Assembly (NCBI GenBank): GCA_021927905.1
Contig: BLLK01000020.1
Coordinates: 1,240,001 to 1,304,000 of the forward strand
Source: Chaetoceros tenuissimus
Lineage: Eukaryota > Bacillariophyta > Thalassiosirophyceae > Chaetocerotales > Chaetocerotaceae
Length of the DNA: 64,000 nucleotides
Reading direction: 5' to 3'
Shown: positions 1-64,000 of the stretch, piece after piece
How the letters are laid out: every line of letters begins with the position of its first letter
Numbering within the stretch: the first letter of the stretch is position 1
The notes under the pieces: generated by a model
The model's database searches: none
Told to the model about the DNA's origin: nothing
What the model saw: only the letters and a program-made list of their open reading frames with translations
Position numbers and translations under genes: made by a program

Positions 1-840
1 TCCAGGTGAGTATTTCTCTGGACAATGTCTCATTGCAGTGTAGGAAATCAGACCTCCAAGCGAATGGGCTAGAACTTGCACTGGCCGATCAGGAAAAGTT
101 TCTTCGCAAAATTCATGGAATTCTTTTGCCACTTCTGGTATAGATCTCCTCCAATCATAGGTAAAAATCGCAGTAGGTCTAGCATATGCGTTCACATCTC
201 CCTCATTCATTATTTTTTCTCCTTTCATCTTTTGTCGATATAATTTATCCGAAGTATTCAGCTGTTCAGAGACATGTCCATAGAAAGGAAAGAGATCCAA
301 GGATGGGACATTCTGTTCACTTCCTCCATCATTTCCAAATTGTATTATATGATCTACCATTCCATCTACGAAAAGGTGGTCTCTATGTTGCACTCCATTT
401 TCATCATAGGTAATTGGAAGAGCTAGACTTCTGTGTAGATGATCTTGGTCAAGGGATGGAATATTGAGTAAACCTGATAAAGTTAACCAGGCTCTCCGTT
501 TCTTTTTCTTTGTAGGATATTTTGATTTAACTCCAAACTTGAAATTGTCTTCTTCGTGGAAAGCCAAATGCGAGCCTTTGAGACCATGTATAAAGACGAG
601 TGGTACATCAGAGAAAGGTACATCTTTGCTGCTTTTGTCGTCTCGCTCTGCATTATTGAAATTGTTTGGAGTTTTGAATATATTCAACCTTGAGACTGGT
701 TTCATAATTTGCACTCGTCTATCATGAATTGTCGACAAGGTTGAAGGAAATGACATGACAACAATTTCTTTGGTCAGCAACAACACTAAGCAACAAATAA
801 TGAGGCCGAGTTGTCTCTGCTTTATAATATGAAACATCAT
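1..840 (-). CDS. LCAT-like alpha/beta-hydrolase lipase, partial (3' end off window)
   Basis: An open frame runs without interruption from an ATG at 840 to the window edge (280 residues visible). It starts with a basic, then hydrophobic stretch (residues 8-30), a likely signal anchor. The motif VFIHGLKGSH (about 101-110) is the oxyanion-side strand of an alpha/beta hydrolase. FTYDWRRS (about 226-233) matches the YDWR motif of the lecithin:cholesterol acyltransferase family, and AHSLGGLIS (about 259) is the nucleophile elbow with the catalytic Ser. The Asp and His of the triad would lie beyond the edge. Expected role: lipase or acyltransferase at an endomembrane. The family is well supported, the substrate is not. 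It is transcribed divergently from the C2 protein at 1307. Confidence 0.8.
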   Translation of the reverse strand, partial: MMFHIIKQRQLGLIICCLVLLLTKEIVVMSFPSTLSTIHDRRVQIMKPVSRLNIFKTPNNFNNAERDDKSSKDVPFSDVPLVFIHGLKGSHLAFHEEDNFKFGVKSKYPTKKKKRRAWLTLSGLLNIPSLDQDHLHRSLALPITYDENGVQHRDHLFVDGMVDHIIQFGNDGGSEQNVPSLDLFPFYGHVSEQLNTSDKLYRQKMKGEKIMNEGDVNAYARPTAIFTYDWRRSIPEVAKEFHEFCEETFPDRPVQVLAHSLGGLISYTAMRHCPEKYSPG

Positions 841-1306
841 ATCGAAAGCAACCGAAATTAAATCAAGATAGAGGAATTTGTAATCTAGCTGCGAACAAAC
901 TTTTGTGAAATGAAAGTGATTGGTCTATACCTACTGTTTTCAGATGTGGTACACATATGTGTTGTTTGCAGAAGGAGAAAGAAAACTGATGACGATTTAC
1001 ACAATGACGTTGGACTTTCTCTTCACTTTTCTCTTTTGAAGTCATTGACAAATGAATGGCTCATATAAGAAACAAGTTAGACTGTTTTTAGCCAACTAAA
1101 TCGCTCAAAGGACATTTTTTAGCCTGATTCACATGGGTGGAAGAGGAACGTATTGTTCCTTTTGGCTTTTGGTTTCGTTGTTTCGATCGTCTTTTTCTGT
1201 CAATTCATTAGAATGTATTACTGTGCCGCTCTGTGTATAATATATATTCCTAATTACAATATCTACATTTCTCCCCCTACCTCTACAGAGGACCTAGTGA
1301 GAAAGA
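841..1306. promoter_or_regulatory. Divergent intergenic region
   Basis: 466 bp between two divergently transcribed starts. An AT-rich TATA-like run (TATAATATATAT, about 1237-1248) lies some 60 bp upstream of the C2-protein ATG. Nothing else is recognisable; the short open frames here have no family features. Confidence 0.35.
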
Positions 1307-4300
1307 ATGCCTGACGTTTCTAAGGACAAGAAAATAGTTCTAGGTGAACTTATTGGTGCGACAGATCTTGCTCTTACAAACGAAGTGCCACTCTCATCTC
1401 TACATCCATTTGTCATAGCAAGTTTGATTGAAAAAAATGGAGAGGAGCGAGTTCTGCAACGAACAAAACGCAGGAAAGAGACAGATAATCCAATATGGTG
1501 TGTAGAGCATCGGTGCTTCTTCTTGATTGAAATCAACACAGATCTGTCGAAATGTACCGATGATAGGGTTCTTTTCGATGTCAGAAGTAAAGATTCTATG
1601 GATCCCTTTCGCTGCAGTAGATTTGGTATCCAATCTCTCTCTCTAAGGGACATATATAAAATCTGCGAAGATCAGTCGGAAGAAAGAATAGAACTTCAAC
1701 TAGAGAGCCCCGTCTCTACCAAGAGTAAAAAGATTCTTTGTAGAAGCAATACACCCAGTTCAAAGGAAGCATTTGACGTCACAAAAGTCCAGCCAATGAA
1801 TGATTCAACAAAGAGTGTACAGAGTACCAAGTCTAAAAACTTGCTAGCTGTTCGTTTCAGATTTGCGACAAGCAAAGATTTAGCTTTCATGGAGGAATTG
1901 GCAGAGCAACCGAAACAAGGCAAGATTGTGTCTATTTTGAGTGAAGCCACGAAAAATATACATCGAACATTTGGCTTGGAGGATAAAGAGGTTCTTGCCT
2001 CTGAGCAAAGCACAAACGACCTAAGAATCAGTAACTATGCTAATGTTTTTGCAAAAAAGACAATTCGAGGAAAAGATGGAGTTCGACGCAATCGTGTTCA
2101 ACCGTATTTTGACCCTAAAAGAGAGAATGAAACAACTTACCTCAGCGAGAAAGAGTTAGAATCAGCAATGTTTGAGTCCAGTACTGAATGGATTCAATGC
2201 GGGACTAGAACAGAAGCTAGCCTGGGAAAAGTGTATCTAGAGATTCTTCAATGCGAAGGTTTGCCAAATATGGATTCTGGAGAGGTTATAGGCAATAAAA
2301 CTGATGCATTTGTCACTGTAGTTTATGAAGAATCACTTGTTCAGACAGATGTCATTGACGATCGACTTTCTCCTATTTGGCCTTCTTGGTCAAAGCGTGC
2401 CTTTATCTTCAATATGCACCACCCATATTCGCAGGTTTTCGTTGCTGTCAACGACTTTGACGTTGGAAACTCTCCACACGATGGTATTGGGAGAATTGCG
2501 ATAAACATGAATCATTTTAAGTCTGATGTTGTTTACACACTCAAGTACAATATTCATCCAGCAGCAAATGTTTATGACAGAGATGGGTTGGGTTCCATCA
2601 CAATTCGGCTTAGAAAAGAAATATACGATGAGAAGAAATTTCTCTTGGCTGCATTGCAACCGATGCCTAAACTGCATGTGAATATGAAATGCGAGAAAAC
2701 GCTTCCTGTTGCAAATTTCGCCCTTTATGGTGAACACAATGAAGACAAGTACGATATTCAGTTATTGAAGTCCTATGTGTATGAAATGCTAGATCTGAAG
2801 AGAGATATGAAATATGTGGTGAAGGATTCATTGTCTTCGTTGGTAATGTGGCGTGGACAGGTGAAAATATCTGAAAAGGTCTATCTTCCAATACATTCAA
2901 TGATTGCCTTTACTGTTGGCACTTACGTTATCGAAAGACCACATCTACTTCCATCTTGTTTCTTCCTTACGCTCGCTTGGATTATGCTTGCATCGATGAC
3001 CTACAGACATTGTCACCCATCACCATGGCATCACACTGTCAATTTTACGGACTACTTCCACATGTTAACGGAGAGAGGTGCACCAGAAAGAAAAATGGAA
3101 ATAAGAAAGTCCTACAACAAAAATGAAATTGAAAAATTCATTTGCAACTGGGAGCACCGCTTAAAAACAGACTACGATGCGTCTTGGAAAGAATGGGAGC
3201 TTCAACTTGAGATGGACAGAATTGGTTGTGAGGATTTGAATACAGAAGAGAAGAAAACAATATCAACTGATCCTTATGGTAAGTATCATCGGGACTATTT
3301 TCTAGATTTTCAATGAAATGTTTCAAGTACTCAAATTTGGATTTAGCACTAGCATACGAACAATTGAAACCTCGTCTATTTCCAATCCAAAAAAGATTAC
3401 GAGGATATTGTGATATAATCCGGACAATCAAGTCAGTGACAACGTGGGAAGAAAGTTTGATTAGTTTTTGGATCACTTTTACCTTCCTTGCAATTGGTAT
3501 AATTTTACTTATTATTCCTGCTGTCGCCATAATACATTGGATCTTGCGAGTAATCGTGTGGGTAGGAATGGGCCCATGGTTTCGACTGTACACTGAACTG
3601 AAAGTGATGATGGAGAGTGGCCCTGGAACAGTTGATCCTCTTCAATTGAATAATAAGAAGGATAGAGAGAACCATCACAAGCGTACCTTTTCGCAGATCC
3701 ATCGTAAATTCAAGGAGCAGTACAAAGATGCAAGGAAGAAAGGAGAAGAGGCCCTGAAAATGAAAGCAATGAGGGTATTTCGATTTGGAAAATATATCGC
3801 AAAGGTGCCGCGAAAATATTCCGCAAAACATTACGATTATCCACTTCCAGATTCATATGCAAAGCACATCGCGCTTGCTCCATTTCCAGAGCCAAAAAAT
3901 ATCACAGTGGTTGGAGCCCAATATTTGCAAGGTGAGATGATCCCACTGACAGAAGATGAAGCTAAAGAAATTGAAGTAGAAAAGAAACAATTGTCCACTT
4001 TCGCCACCGAAAATAAAGATCAAAGTATGGGAGGAAAAAGGAATATCGAATCATCTCTATTGGAACCTCTTTTGGAGGGTACCGAAGTTGAGTATGATAG
4101 CAGCGATGAGGACTTGAATATTTTTCTGTCGTTTGACAGCTCTTCAGCAGAAAGCAAATTTGCAGATGGCAAAAGCGATGTTCGTATGAAACTTGTACAC
4201 TCAAATACTGACAGCACAAACGAAAGTGACACGGATACGTCGATTGAAGAATATGGTATTGAAGTAATTGCATGTGAAAAGTTACGCTCAACATTGATTC

Positions 4301-4362
4301 AGCATGGCGACAATACGGAAAAAGAGTCAGGAATAGAAATGGAGATGATTTACTCCACATGA
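1307..4362 (+). CDS. MCTP-like C2-domain membrane protein (2 exons)
   Basis: CDS is join(1307..3278, 3347..4362), 995 residues. The 68-bp intron (GTAAGT...TTTAG) keeps phase 1 and is needed, because the first frame otherwise stops at 3316. The N-terminus (about 10-115) resembles a degenerate C2 fold. A clear C2 domain lies at about 307-415 (GKVYLEILQCEGLP, then KTDAFVTVVY and VNDFDVG, the Ca-binding-loop region). The C-terminal half has a hydrophobic hairpin at about 535-565 and a long one at about 692-735, then an acidic, Ser-rich tail. The order C2 domains then paired membrane segments is that of plant multiple-C2-and-transmembrane (MCTP) proteins, which tether the ER to the plasma membrane. 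Expected in an endomembrane; function inferred from domain order. Confidence 0.75.
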
Positions 4363-4610
4363 GGAGAAGTCATACTACTATGAATATGTTTGTAGTCTAA
4401 ATGTATATAAACTATATTTGTGAAGCATGGTTTTTATTGACAACATGAGTAGGAAGTCATATACTCATTCTTAGCCGATCAATTTGGAACAAAACCGATA
4501 TTTAGCTTGAAGTTCAACATATATACGAGTTATAATCTTCACGTACTTTTTATTTTTGGTAGCAAATTGTACAATTATTTATAGCATTACTCTACAAGTA
4601 GTTGATGAGA

Positions 4611-5846
4611 CTACGAACAATTCCCAAAGTAAACTTTCTTCAGTCTCTGTTCTCTCATTCTACTTGAATACTCTGTTTTGTTCTTTTTCTTTATTCTGAA
4701 GAAACCCGTACCATTGCCACAGCATAATCCTTGTGACGAAGAACTGCGTACAACAACCTGGTAGCACTGGTCTTTAGGTACACAAATTTCCCTAGATTTG
4801 TATTTTAATGCCTTTCTGATCTTCCCACTTTTGATCGTTTTGTTATAATATCCATTTCTATCTTTTTCTTTCACATGAAAATTAAGAACATTCTTACTGT
4901 TGTCTTTTTGAAAATCTAATTCATATATGTCCCCATCGCATTGCTCTCTAGTGTCTGACAATTTTTGTTTCTTACAAAAGGAAGGTTTGTTATCAAGAGA
5001 TGTATTCCTACAAACTGCTGCTTCAATCCAAGGAATAAAAGTAGCTATCCTTGCGTAAACTCCAGGATAAATCTCTGAAGAACAACCAATACCCCAGCTC
5101 GTAATTCCAGAGAGTATGTCATTTGTAGGATCGTAAAGCCCCCCTCCTGAATCACCTGCACATGCATCTTTTCCTGGACTCGAAGCACAAAGCATTTTAT
5201 TTGCGATAAACTTTGTGGCAGAGGATGAGTAAGCATCTGCGCACTCTATATTAGATACAAACTTGACCTTTGTCTGTTGTAGTCTAGTTGGTAAATCTAA
5301 GTAAGTATGATACGTTTGTTGCAGACCAAAGCCCATTATTTCAAATGTTTGCTCCTCACTGTAAAATTCAGATATACCATTGGAATCCATTTTCACAGGT
5401 TCTATGGTTGAAGCCGAATCAAGACGTACAATTGCAATATCATTTTTGAAAGCACTTGCATCATACTTTGGATGAACAAAAATATCACGGATCCCTTTTG
5501 ACTCAGAATATTGGCCACAATTATTTTCTTTCGAGCACAAAGCTCCTATCTTAATTTTTGCCGACTGCTTTAGCCTCTCCTCCTTACCCGCAACACAGTG
5601 AGCTGCTGTGAGAACATACTCTGAAGTTATTAAAGAGCCCCCACATATTATTTCCCCCTCAAATCTGGCAAACCAAGGATAGGAGTTCAACTTCGTATCA
5701 TTACCTCCAATAATCCTTTGTTTCTTCTTTGCATTCCCATTTACATTTGATGAAAGAGATATGATTTCTTGAGCACTAACTATCTGAATTAATATTACCG
5801 ATAGCATGAAACATACAAGAAACTGCATCCTTAAAATGTTGTACAT
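4611..5846 (-). CDS. Secreted trypsin-like serine protease (S1A)
   Basis: 411 residues in one exon. A signal peptide (about 1-25, ending VSA) precedes a short propeptide and the activation site at IIGG (45-48). The catalytic triad is visible: His83 in TAAHC, Asp136 in NDIAIVRL, Ser233 in GDSGGG. Asp227, six residues before the Ser, predicts cleavage after Arg or Lys. The tail (about 300-411) is basic and Cys-containing, with an LCCGNGTGFFRI segment like the GDG/CCxxGxGxY module often appended to diatom secreted proteins. Start chosen at the ATG giving the signal peptide. It diverges from the lectin-like gene at 6153. A substrate cannot be inferred. Confidence 0.88.
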   Translation of the reverse strand: MYNILRMQFLVCFMLSVILIQIVSAQEIISLSSNVNGNAKKKQRIIGGNDTKLNSYPWFARFEGEIICGGSLITSEYVLTAAHCVAGKEERLKQSAKIKIGALCSKENNCGQYSESKGIRDIFVHPKYDASAFKNDIAIVRLDSASTIEPVKMDSNGISEFYSEEQTFEIMGFGLQQTYHTYLDLPTRLQQTKVKFVSNIECADAYSSSATKFIANKMLCASSPGKDACAGDSGGGLYDPTNDILSGITSWGIGCSSEIYPGVYARIATFIPWIEAAVCRNTSLDNKPSFCKKQKLSDTREQCDGDIYELDFQKDNSKNVLNFHVKEKDRNGYYNKTIKSGKIRKALKYKSREICVPKDQCYQVVVRSSSSQGLCCGNGTGFFRIKKKNKTEYSSRMREQRLKKVYFGNCS

Positions 5847-6152
5847 TCAAAACCAAGATAACAAAATAATGTGATCTATGTGTTTTCCAGACACTTGAGG
5901 TTGTGGATATTGGAACACGACAAACTCAAAATAATATAATTTTAGCCAGAACAGCGATACAACGGAAACGACTAACTCATACCTTTCGCTGAAATACCTA
6001 TTTTAGTATATTGTGACAAATATAAAAGATTTCACTTCATATTTTCCGCAACAACAAACAAAAACAGTATCCACAGTTTCTTGAAAGTGAAACATCTATA
6101 TCTATAATCATATTGGACTTTCCCTACATCTCTAAGGTATCATATCACAAAA
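5847..6152. promoter_or_regulatory. Shared divergent promoter region
   Basis: 306 bp between the starts of the trypsin gene (minus) and the lectin-like gene (plus). It is AT-rich and no specific operator could be named. Both products look secreted, so co-regulation is plausible. Confidence 0.35.
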
Positions 6153-7109
6153 ATGGCACCTAAACTCAATATTTGCACACTATCCTTGTCTGCACTATCC
6201 ATACTTGGACCAACTTCACCTCTAGCAGCAGCATCCCAATCACCACCATTATCACCAGCGGCAAAGTCTCCGAGAGAAAATCTCGTTGAGTCTACTACTT
6301 CACATCTTAACGTCAAGAGAAGAACTGAAGAATGCGGTGAAGCTTACGCTCAGTTTTCAGTCAGTTTCGATACAGATTCAAAAAATAAAGATGACAACTC
6401 ATGGATATTGGAAAATGCTTTGAATGGAGACATTGTAAGCATGCAATCAAACTTTGAACCGGACACGAATAACTCATACCACACCTGTCTCCCTATTTGT
6501 GGTATATACAAATTTACAATGCTTGACAAATCTGGTGATGGTCTAAAGGATGACGGCAAGTATACAATCACAGTAAATGATGAAGCATTGTATGGAAGCG
6601 ACAGCTCCCCATTCAAAGATATGACGACATTGATTGATCTCTCTGTAGATGAATGCCCTGAACCAAGCAGGAGAATTGTATACACTAAAGAAAATGGCAA
6701 AGACATGTGCCTACAACCAGACGGTACAGCGGAGGATGCACAAATTGTATGGAAACCTTGTGTTGATGTCAGGATCAAGCAAAGGTGGATCATAAATGAA
6801 TTTGGACAACTAAAAAATTTGTATCACGAGAACAAGTGCGCAACTAAAATGAATTCTCTTCTAATGCTCAAAGAGTGTCAGGAAGGATTCCACTATCTAC
6901 AAAGTTTTATCGTGAATGAGGTCACCAAACAGTTTCATATGATGAACAATCCTTTGAAAGCGTTAAAAATTGTTGATAGAGAAAATCTTGCAAGAATTAG
7001 ACCACTTGATACTGAACATAATAATCCTCACATGTTTCAATTTCACATTCAACATGTGTATGATGGACCGTCAGATGAGTTTCCATTTATTGTCGAGACA
7101 ATGAGCTGA
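6153..7109 (+). CDS. Secreted protein with GDG module and ricin-B-like region
   Basis: 318 residues in one exon. A signal peptide (about 1-27, small residues ending in AAAS) leads into a low-complexity Ser/Pro linker. Residues about 60-125 hold a Cys-containing module with DKSGDGLKDDGKYTI, the same type of module (CIYKFTMxDxxGDGxxxxGxY) seen in secreted diatom proteins. Residues about 170-310 resemble a ricin B-type beta-trefoil (KDMCLQPDGTAED, QRWIINEFGQLKN, then similar blocks), suggesting carbohydrate binding. It is divergently paired with a trypsin that carries a related module. Function unknown beyond a probable extracellular binding role. Confidence 0.7.
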   Translation: MAPKLNICTLSLSALSILGPTSPLAAASQSPPLSPAAKSPRENLVESTTSHLNVKRRTEECGEAYAQFSVSFDTDSKNKDDNSWILENALNGDIVSMQSNFEPDTNNSYHTCLPICGIYKFTMLDKSGDGLKDDGKYTITVNDEALYGSDSSPFKDMTTLIDLSVDECPEPSRRIVYTKENGKDMCLQPDGTAEDAQIVWKPCVDVRIKQRWIINEFGQLKNLYHENKCATKMNSLLMLKECQEGFHYLQSFIVNEVTKQFHMMNNPLKALKIVDRENLARIRPLDTEHNNPHMFQFHIQHVYDGPSDEFPFIVETMS

Positions 7110-7252
7110 TCCAAGAGACTCTAGGTGCATTCAAAACAATGTGGAAACTGTTCAAGAAGACATCTGTTCAAAAGTGGTGTCTTTGTTTTATGAATAAATA
7201 TACAATAAATTAGATTATATACAGTGAAATCAAATAACCCTAATTATCATAT

Positions 7253-8620
7253 TTATATTTTGCCTTTTACTTTCCTCTTAATAGTTTCCTCCAGCGCTTT
7301 TAGAAAATCTTCAGCACTGATACTGCAGTTACCTACATTGGAAACAAAGGCATGAGTTTGAAATGGAAGCTTTCTTAGTGCTCTTCCACTTAGACTTTCA
7401 GATGCTTGTGCACATTTCATCAATTTCTCAGACAAGTCGTTCGTTTGTGACGATTCCTGCTTTGTTTCTTTGTCATTATTCCCCTCACCATGGTTAGATT
7501 TCAAATCATCAAATTCTAGAAACAATGATGAAGCTTTGAAATTGACAGTATCTCCAAAATTCACAATGCCAACCTTACCAAGTTCAGCTAAACAACTTCG
7601 AAGAATTTCATATCTTGCTTCTAAACATGGTAAAGGAACTTCAATCATCCAGTCGACTCTGTCCACAAAAGCAGAATCAATGCAATCGGTTATATTGGAT
7701 GTGCTAACAATCAGTACGTTTCGAAATTGTCGAATTGAGTCTAAACTCGTAAGCAATGAATTAACAGCTCGAACAGTATCACTTGGTTCTGTACCGTTTG
7801 AACCAACTCGACTGTTTGCTAAACTTTCAACTTCATCAATGAGTACTACAAACAAAGCATCTGGTTCATCTTCTACCATTTCTCGAATACGATTAAATAG
7901 CCTCGCAATCAATTTCCCTGATTCACTGAACCATTTGGAAAAAAGAGAGTGACTTTTGATTTCAAGAAGATATCCTCCCGATGGAAACATGTCAGTATTT
8001 CTTATTGCCAATTTATGAGCCAGTGCTTTGCATAGACTTGTCTTCCCACAACCTGGCTTTCCATAAAGAAGAAGCACTCTATTCCAATTGATTATATGCG
8101 GACTAACATTCTTATTTGAGAATAAAAGAGCTGATCTTGCATAATTCAAAAGACCATTTTGTATATGTGATGGAAGAATGAGATTTTCCCAAGATGAGTG
8201 CAGACTTAGATGAGGTAGAGAAAGTGTCTCACATACTGTAATCGGCTCATCATCCCCTTCTTGTTCAATTTCTTCTGGTTCTGCGGGATCATCACGAAGA
8301 GTGAAGAAGTGAATGACAAAAGAGGAAACGGTCCATGAAGCCACAGTTGTTTCAGGAGGACATAGTACTATTTCAATACAGGATTCTTGAATTATTTTCG
8401 AAGCTTCACTTGACTTCAAATGCACAGGCCCTTGCTCGTACGAAAATGATTTCTTTCCTATCAAAGATACAAAAGATTCAATCTCTTTCTTGATTTCTTC
8501 TTGTGGTAGATTAGAATACGGATGAAGCATTACCTCGATATGCATCTCATTGCTTCGTCTTCTTTTCTTCGACTCTGGCTCACTGGCACCATCGTCCTTT
8601 CGGTTTCCCTCCTGCTCCAT
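7253..8620 (-). CDS. TRIP13: Pachytene checkpoint protein 2 / TRIP13 AAA+ ATPase
   Basis: 455 residues, close to human TRIP13 (432). Pch2/TRIP13 remodels HORMA-domain proteins (Mad2 with p31comet, Hop1/HORMAD) in the spindle checkpoint and meiotic chromosome axis. Seen here: Walker A YGKPGCGKTS (about 185-194), Walker B LIDEVESLA (about 262-270), the family-specific GTEPSDTVRAVNSLLT, sensor-1 region VSTSNIT, and AFVDRVDW with the arginine finger. An acidic, poorly conserved N-terminal domain (about 1-150) precedes the ATPase, as in the family. Start chosen at the first in-frame ATG. A meiosis or checkpoint gene in a diatom is expected from its sexual cycle. Confidence 0.92.
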   Translation of the reverse strand: MEQEGNRKDDGASEPESKKRRRSNEMHIEVMLHPYSNLPQEEIKKEIESFVSLIGKKSFSYEQGPVHLKSSEASKIIQESCIEIVLCPPETTVASWTVSSFVIHFFTLRDDPAEPEEIEQEGDDEPITVCETLSLPHLSLHSSWENLILPSHIQNGLLNYARSALLFSNKNVSPHIINWNRVLLLYGKPGCGKTSLCKALAHKLAIRNTDMFPSGGYLLEIKSHSLFSKWFSESGKLIARLFNRIREMVEDEPDALFVVLIDEVESLANSRVGSNGTEPSDTVRAVNSLLTSLDSIRQFRNVLIVSTSNITDCIDSAFVDRVDWMIEVPLPCLEARYEILRSCLAELGKVGIVNFGDTVNFKASSLFLEFDDLKSNHGEGNNDKETKQESSQTNDLSEKLMKCAQASESLSGRALRKLPFQTHAFVSNVGNCSISAEDFLKALEETIKRKVKGKI

Positions 8621-8878
8621 ACTAATACAATATTGGAGACTTTAGTGTGCAAAGAGATAGTAGTAACAGGTGTACCTAATAAGTGAAAGTTGAGAATGAA
8701 ACAACACAACACAACACACACCTTCACTTGCCTTCACCCTTCACGTTTTTTACAATGCCATCTCATATATCTAAGTACGTACGTTATATAGCTTTTTAAG
8801 CATTTAGTACATAGCCATTTAATAAAAATTCGAAATAGATTTCACACGTGGGAATTCCTGTTTACTTACACTGTTTAC

Positions 8879-10156
8879 TTACATATTTAAAAAGCTATGA
8901 TTTAAACATATACTTGGTTCACTTCTGACAAGTTCATAAATTCCTTGAACATCAGAATCATCACGAGATGCCAGAAGCAATACAGGAAATAAACCTGATG
9001 TTGCATCAGTCATTTGGAGCTCTCTCTTTGCATCTGAATTCTCTTCTTCAAAAACCATAGACAGGCCATTCCTCCATGTCAAACCATATGTACATGCAAT
9101 TACAAGAGGAGATCTGTTATATTTGTCTGAAGCCACGGTAGCGTCAAGTAGTATCTTGATACCATCGTTCCAACCCAAGTTCTTTTGATTTGCAACTTCG
9201 ATAGGTAGTTGACCATTTTCATCCTTTATCCACATGCACCCATCGAAATGATCAATGATGTCTATCAGCGCATCTGTAGTTGCAAATCCTATTGCCTTTT
9301 GAAGAAATGGTTTACCTTTACATAAGTCAACAATGACTGGTAACAAATATGGAAAATCATCGGAATTGTAGAACGCACTCCAAAAGCTTGGATTTCCTCC
9401 AATTAAAAAACCATACAAATTAGAGTACGACTTTTCGAAGAGGTGCAACGCTAGATCTTCAAATCCGATTATTTCCATAAATAGCCGAAAGATTTGACAT
9501 TTGTCATTCAGCGTAAAATGACGCCTCTGACTAAGTCCACCTATAAAGTAATCGAAAGCTGTTCCCTTGCGAGAGCATTCTTTCATCACAAGCTGTCTCC
9601 CACCTGCCTCCATTAAAGCATACAAAGTCTCTACACTACTACCACATGTGAGAGCAAGATGCAATGAGGTTAACTTTTGCTCACTATTGTCAGCCTTCGA
9701 AACAAGTTCCATACCTCCATACTTGATTAGCATTTTAATTTGCTCAATACTCGCTCTTCTAAGTAGCGCATATTGAAGAGGATTGCGGCCACTTGGGCCT
9801 GCATTCATCATTAATATATCTTTACCACCTACCTCAAGTGCAACCTTCAAGCGGTCGGACGGTATATCCAACATTGTATGAATACAAGTAGCACCTTTAT
9901 TGTTGGACTGAAAAAGCAAATCTTTTCCACAAATATCCAAAGCTTTCCTGAAAACTTTTACATCGATACCATAACTAGATGCAAGACATAAAAATGGACT
10001 TTTTAAAATACCTTTTTTAATATTCATGAGCGCATTTCGTTTTTGTCGAGTGGATATTTCCTCCGAGTCCAGGATATGAAGTATCTTCCCCCATTCTTTA
10101 CCTTCTACACATTTACATATATTTTGAGCAAGAGCACTAGATTGACTCAAGCCCAT
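8879..10156 (-). CDS. Ankyrin-repeat protein
   Basis: 425 residues. Several ankyrin-type repeats can be followed, including GRNPLQYALLRRASIEQIKMLI, LTSLHLALTCGSSVETLYALME and NRSPLVIACTYGL; others are degenerate. No catalytic domain, signal peptide or membrane segment is seen, so a cytosolic or nuclear scaffold is likely. The stop codon lies inside a sequence that also reads as a splice donor (ATGTAAGT), so a further 3' exon is possible, but the 258 bp before the next gene show no convincing continuation. Its partner is unknown. Confidence 0.7.
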   Translation of the reverse strand: MGLSQSSALAQNICKCVEGKEWGKILHILDSEEISTRQKRNALMNIKKGILKSPFLCLASSYGIDVKVFRKALDICGKDLLFQSNNKGATCIHTMLDIPSDRLKVALEVGGKDILMMNAGPSGRNPLQYALLRRASIEQIKMLIKYGGMELVSKADNSEQKLTSLHLALTCGSSVETLYALMEAGGRQLVMKECSRKGTAFDYFIGGLSQRRHFTLNDKCQIFRLFMEIIGFEDLALHLFEKSYSNLYGFLIGGNPSFWSAFYNSDDFPYLLPVIVDLCKGKPFLQKAIGFATTDALIDIIDHFDGCMWIKDENGQLPIEVANQKNLGWNDGIKILLDATVASDKYNRSPLVIACTYGLTWRNGLSMVFEEENSDAKRELQMTDATSGLFPVLLLASRDDSDVQGIYELVRSEPSICLNHSFLNM

Positions 10157-10310
10157 TCGTATTTATTTTAGTCTGATTGATTTTTATGAGGATGCAATAT
10201 TCATGCATGCATGTGGTTGCATCAAGAACCAGAAAGAATTCTTTGGCTTCGTAGGTACATCTGAGAATTCTTTGCTATTCGCATGTTGGAACTAGTTATT
10301 TTTACAATTT

Positions 10311-10862
10311 TCACGAGATACTTTCAAAGTTACCATTCATGACATTATCTGGACATTGTGCCAACGAATTCAGATTAGCAATATGCTTTAGCCCATCTTC
10401 ATATTGGAAAATCAATTTTGCATAATTATGAAACATATCATGGCGTTTTTTCTTTAGCTCTTCTTCATCTTTCTTCAAATCCAATAATCGTTGCTTGTAG
10501 CTATCTGTTATATCAATTTCTTTCTTCTCTTCCTTTGGCTTTGCATAGTCATCAGACTTTGTTTCATCTTTAGTTTTGTCATCTTCTATGGTACATTTTT
10601 CGGCATTTAGAACTTCCTCTCCAACATTGACACTTTTGTAATGTTGCTTTGTAAACGGCCCTGATATGAGAATAGGCACAAGTTTTTTCAGACAGTCCTT
10701 GCGATCTTCTTGCAATATTTCACGTTCTACACTGTCTTCTCTAATTTCTAAACTACCCATTTCTACTCTGCGTCTTTTTGGCAAACTCTCTTGCAGGACG
10801 GCTAATGTGTCTCGTAAGTGTCGTGCATCTTTGCCCTTCGTTTGATCTGAACTCATCTGCAT
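10311..10862 (-). CDS. Hypothetical charged coiled-coil protein
   Basis: 183 residues, not recognised. It has a basic KRRR cluster near residue 30 (possible nuclear signal), a strongly charged Lys/Glu/Asp middle (about 85-150) predicted to be helical or coiled coil, and an amphipathic C-terminal helix (about 145-170). Composition suggests a nuclear or RNA/chromatin-associated factor, but no family can be named. It is transcribed divergently from the GGCT-like gene. Confidence 0.55.
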   Translation of the reverse strand: MQMSSDQTKGKDARHLRDTLAVLQESLPKRRRVEMGSLEIREDSVEREILQEDRKDCLKKLVPILISGPFTKQHYKSVNVGEEVLNAEKCTIEDDKTKDETKSDDYAKPKEEKKEIDITDSYKQRLLDLKKDEEELKKKRHDMFHNYAKLIFQYEDGLKHIANLNSLAQCPDNVMNGNFESIS

Positions 10863-11220
10863 TTTGGATGATTTACTGTCTTATTAATTTGAATTTTGAG
10901 CGTATGGGAGGAGATTGGAAAAGAAGGCCGAGAGTTTAGTGAGAGTCTGCTATTCGCTATTGTATTTACAGTATTATTATGTTCATCTCTTGCTGGCTCG
11001 TGCGCTCGTGCTGCTTGTGCTTCTTTTTCTACTTGTTGGAGTACCTAGCCTTATTATTAAACAAATGAGGTTTTTATACAGCACGCGGTCATTGGAAAAT
11101 GACATTTCTTCTCAATTTTTAAATTTCATCTTTTTTCATGGTTCATGGTACCTAACCATAAAACATATGGTTCCACAGCAAACTGGAATATAGAGATATA
11201 GTTTTATAAAGTTGACCAGG
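10863..11220. promoter_or_regulatory. Divergent intergenic region
   Basis: 358 bp between a minus-strand and a plus-strand start. A frame of about 90 codons at 10915-11193 is open, but it is rich in Leu/Tyr by composition only and has no family features. A CTTGTGCTTC pyrimidine stretch near 11015 is the only noticeable element. Confidence 0.3.
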
Positions 11221-12108
11221 ATGGCAATTCAGGCTGTGGATTATGTATGGAGATTTGGATATGGCTCGAATATTGGGCTAGAAGTACTCAAGCAAAAAAA
11301 GAATCTCAATCCCAAAGAATACTACACTGGGACTATCACGAACTACGAATTATACTTCACACCTGGAATCCCATTTGTAGAACCTGGATGGGGCGCTACA
11401 AGGTACCACGAAGGATCAATGTTGCATGGATCAGCTTTTTACATTTCTCAAGAAGAAGCGCAAAAGTTAGATGCACAAGAAGCTGGATATAATGTTCTAC
11501 CATGCCAGTTTACATCTTATTGTGGAAAGGTCATCAATAATGTTGGATTATATGTACCAAAAAAAGAATTTAAAATTGGAGACAAAGAAGGTATTCCTTC
11601 CTTGCGTTATTTACGTCTTTTACGAAAGGGAGCAAGGCAAGGAAATTTGGAAGCGCATTGGATTGAAAAGCTGGATAAGCAGCCTTATTATAAAACGCCT
11701 CCAGAAGTTCGTGCACAAACATTGAAATGGATACAAGAATTTGAGAGCGATCCTGTACGAAGTGGCGTTTATTGGACAGCAGAAGAATTGGCAAGGCACG
11801 ATGGAAAAGATGAAAAATATCCTGCTCACACTAGTGCTTTGGAGTATGTCATCAAGATCAACGATGCTCGGGTTTTTCCTTCATGGAAAGGACATACCAT
11901 CACACGTAGAAATTTACTACAATTTAGAGGTCAAAGTCTTGATACCAATGATATTCGTTATGGACAAGAAGGATTTCGTCCCCTTCCAAAACTAAACGAG
12001 TGCACTGAGGAAGAAAGAGAATTCCTACTTCAAAATCTCGAGTCAGTTTTGCATAGAGGAGGTGAAATTGTGGCAAGATTGAAAGATTTTCTAGAAGATC
12101 AAAATTAA
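11221..12108 (+). CDS. Gamma-glutamylcyclotransferase-like protein
   Basis: 295 residues from the ATG at 11221; an in-frame TTG lies three codons upstream but is not a credible eukaryotic start. The N-terminus WRFGYGSNIGLEVL is the family's YGSN phosphate/substrate loop, and TNYELYFT, ATRYHEGSMLHGSAFYIS matches the GGCT/AIG2 fold core, where a Glu acts as base. GGCTs release 5-oxoproline from gamma-glutamyl amino acids or glutathione. The C-terminal 130 residues extend beyond the usual compact domain (about 160-190 residues) and are not assigned. Expected in the cytosol. Exact substrate unknown. Confidence 0.75.
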   Translation: MAIQAVDYVWRFGYGSNIGLEVLKQKKNLNPKEYYTGTITNYELYFTPGIPFVEPGWGATRYHEGSMLHGSAFYISQEEAQKLDAQEAGYNVLPCQFTSYCGKVINNVGLYVPKKEFKIGDKEGIPSLRYLRLLRKGARQGNLEAHWIEKLDKQPYYKTPPEVRAQTLKWIQEFESDPVRSGVYWTAEELARHDGKDEKYPAHTSALEYVIKINDARVFPSWKGHTITRRNLLQFRGQSLDTNDIRYGQEGFRPLPKLNECTEEEREFLLQNLESVLHRGGEIVARLKDFLEDQN

Positions 12109-12176
12109 TTTAGTATTCTTGTATTCCTAAAAGTACTAGTAAAGATTATATATCGGAAAAGAACCTATTTTTGCAT

Positions 12177-12953
12177 TCAAATGACATCTCGTTGCTGTAC
12201 GAAAATTTTGCCTTCACCAGTTTTGTGTGCTCTAATTTCATCGTCGATATACAATAGGTCAAAATATGTCTGAGGTGCAAGCTTTGGATCTCTACCCTTG
12301 GCTATCGCGATAAGGTCATTGAATATCTTGGGTGGAAAGCTAAATTTAAAATCTTTGAGAAATGGTAAGGGCGCCCTTTTATTCAGTGCTCTACCCCGTA
12401 GGAAATCTAGACGAACACAGGTGTCTGAAAGAGCCGTCATTTCTATAGTAATCTCAAGCTCATCAAATGGTCTCTTTTCTTCATCTCCAGATAATTTAAT
12501 GAAATTGACACATTCTCCAGCTTTTGTATCAATTCGTTGCCCAGTTTTCACTTGCACACCTTGTGCAACTTCATCACCGAATTTCTCCTTCGAATTCTTT
12601 TCGGTCCGTGCTGGAGCCTCAGCATCTTTAGCATTCGTATAAAGTAATTTCCATGCTCCTTCTAAAGGGGCCTTGGATGTCCCATCCTCTGATTTATAAC
12701 CTTTTAATCCACGGGTTGGTACACTTGTTGGATTGAGAAGAGAAAGTTCTTCTACAAGTGATAGTACCAGTTCTTCGTCCTTTGACTCTGCAGCTTTTAC
12801 AAGCTGATTTTTGAGGTCGTTGCGTTTCATTTGAGTGAGAGGTTTGGATAGAAATGATGGCAATGTAGTCGAAGGCGCCGTTGTGGAGAAAGCTTCGACT
12901 TTACCAATGCTAAACGTCAGCAATAGAGGTGAATATATGAGGAAACTCTTCAT
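12177..12953 (-). CDS. Plastid lipid-associated protein (PAP/fibrillin), plastid-targeted
   Basis: 258 residues. The N-terminus is a signal peptide ending VEA then FSTTAP, an ASAF-like cleavage site with Phe at +1, which marks import into the diatom plastid. The body matches the PAP/fibrillin lipocalin-like fold: GAWKLLYTNAKDAE (about 98) and a beta-rich core, ending near YFDLLYIDDEIRAHKTGEGKIFV, the conserved C-terminal block with the D-x-D-x-R-x-x-R/K-type motif. Fibrillins bind plastoglobule and thylakoid lipids and quinone precursors. It converges on the GGCT gene with only 68 bp between, and diverges from copy A of the unknown family. Confidence 0.85.
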   Translation of the reverse strand: MKSFLIYSPLLLTFSIGKVEAFSTTAPSTTLPSFLSKPLTQMKRNDLKNQLVKAAESKDEELVLSLVEELSLLNPTSVPTRGLKGYKSEDGTSKAPLEGAWKLLYTNAKDAEAPARTEKNSKEKFGDEVAQGVQVKTGQRIDTKAGECVNFIKLSGDEEKRPFDELEITIEMTALSDTCVRLDFLRGRALNKRAPLPFLKDFKFSFPPKIFNDLIAIAKGRDPKLAPQTYFDLLYIDDEIRAHKTGEGKIFVQQRDVI

Positions 12954-13475
12954 TTAAATGGACTGGAGAAGGACGAAAATGCTGAGATGAACTTTTAAAT
13001 GAAACAAGTTGCGTTTTTTTGTTTTCGAGTGCACCACTAAATTGTACGTATGGCTACTGTACTTTCTGTAAAATGAGAGAAAAACATCAAAACTCTCTCT
13101 TTATTTCCCATCTCTATCTTTGTCTATAGGGGGAATAATATTTCACCCCAAACAAAACTAAAATGGGCCGCGCCTCTTTCGGAGAAGTGAAGTGTTTTCA
13201 GTTAAAATAAAACGGTACAGCTACAAGTAGCTACGTAATAGGTCCATAGCCAAATTGAGCCATCACTGAAACCCCGCTCCCGCTTGACAGACATTGCTTT
13301 CCTTCTTCTCTTCTCTTGCTTCACCAACACTGAACGCTGCCAAAAATGAATCCTTTTTCCACTTGAATTAGACTGAAGCACACTGCCACTGCATTACACA
13401 CAGCACTCCAAATACAAATCTCAATAGCAACTCGAATACAATTCGAATCATTCGACTAGTCTCGAATTAGATACA
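12954..13475. promoter_or_regulatory. Divergent region containing the duplicated 5' flank of copy A
   Basis: The left 130 bp belong to the fibrillin promoter. From about 13084 to the ATG at 13476 the sequence is nearly identical to 43915-44305 in front of copy B, including the GGGCCGCGCCTCTTTCGG block (about 13164-13182) and two near-TAC-rich stretches. The promoter was therefore duplicated with the gene. Confidence 0.6.
13084..13475 (+). repeat. Duplicated 5' flank, copy A
   Basis: About 390 bp aligning almost base for base with 43915-44305, with only scattered substitutions and small indels. It ends at the ATG of a paralogous gene in both places. The 3' two-thirds are also recognisable, more diverged, upstream of copy C (about 47570-47777). 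Confidence 0.85.
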
Positions 13476-16400
13476 ATGGATTCAGAGTCGCCTTCCAAGT
13501 TGTGTGGGGTTACCTCTCATGCATGCCGCCGTCCACGGAGTTCCAATCAAAATGATGAAAATGCTGCATGCCATTCATCACAAACACTGAACCACAGTAC
13601 AAGGATACACTCATCAAACCTCTCTACTGGCTCACCTAGACCGATTGCACTGAATGAATCAAGCAACCAAGTGTTGGGAGAGACAGAATCTTCACCAATG
13701 AAAACAACACATGTTGAAAAGCCTTTTGAATCAAGTCGAATGCCTACCTCTAAGGAGTAAGTCTATATTGTCTCCAATTGCACATTTTCCATCCTTTTAA
13801 TATTAATTATGGTTTGGTAACACAGGAGTAGCGAACAGGACGAAAATCAAGCTTCTATTGGCCATGATTCTCGAAAACGAAAAGCAGAAAAATCAAATGA
13901 TGATGCCGAAACGAAGAAGCACAAGACAGGTGACATTCGAAACTTCTTCTCTGGACCTTCCACTGGAGCTTCTACTAAAAGGAAGAATGTATCAAAAAAG
14001 AAGAAGTCAAGAACCGAACTGCAAAAGAATCGAGGTCAAGTAGATTTCTACTTTCTCCCAAAAGTCGATGGTGAACTGAAAAGTCCAAGTATTCAATCAA
14101 GGTAAGCACATTTTGCATACTGTATTTCACATTTGATTGTATATTTAGAATTAGTTGTTTATCTTTTTATAAATATAGATCATTGCAAAAACAACCGTCG
14201 GATAGGCAAGATTGGGAAAAGGATGTACCACCGTTGATAAGTAGAGAGAAAGAGATTCTCTCATATGTAGACAAAATCTATAAAGATGCTGATTTGAAAA
14301 CCACAACCATAAGGCATATCAACGAATCCGTCAAAGAAGAGTTTCAGATTGATGAACTCAATGATGAAATAAAGAAATCCATCAAAGCTCATGTGACAAG
14401 ACTCGTCAATGCACCAGATCCCATTCAAGTCCCAGCGGTTGAGGATGGAGCTCGGACTTCACCTCGCGAGATTTGTATTTACGATACTGTTTGTAGACTC
14501 ACTTGTCCAAAAGTAAAAAAGATATTGAAAGAAGTCATTGCCCCACAGTGTTTAGGTAAACTCAAAGAGGATGGACATTATACGGATCCATTTTCTGAAA
14601 ACTTGGAAAATTTGAATTATGGCAATTTTTACCCAAACGAACATTACAAGAGATGCGCAGTGTACTGGCTTCAAGAAGAGGAGAAGTTTGGTGCATCAGC
14701 TGAATTTAACAAGAGAGTGAGCTACTATCAAGAAGAAGCCAACGACGGTGAAGCTCTTCATTTTACAAAAGTACTCACCTGTGACTCCTTCACGCAACTG
14801 CATTGTGACCATGTCGAGAAATGGAGAAATGAGTTTTTCAAATTGATCGGATGCTCATCAAAAGAACTTACCGAACTTACATCATTGAAAGAATTGAAGG
14901 AAAATCATTTATTCCATCTTCTTCTATTATCCCATTTCTTTGAGGAGCGAGACCACACCTACTTTTTGAAGAAACTTGATTTGTTCCTTTTGGAAAGTTG
15001 CGTGCAATTTGAAAATGGTCATGGAGACAAACCGGCATCGATGCACGAAGTTTTTGGAGATGCTAATGATGTATTTTGGGACAACCACAAATTCTGCTCT
15101 GAGAAAGCTGCTTTTCTGAGTAAAAAAATGGAGGAGAAATCAGGCTATGGCATCAAGCACTTTACAGTTGGCGTGTCGAATTTGAACTGGGCGCCTGGAA
15201 TTCACACTGGCCAGGCTGAGAAGCATATTCATTCCACTATTGCGATTGTAAAGACATTCCACACAGAGTTCCGCAACATGTTCCCAAATGCTATACCAGA
15301 GTCTCCTGATATAGATGAATGCTACGATAAGAAATATCTTCTCGAGCATCGTGCCGAAGCACAGAAGAATTGCCGACAAGTTGCTGAAAATATAAAGAAT
15401 GGCGCTCAGCGGACATTGAATTTCGTATGTACCAATAAGTTTGCTTGGAGCTACGATTATGAGAAAAATGAAGAGGTAAAAGATGCTGACCGTGCTGTAG
15501 CTCATCACTTGCAGGTATACTGTGAACTTGGTTATGAAATTTTTCATACAGAAGACGATTTGATATTGTTGTATACGAAGGAATCAAACTCTTTTATATA
15601 CTTCCTTGGGCCGCTCTGCAAGCTTCTTAGCAAATTTTCATTTGATACACCAGAGAATATTGCATCAGCGACCAAACGAGCTGTACGGGCCGAAATCTTC
15701 CGACAGCTTTGCAATATGGCCAAGGGTCGTCCTGATGGTGGTAAGGATGATATTTTTGGAAATATTCTCCTAGCGCACTATCTTGCTACATTGTTGCATC
15801 TTCAGCTTCATATGACATGGATGTTTGCTGTAGCTTTTGGTAAAGATATCTTGACACCGAGAGAGCTCATGAGTCAAGATAGAGAGTATTCTCAAATATC
15901 AAGGAGAGAGAGGAATACTCTATCAATCAGGACCTATGATAGTGAAGGTCGTGATGGGGTCTCAACCGGTGATTTCGATAGCACGATATTTTATTTGGCA
16001 TTGAATATCTATTCTTGTTATCCATTGGAAGAAGCTAGAGTATTGGTTGCAAAGCTTTTCAAAGAGACTGGTGCTAATTTAACAGATTCTGCTATCAGTG
16101 CTCGAAATATAAACTTTGGTAGAGGGAACTATCTGAGCCCTGAACTACAACGTGACTGGATTGCTTTCTATCAAAGTAGTGTGAGACAAAATAGCGGAAA
16201 CTCTAAAGGAAGGAGACAAACCCCTGCAGAAAAGAAAGAGTGCGACAGATGTATTGGTCTTCTCATTGACGAGGTGTGGAAAGTGATTGAAGCAAACCCT
16301 GATGGTGGTGATGATGAAGAAATGTCGATCAAGGTCTGGCTCAAAACAACGGAAGATGAGCAGACCAAAGCGAGAGCGCAGAATAGTGATGCGAATGAAC

Positions 16401-16621
16401 CAAATGTGCAATTCGAAGAGCATCTGCAACTACCTTTTGTTCATGGCGGACTCTTTAACCGGTTTAAAAAGAAGGAAAACCCGAAATACAAGGGATCCTT
16501 TCGACTTGGGCTTCACAAGGTTGAATATCCAAGTAGTCAAGCTTGGAGAATGAAACCGTTTGTAACTCGAAAGAATTACAAATACAAACTTGCCATTGTC
16601 CAAGTTAATCTTCCAGAATAA
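13476..16621 (+). CDS. Unknown-family protein, copy A (3 exons, intact)
   Basis: CDS is join(13476..13756, 13826..14101, 14179..16621), 999 residues; introns of 69 and 77 bp both split codons in phase 2 and are conserved in copies B and C. Exon 1 is Ser/Asn-rich and disordered. Exon 2 has basic clusters (RKRK, KKHK) likely to be nuclear signals, and TGDIRNFF (128-135) plus RGQVDFYF (163-170), both resembling PCNA-binding PIP boxes. Exon 3 (about 186-999) is a large folded region with no recognised domain; conserved blocks include DECYDKKYLL, AVAHHLQVYC, GRPDGGKDDIF, FYLALNIYSCYPL and NINFGRGNYL. No reverse transcriptase, capsid or known transposase motif was seen. It may be a lineage-specific nuclear family or an unclassified mobile element. 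Confidence 0.7.
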
Positions 16622-16752
16622 TGGTGCACAAATTGGATGTGTGCATTCATAATTCATGTTTGTTGATAGAATTTAGAATAATGTATAATGATACAATTGT
16701 ATTTTCTCTATGAATGCACTATACTGTAGGGCGGTCAGTTCAACTCAATTAA

Positions 16753-16983
16753 ATGGATGGGGGAAAATGGTTTCCAGCTCTTGCAAATGATATTGTTGTA
16801 TGGCCTACAGCAAAAAAGGATTTGAAAAAGTATAGATTCGGAGTAAGAGAAGTGACTATTGAAAAAGGGAACAAAGTGTACTTGAAAGAAGACGTAGTGG
16901 ATGGGGTCAATGTTCGGAAAACTTACCAGCTTATCACCTATAGCGAAGTGACAAAATTGTTGTTCAAAGTGGAAGGCTTATAG
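16753..16983 (+). CDS. Hypothetical 76-residue protein
   Basis: A short open frame starting MDGGKWFPALANDIV just downstream of copy A. It is balanced in composition and moderately basic, with no signal peptide or membrane segment. No family recognised. It could be a real small gene, the 5' exon of something, or a relic of the duplicated block; no counterpart was seen downstream of copy B. Confidence 0.3.
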   Translation: MDGGKWFPALANDIVVWPTAKKDLKKYRFGVREVTIEKGNKVYLKEDVVDGVNVRKTYQLITYSEVTKLLFKVEGL

Positions 16984-17289
16984 TTACTGTGTTAAAATGT
17001 AGCTGATGAAAACTAAGCACTATTGACTGGGTGATTAGCTTTGATCCGTATTCTTCAATTCTTTTCTTTGTGTTTCATGCTGCTTCTTTCTACTCATTCC
17101 AAGATACTAATAGCTGACACACGCGGTGACTCGGGCTGACTAAACAGTATCTTGAAAATGAGAAAGATCGATCGATGAAATAATGATTCGCAAAGCATTT
17201 GTTGAAATGTTGATGAATGTAAAAGGATGTCAGAGTGAACAGCAGTGAACTCGTCCTCCCGTTTTGAATGGTTGTCAGCTAAGTACTAT
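16984..17289. other. Intergenic, nothing recognised
   Basis: About 300 bp without coding character, holding the 3' flank of the small frame and the left boundary of a transposon fragment. A GATCGATCGATGAAA run near 17167 is the only simple feature. Confidence 0.3.
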
Positions 17290-17438
17290 CCTGGCCACAA
17301 CGAGACTTGGATGGGGGCATCTAACCTGCGTGGTGACTGTCGGTTGGCTGGATGCCCCCATCCAGTTCTGATGGCTCTCGTCGGTTGCAGCTGGCTTACG
17401 GCAGAACCATACCGTACTTATGGTGGGACAGGGGTCCT
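17290..17438 (+). mobile_element. Fragment of hAT-like MITE
   Basis: This aligns, in reverse orientation, with the left part of the complete element at 31316-31645. Shared are the terminal repeat TGGGACAGGGGTCCT (17424-17438), the CTCTCGTCGGTTGCAGCTGG stretch and the internal hairpin arms TGGATGGGGGCATC (17308-17321) and GATGCCCCCATCCA (17351-17364). The other terminal repeat is missing, so it is a truncated copy that cannot move. Confidence 0.75.
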
Positions 17439-17476
17439 GTGCTGTGGTTTCGTTTGACACAAGAAATGAAAATGCA

Positions 17477-17546
17477 AAAGATAGAGATGGAAAGAAAAGA
17501 GAACGTTTTTGATGATTTTTTAGATACTGAGAACGTAGTACGTACG
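17477..17546 (-). repeat. Dispersed ~70-bp repeat
   Basis: Read on the minus strand, this matches 43889-43955 (TATCTAAAAAATCATCAAAA core and CTCTCTTTTCTT-like stretch) and in part 13084-13135. It therefore links the MITE-fragment locus to the 5' borders of copies A and B. Confidence 0.6.
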
Positions 17547-17630
17547 AGTACGACGGAAGTATCAGCCATCTCAATACTGTTATTAGTCTAGATAATAGTA
17601 CGTACATGAAGATAAAAAAGCAAAAGGGTT

Positions 17631-17713
17631 TCCGCGCAGCAGGATTTGAACCTGCGCTCTGTTAACAGAAATTGATCCTGATTCAACCGACTTAACGACT
17701 CGTCCATACGCGG
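17631..17713 (-). tRNA. tRNA-Leu(CAG)
   Basis: 83 nt that fold as a class II tRNA. Acceptor CCGCGTA pairs with TGCGCGG (one G-T); D stem GAC/GTC; anticodon stem GTTGA/TCAAT around loop ATCAGGA with anticodon CAG at 17678-17680; a long variable arm built on TCTGTTAACAGA; T stem GCAGG/CCTGC with loop TTCAAAT; discriminator A. No intron and no encoded CCA. The D loop reads GAGTCGTTAA, lacking the usual GG pair (one G replaced by C), so it may be a weak or decaying copy. Confidence 0.85.
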
Positions 17714-18468
17714 GGTGAAATAAAACAGTTGGAATAAAGTTGTACATAAACTCTAAATATTTGCTATCACAGACTTCAATCTTTACAGCTTCCTCAAAAC
17801 CGAAGAAGAAATAATTCAAATGCTCTTGACACCATATTCATATTATGTGCTAGATGTATAAGTCTTGCTTGTATTCAATTAAATGGAACTTGATGTCACT
17901 CCACTTGCGTCTTGCGTCATCAACTGATGATAATACGTGTGTGAAAAAACTAAAATGATGAAAAGTTCCTCACATTCCTACTTTCTGCATTCAGATTCAT
18001 CATTTACACGGAACTTGATGTCATCCCACTTACTTGAATCATCAAGTGACGCAACATTCCCACTTTCTGCATACACTCATTTACAGGAACTTGATAACAT
18101 GTCTCTTGCATCATCATCGAGTGACGCAACAACACGAAATGTAGGCTGAATGAAAAAGCTGAGTTATTTATTAACTTCATTCCTACTTTCGGCATTTTTC
18201 TCCTCTTTCCTGCATGCAAGATTCAGAATATGTACATGTCGACATTCTAACGTCATAGTCCATTACTTCTGTCAAAAATAGGCAAACCTAGCTGATGACA
18301 TCATTGAAGTAGACAACTCATAACCCAATTGTTTGTCTAGAATAAACAATAAACCACACAAACACAAAACAAGATGGACGCTCTACTTTGCTTTGTGACG
18401 GAGAATTACTACTTTGTTTTGATTAGTCGCCGTCGTCACATCATAATATTTGATACTTTGAATTAAAA
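17714..18468. other. Intergenic with degenerate tandem repeat
   Basis: No gene is supported here. About 17884-18200 carries a diverged tandem repeat (separate entry). The last 250 bp are AT-rich and precede the frame at 18469. Confidence 0.4.
17884..18200. repeat. Degenerate tandem repeat, unit about 75-85 bp
   Basis: Three to four imperfect units share GGAACTTGATGTCA, CATCAAGTGACGCAACA and TTCC(T/C)ACTTTC(T/G)GCAT blocks in the same order. Units have diverged by substitutions and indels. Short open frames through it are by-products of the repeat. Confidence 0.6.
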
Positions 18469-19083
18469 ATGAAATCATCTATTCACAAGTATCCAATTAA
18501 GAGGAAAGTTACTGTTGATAGTCGCAGTACACAGCAAATTCTGATAACAGAGCAAACTTCTAAGGAAAACCTAGTTGAGCTTGGAATGCGTCTCCGAAAA
18601 CTTCTGGAATGTAGCAAGAAAACTAATAAATCAAGACAAGAAGTGAAGCGATTAGCCAGGCTCGTGGAGCAAGAAAGAAGAATACATGGTGCTCCTGCTA
18701 TATCCTCCATTCCTGACGACCGTTGGTCGGCGAAGAGGGATAGTATTGTTCTTGTTACTGAGTCTCACTCTCGTCGTCCTAGTAGTACTTCTGCTTCCTT
18801 CCACATGAAACGACAGCAGCATCGTGGTCAAATAATGGATTCAGCAACAATTTTTCCACAGTCTTGGACAGAGAATAAATCGATTGCGAGGAGGAAGGTA
18901 TCCATTTCTCCCGGCCCTCTAGAGTCTAGTTTACCAAGACTACAAACTCAACCTTGTAACGGTCGCCTTTCGCCACTTCCTACAGAGACTTCCGTCCTCA
19001 CTAAAGGCAATGAAAGTTTCTTTTCTCCACGTATGGACCATGAAGTTCAGAAATTTCAGTCCCAATTCTTTCCTTCTTGGTAG
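18469..19083 (+). CDS. Hypothetical basic protein
   Basis: 204 residues, not recognised. Residues about 30-70 form a Lys/Arg/Leu-rich helix (LGMRLRKLLECSKKTNKSRQ), possibly coiled coil or DNA/RNA-binding; the rest is Ser/Arg/Pro-rich and probably disordered. No signal peptide or membrane segment. Coding status rests on frame length and a plausible ATG only. Confidence 0.45.
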   Translation: MKSSIHKYPIKRKVTVDSRSTQQILITEQTSKENLVELGMRLRKLLECSKKTNKSRQEVKRLARLVEQERRIHGAPAISSIPDDRWSAKRDSIVLVTESHSRRPSSTSASFHMKRQQHRGQIMDSATIFPQSWTENKSIARRKVSISPGPLESSLPRLQTQPCNGRLSPLPTETSVLTKGNESFFSPRMDHEVQKFQSQFFPSW

Positions 19084-19649
19084 ACTGAAATTTCTGTTAG
19101 TCTTCGTAATAAGTACTGAAAACGCCTTGAACCATCTCCTCAGATCCGCCCGAGTTGGTATCTTTTACCATCCGAATTGGATTTCTGTGGTATACTTTCG
19201 CTACAATACTTTCTTGATGTTATCCCATTATCTGTCATTGGAAGAAATAAAAAATGCATGTACATAACTCCAATTTTCTGGCAATTTTGCAATATGCCAG
19301 CCATGTAGATGTCATACCATAGTATGTGTGACAAAATTCAACTTGTCAATGTAACAATAAAACCTTTTTCTGTTATACAATGATCATTCTGTATGTGTAC
19401 ATTATCGTCTAGCATTGTTTTCTTGAATGATGATTACATCACAAATCATTACCAAATACAAATTTCTGATATTGTACAAAGGGTATGGAAGAGGATGTGG
19501 TACGTACCTTACCGGTAAGTATGTAGGCCACTACAATGACGATTCTAGCGTCGAAAAATGATGACAGACTGAGATTTACGACATGGTATACTAGTCAATG
19601 TTTGAAAAAAGGTAAAACTGTTATATCACAAACAAATATTGTATTTATT
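19084..19649. other. Convergent intergenic region
   Basis: 566 bp between two 3' ends. AT-rich, with a palindromic GTACGTACCTTACCGGTAAG stretch at about 19500-19520. No gene, tRNA or repeat recognised. Confidence 0.3.
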
Positions 19650-22040
19650 TTACTCTTCTTCTTTTGGAAGACAATTTGCAAGAACTACCTCCTTCATAAC
19701 CTTGTATGGTGCAGTCCGTCCAGTCCAAAGCTCGAATTGTCCAACACCTTGCTCCCAGAGCATTTCTGATCCGCGCACAATAGGGAAATCCTGATCATCT
19801 GCTTGTCGTAAGAGATTTGTCCAGTATGGCTTGTAATTTACATCGAATATTATTGGTTTTCTATCTGCACTCTTTGCATTTTCAACGAACCAAGATGGTA
19901 ACTCGAATTCAGCCGCAGCCGGTAATGTTGAAATGACTACACGAGCTTCACCGTTCATTCCCTCAAGAATAGATCCAATAGAGTCTGGGCCCTCTTCTTC
20001 AGTGCTCAAAGCAACTGTGCCCCCGAAAGCCTTTGCGAGATCCTCTGCCTTTGCAGGAGTACGATTATAATAAACCTTTTCAAGTCCCAACTGAGTTGCA
20101 GCGTATGCAGCAGCCCGAGCTGTCCCTCCCCCACCGAGAATGAGAGCAACACCGACTTTCTCACTTGATGATCCTGATCCAAGCTGTCGATTGAGAGGAT
20201 TGAAAATTCCCTTCCAATCAGTGTTGTCACCAATCAAAGTTCTACTCTCTCCCTCTTCGACAGGTTTCTTCACAATCACAGTATTGACTGCTCCTATCTC
20301 CTGCGCTGCTTCAGTAAGTTCATCCAAATGAGGAATGATTGCCTGTTTGTGTGGAATTGTAACAGAGCATCCACCGAAAACTTCGTCGTTCCATAGATCA
20401 GAGTTCACGAACTCCTCCACATCTGGCATATCAATTAATCCATAAGAGTGAGGCAATCGCGCTGCTGCGAATGCTGCCCCTTGCATAGCGGGGGAAACTG
20501 AGTAAGAAATGTTGTGTCCCAAAATACCATATTTCATTGGAGGAACCAGTCCCATGATCAATCTTGTTGCCATCAATTCACTTGCTGTCATTTGCCCTGG
20601 AGCAGCAACAAATGGTAATGATTCATGTGTAACAGGAGTGAAAGGAATATTCAAAACTCTCGAGTATTTTCCTACATCTCCCAAGATCAATCCTAGATGA
20701 GGAATTACTGGCTCACCAGCTTCAGCAGCAATTTCACGAGATTTCTGTCCAGCATAAAGAGCTTGGTGATCATCCTTCTCTTCTTCGATACTAAGGACAA
20801 CCTTTGCACCATGTGCTCTTCCTCCCAATCCACACCTTCTATTGATTGCGAGTGCTTCTTCATCAGAAACCTTTTCACCCACTACATGATGCGATCCAAG
20901 AACCTGAGTAGCATAACGATCTTCAACTTGCTTCAGGATTTTATCAGTTTTATCTGCATCCCATGCACTTTCAACATCTAAAACTTCCACTCCTCCTCTC
21001 AATCCTAATTGAAGTAAATCAAACATTTTTGCAATTCCCTCTTCATCATCTGGATAGGTTCCAGCTTGGTGCGCAGTTCGCACAGTGTAAACAACTGGAA
21101 GTGAATCATCGATAACTTCTCCGAGATATGGCAACACTGGTGCCCTAGTCGCATGTTGTCTACACATCTCTCTAATCTTTTGCAAAGAGTACAACAATTC
21201 AAAACGATCGTCTCTACATTCCAACAAATCTGCACGGAATTCCATTGCATCAACATCTTGACACATAGCCTCAATATATGGCTCAGCATCAGTGATCTTT
21301 GGGAATGAAAGTGAAAGGAAAAATGCATTATCTCCCATTGTGAGATCTGCTGTATTGATAGAAGGTTCAGAAGATCCAGGAACTGCAAGAGGAAGCAAAG
21401 CTCTTGCCAATAATCTCTGAAATTGCCATTCCATATTTTCAAACTTTTCATCATCCGCACTATCTTCTGCTTTGATACATAGCTCATAATCAGAATTATC
21501 AATCAATGTTTGCTCAGAGTCTCCATTTTGACCTTGTACATTTACAAATACAACCAAGTAATCATTACTGTAAAACTCCTTCACTTTGTCCAAAGCCGCA
21601 GACTTTTCATCGTCACTCACTGCTGCAGGATCTATGATAATTGCATCTGATTTTCCCTTTGCGTTAATAGATTCTTCATCAATATCCATACCATTCGAAA
21701 CAGATGTTGCAAACGATTTTGCAATACGGTTCAATTCATCAGATGCCCCACTGTTTCCAATAATTATGACTGGTTTGTCATATACATCAAATTGAAATTT
21801 TCCAACTCTCTTTTCTATTGAAGTAGATGAGATAGAAGAGGATGACGCAACACATAGCTTTGTACTTGATGTCATAGCATTACATGATTTGTTCATATCC
21901 AAAGCTTGCGCAAACATGGATGGAGACTGCATAGGTGCCTTCACTGAGACAACATTTTTAGAGGAAATGGAAAAGGAATTAGTTGTGACTGAGACCAACG
22001 AAAGTACGGCCAACGCTAAACTTTTGTCTGAGAATTTCAT
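19650..22040 (-). CDS. Bifunctional 3-dehydroquinate dehydratase / shikimate dehydrogenase, plastid-targeted
   Basis: 796 residues. It carries steps 3 and 4 of the shikimate pathway: 3-dehydroquinate to 3-dehydroshikimate to shikimate (NADPH). A signal peptide ends near TTNS with FSISS following, a diatom plastid presequence. Residues about 225-465 are a type I dehydroquinase: MEFRADLLE, the GSHH histidine region and the Schiff-base Lys in AHGAKVVLS. Residues about 505-796 are shikimate dehydrogenase: SYSVSPAM substrate serines, catalytic Lys in [18 protein letters not shown], and the NADP loop [10 protein letters not shown]. The dehydratase-dehydrogenase order matches the plant fusion. Some 150 residues between transit peptide and dehydratase are unexplained (see findings). 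Confidence 0.93.
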
Positions 22041-22407
22041 TTTTGTTTATTTTTTTGTAATATTGTGAAATAGGTCTGATACTGGACCTCCTCCTTCACA
22101 CTTTTTCTTCAAATGAATAAGGTTGGTAGTATGCAGTGCTTAGATCTTTCTCAAAACAGGCATGAAAGTTCAACCTGCATCAATCAACAATTATTTGATG
22201 GCTACGGAAACCTCAAAATATCCGTATCGATTTGGGTTTGTCATCCAAAATACCAACCCGATAGCAAGATAAAACTAGCAACTCCTAACGGTCTATTTCT
22301 TGGTCATTTCGTTTTCGGCGAAAACTCCCCTGGCACAGAGGCATCTCTCTATCAAAAAGATTTTCCTGTGGTGTTCTTCATAAAATCAATAATAGAAATA
22401 ATACACC
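22041..22407. promoter_or_regulatory. Divergent promoter region
   Basis: 367 bp between the shikimate-fusion start (minus) and the GMD start (plus). A 100-codon frame here overlaps the GMD ATG in another frame and has no family features. No motif could be assigned. Confidence 0.3.
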
Positions 22408-23767
22408 ATGTCGGAAGAACGTAAAGTAGCACTTATCACAGGAATTACTGGTCAGGATGGTTCCTACCTGACTGAACTCCTTCTTGCAAAGGGATACACT
22501 GTAAGTAAAGATTCGGCGATGGTCAACATATCTTTTCTGATGTTTACTTGGGTAGAGACTTCTTTTATTCCGATTAGAGATTGAAAATGACTTGTTCATC
22601 GGTGGATGGTTCATTGTAGAGTCTGTGGTGCCCTGAGCAAGGATGTACCATCACAGTACCCTTGAGCATGAGTATTGATCAAGGATAAATCAACAGAATA
22701 GAAAGAACACGAACCCATCATGTGTCATTGACGATTGAATCGCTAATCAAAATGTTCTTCATTCCTAATAGGTTCACGGAATCATCCGTCGTGCTTCTGT
22801 ATTCAACACTGGACGTATCGACCACATTTACAAGGACAGACATGAGACTGGAGTTAAGCTCTTCCTTCACTACGGAGATCTTTGTGATGCAACAAATCTT
22901 ATTACCATTATTGCAAATGTTCGCCCAACAGAAGTTTACAATCTTGGAGCTATGTCTCACGTAAAGGTTTCCTTCGATATGCCAGAGTACACTGCTGACT
23001 GTGACGGAGTTGGTGTTCTTCGTATGCTTGATGCTATACGTGCATGTGGACTTGAGAAGGATGTTAAATTCTACCAAGCTTCTACTTCTGAGTTGTATGG
23101 AAAGGTTCGTGAAGTTCCTCAGTCCGAGACTACTCCTTTCTACCCACGTTCTCCATACGCTGTTGCTAAGCAGTATGCTTTCTGGATCCTTGTTAACTAC
23201 CGTGAGGCATATGGAATGAAGCTTTACAATGGAATTCTTTTCAACCACGAATCTCCAAGACGTGGACGCACCTTTGTAACTCGTAAGATTACCACTGCTG
23301 TTGCAAACATTCACTGTGGAAAGGAGAAGTGCTTGTATCTTGGAAATATTGATGCTAAGCGTGATTGGGGACATGCAAGAGATTACGTTGAGGGAATGTG
23401 GAGAATGATGCAAGAAGATGAAGCTGATGACTATGTTCTTGCTACTGGAGAGACTCACACTGTAAGAGAGTTTGTTGAAAAGGCATTCGCTGTTGTAGGA
23501 ACTACCATCAAGTGGAAGGGACCAACTGGAACTGTTGACGAGATTGGAGTTGATGCAGCTAATGAGGACAATGTTCTTGTGAGAATTGACCCAAGATATT
23601 TCCGTCCTACTGAAGTAGACCTTTTGTTGGGAGACCCAACCAAGGCAAAGGAGAAGTTCGGATGGACTGCTACTACCAGTTTCTCTGATTTGGTAACTGA
23701 GATGGTTACAGAGGATTTGAAGATGGTGCAAGGAACTATCGCTGATCCAGAGGAGCACAGAGGTTAA
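22408..23767 (+). CDS. gmd: GDP-mannose 4,6-dehydratase (2 exons)
   Basis: CDS is join(22408..22500, 22772..23767), 362 residues, typical for GMD. It converts GDP-mannose to GDP-4-keto-6-deoxymannose, the first step to GDP-fucose and GDP-rhamnose, in the cytosol. Exon 1 carries the Rossmann loop [11 protein letters not shown]; a 271-bp phase-0 intron follows; exon 2 resumes VHGIIRRAS. The catalytic STSELYG (Thr/Ser-Glu) and [10 protein letters not shown] (Tyr-x-x-x-Lys) are present, as is the FNHESPRRG motif. Codon use is strikingly biased (GGA, CGT, AAG, ACT) compared with neighbours, suggesting high expression. Confidence 0.95.
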
Positions 23768-23955
23768 GCTCATATTTTGATATTATCACTAATATCCATT
23801 CCACAGCCAAAAGTATCTTGTCAATTATTATCTAGTTGGCATTACTGTTTTTAATTTAAAATATATCAACACAAAAATAATCATTTCTTTGTTCTATTAT
23901 CCTCGTACACTACACTTTTCTCGCGAAGAAACTTGACAGTGAACAGTAATGAAAA

Positions 23956-24889
23956 TTATTGATTCTTTTTACTTTTATGACTTTGTACGACGTCTTTGTC
24001 GATTACTGTCTCATCTTCATCTAGATCTTTATCACTTGAGACCATTTCTATGATGTCTTTCACACAAATTGATCCATTCTTTTTGGTGAGTGAAGCAATC
24101 TCAGCCATAGTCTCTGGACTTAAGTATACATATCGATCTAGTCTACGATTCAGAATACCATGACAAATCCTATTTTCAGATTCTAGCTCTTTCAGACGTG
24201 TGATCAACTTATCAACACTTACATTGAATTCTTCCGCTGTCTCTTGTAGAGAAAGAATAGGATCGATGCTTAGTTCTTCTATGAATTCCTTTACAGTCAC
24301 TTTTGTTTCGTCCGAATCAGGAAATAGGTATTTCCAATGCAAGAATTCTTTCTGTAGTTTCTCCTTTCTTGCTATTTCAGCTTGATGCTCTTTTTCCAAT
24401 CTTATCTCGGCCCTATATTTTCGTTCTTCTTCCTCTAAAAGTTTCTGCAATCTTATTTGTTCTTCGTTAACTTTTCTTTCCGCCCTTTCCAATTCTTTTG
24501 CAGCCTTTTGTCGTTCTTTGCGACTCATTCTAGTGGAATTTTCTGGCATTGTTGAAGCAGGAATCCTAGCTATATCAACCTCATCTTCATTAATTGGTAC
24601 CGGAGTTGGATCATTCAATCGTCTATTTTTCCTCATTAAAAGTTTGGCTCTTTGCCTTCTTTGTGCACGATTTAATAAATAATTTCACATCAGTTTGTTC
24701 AAGCAATTGTTCATAGGATGGCCCTCCATCTTCATCATCTTCATCGACCGCTGGAGCTCCTCTACAGATGAATATGAGACCAACAATAACTAAAGTTAGA
24801 CCACTCAGTGATATCATCAAAAGTGTACTATTTGAGAATCCTCCTGTAGGGTCAGATTCTTCATTTATTATTTGTTGCTGTTGATTCAT
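23956..24889 (-). CDS. DDRGK1/UFBP1-like ER protein (two overlapping frames)
   Basis: Two minus-strand frames overlap: 24623-24889 (N-terminal, with a membrane segment LLMISLSGLTLVIVGLIF) and 23956-24636 (226 residues). The second has a long Glu/Arg/Lys helix (about 40-100) followed by a winged-helix PCI-like block, KVTVKEFIEEL through HGILNRRLDRYVYLSPETM, matching DDRGK1 (IDDRGKFIYITPEEL in animals). DDRGK1 anchors the UFM1 ligase complex at the ER, and its N-terminal membrane anchor suggests the two frames are one gene. A 46-bp phase-2 intron 24623-24668 (GTGCAC...ATAG) would join them as complement(join(23956..24622, 24669..24889)); the donor is weak, so the join is tentative. Confidence 0.7.
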
Positions 24890-25297
24890 TGTTGCTTGTG
24901 TACGTAGTAGGCAAAAAAAATTGATAAAATGGAATTCGTTTCATGTAAAGCAGCTGCTCCTCCCTCTCACCCCAGCTTCAATTCAAGAGGAACCAAAGAT
25001 TTGTATTGAAGGTCGAATTATTTATCAATGCATTCACAACAACTATGGTTAAATATAACATTATTCCATATTCGTCTAAAAATCCAGGTTTCAAAATCTA
25101 TATCTCACTTACTAGCCAAATAAACATACTGATTCTAGCCAAATATATTTTCAAAAAATTTTATCCGTGGGGTGTACCAACAGTACGTACGTACCTACAC
25201 TTTCAGTTGTTGCAGCTACTGCTTACCATAGTTTACTAAAATTTACCGTATATATTTTAGTTATATCAAAGTTAATCCAAGTCTAATCGACAGCAAG
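24890..25297. promoter_or_regulatory. Divergent promoter region
   Basis: 408 bp between the DDRGK1-like and PHD genes. It contains AGTACGTACGTACCT (about 25181-25195), a motif recurring in other intergenic stretches of this window. Nothing else recognised. Confidence 0.35.
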
Positions 25298-26920
25298 ATG
25301 GAAATAGAAAACTCCGTTACAAACAACGAAGGTAGCATTGCCGGAAAAAGCATACCTGTCCCAACAATGGAAGGTATTGAAAATAATGCAAATCCCGATG
25401 TTTCCACTACTACCATGAAGACTAGGGAAAGCACATCGATGGACATTGAAAAAGACGACGGAAAAAAAGAGATTGAAAATGAAACAAATAAAGAAGTAAT
25501 TGACCAAAAAAATCCTGCATCTGCACCAGAAACTGCTGCAAATATTCCAAACACTCCAAACACTGTTGGTTCAAAAGTGATTAGTGTGACACGTAGGCTT
25601 AGCAATGACGGTATTGCCCCAACTAAGCTACGATGGTGGGAAGCAGAAGACGACGATGACAATGCGAGTGAAAGCAGCATAGAATACAGAGAAGATGTAG
25701 TGGTCCAAGTTCCAGATGGCAAAGAACCTGGAGACATCATGTTCCTAGATAAAGAGCAAATTGAACGAGATGAGAATATGGCCATACGAATACCTACCCA
25801 TGAATACATGGATACAACAAGTGACGGTAATTCAGCTCTGAATGGAAACCGATATTTAAGGGTGAATATTCCAAAGCCTACTCAGAATTTTAAAAATCCT
25901 GGTGATTATATTGATGTAGAGACACCATCTAGTCCAAGTCATTACAATAGTCATCATCAAACCTCAATTTTATGTTCTCCTACAAAAGAAAAGGATTTGA
26001 GAAGATCCAAACGACAAAGAACTGTACCAAAGGAACTCCATAGTTCGAAATGCAATGTTGGAGATCGGTATCAAGTGGACCTCTGTAACATACCAGATCC
26101 TAAGAACTTTGCACCAACTTTTGAAACAGATCATTTGTACAAACAAATTTGGGATCCACTCTATGTAAAAAATGAAATTACTGACGCTGGTGGACAGAAA
26201 ATATATGATATACTGGAAAATCTCCCCACAAATTACAAAGAAATAATGATGGAAGCCATGCATGAATCTGATTATCACATTAGCAATGCATGGTTTTCAG
26301 CACTGGAACGAATCAAAGAATTACAATCTAATGGGAATTTGCCAGGTGAAGACATTCCTGCAGACATTGAGAAGGAATTTTTTGATATGATATGGAACAC
26401 AGACAAAGATGTTGTTCATTCGATAAAAGAGACTCGGAAAAATCATGATATTAGCAAATGTACTCTTCTTACTCACTACTACAGACGATACAAACCAACT
26501 GATACATATCTCAAGGTCAAGGAGAAAAAGTCAAAAGAAGCAGAATTCTGTGTAGTATGCGATGATGGTGGTGTGCTTATTTTCTGTGACAATTGTAATG
26601 GAACATACCATCTGGGATGCGTGAATTTGACAGCGATTCCTGAAGGTATATGGCTTTGTCCTAAGTGTTTATTGACACCTAACGACACAGAAAATACAAG
26701 CAGCCAAATAAACAAGGTCTCGAAAGAAAATGAAAATGTGTCCAATGATATTCGTAAGGAAGGTGGTGACGAAGAACCTGCCAATGTAACAAATACCAAT
26801 CGAAGTACTTCCGTGAGCTCCACATCGCCAAAAGTGATTCAAGCAGGGACCCAATCAACAAAGATAGTCCCTCTAACATCAAGTTGGTCTTATTGGGGCA
26901 TTAATAGACTTTCTACTTGA
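25298..26920 (+). CDS. PHD-finger nuclear protein
   Basis: 540 residues in one exon. A single PHD zinc finger with full C4HC3 spacing lies at about 418-463: FCVVCDDGGVLIFCDNCNGT, then YHLGC and WLCPKC. PHD fingers of this type read histone H3 tails. Residues about 130-150 and 190-208 contain two VxVPxGxxPGDxxxxD-like motifs (VVVQVPDGKEPGD and a weaker one), a short repeat common in diatom proteins. A KRQR cluster (about 238) may be a nuclear signal. Acidic N-terminus and Ser/Thr/Asn-rich C-terminus are disordered. Chromatin-linked regulation is likely; targets unknown. Confidence 0.8.
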   Translation: MEIENSVTNNEGSIAGKSIPVPTMEGIENNANPDVSTTTMKTRESTSMDIEKDDGKKEIENETNKEVIDQKNPASAPETAANIPNTPNTVGSKVISVTRRLSNDGIAPTKLRWWEAEDDDDNASESSIEYREDVVVQVPDGKEPGDIMFLDKEQIERDENMAIRIPTHEYMDTTSDGNSALNGNRYLRVNIPKPTQNFKNPGDYIDVETPSSPSHYNSHHQTSILCSPTKEKDLRRSKRQRTVPKELHSSKCNVGDRYQVDLCNIPDPKNFAPTFETDHLYKQIWDPLYVKNEITDAGGQKIYDILENLPTNYKEIMMEAMHESDYHISNAWFSALERIKELQSNGNLPGEDIPADIEKEFFDMIWNTDKDVVHSIKETRKNHDISKCTLLTHYYRRYKPTDTYLKVKEKKSKEAEFCVVCDDGGVLIFCDNCNGTYHLGCVNLTAIPEGIWLCPKCLLTPNDTENTSSQINKVSKENENVSNDIRKEGGDEEPANVTNTNRSTSVSSTSPKVIQAGTQSTKIVPLTSSWSYWGINRLST

Positions 26921-27266
26921 TATTACTCGGTATACGGGGGTATGTTACCGTACCACGTATGGAAAAATGCAAGTGAAAGCAGTGAAAGTATTGTTTTTGA
27001 AAAAAGGGGTTGGGGGATTATTGGATTCATAACCTAAGATTTAAATGCAGACTATTAGGGTTCTCAAAAAAGATACGATCAGTAGTAAAGACTTCTTTGG
27101 TGTCAAGTTGAGATGCAAACATTCGTGTCAAATGAAGATCCAAGCAAAGACCGTGAGAAGCCTTTTGATCATTCCTTTTACTCGCAATTCACAAAGCCTA
27201 TTTGCTGTCATTTTCTCATTTCAAAAAACTTCATCTCAATATCTCAATTGACCTACTCTATCCTTC
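26921..27266. other. Intergenic / upstream region of one-helix protein
   Basis: 346 bp. A GTACCACGTATGG stretch near 26950 and a homopolymer-flanked GGGGTTGGGGG run near 27005 are the only marked features. Short open frames toward 27250 lack signals of coding. Confidence 0.3.
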
Positions 27267-27674
27267 ATGTTCCAAAAGCACCTTATTACTCTAACTCTAG
27301 CATCTTTTCTTTTTATTGGAGCCCAGAGTTTTGTTGTACTAGACTACAGTATTCAGCCATTGAAGAAGACTATGTGCTATTCAGATGTGCCAAAAAGATA
27401 CAGCTCCAATACTTTTACTGATCCTCACTTCATCTCTGACATGACTAAGACCCAGTTTCATATTCCTCAAAATGTTAGATCAGTGGATCTACCTCGATCA
27501 TTCTTTGAACAGATGAGCAAAGCAGATGATACAAAAGAAAACAAAGTTTTCTGGGATGCCGAACTCTTTTTAGGAAGAAGTGGGATGGTTCTTGGTATCT
27601 ACATGATTATTTATGAAACTATGACTGGGGCATCGGTGTTCAGTCAGCTATCTTCAGTACTGCAGTCACTCTAA
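27267..27674 (+). CDS. One-helix (HLIP/OHP-like) chlorophyll-binding candidate, plastid-targeted
   Basis: 135 residues. The N-terminal hydrophobic signal ends GAQS with FVVLD after it, an ASAF-type plastid cleavage site. Near the C-terminus a single membrane helix carries WDAELFLGRSGMVLGIYM (about 99-116): the Glu, Gly-Arg and Met are spaced as in the LHC-superfamily signature (E-x3-G-R-x2-M), with one extra residue before the final Gly. Size and topology match high-light-induced/one-helix proteins, which bind chlorophyll and carotenoid and help photosystem II assembly or photoprotection. The sequence is diverged, so the call is tentative. Confidence 0.62.
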   Translation: MFQKHLITLTLASFLFIGAQSFVVLDYSIQPLKKTMCYSDVPKRYSSNTFTDPHFISDMTKTQFHIPQNVRSVDLPRSFFEQMSKADDTKENKVFWDAELFLGRSGMVLGIYMIIYETMTGASVFSQLSSVLQSL

Positions 27675-27830
27675 AAATTTGCAAAAAGCAAGGGTTGTAC
27701 ATAGACACAAATCAAGTTTGAGAATTTTACTAAAATGTAAAGGGGGTTGTACATATGAAAGACGTATTTGACACATTAGCCATATTTTAAAATTAGCAGA
27801 TACTTGATTAGTAATACGAATCTTATCACT

Positions 27831-29576
27831 TCATCCTCTTGTAATGACGCGATACCAACTGTTGTTTCCAAGTCCCCTTACATTCCAACCGTGAGCAACA
27901 CTTTCCGGCTGACTATTGAATGCCAGATCTACAGCTTTGCTGACAACCTCTACAGTTCCATCCTTCTTCACGATAGCAGGCACTTCACATTCCCAAAATG
28001 TCCAAGCCCAAGCCCTATTGAATTTCTGATCAGAACCTTCTCCAAGATTTGCAGCAGTCCAAGACTCTCCAGCGTTTCCTGATACATCTACTCTAACAAT
28101 GTTGCGTCCACCACCAGACCAAGCCCATCCTTTTGCCTTGACCAATACAGTTTTACCCGGTTTCAACTTTGGAATGCCAACAATGTCCACGCTCGTAATC
28201 CCACTGAAAACAGCAACTTCTGTCATACTCGGCATTTTTGCAAGATCTACCTTTTTAGCATCCGTGACACTAGGAGGCAAAGTTTTATAATTCAATCCTT
28301 GCTGCCAAGCACCTTCTGCCTCATTCTTGGAAATCTCAATTTTTTTCAACCACTTCATATTTCTCACGGCTGCAAAACCTGGTACAATCACTCGAAGAGG
28401 GAACCCATGGTCGCGAGGAAGTGGTTCGCCATTCATCTCATATGCAATAATTACATCACCATATGGGTTAGTCGCCTTTTCCATATTGATACTAGCTTTC
28501 ATTCCATCAAGAGACTCCATACGTAAATGTTTCTGGATACTATCTTTTTCTGTCAAAGAAATAGGGTCTTCAATTCCTGCTGCTTTCAAAACATCTGTCA
28601 ACCTAACTCCTCCCCATTTTGCAGTAGATATAGCACCTTGACTCCAACTGGTTCCTGAAGTTCTTCCAGCTGAATTCATATCACCACGGCGATTTCCAGA
28701 ACATTGCAAAGTTGCAACGACCTCAGTCTTTGGCAATTTCTTCAAGTCAGCTATTGAAATCTTTACAGTACTCTCCTTCAAACCCAGCTCGGATGAAAAT
28801 TCGGAAAGGTCAATCTCTAATTCATAAGAATCAATGTCTTTTTTCATCATAAGGGGGACAGGGTGATGATGTCTAATGTAAAATACATCTGCAGGTGTAA
28901 TATAACTCGAAGTAAGCAATTCTGCAGGTACTTCAGCATTCATAGGTTGATCACCATGGACAATGAGCAACTCAGATCTCTTTGGTTCATGTGCATAAGG
29001 GTCTTCATTCTCTTCTTCAATTTTTGCCATTTGTTCATCAATTGCGTCTTGATCTTTCTCAGCTAATTTACCAACGACCATATCTTCCATAAGACGCATT
29101 GGAAGATCGGTGGCAAAATGTTGACGATACAGATGCCAATAAGGTTCAACAGCTCCCCCAGCAGCCAACATGATTCTCTCACTTCCTCCAGGGTGGTTGT
29201 ATACAAAGTTAGTCACATCATAAACGATACCCCCATATGACATCCAAATCTTTCCATTTTCTCCATTATTTTCAGAAACTTGTTCCGAAGTATAAGTTGG
29301 TAGTTTATCAAGATCTCGAACATTGTCCTCAAAACCTTCTTCTTGTGTAACATTTGTAGGGGTTGGATCCGGGTGCTTAGCCTCACTAGCACATATGGAA
29401 GTTCCAGCCAAGATGGCCGACGCAGCTAAAATTGCAGACAACTTGTTCTGGTTTCCTTCATTGGAGTTTGCGAACGATGAGAATGCTGCAAGATTTCTGG
29501 AAGTTGCAAGGCGTTTGTGAGTCAGGCGTTTGCCATTTCTCGGAAGGGCACAACTTCTGGCTAGTCTAGATAACAT
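27831..29576 (-). CDS. SUOX: Sulfite oxidase, mitochondrial type
   Basis: 581 residues. It oxidises sulfite to sulfate using a molybdenum cofactor and passes electrons to cytochrome c. N-terminus: a basic presequence then a hydrophobic stretch (about 47-65), as for intermembrane-space sorting. Residues about 92-175 are a cytochrome b5 domain with heme ligands in VYNHPGGSE and LYRQHF. The Moco domain follows (about 210-430), with the Mo-ligating Cys in LQCSGNRRGDM and the RDHGFPLR block. The C-terminal dimerisation domain (about 440-580) ends VAHGWNVRGLGNNSWYRV. Domain order is that of animal SUOX, unlike the b5-less plant peroxisomal enzyme. Confidence 0.95.
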   Translation of the reverse strand: MLSRLARSCALPRNGKRLTHKRLATSRNLAAFSSFANSNEGNQNKLSAILAASAILAGTSICASEAKHPDPTPTNVTQEEGFEDNVRDLDKLPTYTSEQVSENNGENGKIWMSYGGIVYDVTNFVYNHPGGSERIMLAAGGAVEPYWHLYRQHFATDLPMRLMEDMVVGKLAEKDQDAIDEQMAKIEEENEDPYAHEPKRSELLIVHGDQPMNAEVPAELLTSSYITPADVFYIRHHHPVPLMMKKDIDSYELEIDLSEFSSELGLKESTVKISIADLKKLPKTEVVATLQCSGNRRGDMNSAGRTSGTSWSQGAISTAKWGGVRLTDVLKAAGIEDPISLTEKDSIQKHLRMESLDGMKASINMEKATNPYGDVIIAYEMNGEPLPRDHGFPLRVIVPGFAAVRNMKWLKKIEISKNEAEGAWQQGLNYKTLPPSVTDAKKVDLAKMPSMTEVAVFSGITSVDIVGIPKLKPGKTVLVKAKGWAWSGGGRNIVRVDVSGNAGESWTAANLGEGSDQKFNRAWAWTFWECEVPAIVKKDGTVEVVSKAVDLAFNSQPESVAHGWNVRGLGNNSWYRVITRG

Positions 29577-29825
29577 ATTGATTAAGATGTATGGTTTATG
29601 TATTGTACAGCTGGCTCAATCTTTCTACAATTCTTGTTATGGAGCAATCCGTTGAACAAAGAGGAAGATACGATACCTACAGATACTCCGCCGAAAAAAC
29701 GCACTCTTCTTTCAACTTCTTCGCACAAATAGATATTCCGTCTTGACATCACAAAAGGCCTAAATTTACAAAAATATCCGACCTTCCAATGACGCGAGGT
29801 TTTATGTTTATTATTTTACAAGTTT

Positions 29826-31202
29826 TCAACATTCAAATCGATGGGGAAGGTCTTCTGTAGTACTTTGAACAAGTCCAGTTGGTCGATAGAAGAAGGATCT
29901 ATCAAGGGATCCTCGAAAAAAACGTGTGTTTGCCACAAAGGACGACCAACTCGATATTTCAGCTCCAATGAATATTTTGCTTTCAACAGCTAAAAAGAAA
30001 TTTACAATTGCACCTGAAATAGCACTGTATGTGGAGTAATATGGATGATGAGTCTGTTGCACTAATTCTGATCCTGCTTCCATTACCCGTACTCTTCCAT
30101 TGTACATTCCTTTTTCCAACAAGTCATCCAACATATCTAAATTCTTTCGATTTAGCAACTGGTTGTTATATAAGCCCCACTCTTTCTTTGGGTCAACGGA
30201 TTTTTTATCGAAAGTTTCCATAACTTTTCGAGAAAACATGATTAGTACTGTATCTATAGGCGGCTCTGGATATTTCTCATAAATCAAGTCTAGTATTTTG
30301 TCCAATGTTAATACTCGAACGTCTGCACATATTTTTCTTTGTGCTAGCATATCAGGTTCGATACGGAGATGAATTGTCATGTATCCTTTTCCACTCTTTT
30401 CTTGATTCAAAGATAATACTTTTGCATCAATTATATCTTGCAAGAAGGGATGAGGTTTTAGAGCACCTTTTAAAATGGTTTTGTAGGCAAGTGCTTTGCT
30501 GCTATGCATATCTTTCGTCTTGACAAGTTGATTGAAGAAAACTTGAAATTTATTCTGTAGCTCTTTTGCCTTTTTACCAAGTGCATGTGGATGCGTTGTT
30601 TGTCCAAAAGTTTTACTATCTTGCTCATATACTTTTGCATCTCGATATGTTATTTCTTTCATTTCAAATATCAAGGGCGAGGTACTATCACTGTCTTTTT
30701 GCGTGCCATTGAGTACCTTTTGTTGAGTAGAAAATGTAAGTTCTACATCTTGACTTTCGTCAAAAGATGAAAATTTTGGTAACTGCGGATAGTATGAATT
30801 CCAGTGTAATACATCCCATAATCTCTTTGTTTCCATTGGCTCATCAGTTCCATATGTATCTTTCCATCGAACACTTTCTTCTATTATTTGTTTATAGTTA
30901 TTGTCCATTGCTACAAAGATCATTCCTATGAATCGCCACTGTTGGTTGCACAGACCAGCATAAAATTGACGGATATGAAAGGCCTTTTCTGCATCTTTGT
31001 ATGCTAATGGATTCAGAGATGCAGAAAGCTTCGACTCGTAGTCCTGTTGATAGGTAGCAGTCCAGATCGACGAGCCATGTGTAGAATCTTGATGATTTGG
31101 ACCACTAACAAGATTTTCATACGAAATCAACGAAAATGAGGAATATAAAATCACGCAACTGCATATCGTACTAGCAATTATGAAGATAGGCAGCAGCTTC
31201 AT
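29826..31202 (-). CDS. Plant-type protein O-fucosyltransferase (GT106-like), type II membrane
   Basis: 458 residues. One N-terminal membrane anchor (about 5-28) indicates a Golgi type II protein. IRQFYAGLCNQQWRFIGMIF corresponds to the GGLNQ-R-type nucleotide-binding start of the family. YMTIHLRIEPDMLAQR (about 271-286) is the hallmark HLR-x-E-x-DM motif of plant O-fucosyltransferases. IFIGAEISSWSSFVANTRFF (about 411-430) matches their C-terminal sugar-nucleotide motif. Donor is probably GDP-fucose; the acceptor is unknown. The GDP-fucose-pathway enzyme GMD lies about 6 kb away. Confidence 0.72.
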   Translation of the reverse strand: MKLLPIFIIASTICSCVILYSSFSLISYENLVSGPNHQDSTHGSSIWTATYQQDYESKLSASLNPLAYKDAEKAFHIRQFYAGLCNQQWRFIGMIFVAMDNNYKQIIEESVRWKDTYGTDEPMETKRLWDVLHWNSYYPQLPKFSSFDESQDVELTFSTQQKVLNGTQKDSDSTSPLIFEMKEITYRDAKVYEQDSKTFGQTTHPHALGKKAKELQNKFQVFFNQLVKTKDMHSSKALAYKTILKGALKPHPFLQDIIDAKVLSLNQEKSGKGYMTIHLRIEPDMLAQRKICADVRVLTLDKILDLIYEKYPEPPIDTVLIMFSRKVMETFDKKSVDPKKEWGLYNNQLLNRKNLDMLDDLLEKGMYNGRVRVMEAGSELVQQTHHPYYSTYSAISGAIVNFFLAVESKIFIGAEISSWSSFVANTRFFRGSLDRSFFYRPTGLVQSTTEDLPHRFEC

Positions 31203-31315
31203 ATCATCTGTTTGGGCTTGATTTTCTATTGCTTTGGACTACACACTTCCAATTTCAATTCTAGAAAAAAGAAAGATGTTGTTAGGGGATAGGGGATGAG
31301 ATGAATGATGAGAAC

Positions 31316-31645
31316 AGGACCCCTGTCCCACCATATGGTTTTGCCGTAAGCCAGCTGCAACCGACGAGAGCCGACAGAACTGGATGGGGGCATCCAGCCA
31401 ACCGACGGTCAGGCTTCACGGATAGATGCCCCCATCCACTCTTCGTTGTTGAGGCCCACTGGCCACACGGTAAGGTATGGTTTTGTTACTGTTTTGTTAC
31501 TAACAGAGTATGCCTAGCTACAAGAAAATTTCTTGAGCTAGGGGGCATCCAGCGTGACGTCAGCACTTAACAAATCGACCGACGAGAGCCTACACAACTG
31601 GATGCCACCATCGACCCTTCGTTGCGTAACTGGGACAGGGGTCCT
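31316..31645. mobile_element. hAT-like MITE, complete (15-bp TIRs, 8-bp target duplication)
   Basis: A 330-bp element bounded by perfect 15-bp inverted repeats AGGACCCCTGTCCCA (31316-31330) and TGGGACAGGGGTCCT (31631-31645). It is flanked on both sides by ATGAGAAC (31308-31315 and 31646-31653), a perfect 8-bp target-site duplication as made by hAT-superfamily transposases. Inside, TGGATGGGGGCATC (31381-31394) and GATGCCCCCATCCA (31425-31438) can form a hairpin. It has no transposase, so it is a nonautonomous element mobilised in trans. Perfect ends suggest recent insertion. It lies between the fucosyltransferase and PDK1-like promoters. Confidence 0.9.
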
Positions 31646-31801
31646 ATGAGAACCCTCTCGCCGAATTTTTCGATAGGGGAAAGGGGTATAAGTAAAGCGA
31701 ACAATCATCTTGTAATAAGGGGGAAGCGAAAAGTCTCTAACTTGGCACATTCATTCATTCATCTTTCATCTTTTCACTACAATTTCTATTCTCATATTCA
31801 T

Positions 31802-31835
31802 ATGATCACAGACGGCTAGTATGATGATACGATGA
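31802..31835 (+). promoter_or_regulatory. Two upstream mini-ORFs before the PDK1-like start
   Basis: ATG at 31802 gives five codons then TAG (31802-31819); ATG at 31821 gives MMIR then TGA (31821-31835). The second stop overlaps the main ATG (31832) as ATGA. If in the 5' UTR, these would impose re-initiation control on the kinase. Transcript start unknown. Confidence 0.45.
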
Positions 31836-32971
31836 AACCAAGGCCCTACTCTAAGTGCGATTTCAGTTTTGGAGCTGTCATCGGAAGGGGACTCTTTGGA
31901 AATGTCTATCACGCTCAACCAGCTAAAGACAGTAATGGTCTGATTGTTCTTCCTCGTGATGTAGCAATCAAAGTGATGGACAAACATGATATTCTCAAAC
32001 GAAAACAGTCCCAAAAGATTCTTAGAGAACGCAAGATCTTGACTAAATTTTCCCAGTCTGCAATGATTAATGCCTCTTTGGTGCCAAATCTCTTCATGTC
32101 TTTTGTAGATGAAGCAAATTTATACCTAGTAATGGAGCTTGGTAACTTCGGCACATTGGCTTCATATATAGAGAGTCGACAAGAGAAAGCACATTTATCA
32201 TCACAAACTGGACTTAGTTGGACAGAAGTAGCATTTTTCAGCATCAAAATATTGGATTGCATAGAATTCATGCATCGGCATTCAATTATTCACTGCGATC
32301 TTAAACCTGAAAATATTTTAATATGCGATCGACAAGGTTTACTCAAAGTTATAGATTTTGGATGTGCTATAGATCTTAATGAAGGTGCTACTTCTTCGAT
32401 CGACTTTGATGGTACCAGTGATTATCTTAGTCCAGAAGTGCTCAAAGGAAATGAATCTATAGATGATTCGCTTGAAGAAGAATTCAAGAATCAAAAGAGC
32501 AGTAATTCCAAGTTACCAACGTTTCAATGGGAATATGTAAAAGGAATAGATATATGGGCATTTGGCTGCATTCTATACTATTTGTACTCTGGGAATTCAC
32601 CATTCCATTCCGATTCTGACTATAATACGTTTGAAAAAATCATCACTTACGCCAAGACAGAAGGAGATCAAGATGCTATCGCCATGGCTGTTTCGCAAGA
32701 GGATTGTCACACAGACGTATTTGATGATTTCAGAGATCTCGTGTGCCAGTTGATCAGACCACATCCTAAGCAAAGGCTAGGCGTCATATCATTTGATGAG
32801 CAAAGTCTACGGTATGATGCAATACGATCGCACGATTTCCATACAAAACATTCATTCATCACCGACGGAGTCGTTCTAAATCAAGTGTCTTCTCAGATCC
32901 ATCAAGATGTTAGATCAACCAACTCTCGACTAATACATGGTTCGAAACTTCCTTTTGACTTTTTTGAATAG
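31832..32971 (+). CDS. PDK1-like AGC protein kinase
   Basis: 379 residues, essentially one kinase domain. Gly loop GRGLFGNVYHA (about 15-25), ATP-binding Lys in VAIKVMDKHDI, catalytic loop HCDLKPENIL (about 150; HCD in place of HRD), Mg-binding VIDFGCA, and the activation segment ending FDGTSDYLSPEVL, the SPE variant typical of PDK1, which phosphorylates activation loops of other AGC kinases. The insertion of about 30 charged residues after the APE region is unusual. No PH domain follows, although one is usual in animal and plant PDK1; the protein ends 50 residues past the kinase core. Cytosolic. Confidence 0.75.
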   Translation: MKPRPYSKCDFSFGAVIGRGLFGNVYHAQPAKDSNGLIVLPRDVAIKVMDKHDILKRKQSQKILRERKILTKFSQSAMINASLVPNLFMSFVDEANLYLVMELGNFGTLASYIESRQEKAHLSSQTGLSWTEVAFFSIKILDCIEFMHRHSIIHCDLKPENILICDRQGLLKVIDFGCAIDLNEGATSSIDFDGTSDYLSPEVLKGNESIDDSLEEEFKNQKSSNSKLPTFQWEYVKGIDIWAFGCILYYLYSGNSPFHSDSDYNTFEKIITYAKTEGDQDAIAMAVSQEDCHTDVFDDFRDLVCQLIRPHPKQRLGVISFDEQSLRYDAIRSHDFHTKHSFITDGVVLNQVSSQIHQDVRSTNSRLIHGSKLPFDFFE

Positions 32972-33039
32972 AAACTCTTGAGATGATATTTTTATTACAT
33001 ATACATTATACATTTATATAAAGAACTTTCGAGATTTTT

Positions 33040-34893
33040 CTAAAGATTAAGACCAATGCCACAAGTGACAGGACAGTTTGCTCGTGTCACAAAGTTTCTG
33101 CATCTTTTCTTTGGTCTCTTAGAAGCCCAATTACAACTCTTGAGATTTCCATTAGGAAGCTGATACCCTCCAACTGTATCATATGGTGCACATACTGTGC
33201 CACAAGTTACAGGGCAGAGTGCAGTGACTGCTGAAGTACATCTTCCATCTGTATCAAAACTCACCCATTTACATTGACGATCGATGCCATCCACCGAAAA
33301 TCTCTTGTCACTATCCTGACAAGCAGGGATTGGATCATTGTCTGCTGAAGTGCCTCCTCCGCATACACAACACGCTTCATTTGCCGTTTTGCCTCCAAAA
33401 ATATCATTTGCGAAATCATCTCCGTGTTCAATACAGCGATTATCAGATGCATACCAAGCACAATTATACTGAGGTCCATCTGAATCATACCATCCAATCG
33501 GTGAATCTGTGCACTGTGAAAATGAACCACCTCCACACTTGCAGCAGGCTTGATTTGCTGTCAGTCCATCGGTTCCAGGAAATTTGTCTCCGTAATCTTG
33601 ACAATTTGTATCTTCAGCATACCAAGCGCAATCGTAATCAGGCCCATCTTCGTCATACCAACCAACTGGTGTATCAACACATTGATCATCTGGAGGTTGT
33701 GGTGGATTTACCAAACAGTAAGAGGGCTTAGGGGTTGAATGATCACTACAAATGACATTTATAATCCATCCATATCTCGCTGCAACTCTTGCATAAACAC
33801 CGGGATAACGAGAGTCGGCACAACCTGTAATTGACATAGATAAAAAAATTAATTGGTTTCAATTTGTAATCCTTAATCAGAAATGAAATCAATACTTACC
33901 AATTCCCCACGAAACAACTCCTACAAGTCTGGCATCGGACTGATCATATAAAGGCCCGCCACTATCGCCTTGGCACGAGTCTTGACCTATCACAAAAACA
34001 AGGGAAGGAATTCAAAGTGTGAGCGTTGAACCTTCGTGCATAAAAATTGAATAGGAATGTAACAGACCTGGATCAGCAGTACACATCATTTCAGTACCGG
34101 TGATGCTTCCTCCGTAGTTTGAATTGCATCTTGCATTTGTCACATATTTGGTGTCAACTTCCTGTAATCTAGTTGGATATTCTCTATCATCTGTGAGCAA
34201 ATTTCCAAATCCAATAGGAAACATATTCGGTCTGCCGTTTGCATATTGAAGAGAGTTTGAGTCGTCTAGAGTAACTGGTGTCGTGGACACTCTTCGATTC
34301 AATTTCACCAGAGCAAAGTCGTATGCTGATGAATCTTTATCATACTTTGGATCTATTACAACCCGAGTATAGCCTACTCTTTCTCTTGACTGACCACAAT
34401 TGTCATCAACTGAACCTCGTCGCTGACATAGGGCCCCAATTTCCCATCCTTGGCCTGCGAACCCATCATCAACACAATGTGCTGCAGTCAAGACCCATTC
34501 CGGAGCAACGAGGGATCCACCACAGCCAGCCCAACCCCAACCACTGGTATATACCATCTTGGCAAACCATGGATATTTGCCCCTTGCAACATCTACTCCA
34601 TTGATAATCCTTTGTTCTAAATCAGGTTCTCTTTCGTCTTTTATTTTTTCGTACCAAGCTTTACATATCGGAAAGTTCTTATTGTCTGGCTTTCTACAGA
34701 CACACTGATGGTGGTCTTTGTTATTACCATCACTGCAGTCTACTGGTGTGATCAATAATGATCTATTCACATCATCACCATCAAAGTCAGAAACATTCAA
34801 CTCTGTGTAACCATCATCTTGTGAAATGACTTCTGCAATATTTTGTTGAGCCAAGCATATGGCTGCAACAACTGCCACATTTTTCCACTGCAT
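33040..34893 (-). CDS. Secreted trypsin-like protease with cysteine-rich tail (3 exons)
   Basis: CDS is complement(join(33040..33824, 33900..33986, 34068..34893)), 565 residues; both introns are phase 1 (donors GTCTGT and GTAAGT). Signal peptide, propeptide, then activation at IINGVD (about 97). His in TAAHC, Asp in YDFALVKL, and Ser in CQGDSGGPL (exon 2), with an Asp six residues before the Ser, giving trypsin specificity. After the protease, two repeats of about 55 residues (GWYDxDGPxYxCAWYAxD...CCxCGGG) and two ShK-like CPVTCG units follow. Such tails often anchor or present secreted proteases. It converges on the PDK1-like gene with 68 bp between. Confidence 0.88.
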
Positions 34894-35303
34894 ATTACTT
34901 TTTTTTTTAGCGATATAAATAATGCATACGATTAATTTTTCTGGATGCCTTTGTGTAAGGTTTTGAAGAGGAATGAGGTCGCTGAGACGTTGGTTTAAAG
35001 ATTTTTACGGTGCGCAGACTTCCTTGGAATCGTGTAAAGACATGGAGCGTCCAAAATACTGCTGCCATGAAGTGAAATTAAACCATTTTAGACGTATATT
35101 TACTATTATAGTGATGTCAAAGGTCTTTTTGAATCCGCTTTTTTCTTTTTCACCCCTTCTCATTTCTCATCACCTATGCACGATTGTTCATGTTATCTTC
35201 TGCGTTCTATAAAAGAAATGAATGTTGGAAAGTCCTATTCAAAGTGTTTTTAAAAGCAATGAAGATGGCTATACTGTCTGAAAGATATTATATTTTGCTT
35301 TCT
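34894..35303. other. Intergenic, nothing recognised
   Basis: 410 bp between the protease start and the 3' end of the next kinase, both on the minus strand. AT-rich with a T9 run at about 34900; no coding or RNA feature seen. Confidence 0.3.
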
Positions 35304-36843
35304 CTAAGATGAAGATGACTGCAAGACTCCATCTAGCGTGCTGTACATCTCCTCCATCGTCGGCCTCTTCTCTGGATCATTATTCCATCCACTCTTGAAC
35401 AACACCTGGCGTATATCCTTTGGCATATTCTTCTTGATACGAGGCCTTAGTCTCTTCTCGTGCACTTTCAAGAGGTCATCGCTTGTAAAGCCTGCATATG
35501 GCTCCTCTAAATGAAGCACAAACCACGCAACCAATGCAAATGAATAAACATCAGCTGGTAGTCCATACAAGGTAGAAGTCGCAACTTCAGGCGACATGTA
35601 CCTCATGGTTCCGATTCTCTTTGTACCGTAGTATTTGTTGTTTCCTTTTTTAGATAGATCTTCTTTGAGTTCTTTACATGTTCCGAAGTCGAAGAGTTTG
35701 ATAGTTCCATTTTCGTCTTCTCCCATGTTTTGAGGCTTCAAATCACGATGAAGTATGCTATGGGAGTGTGTATAGAATGCCGAAGAATCAGGTGAAATGG
35801 AGTAAAGAATACTTATGGTGAGTATGTTGCTTATAGACAAATGGAAGACGCGAAATACAGCAAAAACAATGCTAATTAGCGATGATGACAAACACTTACG
35901 AATGGGAGTGTAGATATCTCACAGCCGCGGCAATCTGCCTCGAGATATTGATACGATTATTGAACTCATATCTCAGCTCGATCTTGGTTTGTATCTTGTC
36001 CATTTTCTCACCATACTTGTTGACGCCAATACTTTTCATTCTTCGTCTTTGGAATCGACACTTCTTGATGACTTCGGCCAAGGTACAGGATACTCTCTCA
36101 ATGACAATGAAGAATGAAGGAGAGCCTGGTTCTCCTCCAGTAGATAGTAGATTGACGATGTTTGGATGTGAGAGCCTCGCTAGGAAGTGGGCTTCTATGG
36201 TCAGATCTACAAGTCCAGATATCTTGGTTGATCGACTGAGGTCATATTTGAGTGTCTTCATGGCGTATGAGTTTTCTCCTGTGGATGATAGCTGGGATGC
36301 CAGCGAAGATCTACGACTATGACCAGTGCTCAATTTTGAGGAAGGTTTAGATGTTGATGTGCTATCTTTCTCGTTATCATCTTGGACATAGTTCTCGATA
36401 TCGAAATCTTCAATGGGGCAGTAGTATTCTCGAACCTCACTGAATGCTCCAGAGCCAATGATATCTCCGACGCTTTTTACTGAAAACAAAAGTTAAATTG
36501 AATAAAAACACTTTAGATGAGATAACTGAAAGTCAAGTTGCAAATATACCCCATATTAATTATTGTTGCATTACTTACCACTACCGTGATGGCTAATGTT
36601 GCCTCTACTTGTACAGTTGCCTGGCAGAATGATATCATTTTCGTCATCTTCATGTGCTATTAAGAATATACTTGATGAAATAGAAATTCTCTTGACTGCA
36701 CTTTTACACTTCTCTTTGATGATATCACTATCCTTCGCACAAGCTACTGGAACGTCTTTATCGAGATCGCAAAACTTTTGATGAAAAGAAGAGTTCAATA
36801 GTTCTATAGTAGCAGAATTAGTTCTTTCTACAGTAGATGCCAT
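35304..36843 (-). CDS. Ser/Thr or dual protein kinase (3 exons)
   Basis: CDS is complement(join(35304..35757, 35900..36479, 36579..36843)), 432 residues; introns of 142 bp (phase 2) and 99 bp (phase 1). The kinase starts in exon 2 with IIGSGAFSEVRE, Lys in YAMKTLKYD, and Glu in TIEAHFLARL. The exon 2-3 join restores HSHSILHRDLKPQN, the catalytic loop. DFG is KLFDFGTCKE and the activation segment ends GTMRYMSPEVA. The GTCK and MSPEV pattern resembles the MLK/TKL-like kinases abundant in diatoms. An insertion (about 112-160) is Ser/Thr-rich. The first 88 residues have no domain. Substrate unknown. Confidence 0.85.
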
Positions 36844-37329
36844 TGCAAGTATAAATATGAATGGATGCAGTGAATCTTATATTATCGCTTTGGATTGGTG
36901 TTGGTTCGTTGATTGGTTACACATTAGTATGCATCCTACTGTTCCGGAACTTCTGCATTACTTCAAGTATATTCCACTGTTCTCACTTGTATGGTTGGGG
37001 CTTGGGATGACCACGTGTGAATAAGACAACACTTGCGTCATCTATTTGGCCTGAAAATATGCTATAATTATCATTTCGGAGTATTTGGTAAGACAAATCT
37101 AACACGTGGTGGTACCTACCGAGTATGGATGAAGTATGAAAATGCAAATCAAGATTGGAAAGAACAATTCTTCCACAAATTTTGAATTCATGTAAGAAAA
37201 GTTTGAATACAATAAGAATCGAATTAATTTTATTTTACAACAATACGAAAAAACAATGTTTCTTTCTTATAATATTTAGACAGTCCTGAGTCCAGTAGAC
37301 GGTGACTTCAAATAATCCTTTTTTCAAAA
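36844..37329. promoter_or_regulatory. Divergent intergenic region
   Basis: 486 bp between a minus-strand and a plus-strand start. It includes CACGTGTG (about 37013-37020) and AACACGTGGTGG (about 37101-37112), two G-box-like CACGTG cores, potential bZIP/bHLH sites. Nothing coding. Confidence 0.35.
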
Positions 37330-37989
37330 ATGAACGAAATCAGTGAGATCATCGAATCACTGCCTGTTTCAAAGCAACTGAATGCGCATTCTAAGAAGCA
37401 TGAACTAACATTGGAGATTCCAAAACCATGCATCATTGCCCAAAGGAATGTAATTCGAAACGACGACAGGTCCAATTCTTTCCACAAAAGTAGTGAAGAT
37501 TCAGCTCATTCGAATCTCATTCATATTGCAAAAGTAATCCAGGTTTGTGCACAGGGAGTAACCACAGGGTTAAGCATCGGGATCACCATTTTGCTTTTCA
37601 ATCCTAGCCAAGAATTTCGAATTGATGTCTCCAAGTTGTTGATGGCGGAGCAAACAATATTATTTCTAAATGTGGGATGTCTAACTAGTTCCTTCATTCA
37701 ACTGAGTTCAAAAATGAACAGAGAAGATGCATTCAAACTAAACATGCTGAAGGATATTTCTACACTGATTTGCGCTAGTCTTTATTGGATTTGTATGCTT
37801 CTTCAATTTCTACATCTTCGAATTTTGGTATTGGAAAAGTACAATGGTGACTCTTCTACTATGTCAACCCTAGGACCAATCGATTTACAGGCAACAAATG
37901 CATTTCATGTTTCTAAATCAGTTTTGTTAGCGATTTCATGGGTGCTTTCTTCCATGAAGAGAGTTTATAGCTTTCAAGAAGATGTATAG
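37330..37989 (+). CDS. Unknown four-helix membrane protein
   Basis: 219 residues, not recognised. Four likely membrane segments: about 75-95 (GVTTGLSIGITILLF), 105-125, 140-162 (LICASLYWICMLLQFLH) and 195-210. The soluble N-terminus (1-65) is polar. No signal peptide or catalytic motif. Similar in style to the next gene at 38390 (polar N-terminus, 3-4 helices), though without clear sequence similarity. Confidence 0.5.
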   Translation: MNEISEIIESLPVSKQLNAHSKKHELTLEIPKPCIIAQRNVIRNDDRSNSFHKSSEDSAHSNLIHIAKVIQVCAQGVTTGLSIGITILLFNPSQEFRIDVSKLLMAEQTILFLNVGCLTSSFIQLSSKMNREDAFKLNMLKDISTLICASLYWICMLLQFLHLRILVLEKYNGDSSTMSTLGPIDLQATNAFHVSKSVLLAISWVLSSMKRVYSFQEDV

Positions 37990-38389
37990 TTGATGATGGC
38001 TGATGGCTTTTTGTTCGGCGAAAATGTTGTGGGAAGATGGTGAATGGTGATTGGTGATTGGTATTAAAACTATTTTCAATACCGTAGTGTCTCCTTCAGG
38101 TTTTCATCCGGTACAGGGAAGAAGGAGAAGGCACAAAAAGACAAAAGACTAAACAGAAAACGGACATTTCAGAACATTCAAGGGGTCGACTTATCGACTT
38201 ATCTTCAGTATGCGTACCCATGCCAAGTGAAAGTACAAATCCATAAGTTTGGTTAATACCTTCTTGATCTTGCTTTGGAATAATACAATAATACAATTCA
38301 TCACCGTCTATATTTTAAGATATTAAAGTAAATTTGAGCGGTGGAGAATAGACGAAGACATCTTATCTTAGCCCATTGGAACAATCAAA
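37990..38389. other. Intergenic, nothing recognised
   Basis: 400 bp between two plus-strand genes. It contains a short GGTGAATGGTGATTGGTGATTGG tandem-like stretch at about 38038-38060 and otherwise no feature. Confidence 0.3.
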
Positions 38390-39364
38390 ATGTTACACTC
38401 AGAACAAAATGCAAAAGAACAAATAATAATTAAAAGGCAATCAATCGTATCAGATCAGGAATCTGACACAGATCATTCCACTGCTGATAGTGATGTAGAA
38501 GATCAGGTAACAAATGATTCAAACGAATCTAGTCAAGGCTACAGCAGTACCAGTGACGCTGACGAGCCATTAGCTCTTGATCAGGAAGAAGAAAACACAA
38601 CTGTATTCAAGAGAGATGTCGATACCTCTACTTCTCCCGCATCATCTCAACCAAAGCGTCAAAGGATATTGTCATCATGGGATCGAAAGAAAATCTTGAC
38701 GCAGACCGCTTCCGGTGATTTCATGTACAAGTTTTGTCCTGTATTGAATAAGGAACAACAGTATAAAGTCGAGTACTCTCTACCATTGGTCATTCCTGTA
38801 TGGTTTGCACTTGCAAATCTAACAAAGGTTGCTTTTTACTGGGGTTTCGTTATAGTCATAGGCCATACTATCGAAACTTATTTGACTTCATTCGGTCCAT
38901 CATCTGATCCAAATACCAAAGTGTTTGACGCCATGTCACATCACATGATGGATTGTTTTTGGTTACAGACCCTTATTACTGGAATGGTAATCAAGCCTGA
39001 ATTATTTGCAACCTCTGAATTCAAGGTTTACTTAATAGCTGCTCTCACAACTATACTACTCCCAATTTATTTGAGCGTGTCCTACAAAACATATTACTGT
39101 ATGAACACGAATGTCAAAGAAAAAAGTCCTATGAAAGATTCCACCATTGGTCAACATGTCCAGTCCTGCTTTTTATGGTATGGTACTGCTGCAGTGTTAC
39201 TTTGTTTGGGATATGAATCTTCTCTATTCGTATATGGAGGGGTGGTTGCTTTAAATGTGTCACCTTTTGTACTGACCAAGAATTTTTTGAGGACCTTTGA
39301 TGATTTGAAAGAAGTTGACACAGAAACTGCTGATTTGTCCAGTGAAAGTACACCACTTCTTTAG
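38390..39364 (+). CDS. Unknown multi-helix membrane protein
   Basis: 324 residues, not recognised. The first 115 residues are acidic and Ser-rich, ending in a basic PKRQR patch. Hydrophobic segments lie at about 135-165, 185-205, 213-233 and 255-285. The C-terminus ends ESTPLL, an acidic-dileucine-like signal (E-x-x-P-L-L) used for sorting to vacuole or lysosome-related compartments in plants and animals. A vacuolar location is therefore possible. No family named. Confidence 0.5.
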   Translation: MLHSEQNAKEQIIIKRQSIVSDQESDTDHSTADSDVEDQVTNDSNESSQGYSSTSDADEPLALDQEEENTTVFKRDVDTSTSPASSQPKRQRILSSWDRKKILTQTASGDFMYKFCPVLNKEQQYKVEYSLPLVIPVWFALANLTKVAFYWGFVIVIGHTIETYLTSFGPSSDPNTKVFDAMSHHMMDCFWLQTLITGMVIKPELFATSEFKVYLIAALTTILLPIYLSVSYKTYYCMNTNVKEKSPMKDSTIGQHVQSCFLWYGTAAVLLCLGYESSLFVYGGVVALNVSPFVLTKNFLRTFDDLKEVDTETADLSSESTPLL

Positions 39365-39918
39365 AATTCAGAATATAGCGACTTCACTATAAAAAAATGC
39401 ATATGATATGAAATGATTGATGTTCAAAAACTTAAAAAGAATTATTCCTTTCTTGAATGTTTAGTATTACAAATATATAACTGAATTAAATTCTTCATAA
39501 TGTAGGCGTGAACCGCTGTTTTCCAAATATGGTGTGTGTTCATGTACAATTGGAATGATATTTCTCCTAAACAGTTTGGCACCCTTTACTCCTTCCTCAA
39601 TTCAGATATTCTTGTGCTACTATTATTTCACCTAATGATCTCATGTTGTTATTCCTGTTTCAAAAAAGCTAGCCAGTTATATTCTATTTCCTATTCTTCG
39701 CGGCATTGCTATGTTATACAATTGCACAATCGTTGTGCGTTTTTCTATTATTACTATCTCGTTGTTTTTGCTACTGTTGTTGTGTGTTGTATTGTGTGGT
39801 ATCTGTTAATCTTACATCTTGATGGGTCTTTGGATGTGGATTTTTATGTACAAAAATGGGTGAGTGCTGTGTGCAGTTCAATGGTGAGTGCGATGTGTGG
39901 TGGCACCCTCTCGTAAGT
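39365..39918. other. Convergent intergenic region
   Basis: 554 bp between 3' ends. Rich in T and GT (TTGTTGTGTGTTGTATTGTG, about 39776-39795). A 126-codon frame across it is compositionally biased (Tyr/Ser/Leu) and not supported. Confidence 0.3.
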
Positions 39919-41520
39919 TTAGCAACTTTTTTCTTCGCTGCTTGGAGACTTGACACTTTGAGAGATTGGGTCTGTAAACCTAGAACTTGAGAAGGATCGA
40001 ACGACAACATTTTCTGATTGGTTTGTATTCGCAAATCGAGACGATGATAGTGAACGATGCAGGGAGTGCATAGAATTCTCACTACTTGATTTGGCAAGTT
40101 CTTTCAAGTTTTGGCTACTTTCACTCATGGGCAAGTCGCTTCCTAAAACGCTGAGCGCAATCAATTCATTGGAATGGAGCATTAGCGATTCTTCCGACAC
40201 AGACAACATGTTTTTACCTTGAGGTGAAGCATGTGCCTTCGATAAAAGGTTCAGATATGAAGCAGACTTCCGGATCTGATTACATACTGGGGCTATCGTA
40301 CCAGCTGTATCTTGGTTTGTCTCTCTTTCAACCACATTACCAGTGGCGGTGTTTTCAACTTGACAAGAAGCAGTTATAGTCTGGCCTTGAGAAGTGTTTT
40401 TGTCCGAACCTTGACGATCTCCTTTTTGTACTAGTCCACCTTGCTCTTGAACTTGTTGTCCTTCTTGTTTCTGTTGTTCTTGAATTCTCAAAGTCCGTTG
40501 CAATTCTTCGTACCTAGCTCTCAATTTGAGGAGAGTCTGCTCTACTTCCAGTTCAGCAGCCTTTGGATCTTTCAAAATCTTTTCCATACGATTCAAAACC
40601 GACTGTGAATAAGTCCCTTGCAAACCTGCTCCTTCCAAGTTCATAGCGACACCCTCAACTGATGATGATGCAACGTTGGGGTAATTTTGTTCGTCTTTTG
40701 CCAGCTTCGCAAAATACTTTTGAGCATGAGATCGAATCTGCGAAGATGTCCGCGTCGGTATATTCAGTGCTACCTTCTTCCATTCTCTCCCATGTACTTT
40801 CAACCCTTTGAGAAATGCCTCATGCTCCTCTTTAGTCCATCTACCAGTTGAAGGTTTATTTTTTGTCGATGCTGGTTTTGTCGATGTCGACGATGGTTTT
40901 TTATCACTAACAAGTGCAGATGTAACTATGGTCTTTGGTACTGACTTAGCCAAGGAAGCTCTTGGAAGCGAGGCTACAGTAGCGGCAATCTTCAAAGATG
41001 GATCTTTCCTGTGTACAATGGCTTTTTGCTTTTGTTGTATCGTTTGATGCTTTTCCTGAACTCTTCCATCTTGACTTTCACGACTGTGATTGTCTTGCAT
41101 ACGGACACATTGTTTCTTTTGACTATTACTAGTTGCAGCACCAGTAACAGGTGCACTAGCAGTAGTAGTGATCGCCTTTGGAATATTTAGAAAATCAAAA
41201 CAATCATTTCCAAGAGAATTATCAATCACATCATCGATTTGTTCTCTTGTCATGGGAACATCAGAAAATGAATGCTGCGATTCTTCTAGAGAGCGTTTCA
41301 TAGGTGTGAATGAATGATGTGACGATGCATTGGCAATACAGGCCATGTCTTTATTTATCTTTCGAAAAGTTTTGCTTGATGATGATACTGCTATGGCGAG
41401 TTCGTGTGTCTCTGCTTTACTCTTTTTTTGAGTTGAGCTATTATTGACTTTGTTCTTTTTATCTCGTGTCTGGTCTCCTGTCACTTTTTCTTGGCAAGAT
41501 TGATTATATGTTGGGTTCAT
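39919..41520 (-). CDS. SHAQKYF-type MYB transcription factor
   Basis: 533 residues. A single MYB/SANT repeat of the SHAQKYF class lies at about 226-272: GRWTKEEHEAFLKGLKVHG, then WKKVALNIPTRT and SSQIRSHAQKYFAKL, with the three regularly spaced aromatic positions. This class includes plant circadian regulators (CCA1/LHY/RVE) and is expanded in stramenopiles. A Gln/Glu-rich coiled-coil segment follows (about 320-365), and the flanks are Ser/Thr/Gln-rich. Nuclear. Targets unknown. The long 5' intergenic stretch (988 bp) suggests complex control. Confidence 0.85.
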   Translation of the reverse strand: MNPTYNQSCQEKVTGDQTRDKKNKVNNSSTQKKSKAETHELAIAVSSSSKTFRKINKDMACIANASSHHSFTPMKRSLEESQHSFSDVPMTREQIDDVIDNSLGNDCFDFLNIPKAITTTASAPVTGAATSNSQKKQCVRMQDNHSRESQDGRVQEKHQTIQQKQKAIVHRKDPSLKIAATVASLPRASLAKSVPKTIVTSALVSDKKPSSTSTKPASTKNKPSTGRWTKEEHEAFLKGLKVHGREWKKVALNIPTRTSSQIRSHAQKYFAKLAKDEQNYPNVASSSVEGVAMNLEGAGLQGTYSQSVLNRMEKILKDPKAAELEVEQTLLKLRARYEELQRTLRIQEQQKQEGQQVQEQGGLVQKGDRQGSDKNTSQGQTITASCQVENTATGNVVERETNQDTAGTIAPVCNQIRKSASYLNLLSKAHASPQGKNMLSVSEESLMLHSNELIALSVLGSDLPMSESSQNLKELAKSSSENSMHSLHRSLSSSRFANTNQSENVVVRSFSSSRFTDPISQSVKSPSSEEKSC

Positions 41521-42508
41521 GCAGTTCTTGAAATTTAGATTTGTGCATGAAGCTCTTTTCAGTCGAAGAAATCTATCAGCAATGAGTTTTATTTAGGGTT
41601 CTATATCTCTGTCTGGAATGCACTGAAACAATGAAACTCTTAAGAATTTTGACTCCTTTTCTGTTCACTATTTATGTTGCGTCTACTGTAATATATGTTT
41701 AATGTGAGCTTCCAAAGCTTTTCCTAGAAAGGAAGAAAGAAATGTGTTGTTCAATTTGAATTGAATGGCTATGATAGTATCAGCAATTGAAAGAGAATAC
41801 AATCGAATTCTGATTCATTCATTTGAGTAACAATGCTATGGTACTGTAAGTAGGTATTCTTTTCAACAGTTCTTGTGGTCAGCATGAGAACTACGGTCAG
41901 TGTCAAGAATGTGTCAGCAATGATGCGCCTGAGATCGGGTCTCCGCGCGTGAATGATATGGCTAGAGAGGTATGTTGTGATATTTTTGGCTAGGGATAGT
42001 ATGGTATTTGGATGTTATTGTTGTACGTATGATGATGAAGATGCTTTCAATGTCAAAGAATGAATGTGAAGAGTAAGTAGATAGATAGCGTCTACTTGAC
42101 TATTTTGTAACAAGCGAGAGTGTGTATCGGAAAGACTTGTAAGAGAATAGTGATGGTAGCCCATTATCGATGGTAGGAAGCATCTACCAGGTTCAAAAGA
42201 AAAACCTCCAAAGTTTTTCCATTTGTCCGCAAATACGGTAATAGTTATCATGAATAGTAAAAGCAAAATCAAAAAGAAATCTATGCATTCTAATACAAGT
42301 GCCTTTGTATTCTTTTTTTCTTTTTATTCTTTTTGTTATTTTCTTTTTACATTCCAATGAATTTCTACGGTACATTGAATCAATATCTCCCTATTCATGC
42401 AAAATATAGCTTTATCCTGAAATGAAATATGGCCATTATTTTGATCCGACACTGAAACAATCCGAATCATTACATGAGTCCCAATAATTTTAATTCAGCA
42501 AACCATCA
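41521..42508. promoter_or_regulatory. Long intergenic region upstream of MYB gene
   Basis: 988 bp between the MYB start and the LSm2 3' end, both minus strand. A locally GC-rich block GCGCCTGAGATCGGGTCTCC (41924-41943) and a long pyrimidine tract (about 42306-42350) stand out. No gene supported. Confidence 0.35.
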
Positions 42509-42930
42509 CTACGATGCCTTTTGGGGAGCATTCTCTTTTCTTGCCGCATCTTGCAATAACTCTGTATCGACTTCACCAGTAGGAATCTGAATATACCTTA
42601 CAACACTTCCTCTTATAAAACAATTTTTCAAAGCTAATAATTGTGGATACTTGTGCTTATCGACTACTTGTACATTGTTGAGTTTGACATTAAGATATTG
42701 GTCAACAGAGTGGAGTGTACCAGTTAGGACCACGTCGTTTTTTAGTTCGACTGCCACCTCTTTTCCAACCAGTGTTTTGAAGAATGAGTAAAATAGCTAT
42801 GATGGGATGCAAAAAGGTTAGAATTATCAGGATACTCGTATAATCAGATGAAGGCAAAGGCGAAGCACAAAAATTAAATGAAGACGGATAGGTACGTAAT
42901 TGGAATCATTTACAAGGAGGTTCTCACCAT
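42509..42930 (-). CDS. LSM2: U6 snRNA-associated Sm-like protein LSm2
   Basis: CDS is complement(join(42509..42796, 42928..42930)), 96 residues, against 95 in human. The first coding exon is only the ATG; a 131-bp intron (GTGAGA...ATAG) follows, and exon 2 continues LFYSFFKTLVGKEVAVELKN. Without the join the conserved N-terminal helix has no start codon. Sm1 (VVLTGTLHSVDQYLNVKL) and Sm2 (NCFIRGSVVRYIQIP) motifs are complete, and EVDTELLQDAARKE is the LSm2-specific C-terminus. LSm2 joins the LSm2-8 ring on U6 snRNA and the LSm1-7 ring in mRNA decay. Confidence 0.95.
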
Positions 42931-43748
42931 TTTGATTCGGTTCTGAGATTTTCTGTCAATAGCAGAGATTTAGGAGTTTATTAACAAGGTTTGTTAAAAG
43001 AGAGTAATGGAATAATGAATGAATGAATGTAATGTAGCTAATATACATGGATGTGCATAGCATAGAGAAGGTGAAAACGAGCTTCTTCTGGTGCATCCTA
43101 GTGCAAAACCATAACCTAAATATTACTATAATATACATATACATAGATTATAGACATAATAGACGTCATTGGATTATATTTCCCATGGTCAACGGTCAAT
43201 CCAACATATACTGCTCCAACGCATCAGCATATACATTTCAATCATTACTTTCAATTTATTGTATTCTAAATAACTTTTAAAATATGTCTAAAAATGAGCA
43301 AGCCCACCAAGAAACCAGTCATTAAACACGCCAATTAGCAAATTCTTTGGAATTTCAAAGTCATCAAAAAATGCAAGTCATCTCATGTTCGCTTTCAAGA
43401 TGATTGACAACTCTTTATCTTTTCTAAAACAGGACATTGGTTGTCCCATCTGATGCTGAGCTTCAGGAATATAACATGATGGAACAGTGCAATGGCAACG
43501 TAGGGTATCACTATGACGGTAGAATAATTGAAATTGTTGCTCAATCAATCATCGATTTATTACATTATCTGCTTGCAGAGCGTGTACGTAGCGTAGTTCC
43601 CCATTTGTAAATAATAAATAATAAAAGGTTGAAAGAAGTATATATTATGTAACGTGTACGTACTTATTTGGTACATTTGAACCTAGACATGAATATTATT
43701 GTAAAACTTGTGTTTATATACCAATTTTTCGAGGTTGCTAGCAACGAA
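42931..43748. other. Intergenic between LSm2 and the permuted tRNA gene
   Basis: About 820 bp. An open stretch without ATG at about 43430-43609 reads like coding sequence (TLVVPSDAELQEYN...), preceded by an acceptor-like AAAACAG, but no partner exon or family was found. TTTATATA (43713-43720) lies about 40 bp upstream of the tRNA sequence and may be its TATA element. A GTTGCTAGCAAC palindrome sits at 43735-43746. Confidence 0.4.
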
Positions 43749-43853
43749 CATCCAAGTAAGCCCTTGGTCGCGGGTTCAAACCCCGCCTCGTGCAGCAAAA
43801 CGTTTCTGACGGCACGTGTAACTCAGTGGTCAGAGTGGGGGTCTTATGAGATG
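43749..43853 (+). promoter_or_regulatory. Bulge-helix-bulge formed by the ends of the permuted tRNA precursor
   Basis: CATC (43749-43752) pairs with GATG (43850-43853). CAAG (43753-43756) pairs with CTTA (43843-43846) with one A-C mismatch. TAA (43757-43759) and TGA (43847-43849) are opposed 3-nt bulges, and the anticodon stem closes the other side. This is the expected substrate shape for tRNA-splicing endonuclease. Confidence 0.7.
43759..43848 (+). tRNA. Circularly permuted tRNA-Ile(UAU) gene
   Basis: The 3' half (43759-43794) lies upstream of the 5' half (43812-43848), with a 17-nt spacer between. Joined 5'-to-3' they make a complete 73-nt cloverleaf. Acceptor GCACGTG/CTCGTGC has 6 of 7 pairs; D stem ACTC/GAGT with loop AGTGGTCA; anticodon stem GGGGT/GCCCT; loop CTTATGA or CTTATAA depending on the exact join, anticodon TAT; variable TGGTC; T stem GCGGG/CCCGC with loop TTCAAAC; discriminator A. 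The break falls in the anticodon loop beside position 37/38, the usual eukaryotic intron site. T runs (TTTTC, TTTTTTT) from 43855 can end Pol III transcription. Neither half has its missing partner in normal order nearby. Confidence 0.85.
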
Positions 43854-43888
43854 CTTTTCTTTTTTCATTTTTTCAATTTTATTCACAC

Positions 43889-43955
43889 GTACGTACTTTC
43901 CCGGTATCTAAAAAATCATCAAAACTCTCTCTTTTCTTCCCATCTTCATCTTTTT
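43889..43955 (+). repeat. Dispersed ~70-bp repeat at the left border of copy B
   Basis: Matches the minus strand of 17477-17546 and partly 13084-13135. It begins within 40 bp of the permuted tRNA terminator and runs into the duplicated 5' flank of copy B. Confidence 0.6.
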
Positions 43956-44305
43956 ACATAGGGGGATAATATTTTACCCCAAACAGAAGTCAAAAGGGTC
44001 GCGCCTCTTTCGGAGAAGTGAAGTGGTTTCAGTTAAAATAAAACGGTACAGCTACAAGTAGCTACATAATAGGTCCATAGCCAAATTGAGCCATCACTGA
44101 AACCCCCGCTCCCGCTTGACAGACATTGCTTTCCTTCTTCTTCTCTTGCTTCACCAACACTGAACGCTGCCAAAAATGAATCCTTTTTCCACTTGAATTA
44201 GACTGAAGCACACTGCCACTGCATTACACACAGCACTCCAAATACAAATCTCAATAGCAACTCGAATACAATTCGAATCATTCGACTAGTCTCGAATTAG
44301 ATACA
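43915..44305 (+). repeat. Duplicated 5' flank, copy B
   Basis: Nearly identical to 13084-13475, ending at the ATG of the paralogous gene. Differences are scattered substitutions and a few 1-3 bp indels. Confidence 0.85.
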
Positions 44306-47300
44306 ATGGATTCAGAGTCGCCTTCCAAGTTGTGTGGGGTTACCTCTCATGCATGCCGCCGTCCACGGAGTTCCAATCAAAATGATGAAAATGCTGCATG
44401 CCATTCATCACAAACACTGAACCACAGTACAAGGATACACTCATCAAACCTCTCTACTGGCTCACCTAGACCGATTGCACTGAATGAATCAAGCAACCAA
44501 GTGTTGGGAGAGACAGAATCTTCACCAATGAAAACAACACATGTTGAAAAGCCTTTTGAATCAAGTCGAATGCCTACCTCCAATGAGTAAGTCTATATTG
44601 TCTCCAATTGCACATTTTCCATCCTTTTAATATTAATTATGGTTTGGTATTACAGGAGCAGTGAACAGGACGAAAATCAAGCTTCTCTCGACCATGCTTC
44701 TCCCAAACGCAAACGAAATGTACAAGAGTCGAATGATGATGCCGAAACGAAGAAGCACAAGACAGGTGACATTCGAAACTTCTTCTCTCCACCTTCCACT
44801 GCATCTTCTACTAAAAGGAAGAGTGTATCAAAAAGGAAGAAGTCAAGAACCGCATCGCAAAAGAATCGAGGTCAAGTCGATTTCTACTTTCTCCCAAAAG
44901 TTGATGTTGAACCAAAGAGTCCAAGTATTCAATCAAGGTAAGCACATTTTGCATACTGTATTTCACATTTGTTTGTACATTTAGAATTAGTTTTTAACCT
45001 TTTTATAAATATAGATCATTGCAAGAAGAACCGTCGGATAGGCAAGATTGGGAAAAGGATGTACCACCGTTGATAAGTAGAGAGAAAGAGATTCTCTCAT
45101 ATGTAGACAAAATCTATAAAGATGCTGATTTGAAAACCACAACCATAAGGCATATCAACGAATCCGTCAAAGAAGAGTTTCAGATTGATGAACTCAATGA
45201 TGAAATAAAGAAATCCATCAAAGCTCATGTGACAAGACTCGTCAATGCACCAGATCCCATTCAAGTCCCAGCGGTTGAGGATGGAGCTCCAACTCTCCCT
45301 CGCACAATTCTTATTTACGATAGTACTCGTAGATTCAATTGTCCACCAGAAGAGAAAAAGATACTGAAAGAAATAGCGTCAAAGTGTCTGGGTAAACTGA
45401 AAGAGGATGGACATTATACAGATCCATTTTCTGAAAATCTCCAACATTTGAACTATGGCAATTTTTACCAAAACTACCAGGGACCTGCAGTGTACTTTCA
45501 TCATGGAGATGAAAAGGTTGACTCAAAGTTCGGCTCAACTGTTAACTTTGGCACGAGAATGGGATACTACCAACAAGAAGCCAATGGTGTAGCTCCTCAC
45601 GTTACCAAAGTAATCACTTTGAACTCCCTTACAAAACATCATGCTGATCATGTTGAGAAATACAGAAAACAGTTGCTAAAAGAGATGGGATGCTCGTCAG
45701 AAGAACCGACATCACTGCAAGATTTCAAGAATGATCCTCATTTTCAACTATCCGCACTTTACTATTTTGAGCAGAAGCACTGCCACACCGACTATTCAAA
45801 GAGATGGGACTTGTCTTTCCTTGAGAGTTGCGTACAATGCGACAATGGATATGAAGACGAACCGGCATCGATGCATGAATTTTTAGCAGCTTCCAATCGT
45901 ATATTTTGGAACAACTACAACTTCTGCTCCGAGAAAGCTGCTTTTCTGACCAAAAAAATGGAGGAGAAATCAGGCTATGGCATCAAGCACTTTACAGTTG
46001 GTGTGCCCAATTTATCATGGCACCCTGGAATTCGTTCAGGCTCAGAACCATTTGTATTCAAAACCAACCATTACAGGGACATGGCATGAACAGTACCGTG
46101 ATATGTTTCCAAAAGATGCTATACCTGAGTCTTCTGATATAGACGAATGCTACGATAAGAAATATCTTCTCAAGCATCGTGCCGAAGCGCAAAAGAATTG
46201 CCGAATAGTTGCTGAAAATATAAAGAATGGCGCTCAGCGGACAGTGAATTACGTTGATACGAATGAGGTGGCTTTTAGCTATGATTTTGAGAAAAACCAA
46301 GAGGTAAAAGATGCTGACCTTGCTGTAGCTCATCACTTGCAGGTATACTGTGATCTTGGTTACGAAATTTTTCATCACGAAGACGAAATGTTTTTGTTGT
46401 ATACGAAGGAATCAAACTCTTTCGTTTATTTTCTTGGCCCACTTTGTAAGTTACTTGGCAAATTCTCATTTGATACACCAGAAAATATTAAATCAGCAAC
46501 AAAACGAGCTGTATGGGCCGAAATATTACGACAGCTTTGCAATCTTGCAAAGGGTCGTCCAGACGGTGGCAAGGATGATATATTTCAAAACATTCTCCTA
46601 GCGCACTATCTTTCCACCGTATTACATCTGCAGTTTCACATGCCCTGGAGGTTCCCTGTGTTGCTAGGCAAAGACATTTTGACCCCTAGAGAAGTCTTTG
46701 CTCGAAATAGAGAGTTTACTCAAATGCCACAGAGAGCAAGAAATACTACAACTGTCCGCAGCCGTACTGATCGCAGTGGAGATCGCCAAGGAGCCTCAAC
46801 CGGTGACTTTGAAAGCAAAATATTCTATTTGGCATTGAATATCTATTCTTGTTATCCATTGCATGTTGCTAGAAAAATGGTTGCAGATCTTTTTCGTGAT
46901 ACAGCTGGAAATTTGGTCATGGCTACCGTTAGTGCTCGAAACATAAACTTTGGTAGAGGGAATTATCTGAGTGATGAACTGCAACGCGACTGGAATGATT
47001 TCTATCAAAGTAGTGTGAGACAGAACAGCGGAAACTCTAATGGAAGAAGACAAACTCCTGCGGAGAAGAAAGAGCGCGACAGATGTGTTGGTCTTCTTAC
47101 TGGGAAAGCAATGAAAGTGATTCGAGCAAACCCTATCCTGGGTGGTGACTTCTATATCTGGCATCAAACAGATGACAATGAGAAAGCTATAGCTGAAGCG
47201 CAGAATAGTGATGCGCAACGTCCAAATTTGCAATTCGATCAGCTCCTGCAACTTCCTTACGTACATGAAGGACTCCGAACCAGATTGAAGGCAGAAAATA

Positions 47301-47410
47301 AAAAGTTCAAGAAATCATTTCGACTAGGTTTTCACCAGGTCAAACCATTGGTAACTCGAAAGAATGGTGAATGGAAACTTGCTGAAATCAGAGTTGAACC
47401 TCCACCATAA
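44306..47410 (+). pseudogene. Unknown-family protein, copy B (3 exons, one frame break)
   Basis: Exons 44306..44586, 44656..44937 and 45015..47410 with the same phase-2 introns as copy A. Exon 1 is almost identical to copy A (only the last few codons differ), and exon 3 stays near-identical for about 90 codons (through QVPAVEDGA), then drops abruptly to clearly lower identity. Relative to copy A, copy B lacks 5 bp at about 46040-46060, so the frame that begins at exon 3 ends at 46089 while the homologous frame continues to 47410. All conserved blocks (GRPDGGKDDIF, NINFGRGNYL) persist beyond it. Either a recent pseudogene or an assembly or sequencing error. The 3' flank has a short tandem repeat of GTGCACAGATTGGATGTGTG. 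Confidence 0.7.
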
Positions 47411-47777
47411 TGATGCACAGATTGGATGTGTGTATTCATTGAGATAAACTTGCAACACTCGCCACAACAGAATGATGGTGCACAGATTGGATGTGTGCAT
47501 TCATAATTCATAAAAGTTCATGTATAATAAACCTTTATCAATTTCATCAATTGTTTTCATTTTCTTTCCATAGGTTCTTTCAACTTCCTGAGTTTCTGCA
47601 AGCGACCAAGCAGAGACACCTTTTTCCACACTGCAGCAACAGAGCAAATAATGAACCTTTTCAATTGAATGAGACTGGAGCACACTGTCACTGCGTTACA
47701 CAAAGCACTCCAAATACAAATCTCAATAGTGATTCCAATACAATTCGAATTCTTTGATTAGTCTCTAATGCATTACA
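47411..47777. other. Spacer between copies B and C
   Basis: The 3' flank of copy B (GATGCACAGATTGGATGTGT) is duplicated at about 47473-47500. The right part (about 47570-47777) is a diverged version of the 5' flank shared by copies A and B. No separate gene. Confidence 0.6.
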
Positions 47778-48778
47778 ATGGAGTCAGAGTCGCCTTCCAA
47801 ATCAAACCGGAGTTCCTCTCATGCATGCCGTCCATGGACAGCCCCTCAAAATGACGAGAATGAATACCGTTCACCTCAAACACCAAAACTAGGAGCTTCA
47901 ATGCATACATCCAGCCTTTCTACTAGTCCCTGTCGACCGATTGCACTGAATGAATCAAACAATCAAGTGTTGGGAGACACGGAATCTCAAGTAAAAGCGA
48001 CACATGTTGAAAAGCCTTCCAAATTGAATCAGATGCCTACCTCTGATGAGTAAGTCTATATTGCTTCCATTCATGTCTCTTCCATCCTTTTAATATTAAA
48101 TTCCGTTTGGTATTACAGGAGTAGCCAGCAGGAAGAAAATCAAGCTTCTATTGGTCATGATTCTCGAAAACGAAATGCAGAAAAATCAAATATTGATCCT
48201 GAAACGAAGAAGCTCAAGACCAGCGACATCCGAAACTTCTTCTCTGGACCTTCTGCCCAATCTTCTACAAAAAGGAAGAAGTCAAAACAGAAGAAGAAGT
48301 CAAGAAACGCACCGCAAAAGAATCGAGGTCAGGTCGATTTCAACTTTTGCCCAAAAGTCGATGGTGAACTGAAAAGTCCAAGTATTCAATCAAGGTAAGC
48401 ACATTTTGCATTCTGCATTTCACATTTGATTGTATATTTAGAATTAGTTGTTTATCTTTTTATAACTATAGATCATTGCAAAAACAACCGTCGGATAGGC
48501 AAGATTGGGAAAAGGATGTACCGCCGTTGATAAGTAGAGAGAAAGAGATTCTCTCATATGTAGACAAAATCTATAAAGATGCTGATTTGAAAACCACAAC
48601 CATAAGGCATATCAACGAATCCGTCAAAGAAGAGTTTCAGATTGAAGTAGGGTTTGCTCGAATCACTTTCATTGCTTTCCCAGTAAGAAGACCAACACAT
48701 CTGTCGCGCTCTTTCTTCTCCGCAGGAGTTTGTCTTTTTCCATTGGAGTTTCCGCTGTTCTGTCTCACACTACTTTGA
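47778..48778 (+). pseudogene. Unknown-family copy C: 5' part fused to an inverted 3' fragment
   Basis: Exons 47778..48049, 48119..48394 and 48472..48778 keep the family's intron positions and stay in frame (284 codons). Exon 3 follows copies A and B almost exactly through FKEEFQIE-equivalent residues and then, at about 48645, switches into antisense family sequence and ends at 48778. The PIP-like motif is kept as TSDIRNFF. More diverged from A and B in exons 1-2 than they are from each other, yet near-identical to them in early exon 3. Probably a rearranged pseudogene that may still be transcribed. Confidence 0.75.
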
Positions 48779-49072
48779 TAGAAACTATTCCAGTCGCGTT
48801 GTAGTTCAGGGCTCAGGAAATTCCCTCTACCAAAGTTTATGTTTCTAGCACTAACAGTAGCCATTTGCAAATTTCCAGCCGTATCTCGAAACAATTTTGC
48901 AACCATCACTCTAGCTTGCTCCAATGGATAACAAGAATAGATTATTCAATGCCAAATAGAATATCTTGCTTTCAAAGTCACCGGTTGAGGCTCCTTGGCG
49001 ATCTCCACTGCGATCCGTACGGCTGCGGACAGTTATAGTATTTCTCGCTCTCTGTGGCATTTGAGTAAACTC
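48646..49072 (-). pseudogene. Inverted internal fragment of the unknown family
   Basis: On the minus strand this encodes family sequence: VSARNINFGRGNFLSPELQR, then QSSVRQNSGNSNGKRQTPAE and VGLLTGKAMKVIRANP, and nearer 49072 the region equivalent to copy B 46712-46860. It corresponds to the reverse complement of about 46712-47130 of copy B, with about 5-10 percent differences and at least one frame-shifting base near 48940. Confidence 0.85.
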
Positions 49073-49367
49073 ATATTTGCTTCTGAAATTGAATACTTGG
49101 ATGAAATACTAGGATATGAAGTCATAATAATATCATTGTGTTTTTATATAGGAACATCTTCCATCGTTATCGTTTCTGACTAAATCTAAGTAGGCATGCA
49201 TAAGGATGTAGCTACACTTTCATGAAAGAGCTTATCCACTCAATGTTGACAATATTTAATCATATCAGCACTTGACAACAATGATTAAAAAATTACAAAA
49301 CGATAAAACGAGATGTGGTGCCTAAGGTATTCTTATTGCTTTCATAAAAAGAAATAGCAAACTTAGA
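49073..49367. other. Intergenic, nothing recognised
   Basis: About 295 bp from the end of the inverted fragment to the MYND-gene start; AT-rich, no feature. Confidence 0.3.
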
Positions 49368-50606
49368 ATGTCAAAGGAAAATAAAGATCATGGCACGATT
49401 AGAACATGTTGGGGATGCTCAAAAATAGAGGAAGGGGAGGAAGAATTCAAAGCATGTTCCAAATGTATGGAAAACAAATGGGCCCCAGCTCACTTCTGTT
49501 CAAGAGAATGTTTAAAGAAGAACTGGCCTCGACATAAGGAATTTCATGAGAAGCACGAAGCATGTCAAGTGGAAGCAAAATATGGGTTCTTGGCAAAAGA
49601 ATTGAAACTGCCGAAAGAGAAAAAGAAAGACCCGCTCGAAGAACACTTTCGACAAGTGAGAGAGGCAGAAATCATAATGGCGCAGAAGAACATGGAAAAG
49701 GCAGAACGGAAATTTCAAAAAATAATCCAGACTGAGCCAGAATCGCCTTCTCCGTATTTGAACCTTGCACTGATTTCAATGCAAATGGAAAGAGCTGACG
49801 CTGAATGCAAGCGCTATCTTGACCTAGGATTTGAAAAGTATGGGTATGCTTTATTGAATGGCTTCATCGGAAACATGGAAATGACAGAAAAGCAAACATC
49901 TGAAATGACTTACAAATATATTGCACATCTCATTGCTTCCAGGATCGATGAACAGAATATTAAGGCGAAATTTTGGGAAGAGGATTCTCTCTTGAAGCGA
50001 GTCTATCGGTACGCATACAAATGTTATCCGACATCCCATGCTCTAGTGGAAAAGGAGGATAAAGCAATGTTCCAAGAGCATTGGAATTATCTTAGCGATA
50101 TTTATATTCGTATACTAGCTGGCTTAGTTGATTGGGGAAGAGTCGATACGCCGCATGCCATCACAACTGAAAAGGACATTGAAGAAGCTATCGCTGTTGC
50201 AAATATTGCCAAGGAACAAAACAAGGACAATCCTGATCAGGTTTGCAAATATAATATACTGATAGAGAGCTTGATGTGGCAATCCACAACAGAAGAAGAC
50301 TTTCCATTTTACAACGGTTGTTGGGTCGTCATTAGGGATTTAAAGAATGAGAAATGTCAGCATATGAATGAAAAGCTGGGATATGTTCATAAGAAACATT
50401 CTAAACGTGATAGGTATGTAGTGCAAATTGATGGTTTCGGTAAAGCGTGTGTGAAGAAGTATAATCTCTACATTATCCCGTTGAGTGTAAAGGAGCAAGG
50501 ATTGGTTCCACTTCTCGCCGATGTTGAACAATGGAATTATGTGCGACCTAAGGCAGATGCTTGTAATCGGATCCTTTGTAATATGAGTGCTTTTTTACAC
50601 ACGTAG
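49368..50606 (+). CDS. MYND zinc-finger protein with TPR-like region
   Basis: 412 residues in one exon. A MYND finger lies at about 14-57: CWGCSK, CSKC, then AHFCSRECLKKNWPRHKEFH, with the expected Cys/His spacing; these fingers bind Pro-rich partner peptides. Residues about 95-150 (EAEIIMAQKNMEKAERKFQK, then ESPSPYLNLALISMQMERADA) look like a tetratricopeptide pair. The C-terminal 200 residues are not assigned. No SET domain is visible, so it is not a SMYD methyltransferase. Similar MYND-TPR proteins are multiplied in diatoms. Likely a protein-interaction adaptor. Confidence 0.75.
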   Translation: MSKENKDHGTIRTCWGCSKIEEGEEEFKACSKCMENKWAPAHFCSRECLKKNWPRHKEFHEKHEACQVEAKYGFLAKELKLPKEKKKDPLEEHFRQVREAEIIMAQKNMEKAERKFQKIIQTEPESPSPYLNLALISMQMERADAECKRYLDLGFEKYGYALLNGFIGNMEMTEKQTSEMTYKYIAHLIASRIDEQNIKAKFWEEDSLLKRVYRYAYKCYPTSHALVEKEDKAMFQEHWNYLSDIYIRILAGLVDWGRVDTPHAITTEKDIEEAIAVANIAKEQNKDNPDQVCKYNILIESLMWQSTTEEDFPFYNGCWVVIRDLKNEKCQHMNEKLGYVHKKHSKRDRYVVQIDGFGKACVKKYNLYIIPLSVKEQGLVPLLADVEQWNYVRPKADACNRILCNMSAFLHT

Positions 50607-50648
50607 ATGAAAGAGGTACTTTAAAATATTTGGAAATGTAATGTATAC

Positions 50649-51647
50649 TTAAAATTCCTCATTAGATGACAGACTCTCATCATCAGTTTCATCTTTGTCC
50701 ATAACGCTGTCTACTCTTGCTTCCTTCTTTGGAGTCTTATTCAACTGCAAAAAAGAACGAAATCTATTCAGATTCGGCTGTTTGAACAATGTTTCTCGAA
50801 CATTTCTCAATCCACATAGTTCTTTATTCAACTGCTCCACATCATCTTCAGTCAAATCTCCATCATATTCACTCATCCACCAAGCCAATGCTATGGCCGC
50901 GGATCGCCCATGCCCTGCTCTACAATGCACATACACTTTTTCATTCGATGCTTTGAATTCATTTATAAACTCAACTGCTGATTTCATATCTTCAAATGTT
51001 GGTTCAAAGTGGTCAGTAGTCGGTAGATGCAACTGTTCAATGCCAAGTTTTGCATACTGCTTCAGCGGACCTTTGTACTCTTCACACATGTTGATGACAC
51101 CTTTTACGTTTTGCTTGTGCAGATATTTTGGCATGTTTAGAAAAGATAAAGGTGCTCCTCCTAATAAGACAGTATCATCAATTGGTGTGACCCATTTGTT
51201 TATTCTTCTAGATAGAGTGATTGGTAATGTTGGATAGAAGAGCGTTTTGGATACAAAGCCTGATAGATTGCGTGGAAGCATGTGTTGCTGATTGAGAATA
51301 TAAAGTGCGACAACTGTAGTGATGGCTAATTTTGAGAATATAGATGAGATTCCATTGAATGCAATCGCAGAGGTTGTATTTGCAGCATTGAAGTTGAATA
51401 AAGGTGTAGATGGAGAATCTTTCTTGCTTGAAGAGGAAGCCGATATCTTGATGGCTGCTTCAGTCTCTTCTTCATTTTCTTCTTTGTTATTATTCTTCGT
51501 TTGGGAACCAACTATAGATGCTGATGTATCTGATAGCTTGTTCGCAGCACTGAGATCACTCGAGCCTGTCATGATGTGTAGTAAGTTGCGTTGATAGTTA
51601 TTAATTTGTGTGATGTTCAATGTGGTAGTATAGGTTTTCGATTTCAA
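50649..51647 (-). CDS. PTPMT1-like dual-specificity phosphatase
   Basis: 332 residues. The catalytic P-loop VHCRAGHGRSAAIALAWW (about 237-254) is a CX5R signature with the AGHGRS core of PTPMT1, the phosphatidylglycerophosphate phosphatase of cardiolipin/PG synthesis. VTPIDDTVLLGGAPL and GVINMCEEYKG are the family's N-terminal motifs, and TTDHFEP holds the general-acid Asp. A hydrophobic segment (about 100-120) and Ser/Asn-rich leader suggest an organelle-membrane anchor. A second in-frame ATG (MTGSSDL, residue 26) is an alternative start. It converges on the MYND gene with 42 bp between. Confidence 0.82.
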   Translation of the reverse strand: MKSKTYTTTLNITQINNYQRNLLHIMTGSSDLSAANKLSDTSASIVGSQTKNNNKEENEEETEAAIKISASSSSKKDSPSTPLFNFNAANTTSAIAFNGISSIFSKLAITTVVALYILNQQHMLPRNLSGFVSKTLFYPTLPITLSRRINKWVTPIDDTVLLGGAPLSFLNMPKYLHKQNVKGVINMCEEYKGPLKQYAKLGIEQLHLPTTDHFEPTFEDMKSAVEFINEFKASNEKVYVHCRAGHGRSAAIALAWWMSEYDGDLTEDDVEQLNKELCGLRNVRETLFKQPNLNRFRSFLQLNKTPKKEARVDSVMDKDETDDESLSSNEEF

Positions 51648-51854
51648 GGAGAATGAAGAAAAACAATGTCGTCTCTGCTTTTAGGTCTGCATTAATCTGA
51701 CACCACCATTGAAACCGCCATTTAACCATCTGTCATCATCACACACAATTTATCTCCATTCTCATTTTATTTTTGGGGACGTCTAGATGAAACTCTGCCA
51801 CAAGATGGGAAACAGTGATTTTCAAAAATGTTTGTTTATTACACACATAATTAG

Positions 51855-53921
51855 CTACGGAAGAGGAGCTGCTGCAACATCGCCCATAACGTTACCTCCA
51901 TCATCGTCCGTAAATTTAGCTCTACCGTCTAGTATTTTTATTCTCATGGCCCAAACAGCGGCTCTGACAACTTGGTACCAAAAGAAGACAGTCCAGAGAC
52001 TAGTCAAACCAACATTTGAAGCTCCTGATAGTGCAAGTTTCTTGATTCTCAACATAAAATACGGAACTGCAAAGAAATAGACTCCATATGATTTTCCAAG
52101 ATATCCCAAATCACGCTGTCCAAGAAGCAGTCCTTCTCCGGTACAAATAAAGCCGTGTAGAGAAAAGATACCAGCCAGTATTGGTACAACTTTGTTAACT
52201 TGGGCAATGACTGCTGGATCGGATGTAAACAGGTGATTGTAGAATGGAATAGTTCCTACAATTCCCACCAACGATAGTCCAGAGAGAGCAGCAGCTTTCA
52301 TAAAGTTCAAAGTAGTCTTGCGCAAGGCTGCTGATCTAGCTTTGGAAAATTTCTTGGCAAATATTCCAGGAACAAAACTTTGTGCAGTAAGATTGAGAGA
52401 ATCTGCAAAAGGGCATAGACAGTAGAACATGCTCACAATGACTTGTTGAGCTGCCATGGAAAGAGTTCCAAGTGACGATGAAACAACATGACTCATGGCA
52501 ACGTATGCACTAACTCTTCCAACCGATGTTGTAGTAACAGGAATGACATATGGCCAAAACTCCTTCGCATCTTGCTTAGGTGGAAATTTAACCAAATCAC
52601 GTTTACGCATTTCACCTGCAAGAAATCCCCTGGTGGTGAATTCTTCTCCTTTCTTGTCTTCTTTATTGGACCTCTTGAAGAAATTTTTTATTCTCATGTT
52701 TCTAGTTTTGTTTGGCATTGCCTCACTAGAAGTATCTTCTACGTCCGATTCGCCTTCACTCAATTCCCTCAAAGTCTTTTTAAACTCTTTACGCCTTGGT
52801 TTGCCTTCGTCGCTCTTACTAGTCAATTCAAGAATTGCTTGGGTAAGATTCACAGTATCTTCTTTTTCCTTTTTACGATACCTCAACCACTTGAGGAAAA
52901 GTCCAAGTGCAGCATATTGACTAAAAACGGTTGCCCAAGCAGCTCCTGCAGCTCCACCAATCCATGCATTGGTATTTGGTACAAACAACATATCTCCAAA
53001 AAAGTTCACAATAGCAGCTGCTAATAATACATACATGGGCGATTTGATATCTTGCATACCGAGACATGCCGACTGTGCCGATCCAATGATAGTTGCAGCT
53101 GGAAATCCCAGAGCACGTATTCTCACATATTTCAATGCTGCAGAAAAGACTGCAGGATCAATAGTATCATTTCCAATGATTGCTTTCAGTAACAAGGGAG
53201 CACAGAGACTCAAGATAGAACCTAGTCCGAATCCTACAAAACCTGATAATTGAAGTGATTGTATCAAAGTCTTTTTGGTATTTGATTTTGACTCTACAGA
53301 TTTTTCCGTTTCAATCGAAGCTGCGACAAGATTAGTCGTGGCAGTGTACATGAATGCGACGAGGAGAGCTGTATAATCTGTAACAGCAACCGCAGGGTTC
53401 AGTGCTGCCTGCTGTGTTGTTCCACTAAGTAGTCCAACAGACGATGTATCAATCAATGACAATAACGGCGAGCAGAGCCATACCCCAATAGCTGGAATGG
53501 CGAATTTGATAATTTTTGAAAGTGGAGGTGCTTCAATTTCTTCCTCTTTGTCTAATACAGAATTTGTTTCTTCAATCTTTTCCAACTCTTGTAGTTCGTC
53601 AAAGGACAAGTCAATAGCAGCATTTCCGTCAATGATCTGGTTGACTACGAGAGAAGCATCAGGTACTTCCAAATTCTCGACTACCATGTTGTTCTCCATG
53701 CCCATAGCTGCTGGTGATTCATTATTGACTGTTTGTGTAAGTTCACCGATCCCATCAACGTCATCTAATAATTTGCTCTTTCCCAAATCATTTTGAGAAG
53801 TGCTATACCTGCTTGTGGGTATTCTGACTGTTCTGGTTGTAGGTACAGTACGTGATGAAATGCTGGAGAAGGCATTGGTCTGTGCAACCCAACATGTCAA
53901 TGCAATGCTTGTGTATTTCAT
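51855..53921 (-). CDS. MATE-family transporter, plastid-targeted
   Basis: 688 residues. The N-terminus (signal to QTNA, then FSSISSR) is an ASAF-type plastid presequence. From about 130 on there are about 12 hydrophobic segments in two similar halves: IIKFAIPAIGVWLCSPLLSL opens the first, and KEFWPYVIPVTTTSVGRVSA the second. This is the MATE (DinF/NorM) layout of H+- or Na+-coupled export of organic compounds. The loop between the halves (about 345-440) is long and charged. Plastid MATEs of the plant EDS5 type export metabolites from the envelope; the substrate here is unknown. Confidence 0.85.
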   Translation of the reverse strand: MKYTSIALTCWVAQTNAFSSISSRTVPTTRTVRIPTSRYSTSQNDLGKSKLLDDVDGIGELTQTVNNESPAAMGMENNMVVENLEVPDASLVVNQIIDGNAAIDLSFDELQELEKIEETNSVLDKEEEIEAPPLSKIIKFAIPAIGVWLCSPLLSLIDTSSVGLLSGTTQQAALNPAVAVTDYTALLVAFMYTATTNLVAASIETEKSVESKSNTKKTLIQSLQLSGFVGFGLGSILSLCAPLLLKAIIGNDTIDPAVFSAALKYVRIRALGFPAATIIGSAQSACLGMQDIKSPMYVLLAAAIVNFFGDMLFVPNTNAWIGGAAGAAWATVFSQYAALGLFLKWLRYRKKEKEDTVNLTQAILELTSKSDEGKPRRKEFKKTLRELSEGESDVEDTSSEAMPNKTRNMRIKNFFKRSNKEDKKGEEFTTRGFLAGEMRKRDLVKFPPKQDAKEFWPYVIPVTTTSVGRVSAYVAMSHVVSSSLGTLSMAAQQVIVSMFYCLCPFADSLNLTAQSFVPGIFAKKFSKARSAALRKTTLNFMKAAALSGLSLVGIVGTIPFYNHLFTSDPAVIAQVNKVVPILAGIFSLHGFICTGEGLLLGQRDLGYLGKSYGVYFFAVPYFMLRIKKLALSGASNVGLTSLWTVFFWYQVVRAAVWAMRIKILDGRAKFTDDDGGNVMGDVAAAPLP

Positions 53922-54850
53922 TCTATATTGTGATGGGTGATGGATGATCTCCTTTCGCTTTCTACTCTTTAGCTCTCAATGCAAGTCCACTCGGAGAAAT
54001 AAAATGAATGTACTCGTAAATGCTGAGAACAGTGAAAATGAAGTGGAACAAAGACTGAATTCTGATGGCTCATCTCAGTTCAATCATTGTAACAGATGCT
54101 TCGTTTCCCTGTACTTTCATCAGTTCGCATAATTTGGCGCGAAGAAATTTTATTTATTCAAAGTGTTCTTCATTGGCTGAGCGACGGAGTGGGGTGAGAT
54201 GAAAACCCCCTCCTACGACAAAATGAAAATTAACTGAACCGGCCAAATTTTTGGAAAAGTCTCTACCCAACATGGATAATATGAATCCAATCTTGGAAGC
54301 TCGCGATTTGAAAAATGAAAAATAAGCATTTGGAAAATTTGAGGTGTTCTTTCTACCTTTGACAATACCAATTCATGATATTAGGTATAGCTTATAAAGT
54401 GAAATAGATAGATAAAATTAATTACCAATTCGTTGCAGATCTAAGTATGTGTACGGAGCGTTGTTGTCTATCTAATAATTTCTGCTTTCTTCAGTGTATT
54501 TTTTCATTTCCTATAGTAACTATTGAATTGTAATAAGTCTAGATATGAATAGAATAGACTTAAATTAAGGATTCAAGATGGAGTAAACACACATTTCATT
54601 GATAAAGTAAAAATAACAGCTCCACCAAAATAAATAAAAAAAACAAAAAAATAATAGAATTCTTTTTCTAGCCATACATCAAGTTAATTATACACGTAGC
54701 TAGGGAGTTCTAGGGCCAATGAAAAAAAAACACACGGAAGACAAAACCAATGATGTCCTAATTAAACTCTGTGCTATTACAGCGTATTTTTAAACTCTCT
54801 CATTGAGAATATCAAATACAACATTACAAAATAACTAACACACTGTAGAA
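53922..54850. promoter_or_regulatory. Divergent intergenic region with E2F-like site
   Basis: 929 bp between the MATE start (minus) and methyltransferase start (plus). TTTGGCGCGAA at 54133-54143 fits the E2F/DP consensus TTTSSCGC. A long A-rich stretch (about 54620-54660) and an A10 run (54721) follow. A 62-codon frame at 53944 is not supported. Confidence 0.4.
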
Positions 54851-56260
54851 ATGTCTAATGTTGTCGAGAGGTATGTCCCAACTGGAGGATTTGCATTAGT
54901 CAGTGATGCCCCAGGATGGAAATCTGATGATAAGCAGCAAAAATCAGGCCCGACATGCTGGAAATGCAAAGGAGGAAAGGAGATTGTCGATAAGAAAGCT
55001 TCAAGAAAAGAGGCAAAAGAGTCGAAGAAGAAGGCCAAAGTATCAAAGAAGTGTCCAGTTTGTGATGGAAGAGGCTTCTTGAACCCAAAAAAGCAGGAAA
55101 TAGAATCACTCGCTGCAAAACAAGGAATGATCACTCGTAGACGAAGATGTAATCCAGATTGGATAGATCATGAACCAAAGTCTTTTGCTATGAAGGAGTT
55201 AGAAGCTTTGTTGCAAGAAAACTCATCGCTCCTGAAAAAGGGTCAACCTCTGTACTTTCTACAACAAGCTAATTCTTTGAAAACTAAGGACGAAGGTGTA
55301 TCTGTTCCTGAGGAAAAGTTTTTTGAATACCCATGGTTTCCGTGCAATAAAGGAGAGCAATTGTGTAACCTAGTAGGAAGCTGGAGAATACTGCAAAGAG
55401 TAGGCTCTCATAGGTGGACAACTGATGATATTATGACTGCGTATGTGGCATTGCAAGAACTTGACGGATTGGATTGTTTCCAACGGAATGATGTGCGATA
55501 TATCGACCTAGGATGTGGTAATGGTTCCGTTCTACAAATGACTTCATGGGGACTATTGAAAAAACACGCATTAAAAGCTTTTGGTATCGAAGCTAGGTCG
55601 GAGGCTGCTGCTCTTGCAAGAAGGTCTTTGACTTTCAATATTGGAAAGGATGCTGTAGGCGAAACAATTAGTGTCATTCATGGCGATTTTCGAGACTTGG
55701 AGAGACATGAACCATTTGCAAATGAAAAAGGGAACAATATTCAAAGTCAAGTAGAGAATTTTTACAAAGAAAAAGCAAAGAAATTCGATTTAGTGACTGG
55801 AACGCCTCCATATTTTCAAGTTGATTTCAGCGTTAAGGAAGATTATGGAGAGAAGGTCGTAACTAAAGCCGTTATAAATCAAGGTGGTATGCCTTCGAGT
55901 ATCCAAAGTGCACCAGCTCGTTGTGAATTCCGCGGGGGAGTTGAAGAGTATTGTAAAGCCGCTTCACGAGTCTTGTCTGACCAAGGAATATTTGTTGTAT
56001 GTGAAAATTGGCTAAATAATGACCGAGTCTACTCTGGAGCCGAGAACGCTGGTCTAAGAATAAAGACAGTTTATCCAGTGAAGGGTAAATCTAGCAGAAA
56101 AGAAATCCTTTTCGCAGTCTACGTTCTCAAATTCAAAGAAGGCGAAGGAAAAACTGAAGTTAAAAAGCCCATTGAGGTGAGAGATGAAAAGAATAAATGG
56201 ACATCTTCTTATGCTGACATACTTGAAAAGATGGGTATACCTGCAAGACACGAGTTGTAA
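54851..56260 (+). CDS. SAM-dependent N6-adenine-type methyltransferase with CxxC zinc motif
   Basis: 469 residues. Residues about 36-80 carry two CxxC/G pairs (CWKCKGG and CPVCDGRGF), like half of a DnaJ-type zinc motif. The SAM-binding core is VRYIDLGCGNGSVLQM (about 216-231), with acidic end IEARSEAA and the catalytic motif VTGTPPYF (about 316), a variant of NPPY used by enzymes that methylate adenine N6 or glutamine. This arrangement is that of TrmN6-type tRNA(m6A37) or related RNA methyltransferases. Substrate is probably RNA. No targeting peptide evident. Confidence 0.75.
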   Translation: MSNVVERYVPTGGFALVSDAPGWKSDDKQQKSGPTCWKCKGGKEIVDKKASRKEAKESKKKAKVSKKCPVCDGRGFLNPKKQEIESLAAKQGMITRRRRCNPDWIDHEPKSFAMKELEALLQENSSLLKKGQPLYFLQQANSLKTKDEGVSVPEEKFFEYPWFPCNKGEQLCNLVGSWRILQRVGSHRWTTDDIMTAYVALQELDGLDCFQRNDVRYIDLGCGNGSVLQMTSWGLLKKHALKAFGIEARSEAAALARRSLTFNIGKDAVGETISVIHGDFRDLERHEPFANEKGNNIQSQVENFYKEKAKKFDLVTGTPPYFQVDFSVKEDYGEKVVTKAVINQGGMPSSIQSAPARCEFRGGVEEYCKAASRVLSDQGIFVVCENWLNNDRVYSGAENAGLRIKTVYPVKGKSSRKEILFAVYVLKFKEGEGKTEVKKPIEVRDEKNKWTSSYADILEKMGIPARHEL

Positions 56261-56337
56261 AATCAAATAAAAAATTGCGGAAGATTCCAAATAAGTAGCC
56301 TAGTCAATAGAGCATAGAATCCCTTAATCACTAATTA

Positions 56338-59300
56338 TTATACTGCATGATACTTGATATCTAAACGATGCGCCCCAAACGGATACCCATCCTCCCTTGT
56401 TATATCAAATATATAACCATCACTCTGATAAGACACATACATGTGCTTGTTATCTGGTGAAAATGCCAAACCAGTTGTTTCAGAACTCAAGTCCCCGCCA
56501 TCAATGATGCGATAGAAGTCTCCGTTCACATCGCGAGCATGTATTCCGTTATCGCTAGCTGCTTCTTCGCAGAAGTACAGCATATCGTTGTCTGAATCAT
56601 TAGCAAGGATACGTTGGATTTGATCAGGCTGACCAGAGAAGGCACCTAGTATAGAGGGAAAATGTGGATGAGTGTTATTATCATCAATAAAGAAGTTAAA
56701 AGGCATACGCAAGTAATGAACAACTTACCTTGATTGGTCGATTGCCATGTGTATGTTCCTGCATCAAGATCCAAGATGAACAACCTCTTCTGACCCTTTG
56801 TGGTAAAGTACAAGATTCCATCTCGTATGTCAATACCCTCTGCAGATGGATAATGCTGAGATGCATTATTGTCACCGACACTACGAACATCCGTCCAAGA
56901 GAAAGTGCCAGATGTCGGATTGAGAACCAACCAATGATGCACACCGCTAGTACCCTGATCTGTCAATACCTTACTATAGTCACCTGTGCTCTCTGCTGCA
57001 GCTACAATCGCACTGTCTGGAGTATAGCGAACCATTGCACCGAAAGAATCGTCGTGAGTAACATAGAAAGTAGGCGCAAGCCTGTTTCTTGCGTCATATG
57101 CAAAGGATTCATATTCGCCGCCACTGTTTCCAATCACTGTTTGTGCGGATGTTCCAGTGTAAGGATCAACCTCATGCACCTGACCACCACTAGTTTCCTC
57201 ACAGGTTACCCATGTGCCCCAATATGTTTTTCCTAACATAAACAAAATGAGATCAACATGTATGAAAAAAGCTTTCAGTACGAAAAGAGTGTGATTTCGG
57301 GTTAAAACTCACCTCCTCCACAGTTCTGGGTTGTAGTGTCCAAAATCATCTCATAATTTGTAATTTCGCCACTGGAATCAAAATGAATTGCGCCCACACC
57401 ACCATTAGTTTTCTCACTGTTTGACACATAGATCCATCCGCCATCGCTTTTTGGGAAGACAGCAGCTGCATCTGGATCTCCGTGAAAACTGGTACCGAAG
57501 AGAGGGGTATACGATCTCGCAATCAGTCTAGCAGTGAGACCTGCACTCAATTCAAGTCTAATACCATCTATGATCCGTTCCACTAATTCGCCAGGAATGT
57601 ATGTAACATCGCCATTGGTTGGTGCATCATAGCAATAGTTTGTATTTGCAATATCTTGTGAAGATCCCGTGACACAGTTTGGAATCGGCTCACTTCCACT
57701 ACGGTTAAAACACTTCAGACTACCTTCACAATCACTATCCACCAAACATGATCCATAGCACATTGGACAAGGATTAGCTGAAGTACATTCGGCTTCGCGG
57801 ATTCTCAAGGAATCTTCATAGAACTCGTTCGGTGGAGGACCTCCAGGGTTGACACAAATATCTTTTGAATATGCATCATTTGTACCACCTTCACCTGAGC
57901 ATCCGGTGACAGGTTCAAGTCCACTACGTTGTTCACAGATGAGATCTCCCGTACAATCCTCATCTCCGTCGCAATCTCCTTCGCATTCACCACATTGATA
58001 ACCCTCAGTTCCACATTCCCCGATGTAGTTGATAATTTTATCACCTACCGACTGCACCTCAAAGCAGATATCTTCTCCTGAGTGTCTATTTCCATCAAAG
58101 CTGCATCCAGGGACAATTTCCAACCCGTTATTTGAGCTACTACGTTGAGCACACCTCATATCGCCTTGGCAGTCAGAGTCGGAATCACTGTGTGAAAATG
58201 AAACAAAAATTATTGAGAATAATGCAAATTATAATAATAAAATACGAAATGTTGAAAACTCACCAGTCGCCGGTGCAAAGCCCACAATTTGTACAATCAC
58301 CATTTATAACAACGTCAGGGAAACCGGTTGGTGGTGTAGGAGTGACAGGAGCTGGGGTTGGAGCTTTTGTTGGCTTTTGAAAAATAAAATTAGTGACCTG
58401 TACATTGCAGACACAAAACATGCAAATACTTAGTACAAACAATACTCACACTTGCTGTCGGGGCCGGAGTAGGAGGAGTCGGAGTTGGTTGAGGAGCTGG
58501 ATTCTCTGGCTCAATACAAACATCTTTTGCATATATATCTGTCAAACCTCCTTCACCTGAACATCCTGCAACTGCTTCATACCCACTACGCTGCTTACAG
58601 ATTAGGGTACCAGCACAATCTGCATCGGTCTATGGAGATAAAAATATATGGGAGAACTGAGACTTGTCCTTACGAAACGATATCAGAAAACATTTAGCAA
58701 CTACTTACATCACAATCACCTTCACAGTGAGAGCAAAGGTAATTTCCACCTCCACACTCTCCAACATAGTTAATGACGCCATCTGCCACTGTTTGAACTG
58801 AGAAGCAAAAGTCATCTGTGGGATATCTATTATTTCCTGGGAAATCACAACCAATCACATGTTCCAATCCATTGGCATTGCTTCTTTGAGCACAACGCAT
58901 GGATCCTTGACAATCAGAGTCATTATCGCTATGTAAATATAATCATGAATTAGAATTGCGAAATTTTACAAAATGCAAAAGTCATAAAAATAAACACGAG
59001 GGGAAATAAAATCTACCTACCAGTCACCAGTGCATACATCACAGACACCACTTTCAAATTCATCATTACAAGGATTCCCAATAAAATACAATAGAGGTGT
59101 GTCATCGAGAGTTTCGCTGGACAATGTCCATGTTTGAGACAATAGATTGCTCTGTCTGGTAGAGAGTACAATTTCCCTCCCTGCTTCAAGAATATTTCCT
59201 GAAATCGAAAATGCTTTCAATCCATTCTTCTTCAATAACAATGTTTCGTCTAGCTTGTTGTATACAAAATGAACGTACTTATTCGCAAGAGTACAAGCAC

Positions 59301-60414
59301 CTATTCCTAGTTGCGATGTTCCTTTCCATACAATACACTTAGATGAATCGCTACTTGAAACAATGCGTCCTATGCCATCAGATTGCCTAAAAAAGTCGTT
59401 AGAACCTTCTATCCTGTGCATGAAAGAACATCAAGAGGATATGTGAAACATTCACCATAAAAACATACCATTTTTGAAGATTGGAGCCGCTGCACTTTTG
59501 AGCTGTCAATTTTGCAGTTGATGTGAGAGACTCTGCTTCAAGACATATGTCATCTCCATTTAATGTTTGAACTCCATTCTTGATGTTAAAAACAGATGGA
59601 ACTCCATTCACTTCATTCCATACTTGCATTTTCTTTACTTGCTTTCTCTTTTGTACCCGAAGGCCTTTTCCAGCTTCAGCTCTATCCAATCATGATATAG
59701 AGAGGTTAGAAAGTATGATTCAAGGATAATGACATGAATTCTTAACTTGACGATTGGCTTTGGACGAAAACTTACAAATCTTGTGCGACTCCAGCTACCT
59801 GAAAAGAATTTCTTTTCCATCCCATTGTATCTTCGAATGCATCCATGACCCACATGTTCTCTTTATTTTTGCTTCCACAGGCCTTTAGTGAAATAAATTT
59901 GACCTTTTTACCATTGCTCTTCGTAACTACTTCCCGAATCAAGCCTATATCAAAATTGAGAAAGTTATTTAGTCAGAAATGAAGAATCAATCAAAGTGAG
60001 AGATAAATGCTGATGAAATACAAATCTACTAATCGGCACCTTGTACTCACATAGACTTTGGTCTGCAACAAGAATAAGACGACTGTGGATGTCAGTTTTG
60101 AACACTTGTGTAGTTTTATCTTCGTCACAAACTTGAAGAGAGGCACGTGCGCCAGCCTGTGTAGAAGCCATTTGCAAACATAAATCTGAATTGGTGGATG
60201 TCTGTTGAGAATTTTTTATAACAAAATTAGAATTGATTGCTAGATCCCTTGTAGAAACAGTAAGCTTTTCTATGTAAACTTGAGAATCGTTTGGAAAGAC
60301 TAAGGGATCAGGTAGGGTAGTGGTTGTATTGCCATTGCTGTAGCCGATTACAGTGTTCACACTAATGAGAAAGCAATAGATGGCCGATCGAAACCAAGCT
60401 TGAGGGACTTTCAT
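56338..60414 (-). CDS. Secreted cysteine-rich PhoX/DUF839-like protein 1 (10 exons)
   Basis: CDS is complement(join(56338..56645, 56729..57232, 57313..58187, 58264..58373, 58450..58629, 58709..58928, 59021..59413, 59469..59681, 59776..59944, 60051..60414)), 1,111 residues; every join keeps frame. Signal peptide (about 1-25), then about 370 residues with two ricin-like trefoil blocks (CLQMAST, ICLEAES, CIVWKG). Next come Cys-rich modules (GDCD-x-D-x-DC-x-GxLxCxQRSG...GCSGEGG) separated by a Pro/Thr linker. The last 330 residues hold TYWGTWVTCEETSGGQVHEV, the PhoX/DUF839 beta-propeller signature, then SAEGIDIRDGILYFTTKGQ and TTGLAFSPDNKHMYVSYQS. PhoX enzymes are secreted Ca/Fe alkaline phosphatases; phosphatase activity is inferred only. 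Cell-surface or extracellular. Confidence 0.8.
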
Positions 60415-60962
60415 AATCTGTTGTTATTCGTATGCAGATTTACAAACAGACCTTCCTACTTCCATAGGATTATTTATGTATGGTGATCACGAACGAGTAG
60501 ATGTTGTAAATGTAAAGGAAGCATAGGTGAAGGCACATGCAAGATTGCCCTCTCTTCCACAAACAATCAATCGGACACATGAAGGGTCATTGATCAAAAA
60601 GAACTTCGGTTTCAGTCTTGTAAGGAAATACAATTGCCCTGACACTTTTTTGACTCCTGTCAAAATTTGAAACAAGTCTAAAATTTTCCCGGGAAGTGAA
60701 ACAACAATTCTCATTTTTTAGACATAGTTGGTATTGAGAGATTGTATCATTTGAGGATGCTCTTCGTTTCAGCGGTCTATCCCAAGTCATAGAAAACTAC
60801 CAAGTGAAAAACTTCAGACAAAATGTCGAGCAAAATTAATACACACTCGATGACCTATTCCCGAAGCTATGTATATTCCACAAAAAGTTCGAAACGATTT
60901 TTTTTATATTTTCATGTACATTGACTTTCATCAAAATAATTAAATATGACTTCAATTTCTTA
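60415..60962. promoter_or_regulatory. Spacer between the tandem PhoX-like genes
   Basis: 548 bp: promoter side of gene 1 and 3' flank of gene 2. AT-rich; no clear motif. The short frames here show no family features. Confidence 0.35.
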
Positions 60963-63900
60963 TTAAACTGCATGATACTTGATATCCAAACGATGCGCCC
61001 CAAACGGATACCCATCCTCCCTTGTTATATCAAATATATAACCATCACTCTGATAAGACACATACATGTGCTTGTTATCTGGTGAAAATGCTAAACCAGT
61101 TGTTTCAGAACTCAAGTCCCCGCCATCAATGATGCGATAGAAGTCTCCGTTCACATCGCGAGCATGTATTCCGTTATCGCTAGCTGCTTCTTCGCAGAAG
61201 TACAGCATATCGTTGTCTGAATCATTAGCAAGGATACGTTGGATTTGATCAGGCTGACCAGAGAAAGCACCTAGTGTAGAGGAAAAGTATGTGCATATTA
61301 GAAATTCATATTGAAATGCGCACATCGGTGATTTGAAATATAAAAAGAAACAAATCATACCTTGATTGGTCGATTGCCATGTGTATGTTCTTGCATCAAG
61401 ATCCAAGATGAACAACCTCTTCTGACCCTTTGTGGTAAAGTACAAGATTCCATCTCGTATGTCAATACCCTCTGCTGATGGATAATGCTGAGATGCATTA
61501 TTGTCACCAACACTACGAACATCCGTCCATGAAAAATAACCTGAATTTGTACCTGATGTTGGATTAAGAACCAACCAATGATGCACACCGTTAGTACCCT
61601 GATCTGTTAATACCTTACTGTAGTCACCTGTGCTCTCTGCTGCAGCTACAATCACACTGTCTGGAGTATAGCGAACCATTGCACCATTAGAACGATCATG
61701 CGTGACATAGAAAGTAGGCGCAAGCCTGTTTCTTGCGTCATATGCAAAGGACTCATACGCCCCTCCACTGTTTCCAATCACTGTTTGTGCAGATGTTCCT
61801 GTGTAAGGATCGACCTCATGCACCTGGCCACCACTAGTTTCCTCACAGGTTACCCATGTACCCCAATATGTTTTACCTAAACAATGAGGATGAACATTAA
61901 TAAAAACTTTAAGATAGGTTCAAAACAATTTAAGCGAGGACAGCAATAATCACACTCACCTCCTCCGCAGTTCTGGGATGTAGTGTCCAAAATCATCTCA
62001 TAATTTGTCATTTCGCCACTGGAATCAAAATGAATTGCACCCACACCACCATTTGTTGTCTCGCTGTTGGATACATAGATCCATCCGCCATCGCTTTTTG
62101 GGAAGACAGCAGCTGCATCTGGGTCGACATGGAAATTGGTTCCGAAGAGAGGGGTATACGATCTCGCAATCAGTCTAGCAGTGAGACCTACACTCAATTT
62201 AATATTTGTCTGGATTTCCGGAACGTAGAAATTAACAAGTTGACCAGGTATGTATGTAACATCGCCATTGGTTGGTGCATCATAGCAATAATTAAGTCCA
62301 GATATGTCATCAGGTGACCCAGTGACACAGTTTGGAATCGGCTCACTTCCACTACGGATAAAACACTTCAGACTACCTTCACAATCACTATCCACCAAAC
62401 ATGATCCATAGCACATTGGACAAGGATTAGCTGAAGTACATTCGGCTTCGCGGATTCTCAAGGAATCTTCATAGAACTCGTTCGGTGGAGGACCTCCAGG
62501 GTTGACGCAAATGTCTTTAGCATACACATCTGTCAAACCACCTTCACCTGAGCATCCGGTGACAGGTTCAAGTCCACTACGTTGTTCACAGATGAGATTT
62601 CCCGCACAATCCTCATCTCCGTCGCAATCTCCTTCGCATTCAAGACACAAAAATGTTGTAGGATCGCACTCCCCAACATAATTTATGAATCCAGTAGGTA
62701 CATTTTGAACTTGAAAACAGAAATCTTTACCAGAATAAAGATCTGAAGAAAAGGAGCAACCAGGTACAGTCTCCAAACCATTTGCATTGCTGCGCTGAGC
62801 ACACCTCATATCGCCTTGACAGTCAGAGTTGGAATCACTGTAGAGGAATGAATAGAAGTCAGTCGAAAATCCTCCCAATTTAAAATACAATGAAACACGA
62901 TGAATGTGAAATAAGACACCACAGAATCGATGGTCAAGAACTTACCAGTCACCAGTGCAAAGCCCACAATTTATACAATCACCATTGAGGACAATGTCTG
63001 TAAGCGCTGGTTTGACACAAATGTCTTTTGCATATAAATCGGTGCTTCCTCCTTCTCCTGAGCACCCAGGAACTGCTTCGAAACCAGTCCTCTGTTTACA
63101 GATAAGATTACCCGCACAATCGTCGTCGGCATCACTGTACAAATAAATAAAACATGATATGAGATTTGCCATATCTCTACAAAATACTGTAGTCTTGGTA
63201 ATAAATAAAGGATGAGTTTTGAGTAAAACTTACCAGTCGCCTTCACATTCATTGCAATAATACCGAGTTGGATCACACTCTCCGACATAGTTGATGACTC
63301 CTGTTGGTACACTCTGCACTTGGAAACAGAAATCTTCTCCTGCAAATCTTTTCCCGTCAAGAAAGCTACAACCTGGAACATTTTCGAGTCCATTCGCATT
63401 ACTGCGTTGGGCACATCGCAAATCTCCTTGACAGTGCCCATCACTTTGTATTTAAAATACAAACAATAAGGTCAATCTTTTCTCAAATATAATAAATATC
63501 AAGATTGCTTACTTACTTGTCACAATCGCCAGTACAAAGTGCACAATTTGTACAATCTAACTCTGGGACAATCTGTAATAATGGATACGAATAGCTAGGC
63601 GATGGAGTAACGGCAACTGTGGGAGAAGATGTTGGAGCTGGTGTGACCGCAACCACGGGAGAAGATGTCGGAGCTGGTGTGACCGCAACCGTGGGAGAAG
63701 ATGTTGGAGCTGGTGTGACCGCAACCGTGGGAGAAGATGTTGGAGCTGATGTGATCACTGTAGTAGGGTTTGAGGTAGGGTTTGCAGTTTCTGGTCTCAT
63801 GCAAATATCCTTCTTCAAGACGTCTGTGCTCCCACCTTCACCAATGCAACCCGGCACTTCTTCAAATCCACTTCTTTGACGACAGATTAGATCCCCTGAG

Positions 63901-64000
63901 CAATCATCATCATTATCACAATCTCCCTCGCACACGCCGCATAAGTAAGTAGAAGGATCACACTCTCCAACATAATTGATAACATTATCCTCAACTATCT
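60963..64000 (-). CDS. Secreted cysteine-rich PhoX/DUF839-like protein 2 (partial, 5' end off window)
   Basis: Visible exons: complement(join(60963..61270, 61361..61876, 61960..62837, 62946..63134, 63234..63443, 63517..>64000)). The last three exons mirror gene 1 exon for exon (308, 516 vs 504, 878 vs 875 nt), with the same WGTWVTCEE signature and near-identical sequence; exon 61361..61876 adds 4 residues (TNSGY region). Upstream are at least four Cys-rich modules, two of them on separate phase-2/phase-2 exons (189 and 210 nt). The 63517 exon holds a TPAPTSSPTVAV tandem linker and stays open to the window edge. Function as for gene 1. Start and N-terminal domains not visible. Confidence 0.8.
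63607..63748 (-). repeat. 36-bp minisatellite coding for a Pro/Thr/Ser linker
   Basis: Four tandem units of 34-36 bp (63607-63640, 63641-63676, 63677-63712, 63713-63748), the last two identical. On the coding strand each gives TPAPTSSPTVAV. This is a mucin-like spacer between Cys-rich modules and is likely to vary in copy number. Confidence 0.9.

What the first reader, a model, noticed from the sequence alone, without database searches (positions are those of the whole stretch)
43749..43853. Circularly permuted tRNA-Ile(UAU) gene in a diatom-like genome
The 3' half of a tRNA (43759-43794) lies upstream of its 5' half (43812-43848). Joined in the order 5' half then 3' half they give a full cloverleaf with an Ile(UAU) anticodon. 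The precursor ends form a near-perfect bulge-helix-bulge: 4-bp outer helix, 3-nt bulge, 4-bp central helix with one mismatch, 3-nt bulge, then the anticodon stem, with the break at the canonical 37/38 site. Permuted tRNA genes are known from a red alga, some green algae, a chlorarachniophyte nucleomorph and archaea; I am not aware of one described in diatoms.
Basis: partly seen in the sequence, partly recalled or inferred. Interest (0 to 1): 0.93.

Follow-up and report, generated by a model that had tools for sequence, protein, structure and literature searches.

The report
Back-to-front tRNA gene in a diatom
A diatom carries the two halves of one transfer-RNA gene in swapped order, with the signals needed to cut, circularise and re-join them, and it appears to be the genome's only gene for that tRNA.

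Summary
Joined 5'+3' they give tRNA-Ile(UAU) by ARAGORN. A covariance model of permuted ordinary tRNAs of this genome, candidate excluded, scores it 57.9 bits, E 7e-15 in 64 kb. The junction forms a bulge-helix-bulge at 37/38 (chance about 0.002). TATATA starts 44 nt upstream, a spacing like that of 11 of 41 ordinary tRNA genes here, and a T-run follows. One refuting test was run: four UAU 5'-half patterns over 41 Mb matched only this locus; the matched AAU control found all five known genes. Splicing-endonuclease and RtcB genes are present. Best reading: a working type II permuted tRNA gene matured through a circular RNA, probably the only Ile(UAU) gene; a new member of a known kind, with no diatom case in the paper searches made. 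Weak points: no RNA data, no relatives, G37 where A37 is usual, a U6-U67 mismatch, and an ordinary gene with an atypical D arm could have escaped.

The parts
43715..43720 (+). TATATA, putative upstream Pol III promoter element (TATA starts 44 and 42 nt before the 3' half)
   Evidence: TATA starts at -50..-41 in 11 of 41 ordinary nuclear tRNA genes, 3.8% in background
43742..43744 (+). CAA, possible transcription start region (inferred; another CAA lies at 43753)
   Evidence: CAA in the last 14 nt before 27 of 41 ordinary tRNA genes, background 0.288; the start itself is not shown
43749..43758 (+). leader strand of the bulge-helix-bulge: outer CATC, central CAAG, bulge UA
   Evidence: sequence; chance estimate
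43759..43794 (+). 3' half of tRNA (positions 38-73), B box 43773-43783, no CCA encoded
43795..43811 (+). intervening sequence, 17 nt, without T4 run
43812..43848 (+). 5' half of tRNA (positions 1-37), A box 43819-43829, anticodon TAT 43845-43847
43849..43853 (+). trailer strand of the bulge-helix-bulge: bulge A, outer GATG
43855..43865 (+). TTTTCTTTTTT, putative Pol III terminator
   Evidence: T4+ within 30 nt downstream in 41 of 41 ordinary genes

Best explanation
A functional, single-copy, circularly permuted tRNA gene with anticodon UAU (junction 37/38, type II) in the nuclear genome of a diatom. Inferred route: Pol III starts near 43742-43748 from the upstream TATA element and stops in the T-run at 43855. 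The RNA ends form a bulge-helix-bulge. The tRNA-splicing endonuclease cuts after position 37 and before position 38. A ligase (RtcB is present) joins 37 to 38 and makes a circle. RNase P and tRNase Z remove the 17-nt spacer from the acceptor end, and CCA is added. Shown: sequence, structure, statistics, promoter and terminator resemblance, machinery genes, and no second UAU 5' half in four searched frames. Inferred: transcription, circle, charging, decoding of AUA.
For: Permuted-tRNA model built without the candidate: 57.9 bits, the best of 118 hits in 345 kb of held sequence (51 sources, some overlapping); next is 47.7, a tandem Ala pair, and the rest are at most 31.0. ARAGORN on joined order: Ile(tat). 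Stem pairing 11 of 12 against 0 of 182 mixed pairs. Bulge-helix-bulge with the C32-G anticodon-intron pair in place; chance 0.0019, Watson-Crick only 0.00024. U8, A14, G15-C48, G18G19, U33, TTC, A58 and A73 present (read; rules partly from PMC3978253 section 4, partly recalled). TATA and T-run as in ordinary genes. UAU 5'-half patterns: 1, 0, 0, 0 hits in 41 Mb, the 1 being this locus; AAU control finds all five known Ile(AAU) genes plus one match unlike a tRNA. DNA search with the joined tRNA finds only this locus. Sen-type catalytic domain and RtcB present. AUA is 173 of 590 Ile codons in 21 mechanical window ORFs of 300 aa or more.
Against: G37 after U36, where A37 (t6A) is usual; U6-U67 mismatch; A10-U25 instead of G10; C-A mismatch in the central helix, which alone is met by 7.8% of random flanks; ordinary precursor fold (z -0.87). 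No RNA reads, no related strain. The trailer and T-run belong to a block shared with other loci, so they may not have arisen for this gene. The four UAU patterns cover the D arms of 38 of 42 sampled gene rows (one Leu gene counted twice), so an ordinary gene with an unusual D arm could have escaped. The DNA search did not report even the ordinary Ile(AAU) genes, so it excludes close copies only.
Confidence: 0.82

Rival explanations
1. A relic: two halves left from a tandem duplication of an Ile(UAU) gene that lost its outer parts and is no longer expressed.
For: Truncated tRNA copies occur in this genome: beside Ala in L023, beside Thr in L042, and a Lys-like copy in L050. The candidate has a U6-U67 mismatch and G37. 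The T-run and trailer are part of a duplicated block.
Against: The usual tertiary residues are intact, both breakpoints fall at 37/38, the leader pairs with trailer and anticodon loop, TATA sits at a usual distance, and no other UAU gene was found although AUA is common.
Confidence: 0.12
2. Parts of two ordinary tRNA genes with introns, one upstream and one downstream, seen side by side.
For: The permuted model also scores halves of ordinary genes, roughly 10-31 bits, and a tandem pair 47.7.
Against: ARAGORN with introns up to 1000 nt finds no gene in L001 or at this place in the window. The spliced-order search finds only these two pieces. A T-run follows the 5' half at once. The two halves pair with each other in 11 of 12 stem positions.
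Confidence: 0.03
3. A working permuted gene, but cut one base earlier in both bulges, giving loop CUUAUAA with A37 rather than CUUAUGA with G37. This is a variant of the best reading; its share overlaps with it.
For: Both bulges begin with U (UGA, UAA), so a shifted cut leaves a seven-base loop with the usual A37; ARAGORN accepts it.
Against: Known splicing cuts after the second bulge base (recalled); a shift in both bulges is not known to me. By base count about one in four random leaders would allow it.
Confidence: 0.06

Closest known systems
Type II (37/38) circularly permuted tRNA genes of green algae and the red alga C. merolae (Soma 2014 review, PMC3978253, Table 1)
   Same: 3' half upstream of 5' half, junction 37/38 (26 of the 34 genes in that table), bulge-helix-bulge at the junction, intervening sequence within the 1-74 bp range, no encoded CCA; upstream TATA-like and downstream T-stretch as in C. 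merolae
   Different: Host is a diatom; the tRNA is Ile(UAU), which is not in that table; a 4-bp outer helix is present, whereas the green-algal and nucleomorph ones are described as hBH
C. merolae tRNA-Ile(UAU) with three introns (PMC9602550, search listing and passages seen)
   Same: Same isoacceptor in an alga with an unusual gene structure
   Different: There introns, here circular permutation; no homology tested
Permuted tRNA genes of Auxenochlorella (PMC12633428, passages seen)
   Same: Permuted genes found after tRNAscan-SE gave an incomplete set
   Different: Green alga; details are in a supplementary figure I did not see

Membership tests
Circularly permuted tRNA gene | 3' half lies upstream of 5' half on the same strand with a short intervening sequence | tested here: met
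Circularly permuted tRNA gene | Halves joined 5' then 3' give one complete tRNA cloverleaf | tested here: met
   one acceptor mismatch
Circularly permuted tRNA gene | Bulge-helix-bulge at the junction of precursor ends | tested here: met
   one C-A mismatch in the central helix
Circularly permuted tRNA gene | Upstream TATA-like element, downstream T-stretch, no terminator within the spacer (usual, not defining) | tested here: met
Circularly permuted tRNA gene | Circular RNA intermediate and mature charged tRNA | not testable with these tools
   no RNA data held
Circularly permuted tRNA gene | tRNA-splicing endonuclease and ligase in the genome | tested here: met
   one strong Sen-type domain with Tyr, His and Lys aligned to archaeal EndA (that these are the catalytic residues is recalled), one weak domain under the Pfam cut-off and without a match in solved structures; RtcB in two pieces; Trl1-type ligase search silent, as were its 14 controls
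tRNA-Ile(UAU) | Anticodon UAU | tested here: met
tRNA-Ile(UAU) | A37 (t6A site): usual trait, recalled, not the definition of the isoacceptor | tested here: not met
   G37 with the canonical cut; A37 only if both cuts shift by one
tRNA-Ile(UAU) | Charged with isoleucine | not testable with these tools
   anticodon arm resembles the genome's Ile(AAU), A73 present
Ordinary (non-permuted) Ile(UAU) gene in the same genome | A second UAU 5' half in 41 Mb | tested here: inconclusive
   none found with a working control, but the D-arm frames cover 38 of 42 sampled gene rows

The most novel reading that the evidence does not exclude
A diatom decodes AUA through one permuted tRNA gene and has no ordinary Ile(UAU) gene. 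The permutation arose in stramenopiles independently of red and green algae. The trailer strand of its splice motif and its terminator were borrowed from a pre-existing block upstream of a neighbouring gene family, rather than inherited from a tRNA intron.
Probability: 0.4. Interest if true: 0.78.

Novelty: new member of a known kind. Interest (0 to 1): 0.66.

Why it matters
The 2014 review lists 34 permuted tRNA genes from a red alga, green algae, a green-derived nucleomorph and one archaeon (PMC3978253). A diatom case would add a lineage far from these and favour repeated independent origin. As the apparent only gene for an isoacceptor that reads a common codon, it would make the diatom depend on circular tRNA processing, which can be tested in culture. 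It also warns that standard tRNA annotation misses such genes.

Tried and rejected
SINE or repeat: rejected, the tRNA part is single copy in the DNA searches. Organelle-derived piece: no match on the two organelle contigs (close copies only). Rfam YrlA match over the locus: 25.7 bits against a cut-off of 69, E 0.14, rejected. Homology of the spacer plus 5' half with the sequence behind two Leu tRNAs: 438 and 124 of 1000 shuffles do as well, so not shown. Relatives of the two halves in viral contigs (both halves) and GTDB genomes (5' half only): none by exact match; those collections are not expected to hold diatoms. A full tRNA inventory was not possible: the family search scored 63 of 2031 candidates. 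Genome-wide search for further permuted genes was not possible; only 345 kb was scanned, and of its 118 hits I looked at the letters of those in the window, L042 and L023 only. A paper search on position 37 returned nothing.

Full report
What is there. At 43759-43794 lies the 3' half of a tRNA, then a 17-nt spacer, then the 5' half at 43812-43848. ARAGORN and Rfam at its gathering cut-off find only a tRNA-Leu elsewhere in the window, and ARAGORN allowing introns to 1000 nt finds no gene here. Joined 5' then 3', the 73 nt are called tRNA-Ile(tat), with one acceptor mismatch (U6-U67) and two G-U pairs in the anticodon stem. Reading the sequence, U8, A14, G15-C48, G18G19, U33, T54T55C56, A58 and A73 are in place; A10-U25 departs from the usual G10.

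Is it more than chance? I permuted 14 ordinary nuclear tRNAs of this genome at 37/38, with random spacers, and built a covariance model from them without the candidate. The candidate scores 57.9 bits, E 7e-15 in the window; the only other window hit is 12 bits. E-values of such a shortly calibrated model are rough. Over 345 kb of held sequence (51 sources, some overlapping) it is the best of 118 hits. The next, 47.7 bits, is a truncated tRNA-Ala directly before an intact one, and the rest are at most 31.0 bits. Of these I looked at the letters of the hits in L042 and L023 only: they are halves of ordinary genes or truncated Thr and Ala copies. The two halves belong together: 11 of 12 acceptor and anticodon-stem positions pair, while none of 182 mixed pairs of ordinary halves exceeds 10.

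Splice motif. Leader CATC-CAAG-UA and trailer A-GATG give a 4-bp outer helix, a central helix of three pairs plus C-A, and two 3-nt bulges, with the cut at 37/38. Random flanks from this genome do as well in 0.19% of trials, or 0.024% with Watson-Crick pairs only; any 7 of 8 pairs occur in 0.46%, and the central helix alone in 7.8%. The predicted fold of the linear precursor is not the cloverleaf and is not unusually stable (z -0.87), so energy alone gives no support.

Transcription signals. TATATA at 43715-43720: TATA starts 44 and 42 nt before the 3' half. Among 41 ordinary nuclear tRNA genes, 11 have TATA starting at -50 to -41, against 3.8% of background; 16 of 41 have it at -50 to -31, against 7.4%. 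So many ordinary genes here lack it. All 41 have a T4 run within 30 nt downstream; here one starts 7 nt after the 5' half, and none lies in the spacer.

Organism. The window lies in a 41,027,912-base genome of 68 contigs; contigs C67 (36,047 bases) and C68 (116,465) carry organelle-like tRNA sets. The C. tenuissimus NIES-3715 paper (PMC8613185, passages seen) gives 41.0 Mb, a 36,047-bp mitochondrial and a 116,464-bp chloroplast genome, and a largest scaffold of 4.46 Mb; C34 has 4,456,483 bases. It counts 85 scaffolds, here there are 68 contigs. This identifies the genome by size match, not by name.

Is there an ordinary copy? The joined tRNA as DNA query finds only these two pieces, but that search did not report the ordinary Ile(AAU) genes either, so it excludes close copies only. 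Four 5'-half patterns with anticodon UAU, one per D-loop type, found 1, 0, 0 and 0 matches in 41 Mb; the one is this gene. The backwards control patterns of those four searches gave two chance matches in all, one and one. The matched AAU pattern finds all five Ile(AAU) genes known, and one further match that does not look like a tRNA. The four frames fit 38 of 42 sampled gene rows (one Leu gene counted twice); Leu and Val fall outside. AUA makes up 173 of 590 Ile codons in 21 mechanical window ORFs of 300 aa or more. The gene is thus probably the sole Ile(UAU) gene, which argues for function. Inosine-34 of Ile(AAU) could read AUA in part (recalled), so necessity is not proven.

Machinery. One strong tRNA-splicing-endonuclease domain, with Tyr, His and Lys aligned to archaeal EndA (their catalytic role is recalled), and one weak one, below the Pfam cut-off and with no match among solved structures, and an RtcB ligase in two pieces, are in the genome. 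A Trl1-type ligase was not found, but none of its 14 control genomes rang either.

Surroundings and origin. From 43846 on, the sequence is homologous to a block on contig C48 that lies behind tRNA-Leu(UAA), and part of it recurs behind tRNA-Leu(CAG) at 17476-17549. The stretch TGAGATG of the trailer is common to all three places. So the trailer strand of the motif and the T-run may have been taken over from resident sequence, whereas the review describes a tandem duplication of an intron-bearing gene with loss of the outer exons, besides reverse-transcription models (PMC3978253 section 10, part 1). Truncated tRNA copies near intact ones (L023, L042) show that partial duplications happen here. 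The origin remains open.

Weak points. G37 follows U36, where A37 is usual (recalled; PMC9602550, passages, names t6A37 in yeast tRNA and suspects it in tRNA-Ile(UAU) of C. merolae). A cut one base earlier in both bulges would give A37, but this is speculation. No RNA data or relatives were available.

Known or new. Soma's review (PMC3978253: outline, sections 5, 6 and 8, part 1 of sections 4 and 10 read) lists 34 permuted genes, 26 of them with the junction at 37/38, none from a diatom and none for Ile(UAU). Searches for permuted tRNA with diatom, with stramenopile and with named algae, for permuted tRNA alone, and for bulge-helix-bulge with diatom showed no diatom case in the listings; one search listed 15 of 3,768 papers, five of six, 31 of 33. 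I opened passages of PMC12633428, PMC4090602, PMC8450103 and PMC13353863, and not PMC4929541. I did not read Soma 2007 or Maruyama 2010, which I saw only in reference lists and in the review. The library lacks most subscription papers.

Verdict. A real permuted tRNA gene, very probably working, new for diatoms as far as I could search: a new member of a known kind.

Noticed in passing
window 43846-43960; 17476-17549 (minus); L051 4953-5060: The same block (TGAGATG, CGTACGTACT-like, TATCTAAAAAATCATCAAAA) lies within about 150 nt downstream of three tRNA loci: the permuted gene, Leu(CAG) and Leu(UAA).
   Followed up: partly
window 13080-16650, 43912-47440, 47644-48645; C48 867952; C58 276389: A duplicated gene family (DEK_C match just under the Pfam cut-off) with three copies in the window and two elsewhere.
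   Followed up: partly
window 17631-17713 (minus): The tRNA-Leu(CAG) gene scores only 50.9 bits and lacks the usual GG in its D loop; possibly divergent or decaying.
   Followed up: no
L023 1404-1463, L042 4767-4826, L050 4900-4957: Truncated tRNA copies (Ala, Thr, Lys-like); the first two sit next to an intact gene of the same type.
   Followed up: partly
window 39919-41520 (minus): An open reading frame with a Myb DNA-binding domain.
   Followed up: no
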